From assembly GCF_030269925.1 (NCBI RefSeq), contig NC_085130.1:7638501-7702500 (forward strand): a DNA stretch of 64,000 nucleotides. Direction: 5' to 3'. The notes beneath the pieces were generated by a model, which searched no databases, was not told the DNA's origin, and worked only from the letters and a program-made list of their open reading frames with translations. This document shows positions 1 to 64,000 of this stretch, in pieces. Position 1 is the stretch's first letter; every line of letters begins with the position of its first letter. The DNA is from Bombyx mori. Lineage: Eukaryota; Arthropoda; Insecta; Lepidoptera; Bombycidae. A program made the translations under genes and the position numbers.

Positions 1-172
1 AGTTTGAAGGGCGGGGTAGCCGTAGTTAAAACTGAGACTTTAGAACTCATGTCTCAAGATGGGTGGTGGCATTTACGTGGTAGATGTCTATGGGCTCCGG
101 TAGCCACTTAACATCAGGTGGGCTGTGAGCTTGTCCACCTTACTAAGCAATAAAATAAAAAAACCTAACTGG
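1..172 (+). repeat. Bm1 SINE, 3' part
   Basis: Body and A-rich tail of a Bm1 SINE in sense orientation. It has the diagnostic stretches GTCTATGGGCTCC and GTGGGCTGTGAGC and ends in AATAAAATAAAAAAA. The 5' part lies outside the window. Confidence 0.85.
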
Positions 173-204
173 TAGTAGAGTTCAAGGTGCTCATTTTGAG
201 AGAA

Positions 205-590
205 GTTGCTGAGACTAGCCCTAGCAAGAGCAGTGCTTCGCAGAATCTACTACCAGATCGGATTCGCGATCCATTGAGAAGAGATCCAGCGAGAAACTAA
301 GTGGGTAGTGTATGTGGATCAACTTGCACGTCCAATTCTTCGTCGCATTTGTCTAGTTTTACGAATAGCACTGAGAGTTTGTCGCGAGGATCCGAAATGA
401 CGTGTTTCTGGCTACAGCGTTGTTCGTCTTCTGGGTCGGACATGTTATTCAAGGCGGCCATGATAAGAGGGTTACTAACGTGTCGCGCCGCTCTATCGAA
501 AAAGCGTTCTGACGCTGTTTTTAGACACTTAGTTAATGGCTCGATTTCACGCATCATGTACATCTGGGGAGGTGTTTATAAGGGGTAGTG
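205..590 (-). repeat. Retroposon family B, diverged copy
   Basis: Diverged antisense copy of the GC-rich family seen full length at 20007-20437 and 46031-46454. The shared blocks are AGCAAGAGCAGTGCTTCGC, GATCCATTGAGAAG and the ATGATAAGAGGGTT region. It continues past the usual end of the short family members, so it may come from a longer parent element. Confidence 0.6.
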
Positions 591-744
591 TTAATGAACA
601 CTACACTTGCGAAATCACCGTACGTATGCAAGGTTTGTACAGTGTCACCTTATTATGAAATAGTTGCCCATTGCAATACTGAAAAAATCAGGCGTACTAG
701 TTTGAGTAGTGACTAAAGTATGTCTGATGGTTCTTCTCGTTTAG

Positions 745-844
745 GTAAACCTGTGCTTGTATTGGCCAACAAACAGGACAAGACCGGCGCCCTAGACGAC
801 ATCGACGTTGTAGAGAAACTTAACATAGAACCACTGGTCAATAG
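745..844 (+). CDS. Arl13b: Arl13b exon with G4 motif
   Basis: The acceptor is TTTAG before 745 and the donor is GTAAGC at 845. The exon enters with one nucleotide from the previous exon and leaves with two. It encodes [18 protein letters not shown] and on through [15 protein letters not shown] binds the guanine base in Arf-like GTPases. Confidence 0.85.
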
Positions 845-3800
845 GTAAGCTATGATTACATTTTGTGAGGTTTTATTAGTACTAAGTTGGCATTAAGCAC
901 CTTCGACTGTCAGGTAAAACAAAAAAAAAGTTGACAGTCGCGGTCTGTGTTCTTAATGCGAGTTTTTAACGTTCTCGATCGCGTAAAAGTTAACTCAAAT
1001 TTGTATGGAGTCGGAACAGCACCCCTAGCGGCAAACGTAGTGGAGTTACTCTAACTCGTGTGTAAACAACTTATATGTGCATATTGTGTTGCTTTTGTTT
1101 TTTTGTGTAACCTAAGATTTCTAAATTTCTTCTTTTTTTTTGTTACTCACTTATGCGTCCAAATGTTGCTATGTCCAAATGTTGTTCGGAACTTGTTTGA
1201 ATGATGCAAGCTTATCTTGAAAATGTCGTAAGCGAGATTCAGGCATCTGTTAAATATCTTGTTTTGTATGATGGCTACCCATCACGCGTTTTTTGAAGAT
1301 ATTTGTGTTTGTCTATAATCTAAGACAGCACTAGGGGGCGATGAAATTATCGGCCAAACTCAAGTTTAATCGCGTCACGAATATAATTCAAAGCGAAGAT
1401 ATTCCAAAGTTTAGTTTAAAAATTAACAATTCCTTGTTTTGTTTTTTTTTTCATCGATCATCGATTTCTTTTATCATACAGATACCGATGTCCGACTCTA
1501 GTCGAATCGTACACAGCTAATATCGATACAAAATCGAAAAAGCTGAAGATCGACCCCGGCCTCCGGAAAGGTTACCACTGGCTTCTGAACTACATAATCC
1601 GACGCTACGGCGACATAAATTTGAGAGTACAAACCGACATCCACGCAGATCTGGAGAGACGGAAACGGATGCTCAACAAAGCTTCGAACACGAACTCACA
1701 GATGAGCAACAGCGACGACATCGCAACCCAAACGGGCTTCGAAAATCCGAATTACGACTTAACGAAATCGATTAATAACACCGAGATAATAATCGTCAAA
1801 CCGATCAATCACAATCAGAACAGCATCGATTCTACAATAACCGTTGAGAGTATCGATAATTCGGAATCGACTAGCTGCGGTAAGCCGAAGTTGTCGCCAT
1901 TATTCGGTCGTGCCAGTAACAGCCCTGCAACGGATATCGTTAAAATTGAATTGGAGCCCAAGAGCGCGTTCAGGAAGCTGTCGCCGATCGTGAGGAACAA
2001 AAGCGGCGGGAATCAACACATGGATTTCAAGAATCGACCTCAGTCGAGTCCCACTTTAAAGAAGATTAAGGTTAGTCGATATTTTTTTTAGTCAATCGAT
2101 AAGTTTAAATAGTGTACGTATGTAATAAGCTATACGTTTTTGGTAAGTCTTGCAGCATACTTATCGCATGCTGGTGGTGGTTCTACGCCAGACTCTTGAA
2201 ATGCTACCAGAACATGTGATATTCTTCAAAATTGGATAAACAAATTAAACACAAACACAAACAGCGAGCTTTCGCTAAATGAAAATGAAACAGCCGGAAA
2301 TACCGGACATTTTTGGTGGCACGGATAAGACATTGGTGCATTTGAAGACATCTTTTTTACTAACCACCATATCCGGCTTTGGGGTGAACTTCTCTCTTCA
2401 GTGTTTCGTGAGCGCTATGACATGTCCTCCTCCAAACGAAGGTTGCGGAGAGTACTCAGTGGTTGTGCCCCTGACATTGCTGAAGTCCACGTTGACCACT
2501 CACAAGCTGTGGTCACTGGTTCTCGCGATTATTCCCATTTTCCAGACCGAGCCCCACAGCAAGAACTCTTCGATGGTCGAAGACAAATCGGACACATCGT
2601 ACGTTGGCGACGGGAACCGCACCTGGGACGGTGCAATGGTGAACCACAGCCGGGTACTAGTCAATGCTGCCGAACTAGCTCAGACGCAGAGGGAAGTCGT
2701 GCTTAACGATCGCGGTAAGTCTGGTCTGCTGTCTGAGAATGATGCTGGTCCGTATTGTAAGTCCTCACGGATAATAACCGCGAACCTGTGTGCTTAGTGC
2801 GAGTTTTTTAACGTTCTCGATAGAGTAAAAGTTAACTCTATGGAGTTGGAACGATTACCTACGTTTACCGCTAGGGGCGCTGTTGTTCCAACTCTTACGC
2901 TATCGAGAACATTAAAAAACTCGCATTAAGCACAAATTATTATTATTCATTATTATGATTATTCACATTGTGCTCCTAGAGTGAAACTAGACTAGTGTCA
3001 TGTCTTGTTATTTTTTAATTGCTTTTGAAGGCAGACCTTGCGAATGCTCTTGGAAACGTTGCATACCGCCGTGATTCTCTTCAGATATCGCTCGTACAAA
3101 GACATGGTCTTCGTTCTGGTAGCCTAGCAATAGAACTGCGTTGCTTATTTATTTATTTATTTTATTATTATTTGTGGTCATAGGTTAACAAAGATGGTGC
3201 TTAATATTAATAAATGTATCACTATGTCCTGCTAGTAAAACGTACAAATATTAGATTTAAGTATAATCTACATAAAAACGTTAATCTTAAATTATAATTA
3301 TATAACTCTATTCTACGTTATCATCTAAATTATCTAATAGTACGCCTTATCTAATAAAAATACTTTCTTAAAATCTTGTAAATCTACTGTCTTCAAAATT
3401 TTTAGAGGTAGTTTTTTATATATTCTTGTTAACATACTATTATAAAAAAACTCTTGTCATAAAGGGTAGTTCCATGAGGTAGCGAAGAAATCTTTAAAGC
3501 ATTCCTTTTTAAGGGATTTTAGACATGGTAACTGAGACCTTTAAGTCATGTCTTATTTTAATTTATATTCTTATTTTTATGAAAAATTATAATATGAGGT
3601 GAAATAAAATTAAATCAAGATTATTAATTTGAGATATTTATCAACTAGGATAAAGTTAAATTAAAAGAAGAGATGATATGTGATATGAGATGAAATATAA
3701 CCTCAGTAAAATGGTGGTCATTTACTGAGATTTTTTTCAGTGGACTGTTTGGAGGATCCCGAGAAGTTACGTCCACCGGCTTTGTTTTATTTTCCTACAT

Positions 3801-4854
3801 TTGTGCACTTTCTCAGATATTAAACAGTTAATACACCACCGTTATTACACATTTAAACCTGAAGAAACACTAAATAGACAAAATAAAACAAATCACACAA
3901 CTTCACTCCTCGCGTTCCCGCCAAAAAGTTTAAACCATTCCTAACGGATTTGTTTCACAGATTACACAACGAAATCGGAGGTAGCGCTGCAGCCGCTAAC
4001 ATTACCCATGTCCCCCCGGCCGGCCTCCGCCTCCTTGCTGGTCAGGAGACAACTAGAACTGTCGGGACAGCACAAACGGAGACTCAGCTTGCGATGTAAG
4101 ATTTTTCGTTTTGTGTACAAAGATGTCGCGACTAAAGGAACTGTTTCTGGTCATTGGTCGCAACGTAACTGAAAATCAGATGACTCGCGCGGTCAACGAC
4201 CCCGTTGTCTCTGTGTCAAGCTTTTCATTGCGCCTTTGCTTTTACATTTCGGTTTTATGTTTTTTTTTTAATTGATGTTACTGAGATCACACGTATTTTA
4301 TGTCTATCTACAAAAATTGGCTCCCGCGTACGGTGATGGCACAGCTGTCTACATCTTATTTCTGTGAATAAGCTCTTATTTGTACAATTTCATTTTTTTT
4401 GGTCTGCGATAAAGAATATTATACTCTGTGGCAAGTCTTGGTGCTAAAGCTAACTTGCTGACGCAAGATCAAATTTCGAGGAAAGTTTAATCGTCTGTCA
4501 TTATTAAACGTCAGAAATTAAAAAAAAACAATTCAAGAGGTCATAAACGTCATTGAATTTTTTTAAAAGAAGTTTTTTATTTCAAATATTAAAATAGGTC
4601 TTAAACATTGTAATTTTTTTTAAAAGATTTTCTTTTCAATTCTAATTTCTTAGGTATTGTAAAATTGCTTGCGGGGACAGGTGTTCCGAATTTAGTGGTT
4701 ATATAAAAAATATTTTGTAATGTTTGTTTACACAGACATGCAACGCAATAAGACCAGCCCGGAACGTATCTCCATGCTTATATATGAACCGAGTAAGGTT
4801 CAACAGCGGCATTTAGACAAAGGGGACTTTGAGCACACGACAACAATTAATTGA
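745..4854 (+). CDS. Arl13b: Arl13b, ADP-ribosylation factor-like GTPase 13B, 3' portion (four exons)
   Basis: ARL13B is an Arf-family GTPase of the ciliary membrane; in other animals it acts as a guanine nucleotide exchange factor for ARL3. Exons seen here are 745-844, 1482-2070, 3961-4095 and 4736-4854. The first carries the G4 guanine-specificity motif ANKQD. The second has the end of the G domain ([16 protein letters not shown]) and the start of the basic helical region (LERRKRML), matching ARL13B in order and spacing. The rest of exon 2 and the later exons are a low-conservation tail, as usual in this family. The G1-G3 motifs must lie on exons left of the window. The join between exons 2 and 3 is not in phase, so a small exon or another donor is missing. 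The identity is firm; the 3' structure is tentative. Confidence 0.8.
947..1045 (+). repeat. Hairpin MITE family H, partial copy
   Basis: One arm of the hairpin element that is complete at 2789-2934 and 7724-7896. Shared blocks are AACGTTCTCGAT, GCGTAAAAGTTAACTCAAAT and CCCTAGCGGCAAACGTAG. It lies in an Arl13b intron. Confidence 0.7.
1482..2070 (+). CDS. Arl13b: Arl13b exon: end of G domain and C-terminal extension
   Basis: The acceptor is CATACAG before 1482 and the donor is AAG/GTTAGT at 2071. It joins the previous exon in phase as AG+A (Arg). It encodes [19 protein letters not shown] and then [16 protein letters not shown], a basic stretch, and a long Ser/Asn-rich tail with SSPTLKKIK at the end. 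The exon ends on a complete codon. Confidence 0.85.
2326..2560 (+). repeat. Non-LTR retrotransposon tail, family A
   Basis: A decayed C-terminal and 3' end of a non-LTR reverse transcriptase. The plus frame includes [17 protein letters not shown], matching the antisense fragment at 16460-16665 and the split copy at 6496-6935. The 172-residue frame open across it is not a gene. Confidence 0.6.
2789..2934. mobile_element. Hairpin MITE family H, complete copy
   Basis: A 146-bp near-palindrome. The left arm starts TGTGCTTAGTGCGAG and the right arm ends CTCGCATTAAGCACA, with inner blocks AACGTTCTCGATAG and CTATCGAGAAC facing each other. There is no coding capacity. It is a foldback MITE in an Arl13b intron. 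Confidence 0.75.
3961..4095 (+). CDS. Arl13b: Arl13b probable C-terminal exon
   Basis: The acceptor is GTTTCACAG before 3961 and the donor is GAT/GTAAGA at 4096. With one nucleotide carried in, it encodes [20 protein letters not shown] and then [17 protein letters not shown]. It joins the next exon in phase (T+AC). It does not join 2070 in phase. A second frame is also open, so the assignment is moderate. Confidence 0.5.
4736..4854 (+). CDS. Arl13b: Arl13b probable last exon
   Basis: The acceptor is TTTACACAG before 4736. The frame carried from 4095 reads [19 protein letters not shown] and stops at TGA 4852-4854. A possible AATAAA poly(A) signal lies at 5294-5299. There is no conserved domain here; the support is splice-phase agreement. 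Confidence 0.5.
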
Positions 4855-6490
4855 AGGTTTGTTTCTAGTTTCTTTGAAGTAAACACCGCACGAGACATTA
4901 CGCAAAATACCCTGTGAATCATTCTAATATTAATATGAAAATTCGGTCAGTTAATTTTAAAAATTTCACTCAAATAAGGTTTAAATTACTTGTTTTATAA
5001 TAATATGGTTTTTGCGAATCATAGACAACGCGAGACGTAAAGTACTCAAATTATATAAATATGTACCTACTTTTCGATCGCATTGTTCTTGTTGTTCCAG
5101 CTGTTAAGTTGCTATTTCGTGAACAAACACTTATTATCAGATACCAGTAAATCATACTTTACATAAATCAGCGGTTACCTACTAGATGCATACGGAGAGT
5201 AAAGTTAATAACACTCTTGTTGTCATATGTCAAACTTACATTGACACTATATATTGACATATTTTTTTTCAGATGGAACTTCGAGAAACTTCAAATAAAT
5301 TTTAACAGGGTAGATAATAATGTACAAGAATAGAAATTGTTGGAAAAATATTGAATTTTGAAATTAAATTTGTAATTTTATATGCGAAAGATTTAGCCTG
5401 TAACTAGCTAACTAGTCTAAGTTGCTAGAAAATTGGATGGAATAATGTCATTATTTTGATTCGAAAATGAAATTGATTTGCTTTTGGTTTTGAACTAACG
5501 TGCATTGTGTTCACGAGTGCTCAGAGCTGGTGGACTACCAAGCTTCAATGGATCACTCTTAAGAATACATCTTTTCACATACAAATTAGTGATGGGTGTT
5601 ATTGATCAGTCTCTAAAGAGAAAAGTCTTGTGAAGTAATCATAAAAATACAAAGTCTTGATTGTGTGGCCAAACCCGCAGCTTATACAACTTTTTTGGAG
5701 CCAAAAGTTAAGTAAGTTATCTACCAATTCTAGAAAATATTTTTACCTTCAGACTACGACGGCCCCATTGCACGGGATTCCTTCGTCAATTTACGTGCCA
5801 TTTAAATACTAAAACATGATAACCTAATTTTTTGACGTATCAAATTTGTTCCCGCCTTTTTTGGTTCAAAGTTTATTATCTCTGGTTTCTATCTGCGTGT
5901 TTATTATTTTAATTTTTCTGTACATATGTAATACATGTTGATTAAAGATAATGAAAAACTTGTAATGCTTTCGTTGCCCATTCGATGTTATGAGTCTAGG
6001 ATATTCTAAGTTAGAAGTTCCCATTTTCAGTTTTTCAGAAAGCTCAATGTAAGCTGTAATTCCGGGTTGGTAATCTGTTGACAGCGTATTGACAATGTTA
6101 CAACAGTATAAATCTCAAGTTACGCGTCAATTTCATCACTTGTTATGTAAAAAATATTTACACTGAACAATAATAAATAGGTTAAGATCTGAAATTATAA
6201 GTCAATTTGCTTATATTTCGGGTTCTCTTTTAATTATATTTTATAATTGTATGAATATTGGTCTATGCAGGTGTATTTGATATATTATTATGAAAGCGTT
6301 TATGTAATTTTAATTAGAAAAGAATAATAATTTAGTTTTGTACTTTGCGTACTTAAGATATTTACTTAAATAATAAATACATAATTGTATATTTATGAAT
6401 AAAAATGTTGTTTTATTAGAAGCTCTTAACGCCATCGTGTTAAAGTTCGATTTGGCTAATCTTTGTGTGTTGCTAGAAAGTTGTTTTTAT
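4855..6490. other. Gene-free 3' flank of Arl13b
   Basis: AT-rich sequence with only short frames. AATAAA at 5294-5299 is a candidate poly(A) signal for Arl13b. No repeat family was recognised, and no exon could be supported on either strand. Confidence 0.5.
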
Positions 6491-6495
6491 AGCCT

Positions 6496-6935
6496 TTGTA
6501 GGCGAACGAACTTACGGCCATGATGGTTAGTGGTTACCGTCACTCATGGACGACAGCAATGCCAAGTCGCTGCTTACCGCTAAGCACTTTTTATTTATTG
6601 CTTAGATGGGTGGACGAGCTCACATCCCATCTGGTGTTAAGTGGTTACTGGAGCCCAAGGACATCTACAACGTAAATGCGCCACCCACCTTGAGATATAA
6701 GTTCTACGGCTGCCCCACCCTTCAAACCGAAACGCATTACTGCTTTACGGCAGAAATAGGCAGGGCGGTGGTACCTACCCGCGCGGATTCACAAGAGGTC
6801 CTACCACCAGTAAAAAGCAAGCCTCGTTTGAAGAAGGAAATGTCCTAGCGCTCGGGAAACGCCGTGGAGGGGAGCTCATTCTACAGCCGGATGGTACGTG
6901 GCAGAAAAGATTTCTGGAAATGCACTGAATGAGGT
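6496..6935 (-). repeat. Non-LTR retrotransposon tail A, split by a Bm1 SINE
   Basis: Two antisense pieces, 6496-6586 (TAGCCTTTGTAGGC, GCAATGCCAAGTCGCTGC) and 6813-6935 (CCTCGTTTGAAGAAGG, AGCCGGATGGTACGTGGCA). Together they match the continuous copy at 16460-16665. A Bm1 SINE sits between them, so it inserted later. Confidence 0.7.
6587..6812 (-). repeat. Bm1 SINE, antisense
   Basis: Antisense Bm1 body running from TTTTTATTTATTGCTTAG to CCTACCACCAGTAAA. It contains GGTGTTAAGTGGTTACTGG and CGAAACGCATTACTGC. It interrupts the retrotransposon tail on both sides. Confidence 0.9.
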
Positions 6936-7723
6936 ACTTTGAGGAACTTTCTAGGTAGTATGCGTGATATATAGATATAAGAACGATTGTGTACAATCTC
7001 AGCACTTTGTCTTGCTCAGTCGTGCGCACATGGCTTATGTTGCAAGCCAGATTTTGTTTCTTTTTACTTGTGTGTTTTTATGTATCTTTTTAACTTGAGA
7101 ACGCTAACCACTGCCTCACCAATCAGTCTTAAATAACAATAAAACATAGGTTGTACAGTGACGTCAATGTTCATATGCGAAGGATTTGCATCAGCTTTCA
7201 ATGATCGCCACTTCAGTATAGAATCATGGTCACACCCAAAAAGACGGCAAGCTTCATTAGTAAAGGTAGGTATGTGCTATATTAGCTAGTGATTGTCTTT
7301 GTCATTGACAAATTTATAAGTTAGAGCTTTTACTTGGGTAGACAAATGTCTCATCAAAATAAAACATCAATAAACACATTGTACAATAATTTATTTAGAC
7401 ATTAACACATCGATCATAATAAATACATTTAAGTTTTATGGCAGTGCTATTGGTAATGCTGGTAACATTTTTCCATTATTGTTGCCAGCTTAACAAGTAT
7501 TACAGATTATACAATAGGTACGTGCGTTTTACGACAATCATGATAGGATTTCAAGGACGGGTCGCGTGCCTGATGGATGTCCAGGGCAATACGTAAGCGA
7601 AGGAATGTTTTCACAATTAATAAACGCTTTGTTTATAGTTCCGTAAGATGTTGCCGCTAATCAGTCTGTCAGTGTATGAGATATGTTTTATCGAAGTGGA
7701 CCGACAGGTGAGACAGCCGTCTG

Positions 7724-7896
7724 TGTGCTCAGTGCGAGTTTTTTAACGTTCTCGATAGCGTAAAAGTTAACTCATATTTGTGTATGGAATGGGATCGTTT
7801 GCCTACGTTTGCCGCTAGGGGCGCTGTTCCAACTGCATACAAAATTGGGCTAACTTTTACGCTATCGAGAACGTTAAAAAACTCGCACTAAGCACA
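7724..7896. mobile_element. Hairpin MITE family H, complete copy
   Basis: A 173-bp near-palindrome from TGTGCTCAGTGCGAG to CTCGCACTAAGCACA. Its inner arms are GTTCTCGATAGCGTAAAAGT and ACTTTTACGCTATCGAGAAC, which are exact complements. It has no coding capacity. Confidence 0.8.
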
Positions 7897-8020
7897 ATGT
7901 TCTTCAAAATAGATCGGATTGTGGCGTTCGTGCTTACGTAACGTAAAGTTTTTCATGAGTATTCCTGATCGCCGTTGGCTTCGCATCCCATACGTATTAT
8001 TCGTAAACATCCGTTTATTA

Positions 8021-8264
8021 CTGATGGTAGGACCTCTTGTGAGTCTGCGCGGGTAGGTACCACCACCATTCCTATTTCTGCCGTGGAGCAGTAATGCGTT
8101 TCGGTTTGAAGGGTGGGGCAGCCGTTGTAACTATACTTGAGACCTTAGAACTTATATTTCAAGGTGGGTGACGCATTTACGTCGTAGATGTCTATGGGCT
8201 CCAGTAACCACTTAACACCAGGTGGGCTGTGAGCTCGTCCACTCATCGAAACAATAAAAAAAAA
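8021..8264 (+). repeat. Bm1 SINE
   Basis: Sense Bm1 body from CTGATGGTAGGACCTCTTG to AACAATAAAAAAAAA, without the tRNA-like head. Confidence 0.9.
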
Positions 8265-8774
8265 ACTAGTGAGTATTCACATTCATGGGCTCTAGTAATC
8301 ACTTGAAACAGAACTACCCTCTTATTATAACTGAGTATGACGAAGCGGTTCCACGTCCCTGATACGTCCCGAACGCTTGTTAATTCACCTAATTATACAA
8401 ATATATAAAAACATTCTAAAGTTCATTATTCATTCGTAACTTAGCTTGCACGTCCATGTCGAAACTGTATTCCTCCGACGTACAGTTGAGATCATTATCA
8501 CTAAAATTACATTCTAATAAATGCTATTAATTTAATTTTATTTACATTTATTTGCATTACACTCGGAGCCTTGTTTGGCAGTTTTTCAATATTAAAGAGT
8601 ATTCAGTCGAATAAATATGTACTTGAATATAGACAGATAAAATGTACGCCACTGTACAAAATCTTGGGCGTACATGACATTGACAGATTGTACAATTCCG
8701 TTCATTAATTATCAAATAAACGAAAATACGTATGCGCATAACAGTTCACGACCTCACCACCCTTAAGTTGTGCG

Positions 8775-8825
8775 AGAGAGATCCAGTACGCACTCCTAGC
8801 TTAGGAGTGCGTACTGTATCTCTCT
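8775..8825. repeat. Isolated inverted repeat
   Basis: Arms of 23 bp at 8776-8798 and 8802-8824 are complementary at all but one position, with a 3-base loop. The left arm contains CAGTACGCACTCCTA and the right TAGGAGTGCGTACTG. It is not part of any repeat family recognised in the window. Confidence 0.8.
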
Positions 8826-8829
8826 AGGA

Positions 8830-11120
8830 GTCCTAGGACACAATCTACATTTATAATGACTAACAATAAAAATAAATATTAAAAAAAAGTATAAAAATCC
8901 TTATTTTATAAAATTAAATTTAATAATGAAATTGGCATCGTTTGAGCATTTTGTTGTTTTAAAGTATTTTGATTTTCTACTACCACATTTAAGCTACATG
9001 AGATGGCCAAATAAATCGTGGCACAAGAAGAGAGGTCTTTGGCGAGAACGTTCTAAATTACAATTTGAATATTGATATAACAATGAATTAAAATTATCAC
9101 AGTCGAAGGTTAATGATGGGTGAACAACCAACAATGAAGTTAAAAGATAAGTAATTGAACACTTGTCTATATCGGCTGAATCACTAACTTTTTTAGAAGC
9201 TTGATGGTCGCGTCTCTGCCCCTCCACCCGCATGGATGCTACTCAAAAACCCACAAGGAGCAACTAATAAGCATTTGCGCATTATAAAGTAAAATTCTCA
9301 TCAAAGATAATATCCCTTGGTACAATCCGATTTATGTTCGCAACAAGTTCATCTTATTAAAATACTAAATTTTGAATTAAGATCGGAATAATTTAACAGC
9401 CTCAAACAAACATCTCACACACGAAAAAAAAAAATTAGCACTCGATACATGGCTTACAAGTAAGTATTCGTATAATAAAAACTTTTATTGCCGACCATTT
9501 AAAAGCCTCACCGACCTAGTGACTTGACCTTGAATAGTGTACTGGGATCGGATGATAAAAAAACATTTTTAAAACTAAAAGAAACACGCTTTTTTAGCAA
9601 GCCAAACTAAAAGTTTAAATGATCCTATCTTTTTTTTTTATTCTAATGATCCGGTCGCCTTTTTAGCCCGAAGTTTTAAAATTATTGTATTGTAACCAGA
9701 CGTCTTGAAATTGGTGAATAAATTACTTCGAATGTTTTTGTTACTACGTTAGATAGAAGCTAATAAAGACGTGTTGATATAGTAAGTATTCAGGTCAGAT
9801 CAGTATGGACAAAGTATGATGCCAGTTTTGAAGATTGGAAGCTGCCTTGTAACACCTCACACAGTTTTCTTATATATATTAGATATCTACAATCCTTGGT
9901 TTGTCTACTGAGATGAATTAGGAATTAGAACAGTTTAGGATTCATTTATATCTCGACATAACCAAAACACAAAAAACTCATTTTTGAAATAATCACTTCT
10001 ATACGGACTACGATTGTGTAGTTATGTATTTTCTCATTCGATCAGTCCCGTAATGGCATTTCATCTATTATAAACCAGAACGAAGGATAAAAAAATTTAA
10101 GTAAATCAGTCGCGGGTATCTGTCAATACGCATTGGCGATGTCAAGACATAGGATGGTTACCTAACTTATGTGTGACTTACAAATAGCTACAAAAATCGA
10201 AGGTCGGAGTCCTTTGCTCGAAAATCTCATTAATGTGTTAGAGCTTAGAGTAAAGCTCGCCTTTATACAAATACACATATAAATTAATAAATAATTTTTT
10301 TTGTACAACATACCGTTTTAGGAATAGAGTGAGGCGTTAAGAATGAAAACACGCAAAATCGTCAGTAACGTAGGCGCATTTTGTTCAACATCGCGTATGT
10401 ACGCGAGTATTTTTTTGTTTTCTACATCATTTTAATAGAACATCTTAAATAATAAATAGTTGATTGGAAACGCATTTTGACAAATAAATCAAATTGCTTT
10501 GACAACAATTACCATTATCTTATATAAAGAGCCGTATTACACACATAATAGCAAAAGACCAATATCAGCAAATGTAAAAATTTAAGTCGCAAATAAACGC
10601 GGAGAGCCGTAAATATTAACTAAATCTATATTTTCTTAATCAAAATAAATAAATACACCAAGGAATGTAAAGATTTAGAATAAAAAGATAATTTTACATA
10701 TTTGATATAATCTTAGAATAAAATTAAATACTTTTACACACAGTCACTGATTTTTTCTTATTAAATTATATTTAAATTTAAAATAGCCATTTAAAATTTT
10801 AATTTGATTTAATAAACTAAGTAATGTCATAGAGGAACTCCGTTATAATACGAAAGATTATATTTTAGCTTTTATGACTAAATTTTGTAAACAAATTAGT
10901 TTCGGGTACTACGTTACGGTGATAATTCAACGCGACAAAGACGAATTTTAGCCTTACTCCTTTGTTTTAGGTTCCATTTTACCGAATTATAAAAAAAATA
11001 GCACAATTAAAAATAACAATTTACCTTAGGTATTATATAAACGATCAACTCAATTCTCGATTCGATTGTGTCAATTTTATATTAATTTCCTTTTCTACTT
11101 TTACGTACTTCATACTTTAG
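8830..11120. other. Gene-free intergenic stretch
   Basis: AT-rich DNA between Arl13b and Tmc. Only short chance frames are present. No repeat, RNA gene or exon could be recognised. Confidence 0.5.
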
Positions 11121-11127
11121 TATGAAT

Positions 11128-11290
11128 TTTACAAGTTGTCATGGCCTAATGGATACGTCGTTCAGCTTACTCGTATCGAGTGGTGCGACCTTGCCAGTGT
11201 TCGAATCCCACAGGCAATCAATAATTGTTCTAAAGAAATACGTACATGTACCATGGTGCGATAAAAATGGGAAATTACAGGTGACATGCG
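11128..11290 (+). repeat. Diverged Bm1 tRNA-like head
   Basis: Starts TGTCATGGCCTAATGGATA (A-box-like) and has GTGTTCGAATCCCACAGGC (B-box-like), followed by the GAAATACGTAC stretch seen after the head in the Bm1 copies at 18222 and 22128. It is not a functional tRNA gene. Confidence 0.6.
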
Positions 11291-11379
11291 TATCCCCTGG
11301 TGAAGGTCATGGGACAGCTTAAGGAAGTTGAGCTCTCTAGCGCGCTGCCAAGGGAAAATAAAAGAGAAAACCGTTGGCG

Positions 11380-11725
11380 GTATATCGCGTCCCGACCCGG
11401 CAGGCTGGTTTTAGTCCACCGGGGTATTCCGGGGCAAGAGCGGCACCGTCTGGGCAGCCTGACGGGTTGTACCAAGACGGCTGACGTTCATCAGAGCCTT
11501 CGATTCATCTCGAAGGCTCCGTTGACCGTGCGTCCTTGGGGTGAGCTGAGCCGTCTGGTTGAAGTGTTAACTACGCTAGCCCGCTTCTAACCTCGGAGGG
11601 GATCGGACGCTTGAGCGAAGAGTGCAGGGGAGTCTGATTCTGGCTCTAGCAAGAGCAGTGCTTCGCTGAATCCACTACCGGATCGAAATCGCGACCTGCC
11701 GAGAAGATCCGACGGGAAACTCCAC
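11380..11725. repeat. GC-rich repeat C followed by family B fragment
   Basis: 11380-11600 matches 59219-59440, sharing CCGGGGTATTCCGGG, GCCTTCGATTCA and CGTGCGTCCTTG-like blocks. From about 11640 there is an antisense family B fragment with AGCAAGAGCAGTGCTTCGC and GAGAAGATCCGACGGGAAAC. The GC content stands out sharply from the flanks. The parent of repeat C is not recognised. Confidence 0.6.
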
Positions 11726-12070
11726 GGTTTGTGTCTATGGGAAGCGCCTCACAACATCTATGACTAGCACAAACTGTAAAACATATTAGTCTACTAATAA
11801 CGTTTAGTGACTAGACATTAGTTTGTCGCAAATTGGGAGACTACATTCCGAGATCTTAATATCAATATGCAGTGGCATCTCACTTCGCGGTCGTGTGAAG
11901 CGTAAATTATTTTACGAAAGACCCTAACAGTATATTGTAAATTAATGTGCGTTATAAACATTCGATTTCAATTATTAATCAAATACATCTTTATACAGGA
12001 TTGAAACTGTTTTCGGATGCTACATGTAATTTGTATCAAAATCGATTTTATCAGTCTCGTCAGTCTAGAC

Positions 12071-12401
12071 CAGTGATTCTCAACCACTGTTCCGCGGCAC
12101 TTTTGTGTGCCGCCAAATTTCAAAAGTGTGCCGCCAAATTTTGCGAATATATAATAATGTTAATATTATTAAATTATATCATTTGAAAAGCAAAATATTT
12201 TAAACATGAATATATATTTAAATCCACAAACAAAAAAATTATAGTATATTTTAGTTTATTTCGTATATTAAAATTTTTTGATAAACTATTTATGCAGTGT
12301 GTTGTAGTAAGTAAATAATTTTTCTTTTTTTTTTTGTGTGCCGCCAAATTTTTGAAATCGTTAAATATGTGCCGCAACAAAAAAAAGGTTGAGAATCACT
12401 G
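12071..12401. mobile_element. hAT-type MITE with 8-bp target duplication
   Basis: 331 bp with inverted termini CAGTGATTCTCAACC and GGTTGAGAATCACTG, a classic hAT end. It is flanked on both sides by GTCTAGAC (12063-12070 and 12402-12409). The internal GTGCCGCCAAATTT motif occurs several times. There is no coding sequence. The flank matches the hAT target pattern nTnnnnAn. Confidence 0.9.
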
Positions 12402-12696
12402 GTCTAGACTATAATATTTTTAAGACCAGATTTCAAGCAGATAATCTTGCAACTTTTTCTTTCTGAACATAGCTGAAAGATATTTGCGATAAATCAGGTC
12501 ACGTATAATTTGAAAAACTGAAATACTGATTTTACTGATTAACGCTTTTGAAATCTATATATAGACAAGTTCAGAGACAACTCATTTCCAATTTTAACAA
12601 CACAAAAATTCAATTATAAATAAAAAAAGAAGTAGTCATACATAAACCGGATTTAAATCTCGAGAAATCAAAGCTAATGATTATAGCAGAATTTCG

Positions 12697-12702
12697 TTTA
12701 TT
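12697..12702 (-). other. Candidate Tmc poly(A) signal
   Basis: AATAAA on the minus strand, about 145 nt downstream of the Tmc stop codon. Confidence 0.45.
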
Positions 12703-12845
12703 ATACGAACCCTAGTCATCGGTAACAAACCAATAGGTATCTTTTAATGAGAACCTGTTTTTTTTACAGTGGACATTGGTGACAACCCTGCTTTTCAGAG
12801 TGCACATACAGGGTGTCGTCTAACTACCGAGCTAATTACACCAAT

Positions 12846-14810
12846 CTATCTAGAACTCTGTCTTATAGAGGAGTCATCGTCCGCAAAACTGGGCCTATTT
12901 CTTCTGTCGCACCTCTTCTGATGCTGCCGTATAAACGCGCTCAGTCTGTTCAACAGAAACTGTTTATCGTGGCCTTCTAAGACCAGTTGGTTCTTAAGGA
13001 CCGCCACCATGTGCCTATTGGCTGTCGCGACGGCCCAGTAATAATACAAGAAGAATAATGTCACAGCGAAAGCCGGCACCGCGAACGTTGCAGTGCTTAA
13101 CAAGAATATGACCTCTCTAATAACCGACGGAAAGTTGTTGAATGTTTGTATGACGAATTCCCACACGGTGGTGTAGCCTCGATAAGGACCGCAGTTTATA
13201 GACGGCAAGATTTCCGCCACCGAATACGCTACCGGCAGAATCGATATGACGAAACCGAGCAATAGAACCGACATGAAGAGTGATTTCGATTTGGACGCCT
13301 TATACACGACCGGCGAGGGCGTACAGTTTACGAGGCAAGTGAACTTTTTTATATAGAATATCATGAAATAGAACATAGATCCTATAATGGGTAGAAAGGG
13401 ACAGAAGAACGAACCCATCCAAATTATGGTCTGCACGTAAACAATGTCCAATACGTGTTTAGGCAAATAGAATTCCTGTTCGCCGAACATCTTCAAGCAG
13501 CGGCTCCGCGTGTGACGAGCCATAAACGCCCTAGGCAAATTTATCAGGAACGTGGTCACGAATTGAACGGCGAAATCGGTCAAGATCAACTTGTAGAACT
13601 GCTGACCGACGTATGTCTCCCAGCATTCTAACTTCGTTGTATCCGTGTTATGCTTCGCGCACACGATGCCATTCGTCGATATATACAAATAGATTTGACT
13701 TAACAATACGCCTAACGAGGATAGCCTCAGTAACACAGTCCTTAGGAGCGTTATAATGATAACATGTGGCGGCATGTAGCCTTCGTATCTGATCATGTAA
13801 CTAAAAATCTCGGGTATGATAAGATTCAGTACGACAATGCAAATAAACGGCAAAAACTCCATTAGTACGTTCTCCAATTGATTGAAAGACATCGTAGTGT
13901 ACACTATCGGCATCGTCCTGGTTCGATTCTCGTTAGATCCTATGCTTTCGTTGAGTCTCTCCGTCGAGAAGTTGAAGGCTACGTATATTAGAAAACCGGA
14001 CGCTATGAGTATCACAAACACGATCAGGTTAATAAACAATCTTTTTAGGTGCATCAATATCTGACTCTCCCGGCTGCGTGACTGTTTCTCTTCTTTGAAT
14101 CTCTCCTCTTCGATGCAGCCCTTGATCTCATTGTACAGAGCTTGGTGTTTGATTCTCGCCGATCTGTCGTTGTGTATGCAAAAATCCCAACCGCCAAAAA
14201 CGAGGTTGCAGTACTTGTAGAACTGACCCTCGCTTTCGATTAGCTTCTGCTTGAAGCCCCTGGCGGCCGTCTTCACGATCGCGATCAGGGACAATAAAGT
14301 CCAAGAAATCGGCACCAAAATGTAAGCCATTGGCATATTGTAGAACAGTTTCGTATGGTATAAACTATTTACGTAGTACGTGTATATTTGATCTGTGTAA
14401 ACTCCGTAGAAGAGTATGGTTCTCTCCATCCAGCCAGTGCCCTGGATAACGTCTAAAAATATATTTGAATTCGTCGTGTTCTTCTCAAAATACGCTATAG
14501 AACAGCAAACTGTTGAATTCGCTTCCGTCTCGTCGCATTCGTAAACCCTCTCAGTCAACAATGTCTTTGGTAGGATCAGGAACACGATGACCAGTATCGA
14601 TATTGTGAAGTTTAACAGGAAGAGCCACCTCAAGAACAGGAAATAAGAGACGACTCCCGTTCCGAATTTTCCTTCTATTTCACGCATGGGGGTCTGCCAG
14701 AGCTCCAGCTTGCTAAACGTCTCAGTGCAGCCTATACGGAAACGGTGCCACACCTTCCTCTGCCTCCAGTGGAGTTGCTCGAAACCTTGGAGGCGAAGTT
14801 TCGTAGCGTT
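12846..14810 (-). CDS. Tmc: Tmc exon 3 (last)
   Basis: The acceptor is TCACTCGCAG, just before AACGCTACG. One uninterrupted exon of 654 codons plus stop TAG holds all predicted membrane segments and the TMC signature. It starts at residue 95. The charged tail ends SSIRQSSR. The open frame extends 15 nt upstream of the acceptor by chance. Confidence 0.92.
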   Translation of the reverse strand, partial: NATKLRLQGFEQLHWRQRKVWHRFRIGCTETFSKLELWQTPMREIEGKFGTGVVSYFLFLRWLFLLNFTISILVIVFLILPKTLLTERVYECDETEANSTVCCSIAYFEKNTTNSNIFLDVIQGTGWMERTILFYGVYTDQIYTYYVNSLYHTKLFYNMPMAYILVPISWTLLSLIAIVKTAARGFKQKLIESEGQFYKYCNLVFGGWDFCIHNDRSARIKHQALYNEIKGCIEEERFKEEKQSRSRESQILMHLKRLFINLIVFVILIASGFLIYVAFNFSTERLNESIGSNENRTRTMPIVYTTMSFNQLENVLMEFLPFICIVVLNLIIPEIFSYMIRYEGYMPPHVIIITLLRTVLLRLSSLGVLLSQIYLYISTNGIVCAKHNTDTTKLECWETYVGQQFYKLILTDFAVQFVTTFLINLPRAFMARHTRSRCLKMFGEQEFYLPKHVLDIVYVQTIIWMGSFFCPFLPIIGSMFYFMIFYIKKFTCLVNCTPSPVVYKASKSKSLFMSVLLLGFVISILPVAYSVAEILPSINCGPYRGYTTVWEFVIQTFNNFPSVIREVIFLLSTATFAVPAFAVTLFFLYYYWAVATANRHMVAVLKNQLVLEGHDKQFLLNRLSAFIRQHQKRCDRRNRPSFADDDSSIRQSSR

Positions 14811-17800
14811 CTGCGAGTGACACAAAAAGCTACTAAAGTGACCAGCAATCGAGACCCCGACATGTGCTTTTCATTCCAAAATGGCCTTTAGCTTTACTAA
14901 GTACCCTGCATTTCCAATCGGTTATCCGTTGGAACGATGCGCCCATATCGAGGGGTGATAGACTATTTAAATGTGCCGTTATATTTAGTATTAGCATCAA
15001 CAGTACGATGTTTTTAATTGGGTTTCAATTAAGTTTACTACATTGAAACAGCTAAAGAAGTTTTTTTGGTCATGACAGTTTTTTCTAAATTTCAAACGTT
15101 ATTTAGCTTCTTCTATAAGGTTGCAAAAATTTCGCTTAAACCAATAGCCTTTCTTTCACCCGTCGATATGAAAAACTTTACTCAATAAAATTCCATTGCA
15201 TCAAACAGCTATAGTTTTGGGTATCCAAAATCTTTTCATCTATTTTAATAAAATAATAGTGATTTGTATTAAAAGATCTAATTTGCTAAAACGGATCGTG
15301 CTTACAAAAGTCGAATTAAGGCAATTTCAAAAGCCTAAACGAATAGAAATTCTGAGAAATGTTAAAACTCCCCGTTTATATAGATTGATATGAAAAGATT
15401 TTGGATGTTAGCGACAATGTCAAATAAAAATATTAGTTGTTATTTAAATCTTTCTAATTGCCGAAATAGCTCTTCTACTTCTGTAACTAGTTTTTATTAT
15501 TAAGCTTTACTAGACTAGTTGCAAGTCGAATTTAATTATCGAAGTGACTAAAACGAAACTGACCTATTGTTATTATTTATTGTGTAGCTACTGGTGATAG
15601 GGGGTCCTGCGAAACCACGCGGCTCATCATGTCCATACGTTTCTTCTTGAGGAGTTTCACAACCATTACCCAATACAATTGACACTCTGACCTCACGTCT
15701 CAAGGCGGGTGACGGAATTTCCGTGGCGATGTCTATGGCTCCATTACCCATTTCACCAGTTGAACCGCCTGCTAGTTCTCACATCATCAGCGAGAGGGTA
15801 CATGCATCTAAGCCAGTGACACTTATTTACCTGCAATCGAGCTTTAAGCTCGATCTTCTGACTCATCGGGACAGGTAGCGCTTTTATCTGCATTATCTCC
15901 TCCCACGAGCGTTCTTCGTTCGATAGATTTTCTGTAAATATATTTTAATTTTGTTTTGTCGATTCTTAAGACATTTTACGTTTTCTTTTTTTTCTAATTC
16001 TGGGATTGGATTTCAAAATTTAATAAACGAACGAGCTTAGCTTTGCATGTATTGCTTTTGCAGTAAAAGTTAAATCCTGTAGATGTATATGTCTGTCTCT
16101 TTTTAGTGTCAACTTTTTGTTTCATCGATGCTAAAATCACAATGTTGTCAAAGAAGTCTTCACTTCAAGACACGATGATAATGAATCAAATGAAATGAGA
16201 CTTACCTACCCTCCCAAATTAGCCCTCAACCTAAAATGGTGTTAAAATGGGTTAACTGATTTCTCGAAACATACCTGATAAGTCTGGCAACATCGAGAGA
16301 TGTATGTCCCGGCTCTGCATGGTCCTAGCGAAGGTAGATTGGCGCCGATCAGTCTGGGATCTGGCGCGTTTGACCGTCGTCGCTGAAAAGCAATGCACGC
16401 CATTACGCATCAAACGCGAATTTTTTTTCTGATTTTTTATTTTTATTGTCTTTGTTGGCAGTGTGTAAGTGGTCACGGTCGCTCATAGACGTCAGCAATG
16501 CCAGGGGCAGAGCCAAGCCGCTGCCTACCATTAAGTACTCTCCGCAAACCTCGTTTGAAGAAGGACATGTCATAGCGCTCGGAAAACACCGTGGAGGGTA
16601 GTTCATTCCAAAGCCGGATGGTACGTGGCAAAAAAAATATCTTTGGTAACGTACTGTCGATGAATGCAGCAAAAAACATTACAATTATTCAAAGCTATTC
16701 AAACTTATTGGAAATTCTAGAGTGATCACATAGATACACACCGCCGAGAACAGAGAAAGATGACGAAGCATCATCCAGAGAAGCATAATGGGAGGAGACT
16801 CAGGGAGGAGGAGAGTGGTCTGGAAGTAGTATCATAAACCGAGAAGTTTCATCATCGCATCATCATGCGTATTGGTGATGAGAGGTGGATTTAATAACCC
16901 AGTCGTTTATCGCCCAGGAAAAGGTGCGCCTTATGCTATATAAAAGTACCCTCCCGAAATGCTTATCTTGGTGCCGTCTCTTCAGTTTTACTGCGGCTCC
17001 AATCGCATCAAAAATATCTTTGACCAGAATTCGATTAAGATCTACCAACCTATGACGCGTATTCATAGATTCCATGGAATTATACAATGAACATCCTAAT
17101 CTTAGTTTTAGTAAATATACCATTGAAATTTAATGGATACCGTGGTTCGTAAACATTGACAAGCCGCTGAGGATTCGTTACAAATCTAAAGCGTAAATTA
17201 TGTTTACTACTCGCGAAAACTTTAGCAAATACTATGGTTTGCTATATTCGTCCCTGGAAATATTCTGGATCCATCTTCTCTTCGAGAGGAGGTAAGGGCA
17301 ATGTCCTTATGCAATACGGTCTTTGAATTGAAATGGACCACGATCGATTAATATCCCTGATGTCCTTTCCCTGGGGTCTGTCTTCTTCAAGTCCGATATT
17401 AATTCTGCGTATACAGCGGATTGCTTCGCGCCACAAATTTAAATGGTGTTTCAATGTGTTGTGCCCACATCGGCATTATGATGTGTCAAATGATTTGATT
17501 GATACGACCAAACCATCTCGATTATTTCATAGATTAGTTAAATGTCGTAGCGTTTGGACAAAACCTTGAACTATTTATCCAAAAAGCTTGTCTAAATCGA
17601 CTTAAGATTGTGTGAAGCCTTTGGAATTTAATAAAAAAATCAAATGTTTTGGTTGAGGCAGAAAACAATTTTTTTTTATTGCTTAGATTGGTGGACCAGG
17701 TCACAGCCAACCTGGTGTTAAGTAGTCACTGGAGCCCATAGACATCCACATTGTAAATGCGCCACTCACCTTGAGATACACGTTCTAAGGTCTCAAGTAT

Positions 17801-18128
17801 AGTTACAACGGCTGCCCCACCCTTCAAACCGAAACGCATTACTGCTTCACGGCAGAAATAGGCAGGGTGGTGGTACCCACCCGCGCGGACTCACAAGAGG
17901 TCCTACCACCAGTAATACAATAAAAAATTCTTATTTTAAAGACTTACTGTTCCTAGCCTGTTTTGATGGTAGTAGCGTCGCCAGTTTCGCTGCATCAGCT
18001 CTCTGGAGGTTATCAAACAGCTCCTGTTCCCCCCCGGGGTAGAGTTCCTGGTAGAACTCCCCGCCGGCTTCCTCCCAACCTTCATGGCGTTTGGATTTCG
18101 CCTTGTTCTTAGAGTTACCCCCTGACAT
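12846..18128 (-). CDS. Tmc: Tmc, transmembrane channel-like protein (complete, three coding exons)
   Basis: Multi-pass membrane protein of the TMC family, which includes the pore proteins of hair-cell mechanotransduction. Exons 18128-17948, 15931-15831 and 14810-12846 join in phase (181, 101 and 1965 nt) to give 748 residues. The N terminus has EQELFDNLQRADAAKLATLL. Exon 2 has SWEEIMQIKALPVPMSQKIE. Residues about 139-157 read IEGKFGTGVVSYFLFLRWL, and the TMC signature CWETYVGQ lies at about 490-497, followed by several hydrophobic segments. The pattern looks closer to vertebrate TMC5/7 than to TMC1, which I infer from recalled motifs. The start ATG at 18128 is the first in the frame. The gene appears intact. 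Confidence 0.92.
15585..15790 (+). repeat. Strongly decayed Bm1-like repeat
   Basis: Stretches such as GATGTCTATGGCTCCATTACC and CTCACGTCTCAAGGCGGGTG resemble the Bm1 body with many changes. It lies in Tmc intron 2. Confidence 0.45.
15831..15931 (-). CDS. Tmc: Tmc exon 2
   Basis: 101 nt. On the minus strand the acceptor is ATTTACAG and the donor GTAAATAAG. It encodes NLSNEERSWEEIMQIKALPV and then SQKIELKARLQ, typical of the region ahead of the first TMC membrane segment. It takes one nucleotide from exon 1 and ends on a full codon. Confidence 0.9.
16460..16665 (-). repeat. Non-LTR retrotransposon tail A
   Basis: The antisense frame reads FLPRTIRLWNELPSTVFSER and then YDMSFFKRGLRRVLNG, the typical C-terminal end of a jockey/CR1-type reverse transcriptase, followed by its 3' end. 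It lies in Tmc intron 1. Confidence 0.75.
16780..17600. other. Tmc intron 1 stretch with unassigned antisense frames
   Basis: Two minus-strand frames (16863-17123 and 17242-17454) are open but match nothing I recognise. The second uses runs such as REAIRCIRRINIGLEEDRP. They could be a decayed transposon; I do not call a gene. Confidence 0.3.
17669..17915 (-). repeat. Bm1 SINE, antisense
   Basis: Full antisense Bm1 body, from TTTTTTTTATTGCTTAG to CCTACCACCAGTAAT. It ends only 33 bp from the splice donor of Tmc exon 1, inside the intron. Confidence 0.9.
17948..18128 (-). CDS. Tmc: Tmc exon 1 (first coding exon)
   Basis: Starts at ATG 18128 (context ACACAATGTC) and ends at donor ACA/GTAAGT. 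It encodes the cytoplasmic N terminus with GWEEAGGEFYQELYPGG and the conserved LQRADAAKLATLLPSKQARN. It leaves one nucleotide for exon 2. Confidence 0.9.
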
Positions 18129-18160
18129 TGTGTCAGTTCATTTTATCTGAAAAAATATAT
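18129..18160 (-). promoter_or_regulatory. Tmc 5' leader with probable splice acceptor
   Basis: On the minus strand TATTTTTTCAG precedes ATAAAATGAACTGACACA and then the start codon. The leader exon therefore probably begins about 18 nt upstream. It contains a two-codon upstream reading frame (ATG AAC TGA). The promoter lies further upstream and is not identified. Confidence 0.5.
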
Positions 18161-18221
18161 GAGAGGAAAGTAGTTAAGCGCAGTTTTTTTACCTTACACT
18201 ATGCAACTAGATGGAAGTTGT

Positions 18222-18528
18222 CGTGGCCTAAAGGATAAGACGCCCGGTGTATTCGTATCAAGCGTTGCAACGATGTTCGAATCCCGCAAGCGGGTACAAT
18301 TTTTTGTAATGAAATACGTACTTGACTAATAGAATAGAACCGTGTAATAAAAATCAAACCCGGAAAATGATAATTTGCCTAATTATTGGTTACAATAATG
18401 TGGTAGCAGTTAAATGGTAGGTTAAGGTGGGTGGCGGTATTTACGTTGTAGAGGTCTATAGGCACCGGTAACCATTTAATACCAGATCGGCCGTGAGCTA
18501 GTCCACCCATCTAAGCAAAAAAAGCACA
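18222..18528 (+). repeat. Bm1 SINE: tRNA-like head plus tail, middle missing
   Basis: The head has GTGGCCTAAAGGATAAGACG and GATGTTCGAATCCCGCAAGC, then GAAATACGTACTTG. It jumps to the tail with GGTGGGTGGCGGTATTTACG and CACCCATCTAAGCAAAAAAA. The central CTGGTGGTAGGACC part is absent. Confidence 0.75.
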
Positions 18529-18547
18529 AAAAGGTTAAAATAATATA

Positions 18548-18601
18548 GGTAGGGGCGCTGTTCCACTTGCATAGAAATTTGAAAAACTCGCACGAAGCAC
18601 A
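18548..18601. repeat. Hairpin MITE family H fragment
   Basis: TAGGGGCGCTGTTCCA and AAAAACTCGCACGAAGCACA are the right-arm blocks of the family. Confidence 0.65.
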
Positions 18602-19280
18602 CATATTTCACTAGTCATCATTATAGAGTAGGAAAACTTTTTCTGAAGCCTTATATTCTGTTTGAGATTTCTTAAAAAAACATTCAGAACAAAAAAAAAC
18701 TTATAAACGACTATAAATAGAAAGGCTCTGTTAACATTATTACAAAATATTTTAATGTTATTTAGTTCGGTATCTAGTATTAAATCGTTGATGTATTATC
18801 AGAATAGACTTTAGATATTTTTTATTAGGAGTTTAATAGATAATTGAAAACTGGAAGCGATATCATTCGACGGGATACATATACATAGCGTTATTAATTG
18901 TTTATTTTATTTTTACTTTACATACATCGAAAGCAAACAAAGCAGCAAGCCACTCTTGCGGTTTTTTTAATGTCTAGCAAAAATATGCCTTATCGAAAAC
19001 TACTGAAGATGTTATTACCTTCAAAGCCAATATTAGTTGGGTCTTTTTCACTGTAAATAAGCTTTGTTTTTTTTTTTTTTTTAATTTTTACTAGTTATCT
19101 AAATATGTTATAGAAGGAAAACACTTCGTCACACACAGAATCAGTACGCAGTTTAGAAGCACGTTTCCCATCGATACGAATTGAAAACTTATTTTGAAAA
19201 AGACTTATCATATTGTTATCAAATTAATTGAATCATTCGACAATAATCATATCGGTATAAGAATATTGTCTATTTGTTTT
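18602..19280. other. Gene-free AT-rich stretch
   Basis: No supportable exon or known repeat. Confidence 0.45.
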
Positions 19281-19284
19281 TTGT

Positions 19285-19690
19285 TACCTCTTCACTCCCC
19301 TTGAAATCTATGACCAATATGGCAAATTTTTTTATGATTGAAAGATTAATGTTGGCCCTTTCCAGTTTCACCAGGACAGGTGGGCGAGCAAAGGCTCAGC
19401 CAGGAGGGGTGGGATTTGCTAACAACTGCCCGAGCGCCTCCGAAGGGAACCTAACAACTTAAGCGTAGCTGCTTCGCGAATGAATCTACTACCGGATCGA
19501 AATCGCGACCCGCTGAGAAGACCCGGCGAGAAACTCAGCGAGCTGATGCATGGGTTAGGTTGCACGTCGACCTCTTTGTCCAATTCGACGAGTACGGTTA
19601 CCGGTGTCCCTAAGCCTGCTCCTAATGTTAGAGCTGAAGGCGTCTAATGCAAAGGTTATTGGTTCTGATGGATCCGTAAGGACGTGCTAT
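19285..19690 (-). repeat. Retroposon family B, longer variant
   Basis: Antisense copy with CCAGTTTCACCAGGACAGG and GGTGGGCGAGCAAAGGCTC, also found at 48489-48735, then the common GCGACCCGCTGAGAAG core. It represents a variant subfamily. Confidence 0.6.
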
Positions 19691-20006
19691 CAATGTTGTG
19701 GTGAATCGACATGACGAATAGTAGTCGTTTTTCTATTGCCTTTGTTCGGGTTTGACGTTAACTGATCACCGTCGCGCGTGGACATCGGCAATGCCAGGGG
19801 CACAGCCATCCTTCTGCTTAAAAAACGAGGTTGCGTTTTTTGTCTTTCGGCTCGGTGTCCCAAAGAAAACTTAGTTATGTTCTCGACCTGACTTGCGGAA
19901 GACATCGGTTGCATTCGTCTTAGACGAAAGTGACGATTTTAAAACTGTTCACAAACTCATACAACGTACCACAATTATCTCACTACACAATTTTGCGTAC
20001 ATTCCC

Positions 20007-20437
20007 TTCTTTTTTTTTCTACCTTGCTGGTACCCTAGATAGGCTATTCCAGCGTAACCGTAACTAGTAGGTGAGCTCACGAGGCTCAAACCTGACTACG
20101 ATGCTAGCACGAACCCTAGCAAGAGTCGTGCTTCGCAGAATCTACCACCGGACCGGAAACGCGACCCACTGAGAAGATCCGGCGAGAAACTCAGTGGGCT
20201 GTGTCTGAGAGTTAATTTACTCGTCGAGCCCTTCGTCGCAAGCGACAGGTTCGACGAGAACGGTGACCGTTGCTTGAAGTACCTAGAAGCACCGTTAGTG
20301 GATCGGGAGGATCCGAGATGACGTGTTTTGGGCGACGTCGACTGCTTTCCATTCTGTCCGCAGGATCGGGAATGTAGTTTTACCGGCGGCCACGATGAGA
20401 GGGTTCTCGTGTCGTGCCGCTTTATCGAAGTGTATCA
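20007..20437 (-). mobile_element. Retroposon family B, full copy with target duplication
   Basis: A poly(T) run at the left end is the tail of an antisense retroposon. The copy ends in the same place as the one at 46031-46454 (GTGCCGCTTTATCGAAGTG). The flanks TACATTCCC at 19998-20006 and 20438-20446 are identical, so this is a complete insertion. There is no open reading frame of note. Confidence 0.75.
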
Positions 20438-21097
20438 TACATTCCCACAATCAAGACTGAATTTAGTAATTTAAAATTATTTTTTATAATGATTGGAAGT
20501 ATTTTTTATCTAAACATCCAAAATCCAATTCTAGTGAAACGGTCATCGATTAGATTACAATTCAATTGTTATTACAACTAAAAAAGGGCTTCTTCAGTTC
20601 CAAAAGGTCACAAGACAGAAATCACAATATATTACGGTAGTTTCACCGTTTTTATTTTAAACCTTTTGTGTACATTTCCTGCTATCGGGATCTATATAAA
20701 TGTTCTCTTTTGTCTGTTTCTCTTTGGTAACTCTGGCACTAAACATACCATAACGGGTCAAATGACCTATTTAGAACTTTTGCATTGAAAATGCACATAT
20801 CATCTTATTGATTTTGCACATTTGACCTCACGACTTTTTCTTACCAATTAATATACAGTTATTTTACTATCTTTTTGTTTTGTTTTGTTTATTTGGAGTA
20901 ATACTTGTCGTATACCGTTACCTACCCGCTATGGTAGAAATAGGTACCAGTAAGTGTTGGTATGATTAGTGCTAGCTTAAACTGAACTTGAAAAGCTGTA
21001 ATGTTTTTCAATTTCGCTCAAGACTTTTTAACTGAGCCATTAACTTGTGCTAGGGAATCCCCGTCAGAGTTCTGTGTGACTAATTAAAGACGCAAAG

Positions 21098-21270
21098 GAA
21101 GCTACAGTCTCGCCGGATCTTGAGCGTGGATCGCGGTTACTATCCGGTGGTAAATTCTGCGAAGCCTGCTCTTGCTAAGGCCAGAAAGTTCTCAGGTTGA
21201 GCCCGTGAGCTCACCTACCAGTTCGGGCGTAGCTGAAATAATTCTCTAGGCTACCAGCGAATAGGTAGGA
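21098..21270 (+). repeat. Retroposon family B fragment
   Basis: Sense-orientation tail with GTGGTAAATTCTGCGAAGCC, GAGCCCGTGAGCTCACCTAC and a closing GGTAGGAAAAAA. Confidence 0.6.
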
Positions 21271-21699
21271 AAAAACACCAAAATAGAATTTTAAAAACAA
21301 GGACCGGTAACGAATGACTCATTCGTCGATGTATTTACAAGAGGATAGCTGATAATTGTAATATAATAATATCATGCCTTTTCGCAGAAACATGCTTTGA
21401 TTAAACTTTAATTATTGTAGATTGTAGTTGTAATACGTCTTGCCTATAGCTGACGCGAAGGTGCTGTCAGATTATTTTGAAAAATCTGCAAACGTATCGA
21501 GGACCAATTCAGTACAATTATTTTATTTTATTAACAACTTGACCCAATATACACGTATATACAGCCATGAGCAAAAGTATTAGGCAACCCTATTGAACTG
21601 CCAGTTTTAGGATAATTTACCAAGTTATCAATTCGACCATAATTTTTATCTATGTATGTTCACCGATTTCTCGATAATGCTTGAACCGTTTTGGATAAT

Positions 21700-21960
21700 T
21701 CTTTTTTTTTTTTTGTTCGAAAGGGTAGCCTTCCCGAATGGTCCTGTTTACATCAAGACCTATCAAGGGCTATCTAACACTGAAATAATTTTTCAAATCG
21801 GACCGGTAGTTTCTGACATTAGCGCGTACAAACAAAAAACTCTTCAGCTTTATAATATTAAAAAAATTATAATAATATTATTATATATATTATACACTAG
21901 CTGTTACCCGCCACGCCCGCTTCGTCAAGGAAGCGTCGGCGTAGTTTTTTCGTGATCACA
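21700..21960. repeat. Helitron-like / Lep1-like fragment
   Basis: Contains CTATCTAACACTGAAATAAT and TTTTTCAAATCGGACC, shared with 56512-56828, and a CTAGCTGTTACCCGCCACGC edge. It belongs to a common moth repeat class; I infer the Helitron relationship from the CTAG ends. Confidence 0.5.
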
Positions 21961-21999
21961 AGTATCCCATGTCACTCTCCCTAAGGCCGTAGAAGTTTT

Positions 22000-22120
22000 T
22001 TTTTTATTTTTTTTTTATTGCCTTTGTAGGCAGACGGGCATACGGCCCACCTGATGGTGAGTGGTTACCGTCGCCCATGGACTTCAGCAATGCCAGGGGC
22101 AGAGCCAAGCCGCTGCCTAG
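22000..22120 (-). repeat. Non-LTR retrotransposon tail A, 3' end
   Basis: A poly(T) run followed by TTGCCTTTGTAGGCAGACGG, CACCTGATGGTGAGTGG and CAGAGCCAAGCCGCTGCC. It is the extreme 3' end of the same family as at 16460. Confidence 0.7.
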
Positions 22121-22127
22121 TCTAGAA

Positions 22128-22402
22128 GTCGTCGTGGCCTAAAGGATAAGACGTTCGGTGCATTCGTGTGTAGCGATGCACCGGTGTTCGAATCTCGCAG
22201 GCGGGTACCAATTTTTCTAATGAAATACGTACTCAACAAATGTTCACGATCGACTTCCACGGTCAAGGAATAACATCGTGTAATAAAAATCAAACCCGCA
22301 AAATTATAATTTACGTAATCACTGGTGGTAGAAACTCTTGGGAGTCCGCGCGGTTAGGTACCACCACCCCGCCTATTTCCGCCGTGAAGCAGTAATGCGT
22401 TT
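22128..22402 (+). repeat. Bm1 SINE with tRNA-like head, 3' truncated
   Basis: The head has GTGGCCTAAAGGATAAGACG and GGTGTTCGAATCTCGCAGGC, followed by GGTACCAATTTTTCTAATG and the CTGGTGGTAGAAAC body. It stops at GCAGTAATGCG, where the Harbinger remnant begins. Confidence 0.85.
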
Positions 22403-22409
22403 AATTTAG

Positions 22410-23000
22410 TGGCTAAACTACTCGCTACTGCACAGAAATCGTTCGCATTACGGTCCAGTAGAGCACAGAAGTGAGCGGTGTTTTGCAAGATGAACAGGCT
22501 GCAACGCAATAAAGTGAATAAACTGATTAAGCTAATCGTAATGTCTATTTTAGTAGAGGTGGATGAGGAATTTCTGTGACTAAGAGAAATAAGTTATGGG
22601 TACGAAAATGGATCGATAGAAGAGATAAACTGGGAGCTACTAAATGTCTTCTGAAGGAATTAGCATTGGAAGAGATCCCAAAGAATACTTCGATAGTTTG
22701 AGAATGTCCGAAAGCTGTGTGAATTTTCTGTTAACGAAAACACACTCTCAAATTCAGCGCTAAGATACCCATTTGAGAAGTGCCACTAAAGAACTCAACT
22801 AATCAACAGGTTCGGACTTGTTTAGTCAGTGAGCCAATAAGCAAGGACGCGTGGTGGGAGGCGCTACTTGCGTGAACAAAATAGAACAAAAAGGATTGGC
22901 TTGACTAAAATATTTACCAACCTACTCGACTAAATTTTTGGTGTTCAGACACATTTAGCTACTAAATTACTCGGTACTCGACTAAAATACTCGCCTAGTC
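22410..23000 (+). pseudogene. Decayed PIF/Harbinger transposase fragment
   Basis: The frame from 22597 reads WVRKWIDRRDKLGATKCLL and KELALEEIPKN before a stop. This resembles the N-terminal region of Harbinger transposases (W-V-R-x-W-x-x-R-R, then an L-x-x-E-L block). Frameshifts and stops follow. Flanking CTACTCGCTACT and ACTCGCCTAGTC may be remains of its ends. Confidence 0.5.
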
Positions 23001-23093
23001 CGAACAAGGCTTAACTGTCACTTAAGCGATAAAACAATACACTACCACTATGAAATGGTAGTGGCTGAGTTTGCTCGTATAATGAGTCTGAGA

Positions 23094-24233
23094 CATAGAC
23101 CTATATAGTAGGGACACGACATATTGTTCTATACGTACAATTGCTTATATAAATAGCACCCATTTTGAAAGCACATACATAAACATATATCTATCTCTTT
23201 CTTACTCAGCACTTTAACTCGCAGGAAAACAATATAACAGTATTTCAGTGCGTACATAAAATGAAACATGAATATACGTAAATGTCTCCGTCTCCGTCTA
23301 ATGAGGCCGAAAATCCGCCATGCTTAGCGCGCCAAATGTCATTGTCACGTCAGTTCGGCCGTTTGTTTTGGGTTGTACATTATTTATTGACTTTGATATC
23401 GATTTAATATGATTGCTTATATAAAATTTCTTATTTTATCATGCTTAAAACATACAAAAATAATAATTAAAACATATTTTATAGGATCTCAAGAAAGTCG
23501 TCGGAACTATTTAAATAAAATAGTTTTATAACACTATTGTCAACTCTTTAAATATTTATTAATTAAGTGATTTTAGAGAGGAAGTCACAAGGAATGACGT
23601 TTGTAATTTTATTAACGAATAAATGTTCTGTAGGTGTTTTTTTTTTATCAGGCGGTCCCTTGATAAGTTTAAAATTTGAATCACTCTCAAGTGAGAGTGA
23701 TTCAAATGGTGCGGCGTACCTTCCTTGAGGTGCGCTGCGGTAGTGTGTTACGGACTTTAGAGTCAGCAAAACAATTAAAATAGATTGCAATAGTCTAAGA
23801 AAAAGACGTACTCAAAATACGATAACATTCAGCATGCTAGAAATGGGCTGATGGCACTGTACTATGCCATATCTTTATGTTTTGCGGCAAACGACAACTT
23901 TATAAAATCAGTGTAGCAACTTTTAAAAATCGTCATATCGTTTACTTGGCAAATTTGAAGCACGAACTCGTCTTAGATTTCACATAATATCTAAATCACA
24001 TCATCTTTGCACATAACAATATACTTACTTCCTATTAAAGTATAAATTCTACAAATACATTCATACTGAACAATATTTAAAATAAAATGAGCGAAGAACG
24101 TTTATCGATAAAACCTACTAACATTAAAATCTTCTGGGCAGCACTAAAACCGCCATGTTTTGTGGCCAGATGACGTCACAGTGGCACGAATTTTTTGTTG
24201 ACGTTTCATTTCCATAGGTTTCCTACTTCAGTG
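23094..24233. mobile_element. Non-autonomous DNA transposon, copy 1 (8-bp target duplication)
   Basis: A 1140-bp element starting CATAGACCTATATAGTAGGG and ending CCTACTTCAGTG, flanked by GTCTGAGA at 23086-23093 and 24234-24241. It is nearly identical to 37382-38715 but lacks about 194 bp. It carries no transposase frame. The 8-bp duplication and CA...TG ends fit hAT or P; I cannot choose between them. Confidence 0.85.
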
Positions 24234-24589
24234 GTCTGAGATCATTACCACCCATGGAAAGAAATAGGTTAAAATCTGTTCTAAGCCATCGCTTAGCGTT
24301 ATATTCTAAATTTTCTCTAATAAACTTCCCCTTAATGATTTCTGATAAAAATTAATGAGTATAGTATTCACGGATAAGATAAAATTATATTGTTTATATA
24401 TTTTTATCAAAATTAAGGATTATTAAAATTCACGTTAAAGGTTCATTACCTTACAGTTTTGATAATAATTGATATTAGGTATTGATTCAGATTGACTTAT
24501 ACATCGGCTGTTCTGAATTTCTGATAATTAAGTCTTGATTTTTCATGTTGGACAATTTATCTTGATAAATGCATAAAAGACAATGGACT

Positions 24590-24880
24590 TAATGGACATC
24601 AAGAGAAAGTGACGAGATGATAGATGCCCTCGAAATGTGGTGCTGGAGAAGAATGCTGCAAATATTGTTTTCGGAATTCAGAATGAGTCAGTCAATTCTA
24701 CAGGAACTCGGCATCAAGCACCATCTATCCTCCATGATTGAGGGTCGCATTCTCAATTTCTTCGGACACGTGTCGCGACGGGGTGATGAATCACTTGAGC
24801 GCCTTGTGGTGCAGGGCCTGATAGAGGGTACAAGACCGCGCGGCAGATCACCGTTACGATGGACCGACTAAATAAAGACA
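24590..24880 (+). pseudogene. Decayed RTE-type reverse transcriptase C terminus
   Basis: The frame at 24617-24871 contains EMWCWRRMLQI, ILNFFGHVSRRGDESLERLV and GTRPRGRSPLRWTD, the standard C-terminal tail of moth RTE-like non-LTR retrotransposons. It is truncated on the left and stops after RWTD. Confidence 0.7.
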
Positions 24881-24941
24881 CCTCTAAATCATCCCGTCAA
24901 CGAGTGCACAAGGGTGCGGTACACGAGGTCTGATGAAGCGA

Positions 24942-25268
24942 AACACACGTCGTTTCGGATCCTCCCGATCCACTAACGGTGCTTTTAGGTACCTCAAGCA
25001 CCGGTCATCGTTCTCGTCGAACCCGTCGCTTGGGACGAAGGGCTCGACGAGTAAATTAACCCTCAGACACAGCCCACTGAGTTTCTCGCCGGATCTTCTC
25101 AGTGGGTCACGTTTCCGATCCGGTGGTAGATTCTGCGAAGCACGGCTCTTGCTAGGGTTCGTGTTAGCAACGTCGTCAGCTTTTGAGCCCCGTGAGCTCA
25201 CCTAGTAGTTAAGGTTACGCTGAAATAGCCTCTCAAGGCTCTCAGCTTAGGTAGAAAAAAAAAACGCG
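24942..25268 (+). repeat. Retroposon family B, 5'-truncated
   Basis: Sense copy with CGGATCCTCCCGATCCACTA, GGATCTTCTCAGTGGGTCAC and a terminal run of A after TTAGGTAG. The frames open across it on both strands are not genes. Confidence 0.75.
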
Positions 25269-26149
25269 AACCACCACCCGAAATGATGACCATGACCACT
25301 CTGCCAAGAGTGCATACTACTGAGAAGAATGCACAAAAGTACACACGCAGTCATGAGACAAAATTATCATTCTTGAGTTTTGGCATGTTACAACTGGATT
25401 ATATGTATTCACAAGTAACTAAGAGCAGCTGCAAATACATATTGTCAACAACTATCCTATTGGACCGATATTTCGGTCAAAATAATTCATATCCAAATCT
25501 ACCACAACTTTTATTATGTGTTGACACTAGGATAGTGAGGAAGTCAATCTTTTAGACTAAAAAAACAACATCCCAAAATACAATCTTAATCTGACCATGT
25601 CAAAAAGTTCTGTAGTTTAATTATAAATGTTTTAGTTGAATTCAGAATTTTTTACATATTCTTAAGTAACTTAAGTCTTTTTATTTTTAAATAAAATATT
25701 TTAATCGTTTTCATCACTGGAATTTTAAGTGAATGCAAAAATAGTACATTTATGAGTTTCTTCATTACGAGTAACATTTTCAATTTTTTTATTCTCCGAC
25801 ATGGGCAGAATCCAACAACTTTTATTTTGAAGTAGTAACAGAGCCCATTGATTTGACACCTTGATGGTCAAGATCTAGAGACACACTGTCTCACCCATCA
25901 CACCCATAACAATTTTTAGGAGCATATATAAGAGTTATCCAGCATTGTACCAACATTGTGTTGAAATGTACTCATGGTGATTACTAACTTATCGTAGCCG
26001 CGGTAATTATGTAAATGTATCTATTTTGCAACTTCCTATTATTAGACAAAATTATTTGTAGATTTGTAAACATATGCTATTTATATTATGTAATAAAGTG
26101 TGCGGTGGAAAATTTGACATGAAACAATTTTTTGTGACTTTGTTTTTTT
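25269..26149. other. Gene-free stretch
   Basis: AT-rich. A 90-codon frame at 25283-25555 has no recognisable similarity and no splice support, so it is not called. Confidence 0.4.
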
Positions 26150-26386
26150 TTTTTGTTTCTTAGATGGGTGGAGAAGCTCACTGCCCACCTGGTGTTAAGT
26201 GATTATTGGAGCCCATATAGACATCTACAACCTATATGCCACCACCCAACTTGAAAAAAGAGTTCTAAAGTCTCAGTTTCAACAGTACAATGGCTGCCGC
26301 ACCTTTCAAGCTATAACGCATCTCTGCAGAAATAAACAGGGTGATGATACCTACTCACAGACTCACCAGACATCCTACGATCAGTA
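26150..26386 (-). repeat. Bm1 SINE, antisense, diverged
   Basis: TTTTTGTTTCTTAGATGGG, CACCTGGTGTTAAGTGATTA and CCTACTCACAGACTCACC match Bm1 with many differences. Confidence 0.75.
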
Positions 26387-27054
26387 ATTTTGCAAAATGT
26401 AATGATGCACATCCCTAAAAAGAATGCACCACAAACATTTTACACATAAGGGATGCATCAAACACTAATTTGGATTGTGTTATTGATTAACCTTTAACAC
26501 CGTAACAAATTTCTTTAAATTGACATATTTTATTATATGTATGTACCTAACATATTTATTTTATGCATCTAATGAGGGTTCCATTAATCTAATAAAAAGA
26601 CCACTTGAAGACACCAGTGAAACCCATGGCACAATAATGTAAACTAGATGAGGTCATGAGAGATCCTCGTGGTGTATAAAGTGTTAAGCATGTAATAAAG
26701 CCACGGGCACAGCGTGTTGTAGTGTGACTCAGCTTATATACAAGCTCAAAACTTAATTCATGCACATAAGCTAATGTTGTTTGTTAATACTTAATAAACT
26801 CAATTTAAAAGAAAATTATATTTATGGCTAATAGACAAGGCTTATTATAGTGTGCAAGAATTTTTAAATGATAAGTGTTGTACATAATAAAATATTAGAA
26901 TAAGAAGTGATAGAATGTAAAAATAGATAGATTTAGTAAATTTTGTGTTATAATTAATATAAAAATAAATTAAATTTTCGCATGCCTAAACAGGCGAAAT
27001 ATATGAAGCTATGTCCTATATCTTGTAAACTATATTTCTGGCGAATAAAGATTT

Positions 27055-27075
27055 TCTTTCTTTCTTTCTTTCTAA
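27055..27075 (+). repeat. TTTC microsatellite
   Basis: Short run of TTTC units after GAATAAAGATT, probably the tail of an old retroposon. Confidence 0.6.
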
Positions 27076-27126
27076 AAGACTGATTAATAAATAGGTATTC
27101 CTTTAGATGTTGGAAAAACAAATGAT

Positions 27127-27303
27127 TTTTTTTATTGCTTAGATGGGTGGATGAGCTCACAGGCCACCTAGTGTTAAGTGGTTAGTGGAGCCCATAGACA
27201 TCTACCCCACTCAACAAACTGAAACGAATTACTGCTTCAAGGCTGAAATAGGCAGAGTGGTGGTACTTACCCGTGCGGACTCACAAGACGTCCTAATACC
27301 AGT
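27127..27303 (-). repeat. Bm1 SINE, antisense, internal deletion
   Basis: Starts TTTTTTATTGCTTAGATGGG and ends CGTCCTAATACCAGTAAT. The central part is shortened. Confidence 0.8.
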
Positions 27304-28088
27304 AATAAATTGCATTAAATTCGGTAAAACAAAAAATAAGAGAACTTAAACCAAGAAAGCAATGGATTGAAGGTCTACTAACTACAGTTGAACTAATATT
27401 TGTGTGAATCATACCTTTTTTTTTTTTTAAGTATGACTCAATTTTCACAAAGAAAAAACATCAACTTACATTATGATCAACCTAATTAAATTGTATTTTC
27501 GTGTGACCCGCCAAAGTAGACCTTCACAGTTCGGCTTTTGCTTCGTATTTGAGATTTTTGAAAAGTATTAAATAGGATTTATATCGCTAGTATATGCCTA
27601 CTTCCGCTTTAAAATTTTTTTTTAATTAATTCATAATTTACTGTATCGTTAAAAGTATAGTGGATCACAATTTCATTTTATTTAGAGTTTTCCGTTTTAG
27701 GTCGAATTTACTGTCTGATTCCGGCAAGTGGAATTCGACAATGTAATGAGAAAAAACATACTAAATCGGTCCATTTATAGATAGAGCACAAAGCGGTGAT
27801 TTGTGTTTTTTTTTTTAAATTAAGGGCACACAGTTACTTTTCGTAATCAACACTCACCGTGTAACATAAACACCAATTATTATTCATCTCTTCATTTTAC
27901 ACAGCACCCTGATCTTCTTACACTTTATAATTGAATTAATACATTATCTATTTCATTCACATCATCTGTAAACGAAGGCTTCAATTATTATTTAACTAAA
28001 TTACAGGAAAAATTTCTGAGATCAAAATAAACCAAAATTACAGTTGATCTATGGTACTTAGCAAAGTACTTTGTGTGTGTTTCACACA

Positions 28089-28101
28089 TAGAGTTACTGT
28101 T
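28089..28101. repeat. Target duplication of the I-type retrotransposon (3' side)
   Basis: TAGAGTTACTGTT, identical to 33769-33781, directly beside the element's poly(A) tail. Confidence 0.9.
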
Positions 28102-28271
28102 TTTTTTTTTTTTTTTTTTTCTTTTTGGACCCAACACCAAGTGTTATTTGCCACTTTCAAAATAAAGGTTAGGAAGCAAAAATCAAATCAGAAAATATAA
28201 GTTAGATAAGGTTTAGGCAGGAAAATTGGATTAGGATTAATATAATTAGGAAGAATAAATAATATATATAA

Positions 28272-31200
28272 TTATAATTTTAGGTTAAAACTGTTGAGGA
28301 ATAAGATAATAATTTTATAAATAACTGGGTCTACTGTATGTAATAAATAAGGTACAGATATAGGAAAAGGAATACTAAGTGATGATAAAGAACTATAAAG
28401 AAGTGAATGATCAAAAAGGGGACATGAAAGAATAATGTGATTTAAATCGCCAATGTCCGCACCGCACTCACACTTACTGCTATCCAGCACTCCGATCGTC
28501 GCTAGATGTGCCGGACTACACGTGTGGCCTAATCTCATCCGTATCAAACTGGAAGTCTCGTGGCGTTTAAAATTATATTTGTAGAACCATGGTTTGGAAG
28601 GAATGGTTGGTTGTACCCTTCGGTAATATTTTGCTTTAACGCCATTATACCACTGTGCACTCCAAGCATTATTCAAATATGTTTTAGGAAGGCTAACTAA
28701 ATCATGACTATAATTTTTGAAATAATAAATATCACCACAATTGATAGCCTCGTTTGCAATTCTATCAACTATTTCATTTCCTTTAATTCCGCAATGGCTA
28801 GGTATCCATACAAATGATACTGTAAGATTTTGATCCATACATTTCATTAACAGGTTTCTACAGTCTAAGAGAATAGGGTAAATCGGTTGAGATTTAAAAG
28901 GAAATTTTGCAAGAGCCTGTAAAGAACTCTTTGAATCGGTTAGTATTAAAGTTTTCTTTAGTTTGAATATCAAAATGTATTCTATGGCCTTGTATATTCC
29001 AAAACATTCACCAGTGAACACTGATGTTTCAGATGGTAATTTTATCTTTTCAACTATTTTTGATTGCGAATGGTAGACTCCTACACCAACACAACCTTGA
29101 GGGTGTTTGGAAGCATCTGTATATATATGGTTATAGTCATTCCAGTCTTGGTCTATTACAAAATTAAAGTTAGTATTTGGTTGGGGTTGATACTTAGAAA
29201 TACCCATGTCAAGATGAATATCCGGTTTTAAAATCAATGCCATATAGTTTACACAAAATAGAGGGAAAATATGAGAGTGATTAGTTGGAGTTTGAATAGA
29301 CAAATATTTTCTGTAGCTAATTATTAAACATGGTAACTGTTTATGTTTCCAAAATGAAGAGTATTCTATGAGTTCATTTAAAGTTTTAAGTTTGGTAATA
29401 ATGTGATTATTTTGAATTTGTAGGGATTTGAAAACGAATTTATCAGATAAATATTGACGTCTCAAATGAAGAGGAGGATCAACACATTCTACCTGTAATG
29501 CTGTAACAGGACTAGATTTCATGGCTCCAGTGATAATTCTGAGTGACTTAGACTGTATAGTGTCTAGTTTTTTGAAAGCATTCACATCCCCTGGTTGAAG
29601 TAAAAAAGTACCATAATCTAAAACTGATCTTACTATGGCATTATATAAAAGTTTTAAATTGAATGGGTGGGCACCCCACCATACACCGGCAAGAGAACGT
29701 AAGATATTCATATTACTCAAACACTTGTTTGTAATGTAATTACAATGTTGAATTCCATTCAATTTTGAATCTAAAATTAAACCTAAAAATTTAACATGAC
29801 TATTTACAGAAATTAATTCATTCTCATACAATATACTAATTGGAGGAAGAGAACGTTTTCTAGAGAATACAACAATAGAACTTTTGGAGGCAGAAAGGGA
29901 AAGTCCATTATTATCTAACCAAGATTTAAGAGTTAGAAATGAATTCCTAAGGGATAAGCAAGCTTTATGTATGTCTTTATTGCAAGTGTACATAAGGAGG
30001 TCATCAGCATATTGAAGAATTCTTACTTGATTTCCAAGGGTCTCTTCCAAATCACAAGTGTATATATTGTATAAAATTGGACTTAACACAGATCCTTGAG
30101 GAAGACCTCTCCATAAAGTTCTAGATTGTTGTGAATCTGAAGAGGTAGAGTTTAAAATGATAGTTCGATTTGACATTATAGTAATAATCAAGTTAGCAAG
30201 TCTAACAGGAACCCTTATTTTCTGTAATTTGTAAAGCAGTGTAGGAATATGTACATTATCATATGCAGCGGAAATATCCAGAAATCCAGCTACAATAGAT
30301 TCAGAGTTTGAGAAAGCTACCAAAATATCCACTATAAAGATAGCAAGATTGTCCATTGTGCTTTTACCCCTTCTAAATCCGTTTTGACTGTCACTGAGTA
30401 AACTGTTACTTTCCACAAACCATTCTAGTCTAATTTTAATTAAATGTTCTAAAATTTTCAACATTACAGATGAGAGAGCTATGGGTCTGTATGACAATAC
30501 ATCTGATGAAGATTTACCCGGTTTGAGAATGGGTAAAATAATTTGTTTTTTCCATGACTCTGGGATAACACATGTAATGAACATAGAATTTATAAGGTTG
30601 AGGTAATATGTGAGACTAGAATCACTCAAATGGACAAAGAAAGAATAAGGAATCTTATCATCACCTGGAGCAGAGTCCTTAAGATTCGAGATTACCCCCT
30701 TCAGTTCATTAAATGAAAAAGGTAAATCAAAATCTGAAACTGGATCTGAACATGAGAAAGGAAGGACAGACGGGATAAGAACTAAACATTCTTCTGGAAC
30801 ATAAGGGGGAGCTAATTTATCAAGAAACTTGTCAGCCAGATCATAAGGCAAGTCTTTGACTGTATTTTCTTTATATGCAGATCTAAATCTTCTTATTTGG
30901 TTCCATACTTCAGAAGGTGAGATATTAGGACAAATCGAAGCACAAAATTTTTTAAAACCTTCTCGTTTCTTTTTTAATAAAAGATTCCGAGTACTATTGA
31001 TTCTTTCTGTTAGAATATCAAAATTTTCTGTAATAGTTTCTTCTAAATATAATAATTCGGCTGCTTTTCTCTCCTTTACCGCCTGAGTGCACTCCCGGTC
31101 CCACCAAGGAGGAGAAGGAATAAAAATACCAGAAGGGCTTTTAGAAGGGAAAACTTCATCAGCTGTTTCTATAAAAGCAGAAGCTAAAATTTTTGCTTGT

Positions 31201-32006
31201 GCATCAGAATCTAAGTTATTAATATTTTCACAGTTGGCAAGTTTAATATCCAAACGCGATTGAAACGTTTTCCAATCCTCATCTGTTACTTGAGATAGGT
31301 TGTACTTTATTGTAGACTTATGTTTAGAATGATCCTTAATTACTATGTTATTGTGTGAAAATGAAATAATAATAGGATAGTGGTCACTTCCATAACTTAA
31401 TTTTAATGTTTTCCAGGACAAAGACGGCACCAGAGATGGGGAGGAAATAGATATATCAGGAGCACTAACAATTTGATCAGGACCAGTTCTACGAGTTGGA
31501 CTTCCAGAATTTAAAATACACAAATTCTGTTCATTAACAAAATCAAGAATTATATCTCCAAATTCATTAGATATTGAGCTTCCCCATGTTTGATGGTGAG
31601 CATTAAAATCACCCATTATTATGATTGGTCTAGGAAGATTCAAAATAATAGTTATAAACTCTTTGTAAATCTCTACAGAAGGGTGGGGAATATATACACT
31701 AACTATACATATATTATTTACAATGACCGCAATAATGGATAAACCAAAACTATGATCAGGTATATCTACAAGTTTAAAGCTAAGAACACTATTTACAAGA
31801 AGAGCAACACCACTGTACCCGTCAATACGATCTTCACGGATACAGGTATATCCTTTGATTTTGAAAGGATATATACTTTTCAACCATGTTTCCTGTAAAG
31901 AAACTATGATTGGAGAGTGTTTATTTATTAAGTGAATGAGATCAGACTTTTTACTTAGAATACTTCGACAGTTCCACTGAATCATCTTTTTTATTTGTGG
32001 AGCCAT
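28272..32006 (-). CDS. ORF2: endonuclease, reverse transcriptase and RNase H
   Basis: 1244 residues from ATG 32006. The AP-type endonuclease is at about 8-215 (IQWNCRS, LQETWL, MGDFNAHHQTWGS, YGSDHYPI). Reverse transcriptase is at about 440-740 (QNGFRRGKST 541, DISAAYD 577, GLPQGSVLSP 634, catalytic YADD 666-669). RNase H is at about 960-1085, with acidic residues near D964 (YTDAS), E1000, D1024 and D1081, and PSHCGIKGNEIVD. A Cys/His motif near the end (CECGADIGDLNHIILSC) is usual in the group. All catalytic residues are present. It overlaps ORF1 by 56 nt in another frame. Confidence 0.95.
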   Translation of the reverse strand: MAPQIKKMIQWNCRSILSKKSDLIHLINKHSPIIVSLQETWLKSIYPFKIKGYTCIREDRIDGYSGVALLVNSVLSFKLVDIPDHSFGLSIIAVIVNNICIVSVYIPHPSVEIYKEFITIILNLPRPIIIMGDFNAHHQTWGSSISNEFGDIILDFVNEQNLCILNSGSPTRRTGPDQIVSAPDISISSPSLVPSLSWKTLKLSYGSDHYPIIISFSHNNIVIKDHSKHKSTIKYNLSQVTDEDWKTFQSRLDIKLANCENINNLDSDAQAKILASAFIETADEVFPSKSPSGIFIPSPPWWDRECTQAVKERKAAELLYLEETITENFDILTERINSTRNLLLKKKREGFKKFCASICPNISPSEVWNQIRRFRSAYKENTVKDLPYDLADKFLDKLAPPYVPEECLVLIPSVLPFSCSDPVSDFDLPFSFNELKGVISNLKDSAPGDDKIPYSFFVHLSDSSLTYYLNLINSMFITCVIPESWKKQIILPILKPGKSSSDVLSYRPIALSSVMLKILEHLIKIRLEWFVESNSLLSDSQNGFRRGKSTMDNLAIFIVDILVAFSNSESIVAGFLDISAAYDNVHIPTLLYKLQKIRVPVRLANLIITIMSNRTIILNSTSSDSQQSRTLWRGLPQGSVLSPILYNIYTCDLEETLGNQVRILQYADDLLMYTCNKDIHKACLSLRNSFLTLKSWLDNNGLSLSASKSSIVVFSRKRSLPPISILYENELISVNSHVKFLGLILDSKLNGIQHCNYITNKCLSNMNILRSLAGVWWGAHPFNLKLLYNAIVRSVLDYGTFLLQPGDVNAFKKLDTIQSKSLRIITGAMKSSPVTALQVECVDPPLHLRRQYLSDKFVFKSLQIQNNHIITKLKTLNELIEYSSFWKHKQLPCLIISYRKYLSIQTPTNHSHIFPLFCVNYMALILKPDIHLDMGISKYQPQPNTNFNFVIDQDWNDYNHIYTDASKHPQGCVGVGVYHSQSKIVEKIKLPSETSVFTGECFGIYKAIEYILIFKLKKTLILTDSKSSLQALAKFPFKSQPIYPILLDCRNLLMKCMDQNLTVSFVWIPSHCGIKGNEIVDRIANEAINCGDIYYFKNYSHDLVSLPKTYLNNAWSAQWYNGVKAKYYRRVQPTIPSKPWFYKYNFKRHETSSLIRMRLGHTCSPAHLATIGVLDSSKCECGADIGDLNHIILSCPLFDHSLLYSSLSSLSIPFPISVPYLLHTVDPVIYKIIILFLNSFNLKL

Positions 32007-33558
32007 TGTATGTTTTGTTTAAAATTTGTCTTATGATATCAGCTGCGTTGGACGGTGTAGCGTTATTAGGAGCAAGTAAATTAATAAGAGCAATAATTAT
32101 TTCAGCCACAGGAGATTCGGAATTTTCATTAAATTTTAAAGCACAGCCATTAGAAGGAGATGGAGCATCGTAATCTCTTGTAAGATTTCTATGGGCCCTT
32201 TGATCAAAACCTTTATCACCTTTAAAGGGAGATCGAGGTTTCATAAAAACTGTTTTTTTATATGACGATGGACTTTTACTGGCAATTACTGGGCTGGGGG
32301 CAGTAGATTCATGAAACGTTGAATGATTCTTACGATCCGATGGAATTGAAGAAAGAACATCAGCATACGATTTATACACTGGAGGATGAAGTTTACATGC
32401 TTCCAAGTATGACACACAACTGTTCGCCATTGTCTGCTTTATGGCCCTTTGTCTTTCAAATTCTGGACATTTCTTATTTATAGCAAAGTGTAAGCCGTTA
32501 CAAAGACAACAGGAAACATTTTCCTCCTCTACATTACAAGAATCTCCTGTATGATCTTGACCACATTTAAAACAACGCGGTTTCGATCTACACTGAGCTC
32601 TAACATGACCGAATCTACAGCAATTAAAACATTGAACTGTAGGATAAATGTATAAATCAACTGGTAATGATGTAAAACACATATATACTCTTTTAGGTAA
32701 AACCTGTCCATCAAATGTTATTACCACGGATTCTGTGTCAATAAAAGTTTTATTATCATTTACAGTGATTTTTCTTCTTAATCTCCTAATTTTTAGGATT
32801 TTTCCGCAACCTAACGGAACACTGATATTATTAATTATTTCTTCTTCAGACCATTCTGTAGGAATATTTCTAACGATACCCATGCGAGTAACTTGAAAGG
32901 TAGGAATGAATGCTCTATATTTATTCTTCTCTAAAATATCTAAATCCATGAAATTGTTAGCCACATTAAAATTTTCAAATGTTAGTGATAGCCTGTTTCT
33001 ACCAATTCTCTTAAGACTACCATTAACAATATTTTTAATAGAATAATTTTTCAAAAATTTGCCAAAAGAAATTGGGTGCAAAATGGTATTGTCATTAGAT
33101 GCCTGTATTTGTTTTTGAATATGAATGACGTAAGGGGCAGCATCCGAGTCACAATATTTATGTCTTCCTATAAATCTAGGAGTGACATCATTACTTTCCA
33201 TTTGAGTCGGATGATTAGGAAATATATTAGTAGACACTGGATCATGAACAGAGCTATTAATCTTTAAGGCTTTATTAGGACCACTTTCCTCACATTGGCA
33301 CTGGCAGACGGTGTTGCCTTTCGAGTCACACTTGCTCCTTTTCCTATTGCAGTGTCTACAAATTCTGCGAGATGCACGTTTGCGATTTACAGATGTTTGA
33401 TGTCCGGAGTAATCGGTATCTACAGTAGAATCGTCATGCTCGACAACAACATTATGCGCCACTGCGGGCACTGACGATAAGTCACATTCGTCATTTACTT
33501 GTAAAATATTAAAACTATTAGAAGCAAGAGTCCCCCCGGGATCTCCCGGGGGGTCCAT
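31951..33558 (-). CDS. ORF1: nucleic-acid-binding protein with zinc knuckles
   Basis: 535 residues from ATG 33558 (an in-frame TTG lies upstream; the ATG gives MDPPGDPGG). Three CCHC-like knuckles lie at about 310-364 (CFNCCRFGHVRAQC, CFKCGQDHTGDSC, CCLCNGLHFAINKKC). A folded region at about 165-300 looks RRM-like. The N terminus has an extra Cys-rich cluster at about 67-89 (CRHCNRKRSKC, then CQCQC), which is unusual for ORF1. It should bind the element RNA. Confidence 0.88.
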   Translation of the reverse strand: MDPPGDPGGTLASNSFNILQVNDECDLSSVPAVAHNVVVEHDDSTVDTDYSGHQTSVNRKRASRRICRHCNRKRSKCDSKGNTVCQCQCEESGPNKALKINSSVHDPVSTNIFPNHPTQMESNDVTPRFIGRHKYCDSDAAPYVIHIQKQIQASNDNTILHPISFGKFLKNYSIKNIVNGSLKRIGRNRLSLTFENFNVANNFMDLDILEKNKYRAFIPTFQVTRMGIVRNIPTEWSEEEIINNISVPLGCGKILKIRRLRRKITVNDNKTFIDTESVVITFDGQVLPKRVYMCFTSLPVDLYIYPTVQCFNCCRFGHVRAQCRSKPRCFKCGQDHTGDSCNVEEENVSCCLCNGLHFAINKKCPEFERQRAIKQTMANSCVSYLEACKLHPPVYKSYADVLSSIPSDRKNHSTFHESTAPSPVIASKSPSSYKKTVFMKPRSPFKGDKGFDQRAHRNLTRDYDAPSPSNGCALKFNENSESPVAEIIIALINLLAPNNATPSNAADIIRQILNKTYNGSTNKKDDSVELSKYSK

Positions 33559-33768
33559 TTTACGAAACAAGGTCAAAAAGACTTACCCGACGACGAAATT
33601 AAATACACTAAATAAAGAAAAATTAAATATATAAAAAATATGTACAAACTTATCCTAATCCAACTATACGATAATTAAAAAATTTTTTAAATAAAAAACA
33701 CGACCGCCAAATTTTATGCTTCCCGCGCTTTTTTCGTACCTACATTTAGGTAGGTACCTCTCAAAACC

Positions 33769-33781
33769 TAGAGTTACTGTT
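33769..33781. repeat. Target duplication of the I-type retrotransposon (5' side)
   Basis: TAGAGTTACTGTT, matching 28089-28101. It fixes the 5' end of the element at 33768. Confidence 0.9.
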
Positions 33782-36460
33782 GTAGGTACTTATTAACTCC
33801 ATGGTTTCACAAGAGTGAGAGCGGTGCTCGAACAGTAGAGATGCCCGACAAACCGAGAAAAATAACGAACAATCGAGCGATTGGAAATTTATGTTTTGAA
33901 ATGTTGGTATATCGATTTAGAATCCCAAAAATAAAAAGGATTAAAAGTCGATATTATTGTCAACCAATACACGATATGTTGTACTTTATGTTAGATATAA
34001 AACAAAAATTATTTTTTGGCATATGATTTAAAGGTATTAATTAATTAAAAGTAAAGTATGTTGGTTCGCTTTTATTTAGTAATGTGAGACGGTTTTACAA
34101 TATAAGGCTAAATACACCATATTTTTTGAGTAATGTTGAGTCTTAGAGTTTTATTGAAGTGATATAATTATTGAAAATACCTAAATCGACACGAGTATAT
34201 TATGCAAAAATTATAGAAACAAAATGCATTGATACTATTTGGTATTTTGGAAATTTTAAATTTGTACTTTAACCATTTTCCTTTTTATTACTTCTATTAA
34301 CTAATCTAAACTATATTATTCCATTATTTAACCTTTCCATTCACACTACCTAATCATATAATATCAATCTATAATATATTATTATACAATTGTATGAAGG
34401 GAACCCAGGTGAAAAGTTACATTTCAAAATAAAATTTATAGGTTTTTTAGTGCAATTTGCTGCCTGGTAAAATTTGTGTCAATATTATGCTGATAATTTG
34501 TAAACCCTGAACAGATATTTCAAGTTGTAATACAAATTACCCACTTTTTTTTCTTACCTAATTACCAGAAGCCTTGAAGGGCTATTCTGGTTTCACTTAA
34601 CTGATAGGCAAGCTCATGGGACTCAGTCTGAATAGACATATTGTAATTTATGCACATTGTCTGGAATCTACGTTGAATGCAATGAATATATGTGAAGCAC
34701 GTAAGAGAAATGCTCAAAACACAAGAGTAGGTAAGGTTATACTTACTTTGTTACCTCAACACGAAGATACCTAATCTGACGTATAGCCCTTTACCAGTTT
34801 TATTAGAAAGTTATTTTTCTTTAGTTTTAATTTTGGTAACAACCAATCTTCTTTTTTTCGCTCAAATTTCGCCCGACCACGTCCGAGACGGGACTCTGCC
34901 TGGAGAGGTAGGAGGAGTTACGTCGGTTAATAATACTAACCTATCGCCTAATCACATACAAAGGCAACATGTGAAAAGATTATAACCGAAATAACCAATA
35001 GTTATTTATATACTTTACTTTAAGTGATATAACAATTTTTTAAGTTTGATTTAAATTAAATTAAATTAAATTGATTTTCGTTTCAGTTGAAATAATCGAT
35101 TTGACTCAGAAAACCGAGCATCCCTATCTCTGACTAGCTAGTGCAGGACACATTAAACAAATTAGCTGTCAAAAAAGAAAGAAAATTTTGATTTCTTATG
35201 TTTTCTTTGATAGATAGCTTTACATTATTGTTCTCTTCTAAATTAGATTATGTTTATTAACGCTATTGAGATGGATGAATTCGTAGAGCTATGAACATTT
35301 TAATTATTTAATACTCTATATTAGTTAAATATTATGCTAGCAATGTTTCTGAACGCATACAAACAATTTTTTTCAGTTTCACATAATATTTAACTCCACT
35401 CACCTTTCTAGTTTCTAATTAAAACCTTATGAATGTAGCTACAGACACGGTCTTATTCATGTTTCACAGTATTACATTCACAATAAACAACAGTAAAAAC
35501 TTATTCATGACAGAAATACGGAATAAAACCTCGACTCTTTGAAAAAACTCTCAATTTATATTCAAATCGAAACGTAATTATTCTTGAAAGCGAATAGTCA
35601 TTGAGCGAATAAAAACACCGCAGCGAAATCCGGCAAACGGAAAAAAACACAAGACCGCCCGCAGTTCACGTAAACAATTTTCTGAGGAAATTTTCTTCAC
35701 TTCATATCCGGTGTCGATTTCATTGGTGATACTTCCCGGCAATTTGCAATCGACCAATAACGGATCTGCCCTTCTCGGAACAGCCAATAGAAACGCGTTG
35801 ACGTTAGCATTGATACAGGTACGGCCAATGTCATATCCGGCGCGCTACGAGACGGTATCATGCGCGAAAAGCCCGGGAACTCGGACCGGGGCGCGGGACG
35901 ACACCTGCGCAGCATCCGACCAGACGTCGCTACAAGATCACATCTCGACGAAAGTAATGATTATTTTCGGTCCGCGGGCGGCTTAGTTCCGCATACGTCC
36001 GCCGCGGCGCTGGCCACGACGAGTTCAGCCCAAAATACTCACCTCGCTATGTCCAACTCAAAAACTCATTATAACATACGAAAAAAAGTGTAATATATAG
36101 AATTAATTATATTAAATCGAACATCAAATCGTGCTCAACGTTTTAATCTACGAACAGTGTTAATGGACGTGTTTAAGTGTGAGCTGTGATCTATTTCCGA
36201 TAAGTTGATTCGTCCATGACTGCGCTTTTCCAGGGATAAACGGGTGGGCGCTCTTTAGGAAAGCGCGGCCGTTTTGTTAACAGTTGGCCGCGTCTGCCGC
36301 AAAATGTTTACGGATTTACACAACGAATTTGACGGGTGGTCGCTAAAAGGACTACTCTGGACAAAACGCAGAGACAGCTACGCGATAATTTCTAATCGTG
36401 CGACGTAAAGCCAGAACTGATGAAGTTCGTTTGTAGGTTCGTTAACTGGGAAAATGCACG
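33782..36460. other. Alk upstream region with GC-rich island
   Basis: AT-rich and featureless until about 35700. 35700-36020 is GC-rich with many CG dinucleotides (GCCCGGGAACTCGGACCGG, GTCCGCGGGCGGC) and is the best candidate for the Alk promoter or first leader exon. The short frames open there look like composition effects. The transcription start is not identified. Confidence 0.4.
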
Positions 36461-36520
36461 CCTCACCAGCCCCCAACGCCGCGAGGGGTGCGAAAACATT
36501 TTAAAACGCAATCAACACTA

Positions 36521-37121
36521 ATGGCGACACGTAAACTAATAATATTTCTTGCGATCGTCGCGTTGGCTGCCGGCGAACATGAGAACGAAACAGAAAACAA
36601 AGCAGAGGAAGCCATGGAGGCGGAAAAGGACCAAAAACTGAGGTCCGCGTCGCCGGCCAGATCACAGGGCTCATTCCACAAGCTGACCGCCCTGATGAAT
36701 AACACGGAGGAAAGACGCCAGTCGCGTCGGAAGAACAAGGATAATCTCAACAAGATCCTGCAGATGAACAGACGACACGATGACATGCTGAATGACAACG
36801 AAGGTATACCTATTAACCAGAGGACCGCACCTGACAACGACACAACACTCACGGACAAGATCAAGATCCTGCGTCCGCTCGTGCCGATGTATGAGCCGGA
36901 AAGCAAATACAATCACGTCTCGCAAGCTAGCGGGGTTTTTTGTAATTTCGAAACATCAAACGCGTCCATGGACTTATGTACGTGGCAGTGGAACTCCACG
37001 GTTTCGAGACACGGTCTGGGATTCAGTGTGATCACTCCGGACGATCTGGTGAACGTTAATAGTACAACTAAGGGTATGAGGTTCTCCGGGCCTTCGGAAG
37101 ACGCTGATCGGAACCCCAAAG
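36521..37121 (+). CDS. Alk: Alk exon 1
   Basis: Signal peptide, a charged linker with many Glu, Lys and Arg, and the start of MAM1 (FCNFETSNASMDLCTWQWN). The donor is AAAG/GTATGT and one nucleotide is carried over. Confidence 0.92.
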
Positions 37122-40100
37122 GTATGTTTGAACTTCATAGGTTGCGACTTTCTGGATCGTGTTAGTTGTTTTTGTTTCAACCGCTTAAACACAGTTCTTA
37201 ATAAAAGTAACAGGAATATGGATTTGATTGTTATTTTTGGGCATTTAATCTCGTACTTTTGTGGAATGATGTCTTTGCCGAATATAACTTTTTAATGCCA
37301 TATTAGGGACATACCGAAAATGTCATTATGTATTTTCCCGCGAATATTGTCGTTTTATTGTAAACTTTAATTTGTAATAATCATAGACCTATATAGTAGG
37401 GACACGACATATTGTTCTATACGTACAATTGCTTATATAAATAGCACCCATTTTGAAGGCACATACATAAACATATATCTATCTCGTTCTTACTCAGCAC
37501 TTTAACTCGCAGGAAAACAATATAACAGTATTTCAGTGCGTACATAAAATGAAACATGAATATACGTAAATATCTCCGTCTCCGTCTAATGAGGCCGAAA
37601 ATCCGCCATGTTTAGCGCGCCAAATGTCATTGTCACGTCAGTTCGGCCGTCTGTTTTGGGTTGTACATTATTTATTGACTATGATATCGATTTAATATGA
37701 TTGATTATATAAAATTTCATAATTTATCATGCTTAAAACATACAAAAATAATAATTAAAACGTATTTTATAGGATCTCAAGAAAGTCGATGTCCTAAAAC
37801 TATTATCTATATGTATTTAAATTCATTATGGAGCCCTCATCCGAAAAATCCGTTTTTCGGTCGGAATCTATTGATCATGACACTAATCATAATTACCACT
37901 TTAAAATATGTCATCAAAACATATTTAGACATTCTGTTTAGATATTTCGGGAAAAAGGCTACCGACAAAATCTCTTCGGAACTATTTAAATAAAATAGTT
38001 TTATTCCGCAGTGAGTAAAACACTATTGTAAATTTGTTAAATTTTTAATAATTAAGTGATTTTAGAGCGGAAGTCACAAGGAATGACGTTTGTAATTAAT
38101 GAATAAATGTTCTGTAGGTGTTTTTTTTTTCACGCGGTCCCTTGATAAGTATAAAATTTGAATCACTCTCAAGCGAAAGTGATTCAAATGGTGCGGCGCA
38201 CCTTCCTTGGGGTGCGCTGCGGTAGTATGTTACAGACTTTAGAGTCAGCAAAACAATTAAAATAGATTGTAATAGTCTAAGAAAAACACGTACTCAAAAT
38301 ACGATAACATTTAGCATGCTAGAAATGGGCTGATGGCTTTGAACTACGCCATATCTTTATGTTTTGCGACAAACGACAACTTTATAAAATCAGTGTAGCA
38401 ACTTTTAAAAATCATCATATCGTTTACTTGGCAAATTCGAAGGACGAACTTGTCTTAGATTTCACCCATCTAAATCATATCATATTTGCACATAACAATA
38501 TACCTACTTACTTCCCATTAAAGTATAAATTCTACAAATAAATAACACTCAACAATATTTAAAATAAAATGAGCCAAGAACGTTTATCGATAAAACCTGA
38601 TAACATTGAAATCTTTTGTACAGCACTAAAGCTGCCATGTTTTGTGGCCAGATGACGTCACAGTGGCACGAAATTTTGGTTGACGTTTGATTTCCATAAG
38701 TTTCCTACTTCATTGGTAATAATCATTGGATTATTATTGATTAAAGAACCTAAATATTTTAGAATTATTTTAACGTTTACGCGGGAATTTGTAGATTTAC
38801 TAACAAACTTACGAGAGGCGTATGTAGTCATTTCAAGCTTTAATAATAATGATTGAATACATAATATATAATACCAACTTAAGAAACTTTCGTTATCCAG
38901 CTGGGTTAGGGGCCTGATACAGAAGACAGTTATCCTTGATACTGCGCGTATCGTGAGGAGGTTCCTCACTCCGGAGTCCTAATTAATGGTGGCTTGTGTT
39001 GTAGACACCGCCATCAACGGCAATCTATTTTTATATATGGTGTTTTTAAATTTTTTTTATTTTTAATACCTTTTCTGAAAAATATGATGTAATTAAATAA
39101 GATTTTAAATAAATATAGAACATAATAATGATTGAATACAATAATATACAATAAAATTACTTTACACGCATCTACTGTTGAAATTACGCCCGAATGCGAT
39201 CCCTGGGTTAAATTGGAGGGCAGTTATCAATTTTTCTATCTATGCGCGTATTGACCGTTGTTTACTAACGACTTCCACGATTAAGGATTAACATTGGGCA
39301 CCTTCATTGGGTATCTTCAGTCCTTTGATACCCACTGCTGGGCTATGTCCAACTTTTTTAGCCTACCCTTTTTTATGCCATAATGTTCAGTCACCATTCC
39401 CATCCACGTCTGCCTCCTTATCTTGACTATGTCATCGGTCCACCGTGTCATAGGTCTTCCGGTACCTCTACGATCTTAGCCAGTATCCTTCACTGTCATA
39501 CTCTATCTATTAACATGGGGTACCTACTTAACAATAATAAAATCCGCACACTTTGATGGCGTGATCACCATTCAGCCTATCTCTTAAAATGTCATTAGGA
39601 TGTGTCTCGTAACTAATAATATCAGAACGGCTGTGATATCATTTATGGCTTAGTTGGTTGGACGAGCTCACGGCCCACCCGGTGTTAAGTGGTTACTGAA
39701 GCAAATATACATCTGCAACGTAAATGCGGCACCCATCTTGAGATATAAGTTCTAAGGTCTCAGTATAATTTTCACGGCAGAAACAGGCAGGGTGGTGGTA
39801 TCTCCCGTGCGGACTCATAAGTCTTTCTACCATCAGTTATTACGCAAATTATAATTATGCGGGTTTAATTTTTATTACACGATGTTATTCCTTCACCGTG
39901 GAAGGCTAGGATTGAAAACAAAAACAAAAACAATTTACCCGCCCGTGTATTTAAGCCACTACAAATGCAAAATGAATATCGTGTACCTACCTACCTACCA
40001 TTATGCACATTATTTACGGAATCTATTTCAGGATGAGGAGACATTGAACTTGTCTCCGTTTTCTTCGTGAGTGAATAGAGTTTCGTGTGGACTTCGCATA

Positions 40101-43100
40101 TTATACGACTAGCGACCCGCCCTCGCTTCGCTTCGGAAACATTAAAACTCACAAAAACCAAAAAAATAAAATAAAAATAAAATAAAAAAAGTAGCCTATG
40201 TTCATCAGGGACAATGTCGGCTTCTAATGGAAAAAGAATTTTTCAAATCGGTCCAGTAGTTTCGGAGCCTATTCGAAACAAACAAACAAACAAATCTTTC
40301 CTCTTTATAATATTAGTATAGATTGTTGGAAGGAGTGGTTGTTTTTTTGGTAGAGGGTTTGTTACAAAAATAACCTCAAAATTGAATAAAAAGTCAAAGA
40401 ACAACAAAAATCCCACGAAATAAATGGATAATATTTATTTCTTTTGAAAGTACGATATTTCCATTCTCTTAAATAAAATTTATGCTATCATACAAAAAAA
40501 AATGCGCAACGGCGCGGGTCGATACTATGATTTTAGTGACTTAGGGACCAACTTTGTTTTTTAACAAATTTTTTTGTGGGGATGGATAGAGCTCGTTAAT
40601 CTCAATAATAATTGTTTTGGGCAAAAATTACAAAAACTTTATACTTTGGGCAGAAAAATGTGTTTTGTGATTTTTTTGTATGGAGCGGATCAAATTAAAT
40701 GAAATTCCTGCTAAGTACCGCGAGGTCCCGCTTTGAAACTTGATTTTTCTTAAACCTCGTCTAGTCTACTATCATTTGATGCTATCAGCATGTGCATAAA
40801 GTTGCAACTCTGCTAAATAAATGGATCGAAAAAAATGAAAAATACAAAGAATAAAAACCTTCATTTTTATTTTCGTAAGTGCTTTTAAGTTAAATTTGAT
40901 ATGAATTAGTAAGTAAAAGCACGTGCTAATACCCATAATTACATAATAACTAACAACAATACATTTAGTAGGTCTCTAATTAATCAATCTCTCGAGTTAT
41001 CCTTACATTAGTTGATGAGAACATAATTAGTTAATAATTATCATTAGCTCATTAACATTAGTTAATAATATGTAATTAGTTAATAATTATTCTCATTAAC
41101 ATTAGTTATTTAGTTAGTTAACATTAGTTAATGAGGAACGTTAAGGAGAATTGTAATGTTAAAAATTAGTAAACATTTGTTGGTCACTGGAAGTATAAAA
41201 TGACCATGTTTATATACCAAAATCAATGAATTTCAATATGTTTCTTTAATGACTTTAATTAGTTAATAAAAAGTTATTTACGTTAGTTCTGAATAGTAAT
41301 AACAGATAAATACTAATATAAATTAGTAAAGGTAAAATAACTCACTACTAACACAACTAAACTAAAAACTAATTATATACAACACCAATCTTTACTATTT
41401 CCTTACAATTATGACATAAAAAACGAATAAAAAAGTAACAAGAAACTTACAATCTACCAAAAATCTTATTCACTATCGCTATGACTATCTTGTAAATTAC
41501 CTACATCAATAAAATCTATATCGGATTCTGTGGGAAAATTCAGCAGAAGCTCTTTGACTTTTGGAGAGAGAGCCATTATATTTTGTTTCACCATTCGAGG
41601 TCTTAGACTTGTGATCTTTGGATCAGAAGACAAAAGAAGATTGTGTAAAATATCCTCATTAGTCGTCGTTCTACTTATCTTTCTAGAATGACTCTCTCTA
41701 TATTTCCGAAAATCTTTATTGCGAGCTTCCGCTGCCTCTTCCGACAGTTTACCTATAGGAATGGCACCAAAGTTCTTAATTATATCACTGCCATGTACCA
41801 ACAATTTATGGATACTGGAAGGCATATAATACCAGGAATATAAATTAATATACAATTCTGCAGTATCTCTACAAAATTCGGAAAATTTGGAAAGGTCTAC
41901 GTGTTCTCCAGATGCAACAGTCTGAAGAATCACGTGAAACCTCTCTATTAAATCTTTACTTATTCCTGTTATGCGAGCTGTTCCTTCTGCATCCCTGAAA
42001 AATCTTCTGGCGGTATTGCCATCATTGGTTGTTCCTACTCCTTGCTTGACAACATCTATAAGTAAGCCGGATTCCTTTTTAAACGCTTTCTGTATAGCGC
42101 TCTTTCTAATTGACATTTTTTCTTTGTCATCGCCCCTACAACTCCATTTTTTGAAGTCCAAACGATAAGCTGCAAAAAAAGAAATTTCATTGAAAAAATA
42201 CTCTCACAGGAAACTATATACGATGAAAAAATTGTGAAGTAATAACATTGTATTTACCGATATGAAGTAAGCACTCCATGCATCTTATCCAGGCATGTAA
42301 AGATGACATTCCATACTGGAATATTTCTTTATTCTTTTCTCTTTGAGCAAGTGATTCCAAATTGTTCATCTCTGACGGTTTTGCTTTGCAAATATCACAG
42401 GCAGCAGAAGATGTTTCTGACAAATATGACGTTTTTTTGCCGTCTATCATCGTCATGTGCAATTGATGCTTAACTTCAATTTGTTTAATTTTTGATGGCT
42501 GAAGTCTTTCTATTTCTTCTGTTATGCTAGCTTTTATAATTGCCACTGTTGACTGCGTTTCTTTTGTAAATTTAAACATTATGGGACGGCAGTAAAAAGT
42601 TGATGAGGGTCGGTCGTTTTCCCAAACAATTGTTCCATCACATTTTTGAAGCCTTATAGGAACTAGACTGGCCATGAAAACAGATGAATCATCAAACTCT
42701 ATTTCAGTCTTTTGCTTATAATTACTTTGACTTGAGGCTCCATCAAAGCCCCATTTGCTTATAAGCAGTAGCTCTCTTGCCGAGTCCAAATCCAAAGTAA
42801 TCACATCTAAAAGCCTAGATACCGTCAAGTTTAGTAATGCTTGCATTTTAATAGCAGCTCCTTCTTCCGTAATAATTATATCTTCTTTCCCTGGATAACA
42901 TTTTGTCTTTTCTTGCTTAATTTTATAATAAGAAGGGTATAAATCAGACCCATTTTCACTTGCTGCTTCTCTTAGGTTTATATACTGCCACTTACTTAAT
43001 TTAAGTGAAACTAATAAAGACAGTGCCTTATCGGGAGAATATGTACTACTTTTCGCTTTACTTGTACTTAAACACTCCTTAACCTTTTCTAGATCTTCGG

Positions 43101-46100
43101 GGTGATTTAACAAATGGTTCATTATTTCCCCTACATCTTCATTTCCAGTGTTTCTCAAACTAGCAATTGTTGTAGCTTTTATTTCATCTGGAGATGACGA
43201 AAGCGATTGGTAAATTTGTTCAACGCGTCTTCGTTTTTGCCTGGATCCCAATTCTTCAAAAGGTTTTCGAGGTGTAAAAGTAGATGTCGTGGCTTCTGTA
43301 GTAGATGTTGAGAATGGTATATTTTCAACATCTTCAGTATTAGGAATATCGAGCCTTTCCTGTGCAGTGTTGTCAGCTTCAGGTATCATTCCTTCAGGCC
43401 AGTTTATTGCACGTTCTAACCAATCACCATTTTTTCTTATAAAGTGTGCTAAAGTGCGACTACTTCGTTCCCATCTTGCACTTATATTTGAACAAAAGCG
43501 CGTACAGAATTTTTGGAGCTCAACACTTTTCTCTTCGGTCACGTTTATTTTATTTTGTAGGAATTGAAAAAGTTTTTTATTATCAGACAGCGACTGTAGT
43601 TGCTCTCTTAAAATCATAAATAAATCTAAATTGATAACAAAATTGTCCATTATAACGGAAAAGGAACTATAACAATCACGAGATGTTAGTAGTAGTACGA
43701 ATAAACGAACACTAGTTAATATATAATAAATATGGTCATTTTATACTTCCAATGACAAACAAATGTTTACTAATTTTTAACATTAACAATAGTTAATGAG
43801 GGTAGTTACCCAGTAATGGCTGCTTAACGAAATATCCTCATTAACTAATGTTAATGAGGAATGTTAAGGAGAATTATCCTCATTAACTAATGTTAACTAA
43901 CTAAATAACTAATGTTAATGAGGATAATTATTAACTAATTACATATTATTAACTAATGTTAATGAGCTAATGATAATTATTAACTAATTATGTTCTCATC
44001 AACTAATGTAAGGATAACTCGAGAGATTGATTAATTAGAGACCTACTAAATGTATTGTTGTTAGTTATTATGTAATTATGGGTATTAGCACGTGCTTTTA
44101 CTTACTAATTCATATCAAATTTAACTTAAAAGCACTTACGAAAATAAAAATGAAGGTTTTTATTCTTTGTATTTTTCATTTTTTTCGATCCATTTATTTA
44201 GCAGAGTTGCAACTTTATGCACATGCTGATAGCATCAAATGATAGTAGACTAGACGAGGTTTAAGAAAAATCAAGTTTCAAAGCGGGACCTCGCGGTACT
44301 TAGCAGGAATTTCATTTAATTTGATCCGCTCCATACAAAAAAATCACAAAACACATTTTTCTGCCCAAAGTATAAAGTTTTTGTAATTTTTGCCCAAAAC
44401 AATTATTATTGAGATTAACGAGCTCTATCCATCCCCACAAAAAAATTTGTTAAAAAACAAAGTTGGTCCCTAAGTCACTAAAATCATAGTATCGACCCAC
44501 TGTGCGGCGGCCCATAGAAGAATGGGCAATCTCCTTTCATTAATTATTCGTATAAAGTACAAATCTATACTAATATATAAATCTACAGTGGTTTTTACGG
44601 ATGATCCGTTATAACTACTGAACCGTGCATCCGATTGACTTGAAACTTGGTATCCATGTAGAAAATACATGTACTTAACGAATAGGCTAATATTTATATG
44701 AGTGTTGGACTGCCTAATAATAATGACAATAAATAATAATGTTAATTTTAAATGCGCAGCAAAGCGGGCGAGTACGACTAGTTTTAACTATGACTGCCAC
44801 TAAAATTACTTTTAATGTTTAATTTTGCGATTTTTCTTGTCGTTATAATTTTGTTTGGGATGTTTCGAATAGCTTACTGTTTTCAAATTGTTTACAGCTT
44901 ACGGACCACTATAAGGTCCTTGTCGACTCTTAATTTCGTCATTTTGCTAACTACCCTCTTATTTATAAATCTGTGAAATATTCAAAACGCCGTAAATAGG
45001 ATAGCGTAATTATAAGCTAAAACAACACAAACACAACGTAATATCGTAAAAGTAGTTTTGTGTTTACGTATCGTTGAAAATGAAGAAAATACTAGGAGTG
45101 AATTAACCCATAGACACAGCCCACTGAGTGATTAACGGCCGTCTGGTGTAGTGGTAAGTGACTACACAAAGGGGTCGCGGGTTCGAATCCCGCCAAGGGA
45201 AGATATTTGTATGATAAATATAAATGTCTTTTCCAGTGTTATGGATGTATATTAAATATATGTGTATAATAAAAACCTTACATTTATTTCCGTTATCTGG
45301 TACCTGTAACACAAGTTCTTTACGAACTTATCACGGGACCAGTTAACGTGGCGTGATTGTTAGTAATATTTATTTATTTATTATTTATTTATTATTTATT
45401 TATTATTTATTTATTATTTATTTATTATTTATTTATTATTTATTTATTATTTATTTATTATTTATTTATTATTATTTATTTATTATTTATTATTTACTAT
45501 TTATTATTTATTATTTATTATTTATTTATTTATTTTCTCTATAATAGGTATCTCACCTGAAAACAAAGAAACGACATTCAAAGTCCACTACCACTCTCAA
45601 TTCCTTATAAAAATAATTCAATTTAATTTAGTAACAATATGCCTGAGCATGGCAGATGTCAACCCTTCAATATCAACGCATGTCACCGTTATCGACAGCG
45701 CCATCTATATGATGACATGGAAGCTATAAAGCGCTTTACAAATATAAAATACTTTAAAGAAATATAGTTTCTTTACATATATGTCCCACGATATTGTTCC
45801 ATCAACAGTACGCAATTGGATAGCAGGTAGCAAAACAAACCAAAAACTTGTTTCTTGAATTAAAAGTATTGCGAACTACTCTTCTACCAAACAGTGTGCG
45901 TAGTGCGAGTTCTTTAACGTTCTCGATAGCGTAAAAGTTAACTCAGATTTGTATGGAGTTGGAACAGCGCCCCTAGCGGCAAACGTAGGGAAGTTGTTCC
46001 AACTTGCGATCGAGAAGTTAAAAAACTCGCTTTTTTTTCCTACCTAAGCTGATAGCCTTAGGGGCTATTTCAGCGTAACCCTAACGTTTGTAGCTGAGCT

Positions 46101-49100
46101 CACGGGGCTCAAACCTGATGACGTTGCTAACACGAACCCTAGCAAGAGCCGTGCTTCGCAGAATCTACCACCGGATCGGAAACGCGACCCACTGAGAAGA
46201 TCCGGCGAGAAACTCAGTGGAATGGGTCTGTGGGTTAATTTACTCGTCGAGCCCTTCGTCGCAAGCGTCGGGTTCGACGAGAACGATGACCGGTGCTTGG
46301 GGTACCTAAAAGCACCGTCAGTGGATCGGGAGGATCCGAAATGATGTGCTTGGGGCGACGTCGACTGATTTCCATTCTGTCCGCAGGATCGGGAATATAG
46401 TTACTGGCGGCCACGATGAGAGGGTTCTCGTGTCGTGCCGCTTTATCGAAGTGGAAAAACTCGCACTAAGCACACTGGAGATAAAATACAGACTGCAGTA
46501 TTTTACTTAATATCGTAATTCCACTTTTACGACACTTCATAATACGGTATTTACAAAAGTTCTCTCTTGCTAGTTTTTTTCCCTTACTTCTTTCCCGGCC
46601 GTACTCATACTTATCCGCTGTGCCCGTTTACCCCCTCTTGGCCTAACGTGCATCATGTCCACTACAATTATAGCTCCTACAAACATTGTTGCTGTGGCGG
46701 TAGCCATCACAAAACACAAGATATTTGACAGATGTCTGAATCTCGCTTACGACATTTTCAGGATAAGCTTGCATATATACAAGTTCCGAACAACAACATT
46801 TGGAACTCTCAGACACAGCCCACTGAGTTTCTCGCCGGATCTTCTCAGTGGGTCGCGTTTCCGATCCGGCGGTAGATTCTGCGAAGCACGACTCTTGCTA
46901 GGGTTCGTGTTACCATTGTCGTCAGGTTTGAGCCCCGTGAGCTCACCTACTAGTTACGGTTACGCTGGAATAGCCACTCCAGGCTACCAGCTTAGGTAGG
47001 AAAAAAAAAAAAAAAAAAACATTTGGACCGTCGGTTTACCGAGCAAATATCACCCGCTCGGTGGAAGATCTTCCTATCGTCGTAATTCCAACACTGTCAC
47101 ATTACAACGAAACTTCTATTAATTTTAACATAATAAATGTTATATTGTATTTTACAATGTTGGATAAGTTAATGACTAATTACAAGATATAAAGTTACAA
47201 AACAAAATACAAAATATATTGTATAATGAAGAGTTTACAAAAAACCTTATAATAATACAATGAAATCACCATTTATGTTAAATCTCAATAAATAATCTGT
47301 TTTACAGAAATAAAGAAAACAATAAAATTGTTACTTTTTTTCATATCAAGCTAACGATGGAACTTCAACTGTTGACTCGACGTTTGTTTTCGCTCCAGTA
47401 TGCGTATTGCGAGTTTTTATACGTTCTCGATAGCGTAAAAGTTAACTCAAATTTGTATGGAGTAGAAACGTTTGCCTTCGTTTACCGCTAGGGGCACTGT
47501 TAACAGATAACATTACACATTAAGAATACGCGCTTAAACAAATAAGCGTACGATTCAATATTAAGACTTACATACAGACACATTACATCATCATTATCCT
47601 GCCCTTTTCCCAGTCACCTGGGGTCGGCGCAACATGTTTTCTCCTTCCATACTCTTCTATCATATACCATTTCTTCGCTCACTCCCCTCCTACCCATATC
47701 GTCTTTCACACAATCCATCTATTTCTTCTTAGGTCTACCTCTTCCTCTAAATCCTTCCACATTCATAGTTAACACTCTCTTAACAACCTCATTTTCATTT
47801 CGTCTCATCACATGTCCATACCATCCCAAACGTGCACTCCTCAGCTTCTTTGTCACAGGTGCCACTTTCAGACACATTACATACAAGCAATTATTTATTT
47901 ATAGCAGACAGACAGAGTTTCATTGTTGATCCAAACTGCGCCGTCTGCATTCAGAAGCTTCCCACTGAACTTCAACAAATAAGATTCACTCCACATTCAA
48001 TGGATACTAAAATTTAGCTCTGCCCGAGAAAAAAAATTGGGAAAGTAAATCAAATAAAATCAGGTTTTAAACAACTATTTATATATATTTACTGGTGGTA
48101 GAACGTCTTGTGAGTCCGCGCGGGTAGGTTCCACCACCCTGCCTATTTCTGCCGTGAAGCAGTATTGCGTTTCGGTTCGAAGGGTGGGGTAGCCGTTGTA
48201 ACTATACTGAGACCTTAGAACTTATATCTCAAGATGGGTGGCGCATTTACGTTGTAGATGTCTATGGGCTCCAGTAACCACTTAACATCAGGTGGGCTGT
48301 GAGCTCGTCCATCCACCTAAGCAATAAAAAAAAAAAAACTATTATTAAAGTAGAAAATTAACCTTCCACCTAATTTTTCAATAGTAACGCTATTCATATT
48401 GGATTACCTAACGTATCTATAACAGTAAAACATTATTCACTGTATGATTGCGCTTTCCTTCGACTAGGATCAATTGTAAAAAGCCACATTGTTTTTTTTT
48501 TTATGATTGAGGGATTACTGGTGACCCGGAGGCCTTTCCAGTTTCACCAGGACAGGCGGGCGAGCAAAGGCTCTGCCAGGAGCGGTGAGATGCTTACAAC
48601 AGCCCGAACGCCTCCAAGAGAGACCTATCAACTCAAAAGTAGTTGCTTCGCGAGTGAATCTACTACTGAATTGCAGTCGCGACCCGCTGATAAGATCCGG
48701 CGAGAAACTCAGCGGGCTGATGATTAGGTTAGGTACAACCATAATGTACACAATTATAAACTACATTTTTGGAATCATCATGAGAAAAAAATTACATAAT
48801 TAGTATTCCAAATATAAGAAGTGATGTTAGTAAAAAAGCCGAGATTGAACAATAAAATCAGTTTTGAATTACGTAGGACAACACGCGAAAACTTAAGAAT
48901 ATAATAAAGGGGCTTATAAATAGAAAACCTATTCGGATCCGAAGTCGTCAGTAGTGCAAGGAAGTTCTCAATAAAGATAATTGAAATTGATTGCTTGATA
49001 ACACAATGAACGCGAGTGGGATCCCTATATTATTCGTGCTTGATTTTGCGTTTTAATATATTCATTGCGTAAACTGGTGGTAGGACCTCTTGTGAATCCG

Positions 49101-52100
49101 CGCGGGTAGGTTCCACCACCCTGCCTATTTCTGCCGTGAAGCAGTAATGCGTTTCGGTTTGAAGAGTGGGGTAGTCCTTGTAACTATACTGAGACCTTAG
49201 AACTTATATATCAAGGTGGGTGGCGCGTTTACGTTATATATGTCAATGGGCTCCAGTAACCACTTAACCAGGTGGGCTGTGAGCTCGTCCACACCTTTTT
49301 TTTTTTTTTTTTTTTTTTTTTTCTATTTTCTCTATTTATCTGCAATCGGCTCTATAGCCATAATCAGATGTGTTCCAAGAAGTTCGAGTTGTGGATGACA
49401 TTACATTAAATGTCATCAATTACAGCAGTAGATTTAGTATCTTTGGTCTAAGTCTAAAATTTGCCATCTTTTTAAACGTTTCCCATCTCCAGTTGTGTCT
49501 AGCAGGCACCTTGCCAATTCATTTGAGTGCTCATTTAGTCTTTCCTTATATCTCTTGCTGTTCTTGTTGACTTCCTCTCGAACAGTCGGCATTTCTAAAT
49601 ATTCGTGAATCTCACTATTTCTTACAAACCAATGCGCGTTTGAGATAGTTCTAAGAGCAATGTTCTGGAATCTCTGTAAGATCTCGATATTCGAGTTGCT
49701 AGCGGAACCCCACAGTTCTATTCCATAAGTCCAGACAGGTTTTATAATCGCTTTGTAGACCAGGAGTTTGTTACTTAGTGACAGTGGAGACCGGCGTCCC
49801 AGTAACCAATTCAAAGAGAGAAATTGCAAGTTCGCTTCTCGTTTTTTTGCTTTTATATGGTGTAATCCCAAGTATTTCACAGAGTCGGCATTTGGTAAAG
49901 CTTTACCTTCCATGTAAACAGGGACACAGACACCTTTCCGGAGGGTGAATGTTACCTGCGTTGACTTAGTTACACTAGGTTTTAATCGCCATCTCTGCAA
50001 CCAAGCATCTACTTTGTCAAGCTGTACTTGTAGTTGTAATGATGCATTATGTGGATCTATGTCACTTGCCAGACAAGCTGTATCGTCAGCGTAAGTCGCA
50101 GTTACAACATCTTGGGATTGAGGCAGGACCGGACCAAACACTGATCCCTGGGGTACGGAGGCGTTAATATTATACAGCTTCGAACAGTCCTCTCCAAATT
50201 TGACTTGGAATTTTCTGTGTTTTAAGTAGGATCTCAGGAGCATGAAAAAAGAATTCGGTAGGAGGGTTTTCAATTTATATAGTAATCCCTTATGCCAGAC
50301 TTTATCGAAAGCTTGCTTGATGTCAATAAATGCCGCAGAACAGTATTCCTTCTTTTCTAAGGATTGTCGAATTTTATGAACTACTCTGTGTACTTGTTCG
50401 ACTAGAAATACCGTTTCAAACACCTTAGACAACACAGGTAGAAGACTTATGGGCTTATATGAACTTGGATCTGACGCTGGTTTTCCAGGCTTTATAACCA
50501 TGCAGACTTGTGCTATTTTCCAGAGTTTTGGGTAATAATGTACTCTGAGGATAGCATTGAATAACATTGTTAGAAATATTATTACTTTTTTGGGCAATTT
50601 TTTAAGTACCTCACCAGTTATTAAATCAAAACCAGGAGCTTTTTTATTTTTAAGAGACTGTATACATTGCGTAAGTTCCCTGGGGGTGACGGATTTGAGT
50701 GGCAGGGATAGTTGCTGGTCACTATTAATCATGACATCAACTTCTTTTTCATAGTCCTCCATTGGTGATAGGTTAGGGGCAAATATTTCATACAAGTAAT
50801 TTGCAAATAGCTCAGCTTTTTCAGTTGTACTCTTGGCCCAAGGGTCGGTTGGCGATTTCCTCATTGGTGGAATATGGCTTTTAGGTTTTTTGAAGTTTTT
50901 GGTGATTTTCCATAAAGAATAATTGTCCTTCTTGTATGCTGAGAGCCCTGATATTTTATGATGAAATGCTGAGTTGACAGATTCATTGATTAGTTCTTTT
51001 AGTTCTCTTGAGATTTTATTAAATTCTTTTCTGTCTGTATCGGATCTTGTCATGTGGAGTTGCCTTCTTAGCTTTCTCTTTACTTGAAGTTTGTGGCGTA
51101 TTTCCATAGGTATATTATTACTAACAGTATGATCGCTTAATTTTGGAGTGGAATGCCACGCAGCCACTTGAATGAGGTTTGTGATATAAAATGTTGCCTC
51201 ATCTATATCTTCTTCTGTTTTAAGTTTAACACTAAGTTTAATTTCTTCCTCTAGATAATCGCTGAATGAGTTCCAGTCTGTTTTATAATTATATAGTACT
51301 TCTTTTTGTTCTTTTTGTATAGGTGAGATGCTAAATGTTGCTATGACAGGAGTGTGATCCGACACAGAATCAAGTGATGACTCAACTTCAAAATATACAT
51401 ATGAAAGACCCTTTATTATAAAAAAGTCCACCAGATCTGGAAGTCTATTTGTATCTGTTGGCCAGTAGGTAGGTTCACCTGTTCCAAGGATTGTTAGCTT
51501 GCAATCATCAGCACTTTTTTTCAGTTCACGTCCCTTAGTAGTTGTCAACCGTGATCCCCAGAATGTATTCTTGCAGTTCCAATCACCTCCGCTTATAAAT
51601 TTATTGCCCAAAGTGTTGAAGAATTTATTAAACATATCTTGCTTAGGATTGTGTTTTGGTGGACAGTAGATAGCACTGATGTTAATAGGCCCAAACTTTT
51701 CGTTTATAGTTATAGTAGTAGCTTGGAGCCATTCCTCTCGAAAAGCACTGTGTACATTATGCCTTATGTTATTTTTAATAAGAACGGCGGTTCCTCCATG
51801 TGAAGTTCCATCAGGATGATTTGTGTTATATACACTATAGTTATCTATCAAAATTGTTCTATTGTCATTAAGATGAGTTTCTGATATTAGCGCAACGTCT
51901 ATTTTATTAAGCTTGAGCAAAATTTCTAGCTCCTGTTTATTTGGCGCCAATCCATTTATATTCCAGGTAGCGATGCGCAACGAGAACATTATGGAGCTTT
52001 ACTCACGAGTGTAATGATAAGGTTCATCATTGTGTTTAGCTGTGTTATAAGTTGGTCAATTCTTTCAGATTGTCTTGTTATGACCTTTTCTAACATAAGT

Positions 52101-55100
52101 ATTTGCTCTCGAGTGTCATTGTCGCTATCTATTTTTTTTAATTGTGTTCTCTGTGACATATTGTCATGGTTGTATTTTGTCATAGGTTTTTGTGTTCTTG
52201 GCTGATGTCTATTTATGTATGTATTTGATCTCTGTGTTTCTGTACTGGTATCTAAAGGCCATGATGTCTGATGATCCTGCGTATCTTTTTTATATTTGAT
52301 TGGATCATAAGTATGATTCTTGAGAGATGAATTTTCAAGACCTTTTTTAACAACCTCACTGTATTGTTTTAAACTTTCTTGAACAGTAGCATGCTGTTTG
52401 GTGGTTTTTACTTTTCTTTCTTTTTCAGTTTCTATTTGGGTATCGTTATATACTGTTGGATCTTTTGTAGCAAGAGAGTTGATTTTATATTTCGTGTTAG
52501 GTTTATTAGCCATTTTCTTCCTTGTAAGAATTTCTTTGTATACCATACATCCTTTGTAACTAGCAGGATGACTTCCTGAGCAGAGAATGCACACAGCTGG
52601 GGTATTTTTGTCAATAGTGCACAATGTTGTCTTATGTGGACCAGCACATTTTACGCATCTATATGGGCGCATACAATAATTTTTGCTGTGCCCATATTGT
52701 TGACACCTTGTACACTGTACTATAGTTGTCTTTCGTTTCGGGTCTTCTATTTTTACTTTTTGGTGGTAAATGAATTTTATATCTTTGACATGTTTATTAT
52801 TTTCATGGGATGCTACATTGACAAAAAATGTATTTAATGGTTCTTTGGTGCCAGGTTTTCGTGCAGTGACGATCTCTCCTTGTACTTTGTTACCTGTCTT
52901 CTCTATTGCATCAATGATGGCATCTTTAGGTGTGCTAAAGTGTAGATGTTTGATTACTATCCGCATACATTTTTGATCCTTTCGTGTGAATGTATGGCCT
53001 ATTAGCCCTCTAGCTCTGATATGCTCTATAAGGATTTTATACTTGTCAATTGTGGCAGAGGATATGATGAGTTGGTCTTTAGATGATACTTTAAAGGTGT
53101 AGTCATTCTTTTCCAACACTTGTTCTATTAATTCTGTTAATTTGGCAAGGTCTTCAATACCATATAGTATAATGGGTGGCGGTTTGGGGGTCTTCTTTTG
53201 TAGAGCCGAGTCATCAGCTTCAACATCTAATATTGAGTAACGATTACTTGTTTCTATTTCTGGACTTTGTCTACTTGTAGATTCAGTAATATCTCTGTTT
53301 TGGCTGATCAGTTGGTTTCTTGTATGTAACCTTTTGGCTTCATTAGATTTAGAAAGCGAATTTTCCTCAGGAGAACGGTTCCTTTTTTGGTTTGGCATTC
53401 GTTTCCATGGGATATTTGGATTATGTAAATCAGTCACATTGTTTTCCTGCTCGTTTTTGTTGTTGTTTGTCATTGTGTTTTTTAATTAGTTCTCTGGCAT
53501 CACCCAGTGACGCGGATCGTTGGCGATTCAAAAGACCCGGGTGAAATAACTGTTGGGTCAAAGTTTTTGTTGGTTTTTCCACAGACAGCACTACTTTGCC
53601 CCCCCCAGAATACGCGGGGCAGCCTGAGCTAAGCTCAGGGACGGATTCTCCGGCATCGCCGGTACCCTCCTGGGGTAATTTCTCTTTAAGTCTTGCTTCC
53701 ATGTAGTTTAGTTTTTTTTTTTAAGGGTTAACTCCCCCAGCCAGCTTATTCGGTTATAGCGCCGAAGCCTCGCTTTCGGACTTCATATTTAGCTACTATG
53801 TTCCCGAGGTAAATGAAATGTGCGGAACTCGTACTGGAACATAGCATTTCCGGAGGGGACGACCCACAAAGATGTAGATATGTGGGCCCATCACCAATGA
53901 AATGTGATGGCGAGGACGTATATGAAGCACTTGTCGGTGCGCGCCTAATAGCCTGGTTCCACACACCCAGGCGTACGCAAGCAGATTAGCATTTTTTAGG
54001 TATGGGTTCACTGGCAGAACCCATCCCACTAATACTTATCACCGACTCCCCCCCCGTCCACCCATCTAAGCAATAAAAAATAAAAAAAGCAAATGTTCAA
54101 ACTGCATACAAATTTGAGTTAACTTTTACGCTATCGAGATCGTTAAAAAATTCGCACGAAGCACACAAAGCGTCTGCCTTCCCACCATTCTGTATGAATA
54201 ACTCACAGTATAGTAAGTAGGCTGCGTGCCCATTCGGTCCCAGCTGCGAATTAGATTCTCGATTACACGTGGGAGGTACTTACCTCGTATTCGTAAGCGA
54301 ATTTTCTATATTAAAACTGATGTAACAGCCGATCGCTTAAAATCGAAATTACTTTCTTTAAATAGCTTCTTATAATTCTGATTACTAGTGGTCCCGCAGT
54401 AGTCGAAATTCAACTATAATTAATTGGAATTGTAAGTTTGTACGCTATTATGATTGTATTTTATACTTCTATAATAGCAAATTTCGCCAAGACTACACTA
54501 TAAAAAATATCGACTACATAAGACAAACAATATTTAATCTCAATTTGACAACAGACGTCAAGAGCAAAAGTTTGACAATAAATAGTATGCATGCGTGTGT
54601 GCGTCAAATACATGGTATGTACCTAGTGTGTGTAATGTTTTCTTTATTGATTTAATGTATCTTTTATGCATTATTTAAAAAAAATATTAGCATTGTGCAC
54701 TTCTTCTCTATATTCTCTATAAGTGTGGAAAATTTCATACTCCTCCGTCAGCGCAATTTTCGTAAAAAGGGATACAAAGTTTTTGCTTCACGTATTAATA
54801 TATAGATATTAGCACGGATCGTTCATTTTGCGTGTAAAAGGAAAGTTTGTGTTTATATATTTTTTATTGTATTTAGGTCCGATGGACATGTCCAAAGATG
54901 CGCTTCTGAATTCCACTGCTGTTTCATAAAGACTAGATTAATGTTATACATGTTATCAATCTAATGAATTGGAAATATGATCGAATATAAAATTATGAAG
55001 AATAATCAATATGTATGCGCAATCATCACTACATAGTATAAAACAAAGTCGCTTTCTCTGTCCCTATATCCCTATGTATGCTTAAATCTTTAAAACTACG

Positions 55101-58100
55101 CAACGGATTTTGATGCGGTTTTTTTTAATAGATAGAGTGATTGAAGAGGAAGGTTTATGTGTATAATAACATCCATTAAATAGTGGAGAAATCAATAATA
55201 AGTTACAGTTTCCGAAGCGAAGCGAGGGCGGGTCGCTAGTAACGTAATAATTTCAAACATCTAACCTACGAATAAATAATAATATTTAATAATAAATAAT
55301 AAATAATAATAATATTTAATTATAATATTTAATAATAAATAATAATATTTATTCGTAGCGTCTAACTAATAAAGACATAAAATAGACTTTTGTTAGCCGT
55401 AAACTGAAATGTTGTATTTATTATCTTGGTAATTTTCAGGGCATTTTCTCTACCTGGCCGTGGATCCCACTATGGAGAATATGGTGGTGAAATCGCCACC
55501 ATTTCGAGGTTTATGGGAGTTTTGTAAGGTCAGTTATCACAGAACCGAATGTGGTTTATTTAAAGAGATAGTACCTACTAGTACATTACGAATAAATTGG
55601 AGACTTATTATTCATACTAATAATATAAATGTTGAAATGTTTTTGTTGGTCATACTTCCACGTCAATAAAAGCAACGGATTGACATTATTTTTTGAGGTA
55701 ACAGCTTTAAGTACGGTAGGCAGCGGCTTGGCTCTGCCCATGACATTGCTGAAGTCCATGGGCGACGGTAACTACTCGCCGTCAGGTGGGCCGTATGCTT
55801 GTATGCCTGCATGGGCAATAAATAAAAAAATTAGGCAAAGGTACTTACTTATTATTTCGAAAAAAATATGATAAAAGCCAGCGAAGCCGTGGGTAACCGT
55901 TCGTTCAACCGTTGTATCATATCAACAGAAATTCGACCTCATGTCTCAAGGTGTGGGCGGCAATCACGCCTAAAACCAAACTACCTGTGAAATTTCAACA
56001 ACAGCAACACATAAAAATGATGACCTCGAAATATCACTCTCGCAGAGTGACTAATACGTCGTTTTGGAAGTTATGCAGTAATTGAGTATACCAAGTACCT
56101 AGCCCATAGACACAGCCCACTGAGTTTCTCACCGGATCTTCTCAATGGGTCGCGTTTCCGATTCGGTGGTAGATTCTGCGAAGCGCGACTCTTGCTAGGG
56201 CTCGTGCTAGCAACGTCGTCAGGTTTGAGCCCCGTGAGCTCACGTACTAGTTAAGGTTACACTGAAATAGCCTCTCAAGGCTAGAAAAGAAAAAAAAAGC
56301 GAAACACTGCTCCTGCTAGGGCTAGTGTTAGCAAATTCAATCAGATTGAGCCCGTGAGCTCACCTTCCGGCCTGCGCGTGGCTGGAATAGCCCCTTAAGC
56401 TACCAACGAAGAAATAAGGAAAAAAATTCATCATACACGAGCTCTCGTGGTAGATATGAAACCTCTCAAGGAACCTCTCAAGGCAGGAAACTGTAGTCTT
56501 CCTTATATAATAACTAGCTTTTGCCCGCGACTCCATCCGCGTAGAATAGTTACTTTGGCATAACGCTAAATTTTACCACCCACTTCATTTACGTAGAAAG
56601 TGAAAATATTTTTGAATTATAGAATGTTAAGGAGGTATTTTAACCCCTATTCTGAAACATTATTTATTGGTACACTTGTATTGGTTTTAGCGTGATGTTA
56701 TATATAGCCTTCCTCGATAAGTGGGCTATCTAACACTGAAATAATTTTTCAAATCGGACCAGTAGTTCCTGAGATTAGCGCGTTCAAACAAACAAACTCT
56801 TCAGCTTTATAATATTAGTATAGATAATACTGTCACCATTTAACTAGAACGTTTGGCAGTTTCATTCAAACTTGCATTTTAATTAACATTCTCCAACAGT
56901 TCGAAGCTCTGCTGCACCAGAGAATGATGCAGAACGCCAGCATCAGACTGATATCAGAGTCTACCATATCTGAAGTGCAATGGATCCTACAGGAGGTTGC
57001 CGGGAACAATGCCGAGAAGTAAGGCCGTTAATATTGTATTAGTTTACCAATTAATTTATAGTCAAATATAGTTCTCGAACGTTCCACATAGCAATAAGGT
57101 GTTCTTTCCGAATGGGTAATTTGTTCATGATGGCCTGGTCCTGGCCAGTAGCATTCCTTCCTTAAGAGGCCTGGCTAGAAACCTCAAAGGAAGCTTCGGT
57201 AGCATACTTCACACCAGTCGGCCCGGGTACCAACTGGCGCCGGTTTTTTAAGCCACTATTTTATCCACCGCGCGGAGGACAGGAGTGAATGGAGGAACAT
57301 AGTCCTAACAAAAGCGCTCCGTAAAGGTCACGACCCTCAGCACTGAAGAATATGACGCACGGAGGAGGAGGAGTTCTAAGCTAATGAAATTGTGAACTCG
57401 TTATTTCCAATTGGGAGTAAATTTACTATTAAGTACGGTGATCTGATAATAGTTTGGCAGATTACGTCTATTTGAGGGTAGGAATCGAATTGGCACGAAA
57501 TTAGTTTTGTGTTAATTCATTAGATAAAAGAGGTCATAGCCTGGTGTGTAGTTGTGCAGTGGTTGGAATATGATATCGGAGTCTTAACTGTTATTAAGTA
57601 AATTATATGTTTTTCCCTTGACCTCGAACCTCGACATCTCCTCAATTCATATGAGTTTTGTATCACTGCTTTGAGCGAAGCAAAGGCATTTCTGTTTTGA
57701 TATATACCGCCTAAGACGTCCATTCTTATCCAAGTATAGCCCACGTTCCGAAAACGTCTGATGCCAGGTCCACTTCTCATAGTTACGACTACGAATAATT
57801 CGGAAAGACCTAAATGATGCTTATAACCTGAACTAAATTCCTCAACAGCTGGTACCCGATGCGCTTCATGATCGGAAAGGTCCAGCAAGAGGTCAGGATC
57901 ATCATAGAGATAACCCGACCGAACTACGTGAGTCTGGCGCAGCCCCTCCCGCACATCGCCATAGACAACATCAGGATGATCGACTGCGTCCCGGAGCCAC
58001 CAGTCTACAATGGCGAATGCAACCCTGGACAACTCAAGTGCAAGATAATGAACGTAAGAACTACTTTAATTAATCATCGTAAATATATGTACACTTAATA

Positions 58101-61100
58101 ATCTATAACACTTTAATATTCAATTTGTATATAACAATAATCCGGCCTAATACCCCAATTAACACCTTGGCTGCGGCAAGTAAAATCATAAGTTTTCTGG
58201 TGGCGGCTCGAAAAGTGCCCCAACGATATTTCCATCGGTACGTGGCAGGTCTTCTTCGATGCACCAGCATTAGGGTAGATTAAAATGCTATAACTTTGCT
58301 AAAACTGGTGGTAGAACCTCTTGTGAGTCTGCGCAAGTAGGTACCACCACGCTGCCTATTTCTGCCGTGCAGCAGTTATGCGTTTCGGTTTGAAGGGTGG
58401 GGTAGCCGTTGTAACTATACTTTTTTATATTTTTTATTTTTTTATAGCTTAGGTGGATGGACGAGCTCACAGCCCACCTGATGTTAAGTGGTTACTGGAG
58501 CCCATAAACATCTACAACGTAAATGCGCCACCCATCTTGAGATATAAGTTCTAAGGTCTCAGTATAGTTACAACGGCTACCCCACCCTTCGAACCGAAAC
58601 GCATTACTGCTTCACGGCGGATATAGGCGGGGTGGTGGTACCTACCCGTGCGGACTCCCAAGAGGTCCTACCACCAGTGATTACGCAAATTATAATTTTG
58701 CGGGTTTGATTTTTATTACACGATGTTATTCCTTCACCATGGAAGACAATCGTGAATATTTGTTGAGTACGTATTTCATTAGAAAAATTGGTACCCGCCT
58801 GCGGGATTCGAACACCGGTGCATCCTAGATACGAATGCACCGGACGTCTTATCCTTTAGGCCACGACCACTTCATAGAACCCATAGAACTTAGAGAACTT
58901 AGATTATAGAGACCATATAACTTATATCTCAAAGTGGGTGGCGCATTTACGTTGTAGATGTCAAAAAGAAATAAGTCCTTGCATATCCCTAAAACATATC
59001 TTTCATAGTTACACCTGAACAGTTTAAACATATCATTGTATTATAATCCTTCCGATTCCAGAGGGAGTCGTGTATCAAGCTGCACCAAGTCTGCGATCTG
59101 GTGAAGGACTGTGACGACGGCAGCGACGAGCAGAAGAACTGCGGTATGACACACTTCAGTTTACGGTTTATCCTAGTTTTAGAGTACTCGTAGTCGAGAG
59201 TATATAAAAAAGGAACCACTTGGTCCAGCGGGGTATTCCGGGACTCCAGCGGCTCCGTCTGGGCGGCCTAACGGGCTGCCGTACCGGGACGGCCGACGTT
59301 TCAGGGCCTTCGATTCACCTCGGAGGCTCCGTCGGCCGGGCGTCCTTGTGATGAACTGCGGCGTCTCGTTGTATTGTTGACCGCCATAACCCATTTACCT
59401 CATTCGGATTCTAACCTCGTAGGGGGTTTGGCTTACGGCCCGAAAAAAAAGAAGAAAGATCAAAATATCTATTAGGTATATATAAAAATGAACTCGAGAA
59501 CGGCTGGATCGATTTGGCTAAATTTGGTCTTGAATTATTTGTGGAAGTCCAGAGAAGGTTTAAAAAGTAGATAAATGAATGAAAATGCTCGGAATTAAAT
59601 AAAAATAACAATTTTGTTTTTCCTTTGATGTGTCCCCCGCCGGACGGATTCCTTTTGTTTGTTTTATGTTTATTTTATACAAAAATTTAGGTATTTTATT
59701 CATCGATTGAGGCACTACTTACGAAGTCTGCCGGGTCAGCTAGTTATGTTAATAAATATTGTAAGCACTGTTACGGTTCGTTTGACAAGAGCGCACGCTC
59801 GTCAAAGACAGCGAATCTTTTGTCCCTACCTAACTGGCCAGCAGCCTCTTAAGGCTTTTCTGTCTTCACCGTAACTGGTAGACGAGGTCACGGGGTCAAC
59901 CTGAGAGAATTTGCTAACAACAGCAAGAGCAGTGCTTCGCAGAATCTACCACCGGATGGGAATCGCGACCCACTGAGAAGAACCGGCGAAGAACTCAATC
60001 AATTACCTACATGGTCCAGATCTATTGAACGTCATGGTTCTATATTCTATGTAGAGTTATATTTCATTTATTCCAGATAAAATGCCGTATGGATCTTATT
60101 GTAACTTCGAACAGGACAGTTGCGGATTTGTCGACGTGCCTCAGTAAGTATCAAAATGTATTTTCTTTGTCTGGTCTGATTGCCTTAAGGTCTGAGTGTA
60201 TTCTTCTGAGTTCTTATCTCGTATTTTTATTTTATTTTTATTGCTTAGATGGGTGGACGCGCTCACAGCCCACCTGGTGTTAAGTGGTTACTAGAGTCCA
60301 TAGACATCTATAACGTAAATGCGCCACCCACCTTGAGATATGAGTTCTAAGGTATCATTATAGTTACAACGGCCGCCCCACCCTTCAAACCGAAACGCAT
60401 TACTGCTTTACGGCAGAAATAGGCGGGGAGGTGGTACCTACCGGTGCGGACTCACAATAGGTCCTACCACCAGTAATCTACCACCAGCTCCGAGAGCATT
60501 TAACTAGCAGCTGTTCTCTTTGCAGGCCGATCCTGAAATGGTCCCGCCATAGGGGACCGACTCCGACGGACAAAACCGGCCCCAACTACGACCACACTTG
60601 CGGCCCCCCAACCCAACCCAACCTCAACCCAACAAAGAAAGTTCCTCCCCTGACCCCCCCCTTCCATATGCACTGCGCCGGGTACTATTTCTTTGTGAAC
60701 ATGAACGTTACCGGCCCCAATAAAGAGAAAGCCGATTTCGCATCGACCGCCGTTATGAAGACCGTCATTTTTAACCCGCCTCCGAAGGTCCATGGGGATG
60801 TCGCGTCCAAGTATTACAACTGCTGCATGGTAAGTAACGCCCAAAAGGTTCTCGAGTGGCGACCGCAGCCGGAAGACGTAGGATGGGTCTCCCACGAGAT
60901 GGGCAGACTACTTGATGCAAGCACCGCGGTACTAGTCATTGTGGTGAGTTTTGGGGGAGACCTATGTCCAGCAGTGGACGTCTGTGAGCTCTAGAACTGG
61001 ACACTTACAACATTTGGATCCATTCAAGAATAAGAAGTGTATGGTATATAAGAAGTGTTGGATTTGCCTAATTACTGGTATTTGCGTCTTGTGAGACCCC

Positions 61101-63979
61101 AGGAGTGGGTACCACCGTCCTACCTATTTCTGCCGTGAAGCAGTAATACATTTCGGTTTGAAAGGCGGGATAGCCGATGCGATATGGAATAAAGATTTCG
61201 AATTCATGCTTCAAGACAGCGGCAATTACGTTTTCGATATTGATGGGCTCCGGTAACCACTTGACACCGGGAGGGTCGTCAGCTCGTTCATCTATATAAG
61301 CATAAAAAAGGTTGAAGAACACTTCTATGCCCTCGTAAGGCCAATCTGAAGATTACCTGAAAATTTCATTGATATTGGTCGAGCCATTACGGAATCTATA
61401 AAGAACATTGACTTTTATTATTATACTAGCTGTACACCCGTCCTCTTCGCTGGGCATTTAAAATTAACATTAGTATTTCTCACCCCTACAAAGATTCTCA
61501 TCATTAACGCCCCCGCAACTGGTGTAGGGAGTCCACCACTCACATAAATATTAGCCTATCCATTATGTAATGTATAAAATTTTCTACATGGGTTTCAAGT
61601 CAATCGGATGCATGTTTCAGTAGTTATAACGGAACGTCCGTAAAAACCACTGTAGATTTATATATTAGTATAGATAGATTACAATTCATTTTAACAGGTA
61701 AGGTTTTACTACCAGCAAAACGGACGTAACTATGGCTCTTTAAGCGTGGACGTGGTAGAGCTGACAGCCAGAGGGAACATCAGCACTTCAGTTTGGTTCT
61801 CCACTAAGGACAAAGGCGAGAACTGGTACAGAGCTTCCATCTTCCTTCCTAACGTAACTAGGAGGTGAGTGCGACAGGATCTTTACTTTTTTTATTTATT
61901 GCATACATGGGATGACGAGCTCACAGCCCACCTGGTATTAAGGGTTAACAAAGCCCATAGACATTTTTTTTTTGGTGCAATTTTTCCTTATTAGAAAAGG
62001 CAAGGGGATCTAAGCTCTACAACGTAAATGCCGCCAGCCATCTTGAGATATGAGTTCTAAGGTTTCAGTATAATACAACGGCTGCCCCGCCCTTCAAACC
62101 GAAACGCATTACTGCGGACGTGCGGACTCTCAATACGTCCTACCACCACTAATTACGCAAACTATAATTTTTCGGGTTTCATATTTATTACACGATGTTA
62201 TTCCTTCACCGTGGAAGTCAATCGTGAACATTTGTTGAGTATGTATTTCATTAGAAAAATTGGTACCCGCCTGCGGGATTCGAACCCCGGTGCATCGCTA
62301 GATACGAATGCATCGGACGTTTTATCCTTTGGGCCATGACGACTCACTCTTATTGGTACGAGTAAATGATCTACCAGGGCTTAAGCCGTAATCGAAGCTC
62401 ATAGCTTTCCCAACGTGAATGCTGCCCAAACCTTTTAGAAAATAACATACGACTGGATAGGCCGAATGGACGGACTTGCATTTGGCAGGAACTTTTCCCC
62501 CTATCTATTCGCGGGTAGCCTAAGGAGCTAGGTGAGCTCACGGGCTGACCTGAGAGATTACTACTCATATTTCTAGCTCACAATAATTCCAGTAAAACTT
62601 TATGGTTTAATTCCACTAACTGATCGAAATAGCGGTCCTCAATCCTCAAACGCGATTCGGTTCCAGATATTACCTCCAGTTCAAGACCCGTATGGGGATG
62701 CGGATCTATTCGGATTCCGCCATCGACGACTTCTCGATGTCGCCGGAGTGCTTCGGTCTGAACGTGGACCCGGAGGAACTGGGAGACTACAACTATTACG
62801 ATCCGGTTTTCGACGAGAAGACCACGCCGCATAAAGATTTCACCGGTCGGGTCTGTGAGTATCCTCGACACGTTGACCTTTAGAGACCTTTTGGGTCATG
62901 ACCTTTAATATTTCGCTCGGCCTTTTTTTATATACAGCTGGTATCTACAGTGTTCACTAGTGTACTTGCAAGGACGTTGTGTTCGCGCAGAATCATGCTT
63001 TTGGCTGGTCAGTGCACAATCCGTAACTCCAAGATTTTCGAAAAAAAAGCGCTTTTAAAACTTCAGCTTAAAAACATATATAAATATCAATGCTAAATTG
63101 ACAGCAAAATCATTTTAGTTAAATGATTATTTATAAATGTTATTAACTTATTAACAACGTTACACGTGCGCGCGCCAAGATACAGCCGTTGTAACTATAC
63201 TGAGACCTTAGAACTTATATCTCAAGGTGTGTGGCGCATTTACGTTGTAGATGTCTATGGGTTCCAGTAACCACTTAACACCAGGTGGGCTGTGAGTTCG
63301 TCCACACATCTAGGCAATAAAAAAAAATTAAAAAAAAAAGATACGTCCGTACAGGTCGATATCTAATAGTTATAATCAAACTGGACAATAGTCTCCATTC
63401 CGTCGCCCCGCGCTTTATACTCATTAATACAGGTCGATCTATCGACGGTTCGCACTCAAAGGATTAAAGTACCTTAACCAGATTTTTCCGTTGAAACCGT
63501 TGACTTTGTTAATTTCACACAGAGATTTATTCTGTATATGCCTTAATACCGAGATATTTCTCCACTTCACCGTTTTGGAATAATCAATCAGTCATTTGTA
63601 ATGAAATCAGCTTAAAAACAATTACTTCATCCGAGATTTCCATTACCGACAGCTATCAGGTGTCATAGACGACAATCTAAATGCTGACCACCTTGAAATA
63701 GCTACCCTATACAAAAACTAGTGGTAGCAGAGTATACTGTTAGCCTAGTTCCGCCCTTGAGTCTGGAGGAGTCTGGTACGGTCTAGACTCTCTGGTCTGA
63801 GAAGCTCTGGTTTCCTCAGATTACAGGTTCACGCCGTGCGGCGCGTCCGGTCGGTACGGACCCAACCAGACCATGTGCGACGCGGCCTACAACAACACGC
63901 CGGTCGATGTTAATGTCCTCCACACCCATCCGTACACCGGCGTCCAAGTCTGGGAGGTTCCCGAGGAGGGGCTATACAC
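36521..63979 (+). CDS. Alk: Alk receptor tyrosine kinase, extracellular part (exons 1-10; continues past the window)
   Basis: ALK is the cell-surface receptor tyrosine kinase activated by Jelly belly in flies. Ten exons join in phase to 660 residues: signal peptide 1-18, an acidic/basic linker, MAM1 from about C141 to C316, an LDLa module C327-C365 (CDLVKDCDDGSDEQKNC), MAM2 from about C374 to past 560, and the start of the glycine-rich domain at about 609 (FTPCGASGRYGP, GVQVWEVPEEGLYT). MAM-LDLa-MAM-Gly-rich is unique to ALK receptors. ATG 36521 (context ACTAATGG) precedes a clear hydrophobic core, LIIFLAIVALAAG. Transmembrane and kinase parts lie to the right. Intron 1 spans 18.3 kb. Confidence 0.93.
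37382..38715. mobile_element. Non-autonomous DNA transposon, copy 2 (8-bp target duplication)
   Basis: A 1334-bp element from CATAGACCTATATAGTAGGG to CCTACTTCATTG, flanked by GTAATAAT at 37374-37381 and 38716-38723. It is the longer relative of 23094-24233, with about 194 bp extra near 37790-37980. The 98-codon frame inside has no recognised domain. It lies 260 bp after Alk exon 1. Confidence 0.88.
38724..39300. other. Alk intron 1, no feature
   Basis: AT-rich. An AATAATGATTGAATACA stretch occurs twice, near 38845 and 39125, suggesting an old short duplication. Nothing else was recognised. Confidence 0.35.
39310..39485 (-). pseudogene. Decayed RTE-type reverse transcriptase C terminus
   Basis: The antisense frame reads GTGRPMTRWTDDIVKIRR, then QTWMGMVTEHYG and KLDIAQQWVSKD before a stop. 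It is the usual C-terminal end of RTE-like moth retrotransposons, truncated upstream. Confidence 0.65.
39640..39905 (-). repeat. Bm1 SINE, antisense, internal deletion
   Basis: Bm1 body with CACCCGGTGTTAAGTGG and a shortened middle, followed by the head-proximal GGGTTTAATTTTTATTACAC and GATGTTATTCCTTCACC. Confidence 0.8.
40103..40322. repeat. Helitron-like moth repeat
   Basis: Begins at ACTAGCGACCCGCCCTCGC and contains TTTTTCAAATCGGTCCAGTA, repeated AAAC and a TATAATATTAGTATAGAT edge, the same edge as at 56828. Confidence 0.5.
40516..41215. repeat. Transib left terminal inverted repeat
   Basis: Starts GGGTCGATACTATG and matches the reverse complement of the right arm almost base for base out to GTATAAAATGACCATG. 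The inner part is packed with ATTAGTTAA and TTAACATTAG motifs that may bind transposase. Confidence 0.85.
41466..43650 (-). CDS. Transib transposase (RAG1-related), two exons
   Basis: 698 residues from ATG 43650: exon 43650-42258, an 88-bp intron (GTAAAT...TTTTTTGCAG) and exon 42169-41466. It cuts and joins the element ends by DDE chemistry. Putative catalytic residues are D303 (KWGFDGASSQSNYKQ), D403 (MTMIDGK) and E612 (EEAAEARNKDF). A RAG1-like zinc site is C418/C421 (CDIC) with H585/H590 (HKLLVH). Other family blocks are ENDRPSSTFYCRPI, LHAWIRCMECLLHI, GTTNDGNTARRFF and GKLSEEAAEARN. Splicing restores the family pattern LLHI-AYRLDFKKW. There is no RAG2 partner. The reading frame appears intact. 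Confidence 0.95.
42170..42257 (-). other. Intron of the Transib transposase
   Basis: Minus-strand GTAAATAC donor and TTTTTTTGCAG acceptor, 88 bp, phase 1. Without its removal the frame ends 14 codons after LLHI. Confidence 0.88.
43727..44504. repeat. Transib right terminal inverted repeat
   Basis: Complement of the left arm, ending ATCGACCCACTGTG. It carries roughly 80 bp more than the left arm near 43790-43890, itself made of palindromic CCTCATTAACTAATG units. Confidence 0.85.
44565..44790. repeat. Helitron-like moth repeat
   Basis: Shares AATATATAAATCTACAGTGG and ATCCGATTGACTTGAAAC with 61425-61676 in opposite orientation, and ends at GTACGACTAGT. Confidence 0.5.
45127..45355 (+). repeat. 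tRNA-derived SINE distinct from Bm1
   Basis: The head has TCTGGTGTAGTGGTAAGTG (A box) and GCGGGTTCGAATCCCGCC (B box). The body contains ATTAAATATATGTGTATAA and CTTATCACGGGACCAG and ends GGCGTGATTGTTAGTAATA. It resembles a SINE common across moths. Confidence 0.75.
45360..45536 (+). repeat. (TTTA/TTA)n tail of the SINE
   Basis: About 175 bp of TTTATTTATTA units directly after the SINE. The two 60-odd-codon frames here (YLFIIYLL repeats) are low complexity, not genes. Confidence 0.9.
45893..46476. mobile_element. Hairpin MITE family H, split by a family B retroposon
   Basis: The left part 45893-46030 runs to AAAAACTCGC; the right part resumes at 46455 with AAAAACTCGCACTAAGCACA. The intervening 424 bp is a retroposon. 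Confidence 0.8.
46031..46454 (-). mobile_element. Retroposon family B, full copy nested in a MITE
   Basis: Antisense, starting with its T-rich tail complement and ending TTTATCGAAGTGG. It is flanked by AAAAACTCGC at 46021-46030 and 46455-46464. It is closely similar to 20007-20437. Confidence 0.82.
46806..47020 (+). repeat. Retroposon family B, 5'-truncated
   Basis: Sense copy from CTCAGACACAGCCCACTGAG to AGGTAGG and about 20 A residues. Confidence 0.8.
47399..47510. repeat. Hairpin MITE family H, partial
   Basis: Left arm with TGCGAGTTTTTATACGTTC, GATAGCGTAAAAGTTAACTC and GTTTACCGCTAGGGGCACTG. The right arm is missing. Confidence 0.7.
47585..47865 (-). pseudogene. Decayed non-LTR reverse transcriptase C terminus
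   Basis: The antisense frame reads KKLRSARLGWYGHVMRRNEN, VVKRVLTMNVEGFRGRGRPK, then a stop, then MDCVKDDMGRRGVSEEMVYD. These are family blocks of a moth RTE-like element with at least one internal stop. Confidence 0.7.
48090..48342 (+). repeat. Bm1 SINE
   Basis: Sense body from CTGGTGGTAGAACGTCTTG to CTAAGCAATAAAAAAAAAA. Confidence 0.9.
48489..48735 (-). repeat. Retroposon family B, longer variant
   Basis: Antisense copy with a T run at the left, CCAGTTTCACCAGGACAGG and GGCGAGAAACTCAGCGGGC. It pairs with the variant at 19285-19690. Confidence 0.7.
49075..49292 (+). repeat. Bm1 SINE, 5' piece of a split copy
   Basis: Sense body from CTGGTGGTAGGACCTCTTG to GAGCTCGTCCAC. Its 3' end (CCATCTAAGCAATAAAAAA) resumes at 54055-54082, across the jockey insertion. 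Confidence 0.88.
49434..51989 (-). CDS. Jockey ORF2: endonuclease and reverse transcriptase with two internal gaps
   Basis: 851 residues from ATG 51989. The endonuclease is at 1-220 (IATWNINGL, LISETHL, GGDWNCKN, SVSDHTPVIA). Reverse transcriptase has FDLITGEVLKKL, AFIDIKQAFDKVWHKG (553), ASVPQGSVFGPV and catalytic YADD (633-636). Compared with jockey relatives, the segment carrying the FGFR-type block is absent between about 529 and 530, and a short segment after GPVL is absent near 622. Both losses keep the frame open but probably inactivate the enzyme. The C terminus (RLKRWQILDLDQRY) is of jockey type. Confidence 0.88.
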   Translation of the reverse strand: MFSLRIATWNINGLAPNKQELEILLKLNKIDVALISETHLNDNRTILIDNYSVYNTNHPDGTSHGGTAVLIKNNIRHNVHSAFREEWLQATTITINEKFGPINISAIYCPPKHNPKQDMFNKFFNTLGNKFISGGDWNCKNTFWGSRLTTTKGRELKKSADDCKLTILGTGEPTYWPTDTNRLPDLVDFFIIKGLSYVYFEVESSLDSVSDHTPVIATFSISPIQKEQKEVLYNYKTDWNSFSDYLEEEIKLSVKLKTEEDIDEATFYITNLIQVAAWHSTPKLSDHTVSNNIPMEIRHKLQVKRKLRRQLHMTRSDTDRKEFNKISRELKELINESVNSAFHHKISGLSAYKKDNYSLWKITKNFKKPKSHIPPMRKSPTDPWAKSTTEKAELFANYLYEIFAPNLSPMEDYEKEVDVMINSDQQLSLPLKSVTPRELTQCIQSLKNKKAPGFDLITGEVLKKLPKKVIIFLTMLFNAILRVHYYPKLWKIAQVCMVIKPGKPASDPSSYKPISLLPVLSKVFETVFLVEQVHRVVHKIRQSLEKKEYCSAAFIDIKQAFDKVWHKGLLYKLKTLLPNSFFMLLRSYLKHRKFQVKFGEDCSKLYNINASVPQGSVFGPVLPQSQDVVTATYADDTACLASDIDPHNASLQLQVQLDKVDAWLQRWRLKPSVTKSTQVTFTLRKGVCVPVYMEGKALPNADSVKYLGLHHIKAKKREANLQFLSLNWLLGRRSPLSLSNKLLVYKAIIKPVWTYGIELWGSASNSNIEILQRFQNIALRTISNAHWFVRNSEIHEYLEMPTVREEVNKNSKRYKERLNEHSNELARCLLDTTGDGKRLKRWQILDLDQRY
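51989..53473 (-). CDS. Jockey ORF1: gag-like zinc-knuckle protein
   Basis: 494 residues from ATG 53473. It has a charged N terminus, a conserved region at about 95-230 (PPIILYGIEDL, HTFTRKDQKCMRIVIKHLHF, as in the PRE_C2HC domain), then zinc knuckles (CTRCQQYGHSKNYC, CVKCAGPHKTTLC, CILCSGSHPASYKGC), and a hydrophobic heptad-like C terminus. The stop TAA overlaps the ORF2 start in TAATG. The true N terminus may be the upstream frame at 53430-53702. Confidence 0.88.
   Translation of the reverse strand: MTNNNKNEQENNVTDLHNPNIPWKRMPNQKRNRSPEENSLSKSNEAKRLHTRNQLISQNRDITESTSRQSPEIETSNRYSILDVEADDSALQKKTPKPPPIILYGIEDLAKLTELIEQVLEKNDYTFKVSSKDQLIISSATIDKYKILIEHIRARGLIGHTFTRKDQKCMRIVIKHLHFSTPKDAIIDAIEKTGNKVQGEIVTARKPGTKEPLNTFFVNVASHENNKHVKDIKFIYHQKVKIEDPKRKTTIVQCTRCQQYGHSKNYCMRPYRCVKCAGPHKTTLCTIDKNTPAVCILCSGSHPASYKGCMVYKEILTRKKMANKPNTKYKINSLATKDPTVYNDTQIETEKERKVKTTKQHATVQESLKQYSEVVKKGLENSSLKNHTYDPIKYKKDTQDHQTSWPLDTSTETQRSNTYINRHQPRTQKPMTKYNHDNMSQRTQLKKIDSDNDTREQILMLEKVITRQSERIDQLITQLNTMMNLIITLVSKAP
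53430..53702 (-). CDS. Probable out-of-frame N terminus of jockey ORF1
   Basis: 90 codons from ATG 53702, including PGLLNRQRSASLGDARELIK, which looks like the N-terminal part of jockey ORF1. It overlaps the start of the 494-residue frame, so one indel, or a programmed shift in the CAACAACAAAAACG stretch, separates the two. Confidence 0.5.
   Translation of the reverse strand: MEARLKEKLPQEGTGDAGESVPELSSGCPAYSGGGKVVLSVEKPTKTLTQQLFHPGLLNRQRSASLGDARELIKKHNDKQQQKRAGKQCD
53703..54054 (-). other. Jockey 5' leader
   Basis: Untranslated leader starting at a G run and GAGTCGGTGATAAGTATTAG on the minus strand. Jockey-type elements carry an internal promoter here; no motif was verified. Confidence 0.5.
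54055..54082 (+). repeat. Bm1 SINE, 3' piece of the split copy
   Basis: CGTCCACCCATCTAAGCAAT followed by A residues. It completes the SINE that begins at 49075. Confidence 0.85.
54105..54168. repeat. Hairpin MITE family H fragment
   Basis: Right arm with GAGTTAACTTTTACGCTATC and AAAATTCGCACGAAGCACAC. Confidence 0.7.
54775..55245. repeat. Helitron-like moth repeat, composite
   Basis: Contains AAACTACGCAACGGATTTTG, TAGTGGAGAAATCAATAATA and the CGAGGGCGGGTCGCTAGT edge, the reverse of the edge at 40103. Confidence 0.45.
55259..55366. repeat. AT-rich imperfect palindrome before Alk exon 2
   Basis: CTACGAATAAATAATAATA and AATAATATTTATTCGTAG face each other across AATAAT repeats. It ends about 75 bp before the exon 2 acceptor. 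Confidence 0.6.
55440..55528 (+). CDS. Alk: Alk exon 2 (MAM1)
   Basis: The acceptor is TTTTCAG before 55440 and the donor AAG/GTCAGT. It encodes GHFLYLAVDPTMENMVVKSP and then FRGLWEFCK; the Cys matches the central MAM cysteine. It enters at phase 1 and leaves at phase 0. Confidence 0.85.
55716..55830 (+). repeat. Non-LTR retrotransposon tail A, 3' end
   Basis: GTAGGCAGCGGCTTGGCTCT, CTGAAGTCCATGGGCGACGG and GTCAGGTGGGCCGTATGC are the sense form of 22000-22120. Confidence 0.7.
56103..56425 (+). repeat. Two tandem fragments of retroposon family B
   Basis: First copy 56103-56293 with GGATCTTCTCAATGGGTCGC and a terminal A run. A second, more diverged tail at 56300-56425 has GTGCTAGGG-like text and TTGAGCCCGTGAGCTCACC. 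Confidence 0.65.
56512..56828. repeat. Lep1-like Helitron repeat
   Basis: Starts CTAGCTTTTGCCCGCGACTC and contains TAGTTACTTTGGCATAACGC and CTATCTAACACTGAAATAAT. It is of a widespread lepidopteran type. Confidence 0.6.
56900..57018 (+). CDS. Alk: Alk exon 3 (MAM1)
   Basis: The acceptor is CCAACAG and the donor GAGAA/GTAAGG. It encodes FEALLHQRMMQNASIRLISE and then EVQWILQEVAGNNAE. It carries two nucleotides over; the next exon completes Asn. Confidence 0.9.
57050..57840. other. Alk intron 3
   Basis: Unique-looking intron with a GC-rich island at 57130-57370 that I could not assign. Antisense frames near its 3' end are shadows of exon 4. Confidence 0.4.
57849..58053 (+). CDS. Alk: Alk exon 4 (end of MAM1, start of LDLa)
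   Basis: The acceptor is CTCAACAG and the donor AAC/GTAAGA. It encodes WYPMRFMIGKVQQEVRIIIE, HIAIDNIRMIDCVPEPP (the typical MAM closing motif) and GECNPGQLKCKIMN, the first LDLa cysteines. Confidence 0.93.
58304..58421 (+). repeat. Bm1 SINE, 3'-truncated
   Basis: Sense CTGGTGGTAGAACCTCTTG to GTTGTAACTATAC, abutting the next, antisense copy. Confidence 0.85.
58433..58873 (-). repeat. Bm1 SINE, full length with tRNA-like head
   Basis: Antisense copy from the T-rich tail through the body to GCGGGATTCGAACACCGG (B box) and GTCTTATCCTTTAGGCCACG (A box). It is the best full-length example in the window, about 440 bp. Confidence 0.88.
58897..58962 (+). repeat. Bm1 SINE fragment
   Basis: AACTTATATCTCAAAGTGGG and TTTACGTTGTAGATGTC only. 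Confidence 0.75.
59062..59143 (+). CDS. Alk: Alk exon 5 (LDLa)
   Basis: The acceptor is GATTCCAG and the donor TGCG/GTATGA. It encodes RESCIKLHQVCDLVKDC and DDGSDEQKNC, with the calcium-binding DxxxDCxDGSDE pattern of LDL receptor class A modules. Confidence 0.93.
59219..59440. repeat. GC-rich repeat C
   Basis: Shares CGGGGTATTCCGGG, GGGCCTTCGATTCACCTC and GGCTCCGTC with 11380-11600. The parent element is not recognised. Confidence 0.55.
59820..60010 (-). repeat. Retroposon family B fragment
   Basis: Antisense piece with CAAGAGCAGTGCTTCGCAGA and GCGACCCACTGAGAAGAACC. It ends shortly before Alk exon 6. Confidence 0.65.
60077..60143 (+). CDS. Alk: Alk exon 6 (start of MAM2)
   Basis: The acceptor is ATTCCAG and the donor CTCA/GTAAGT. 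It encodes DKMPYGSYCNFEQDSCGFVD, with the CNFE opening of a MAM domain. Confidence 0.92.
60232..60474 (-). repeat. Bm1 SINE, antisense
   Basis: From TTTTATTGCTTAGATGGG to CCTACCACCAGTAAT, within the 382-bp intron between Alk exons 6 and 7; it makes up most of that intron. Confidence 0.9.
60526..60829 (+). CDS. Alk: Alk exon 7 (MAM2)
   Basis: The acceptor is CTTTGCAG and the donor CATG/GTAAGT. It encodes ILKWSRHRGPTPTDKTGPNY, then a Pro/Asn/Thr-rich loop at about 412-437, then GYYFFVNMNVTGPNKEKADF and VHGDVASKYYNCCM. The loop codes on long C runs and is longer than I expect for the family. Confidence 0.92.
60836..61000 (+). pseudogene. Decayed RTE-type reverse transcriptase tail
   Basis: QKVLEWRPQPEDVGW and, in another frame, GETYVQQWTSV are end-of-protein motifs of RTE-like elements. 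They are broken by shifts. It directly follows the Alk exon 7 donor. Confidence 0.5.
61074..61310 (+). repeat. Bm1 SINE, diverged
   Basis: Sense body from CTGGTATTTGCGTCTTGTG to TATATAAGCATAAAAAAGG. Confidence 0.8.
61425..61676. repeat. Helitron-like moth repeat
   Basis: Begins ACTAGCTGTACACCCGTCC and has GTTTCAAGTCAATCGGATGC and CCACTGTAGATTTATATATT. It is an inverted copy of 44565-44790 and stops just before Alk exon 8. Confidence 0.5.
61698..61864 (+). CDS. Alk: Alk exon 8 (MAM2)
   Basis: The acceptor is TTTTAACAG and the donor GGAG/GTGAGT. It encodes VRFYYQQNGRNYGSLSVDVV, then STSVWFSTKDKGENWYRASI and FLPNVTR. Aromatic residues are in typical MAM positions. Confidence 0.93.
61890..62347 (-). 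repeat. Bm1 SINE, antisense, with head and small insertion
   Basis: The body starts TTATTGCATACATGGG. A roughly 50-bp foreign stretch lies near 61965-62015. The head ends GCGGGATTCGAACCCCGG and TTTTATCCTTTGGGCCATG. Confidence 0.8.
62667..62854 (+). CDS. Alk: Alk exon 9 (end of MAM2 and linker)
   Basis: The acceptor is GGTTCCAG and the donor GTCT/GTGAGT. It encodes YYLQFKTRMGMRIYSDSAID, DFSMSPECFGLNV and an acidic linker rich in Asp, Glu and Tyr. Confidence 0.93.
63186..63325 (+). repeat. Bm1 SINE, 3' part
   Basis: CCGTTGTAACTATACTGAG to CTAGGCAATAAAAAAAA. Confidence 0.88.
63326..63819. other. Alk intron 9, 3' part
   Basis: No recognised repeat. It ends with the pyrimidine-rich GGTTTCCTCAG acceptor of exon 10. 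Confidence 0.4.
63820..63979 (+). CDS. Alk: Alk exon 10 (start of glycine-rich domain)
   Basis: Encodes YRFTPCGASGRYGPNQTMCD, then AYNNTPVDVNVLHTHPYTGV and QVWEVPEEGLYT, matching the segment that opens the ligand-binding glycine-rich region of ALK/LTK receptors. The donor is ACAC/GTGAGT. The next exons lie beyond the window. Confidence 0.94.
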
Positions 63980-64000
63980 GTGAGTATTCCTTCTTTTATT

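Follow-up and report, generated by a model that had tools for sequence, protein, structure and literature searches.

The window analysed here, a stretch of 64,000 nt from Bombyx mori (NC_085130.1), contains a Transib element that is inserted at CGGCG and carries an unbroken predicted two-exon transposase frame of 698 codons; five bases of its left CACAGTG heptamer are missing. We regard it as probable that this copy can no longer move in cis and that any activity of its transposase would be confined to defective relatives at other genomic sites, in trans. It is a known kind of element and was rightly recognised as such in the initial annotation of this DNA, but it is not intact.

Structure of the element and its insertion site

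The element and its parts are located as follows:

40510..40514, no strand: left target-site duplication CGGCG; a single CGGCG in paralogous empty sites
40515..44504, minus strand (that of the transposase): Transib element, recognised by flanking CGGCG, inverted arms and the match to HzTransib
40515..40521, plus strand: damaged left end, five CACAGTG bases missing by comparison with the ends of relatives
40516..41137, plus strand: left inverted arm, 622 nt
41138..41465, plus strand: 3' non-coding part
41466..42169, minus strand: exon 2, rest of codon 465 to residue 698 and stop (E612 at 41727-41729, H585/H590)
42170..42257, minus strand: predicted GT-AG intron, 88 nt
42258..43650, minus strand: exon 1, residues 1-464 and first base of codon 465 (D303 at 42742-42744, D403 at 42442-42444, C418/C421)
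43877..44498, minus strand: right inverted arm, 622 nt
44498..44504, minus strand: right signal heptamer CACAGTG
44505..44509, no strand: right target-site duplication CGGCG

Both features by which the insertion had originally been recognised, a 5-bp CGGCG duplication (40510-40514 and 44505-44509) and long inverted repeats (40516-41137 and 43877-44498), are present, and complementarity between the arms is 100%. CGGCG agrees with CGNCG, the 5-bp target duplication given for Transib in PMC4735498. The empty junction, i.e. the two flanks joined with a single CGGCG, occurs elsewhere in the genome three times exactly and four times with 1-3 mismatches, and the reversed control gave no match. Five of these loci were fetched and the alignment spans the junction in all five at 87-96% identity, at one locus (L069) across 93 bases only. 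Since copies of the empty junction have one CGGCG, the target is a repeat and CGGCG was duplicated upon entry of the element.

The insertion target (40322-40514 and 44510-44537) is itself a low-copy repeat: of seven places that closely resemble the empty junction, five were aligned. Searches of the genome with the flanks returned mostly abundant repeats. Seven copies of the short motif TTAACATTAGTTA or its reverse complement lie at 41052-41130 and 43842-43962, in the arms and the adjoining interior, and may be binding repeats. Elsewhere in the window, at 28275-33582 and 49437-53485 (both minus strand), there are two pairs of long overlapping frames that, judged by eye, resemble non-LTR retrotransposons in which neither ORF1 nor ORF2 appears to be interrupted.

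The transposase

Two frames joined by the predicted GT-AG intron (42257-42170) give 698 codons without a stop, which bears out the spliced frame of 698 residues proposed in the initial annotation. The intron is supported because two related proteins, P0004 and P0005, run into intron-like sequence at the splice point, whereas the sequences given for P0002 and P0006 have the splice at this position. The length of the window protein is usual, since 95-98% of the query is matched by five named lepidopteran proteins that are 678-708 residues long.

The best match of solved structure is PDB 6pqn, 'DNA-mediated transposase' (E 1.7e-167, residues 199-671, 260 of 472 aligned residues identical), which we take to be HzTransib of Helicoverpa zea. 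PMC6941560 also uses this name and gives the HzTransib catalytic residues as D126, D225 and E436. These numbers exceed by 17 in each case the chain positions (109, 208 and 419) with which D303, D403 and E612 of the window protein align. All seven residues named earlier (D303, D403, E612, C418, C421, H585 and H590) are in place and have identical counterparts in the HzTransib alignment, so that the assignment to Transib and to RAG1-like DDE transposases is supported. Going by residue numbers, the protein has about 177 residues ahead of the HzTransib-like part. Vertebrate RAG1 matches the protein weakly (E 3.8e-6), and the Pfam RAG1 profile scores 22.5 bits, under the cut-off of 25.

Loss of the left signal heptamer

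The right end of the element reads CACAGTG followed by GGTCGATAC, and the left end reads a single C followed by GGGTCGATAC. When the two ends are compared, CGGCG-C-GGGTCG on the left stands against CGCCG-CACAGTG-GGTCG on the right (reverse complement). A search of the plus strand between 40365 and 40594 found CAC only once, as CACGAAA at 40414, 101 bases outside the end, and none in 40415-40594. The heptamer expected of Transib termini is thus present at the right end and absent from the left.

For comparison we fetched 59 relatives, a sample of the copies in the genome, made up of 39 other places from the element search and 20 paired ends. Complete copies number 52, and seven have no second end in the fetched stretch. 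All 51 aligned relatives carry five extra bases at the left-end gap of the window copy. CACAGTG is present at both ends in 52 of 52 complete relatives, a count in which the pattern defining 'complete' included the heptamer. For this reason the count was redone with a heptamer-free end pattern: CACAGTG was found in 111 of 111 ends of the 59 relatives and was absent from the left end of the window copy. It is important to note that 20 of the 59 had been found by a heptamer-containing pattern; for the other 39 the count is 71 of 71 ends. The missing left heptamer is therefore damage to one copy and not the mark of a different family.

These results change two statements of the initial annotation. 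The element had been called apparently intact, which does not hold for a left heptamer lacking five bases that every scored end of its relatives has. It had also been suggested to be an autonomous, recently active copy. An autonomous transposon needs two functional ends and an intact transposase; here the frame is intact and the left end is damaged. The suggestion is unsupported, as loss of the left signal heptamer should stop self-excision. From its sequence, we would not expect the window copy to move in cis.

The loss probably followed insertion, because the target duplication still abuts the element and a broken end could hardly have inserted. One-ended cleavage followed by end-joining would be a plausible cause. 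By analogy with HzTransib and RAG, the transposase would nick and hairpin DNA at CACAGTG borders, and with its left CAC gone the window copy would not excise itself.

Defective relatives in the genome

There are 182 termini in the genome with at most three mismatches from the 36-base end (reversed control 0), and 70 exact ones are listed, including the right end of the window copy. The outermost 36 bases of this right end are thus identical to 69 other genomic ends, and any protein made could cut those. Perfect 5-bp target duplications flank 47 of the 52 complete relatives; they are mostly CG-rich and not all of the CGNCG form. With one exception the relatives are 90-93% identical to the window copy. 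The exception, L056, has an unrelated interior (62% to the window copy) and was left out of the lesion counts.

Nearly all alignable relatives share a set of lesions that destroy the transposase. Two adjoining deletions, of 313 nt (49 of 51 relatives) and 261 nt (51 of 51), lie around 40994-41576; between them they take away the last codons, the 3' part and the inner portion of the left arm. Of the 51 alignable relatives, 50 have lost 5 nt at 42362-42366 and 48 have lost 1 nt at 42749. Codon 241 is a stop in 47 of the 48 relatives that cover it, and codon 300 in 48 of 48. At the same time the nearest neighbour is at least 97% identical for 47 of the 52 complete relatives. Near-identical copies with common older lesions likely spread after the damage, on enzyme made elsewhere, and this suggestion from the lesions and identities is independent of the window copy. 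Many diverged copies sharing old damage had been named in advance as an observation that would speak against the initial annotation: this describes the 51 alignable other copies, which are 7-10% diverged, but not the window copy, which is free of those lesions. Two pairs of relatives on contig C29 (L031/L032 and L059/L060) are 99.9% identical and are possibly segmental duplications rather than new insertions.

Among the matches listed for the window protein (best 64 of 365 candidates scored) and for a Manduca Transib protein (best 63 of 401), only the window copy is stop-free in both exons. The Manduca query, by which a second Transib family was sought, gave listed matches belonging to the same family when positions were judged by eye, the best of them being the window copy. 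The genome searches scored the best 40-64 candidates per query. A second copy of 41214-41577 was not found among the best 40 of 82 candidates, nor a long arm match above 93% identity among the best 40 of 191.

Two roles were considered for the window copy and rejected. It is not the parent of the fetched relatives, the nearest of which is 92.65% identical, and the comparison of lesions with the relatives excludes it as a carrier of the old damage of the family. Our comparison would make it at best a sister of the lineage that supplied the enzyme.

Possible selection on the transposase frame

Differences between the window copy and its relatives show an excess at third codon positions (ratios 1.24-1.45) in all of the four comparisons but that with L033 (1.03), and ratios among the relatives themselves are 0.90-1.02. 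These ratios come from 7, 8 and 5 copies of three subgroups plus L033, chosen by hand. The dN/dS values are 0.52-0.83 in five pairs of window copy and relative and 0.64-1.21 in five pairs of relatives. We also asked with which side outside proteins agree at the 60 sites where the residue differs between the window copy and most relatives. The three nearest, P0002, P0004 and P0005, side with the window copy 27:13, 26:9 and 27:9 (p 0.04, 0.006 and 0.004); for the more distant P0003, P0006 and P0056 the tendency has the same direction but is not significant (p 0.16, 0.10 and 0.68). Taken together, these comparisons lend modest support to past constraint on the window lineage.

Alternative explanations

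The copy may be no more than a relic: a silenced element that makes no transposase and represents the family's last coding lineage, with a frame that is open only through the short time since insertion. The completely identical arms fit such a young, or a recently homogenised, copy. Arm mismatches number 2-19 over 403-480 compared positions in 49 of 52 other copies and 25-123 in the remaining three, against 0 of 474 in the window copy. Arm identity as an insertion date was rejected, because arms of a DNA transposon need not start identical. It also fits a relic that the protein search in which the neighbouring TMC7 host exon has a counterpart at 100% identity has none for the transposase above 89% (among 90% clusters, with representatives shown). 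However, open frame and catalytic residues have been kept since a split of 7-10%, and, judged against the three nearest outgroups, the amino-acid changes tend to lie in the relatives. We give the relic reading a little less than an even chance; it shares cis-immobility with the preferred explanation, and the probabilities of the two overlap. Continued autonomy of the window copy, with a left gap that is an assembly error or is tolerated by the enzyme, is unlikely, even though the gap is read from one assembly, in which it might be a sequencing error, and all other parts of the element are complete. The missing bases include CAC, the first three bases of Transib and RAG-like ends, which PMC7204232 describes as invariant and critical for function, and the full heptamer is kept in every scored end of the relatives.

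A further possibility concerns the origin of the copy and is compatible with the preferred explanation of a cis-immobile element: a recent horizontal arrival from a noctuid-like donor moth into a genome in which older defective copies already abounded, with the left end lost after landing. The transposase is 89.4% identical to P0002 of Spodoptera exigua over 540 positions and 71.5% identical to P0056, the nearest protein of Manduca sexta, over 386 positions. The host TMC7-like exon of the window has the reverse order, 75% to Spodoptera exigua and 77% to Manduca, which belongs with Bombyx to the Bombycoidea, while Spodoptera does not. In the tree the window transposase joins P0002, P0004 and P0005 (support 97/89) and Manduca falls outside. 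In addition, no relative in the genome exceeds about 93% over a long stretch among the candidates scored. The reversal of identities is consistent with horizontal transfer, but it is a comparison at the protein level with a single host gene as control. Old paralogous lineages combined with loss could produce the same pattern. Moreover, in 8 copies of the relatives most segments resemble the window protein more closely than P0002, which fits a history shared with the relatives. Horizontal arrival is thus a serious candidate that falls slightly short of being probable. A scan of viral contigs with exon 1 found no relative. The host exon itself (12849-14870, minus strand) is a large exon of a gene for transmembrane channel-like protein 7; P0122 is 100% identical to it and the top named matches are from Lepidoptera.

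Significance

The element bears on how a mobile RAG-like transposon turns into a recombinase that is fixed in place and works on signals at other sites. It is conceivable, though quite improbable, that the window has caught a RAG1-like transposase at the first step of the road presumed for RAG1. The gene would be pinned by loss of one end, with about 180 CACAGTG ends as cuttable targets, so that a captive recombinase and its signals would exist as separate parts. If the protein is not made, this is an ordinary late-stage transposon family. A coding Transib without one signal, among dozens of non-coding elements with full signals in an easily bred moth, allows direct tests of immobilisation, of trans-mobilisation and of a possible horizontal arrival.

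Comparison with known systems

CACAGTG is the consensus RSS heptamer of RAG, and the window element resembles vertebrate RAG1 and RAGL transposons in this heptamer and in the order of the DDE residues. It differs from them in a weak sequence match and in the absence of a RAG2-sized frame: in the list of open reading frames no frame inside the element exceeds 92 aa apart from the two exons, and none has the size of the convergent RAG2-like gene expected of RAGL. The lack of such a frame agrees with membership in Transib. BmTEdb lists three Transib entries in silkworm, and the defective relatives are likely among them. The Spodoptera exigua protein HF086_001529 (P0002), compared as protein only, is 89% identical over 540 residues. 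Compared with HzTransib of Helicoverpa zea, again by protein, the window copy is longer by about 177 N-terminal residues, contains a predicted intron and lacks the heptamer at one end, but the two share the RAG1-like DDE core (55% identity over 472 residues) with the same catalytic and zinc residues.
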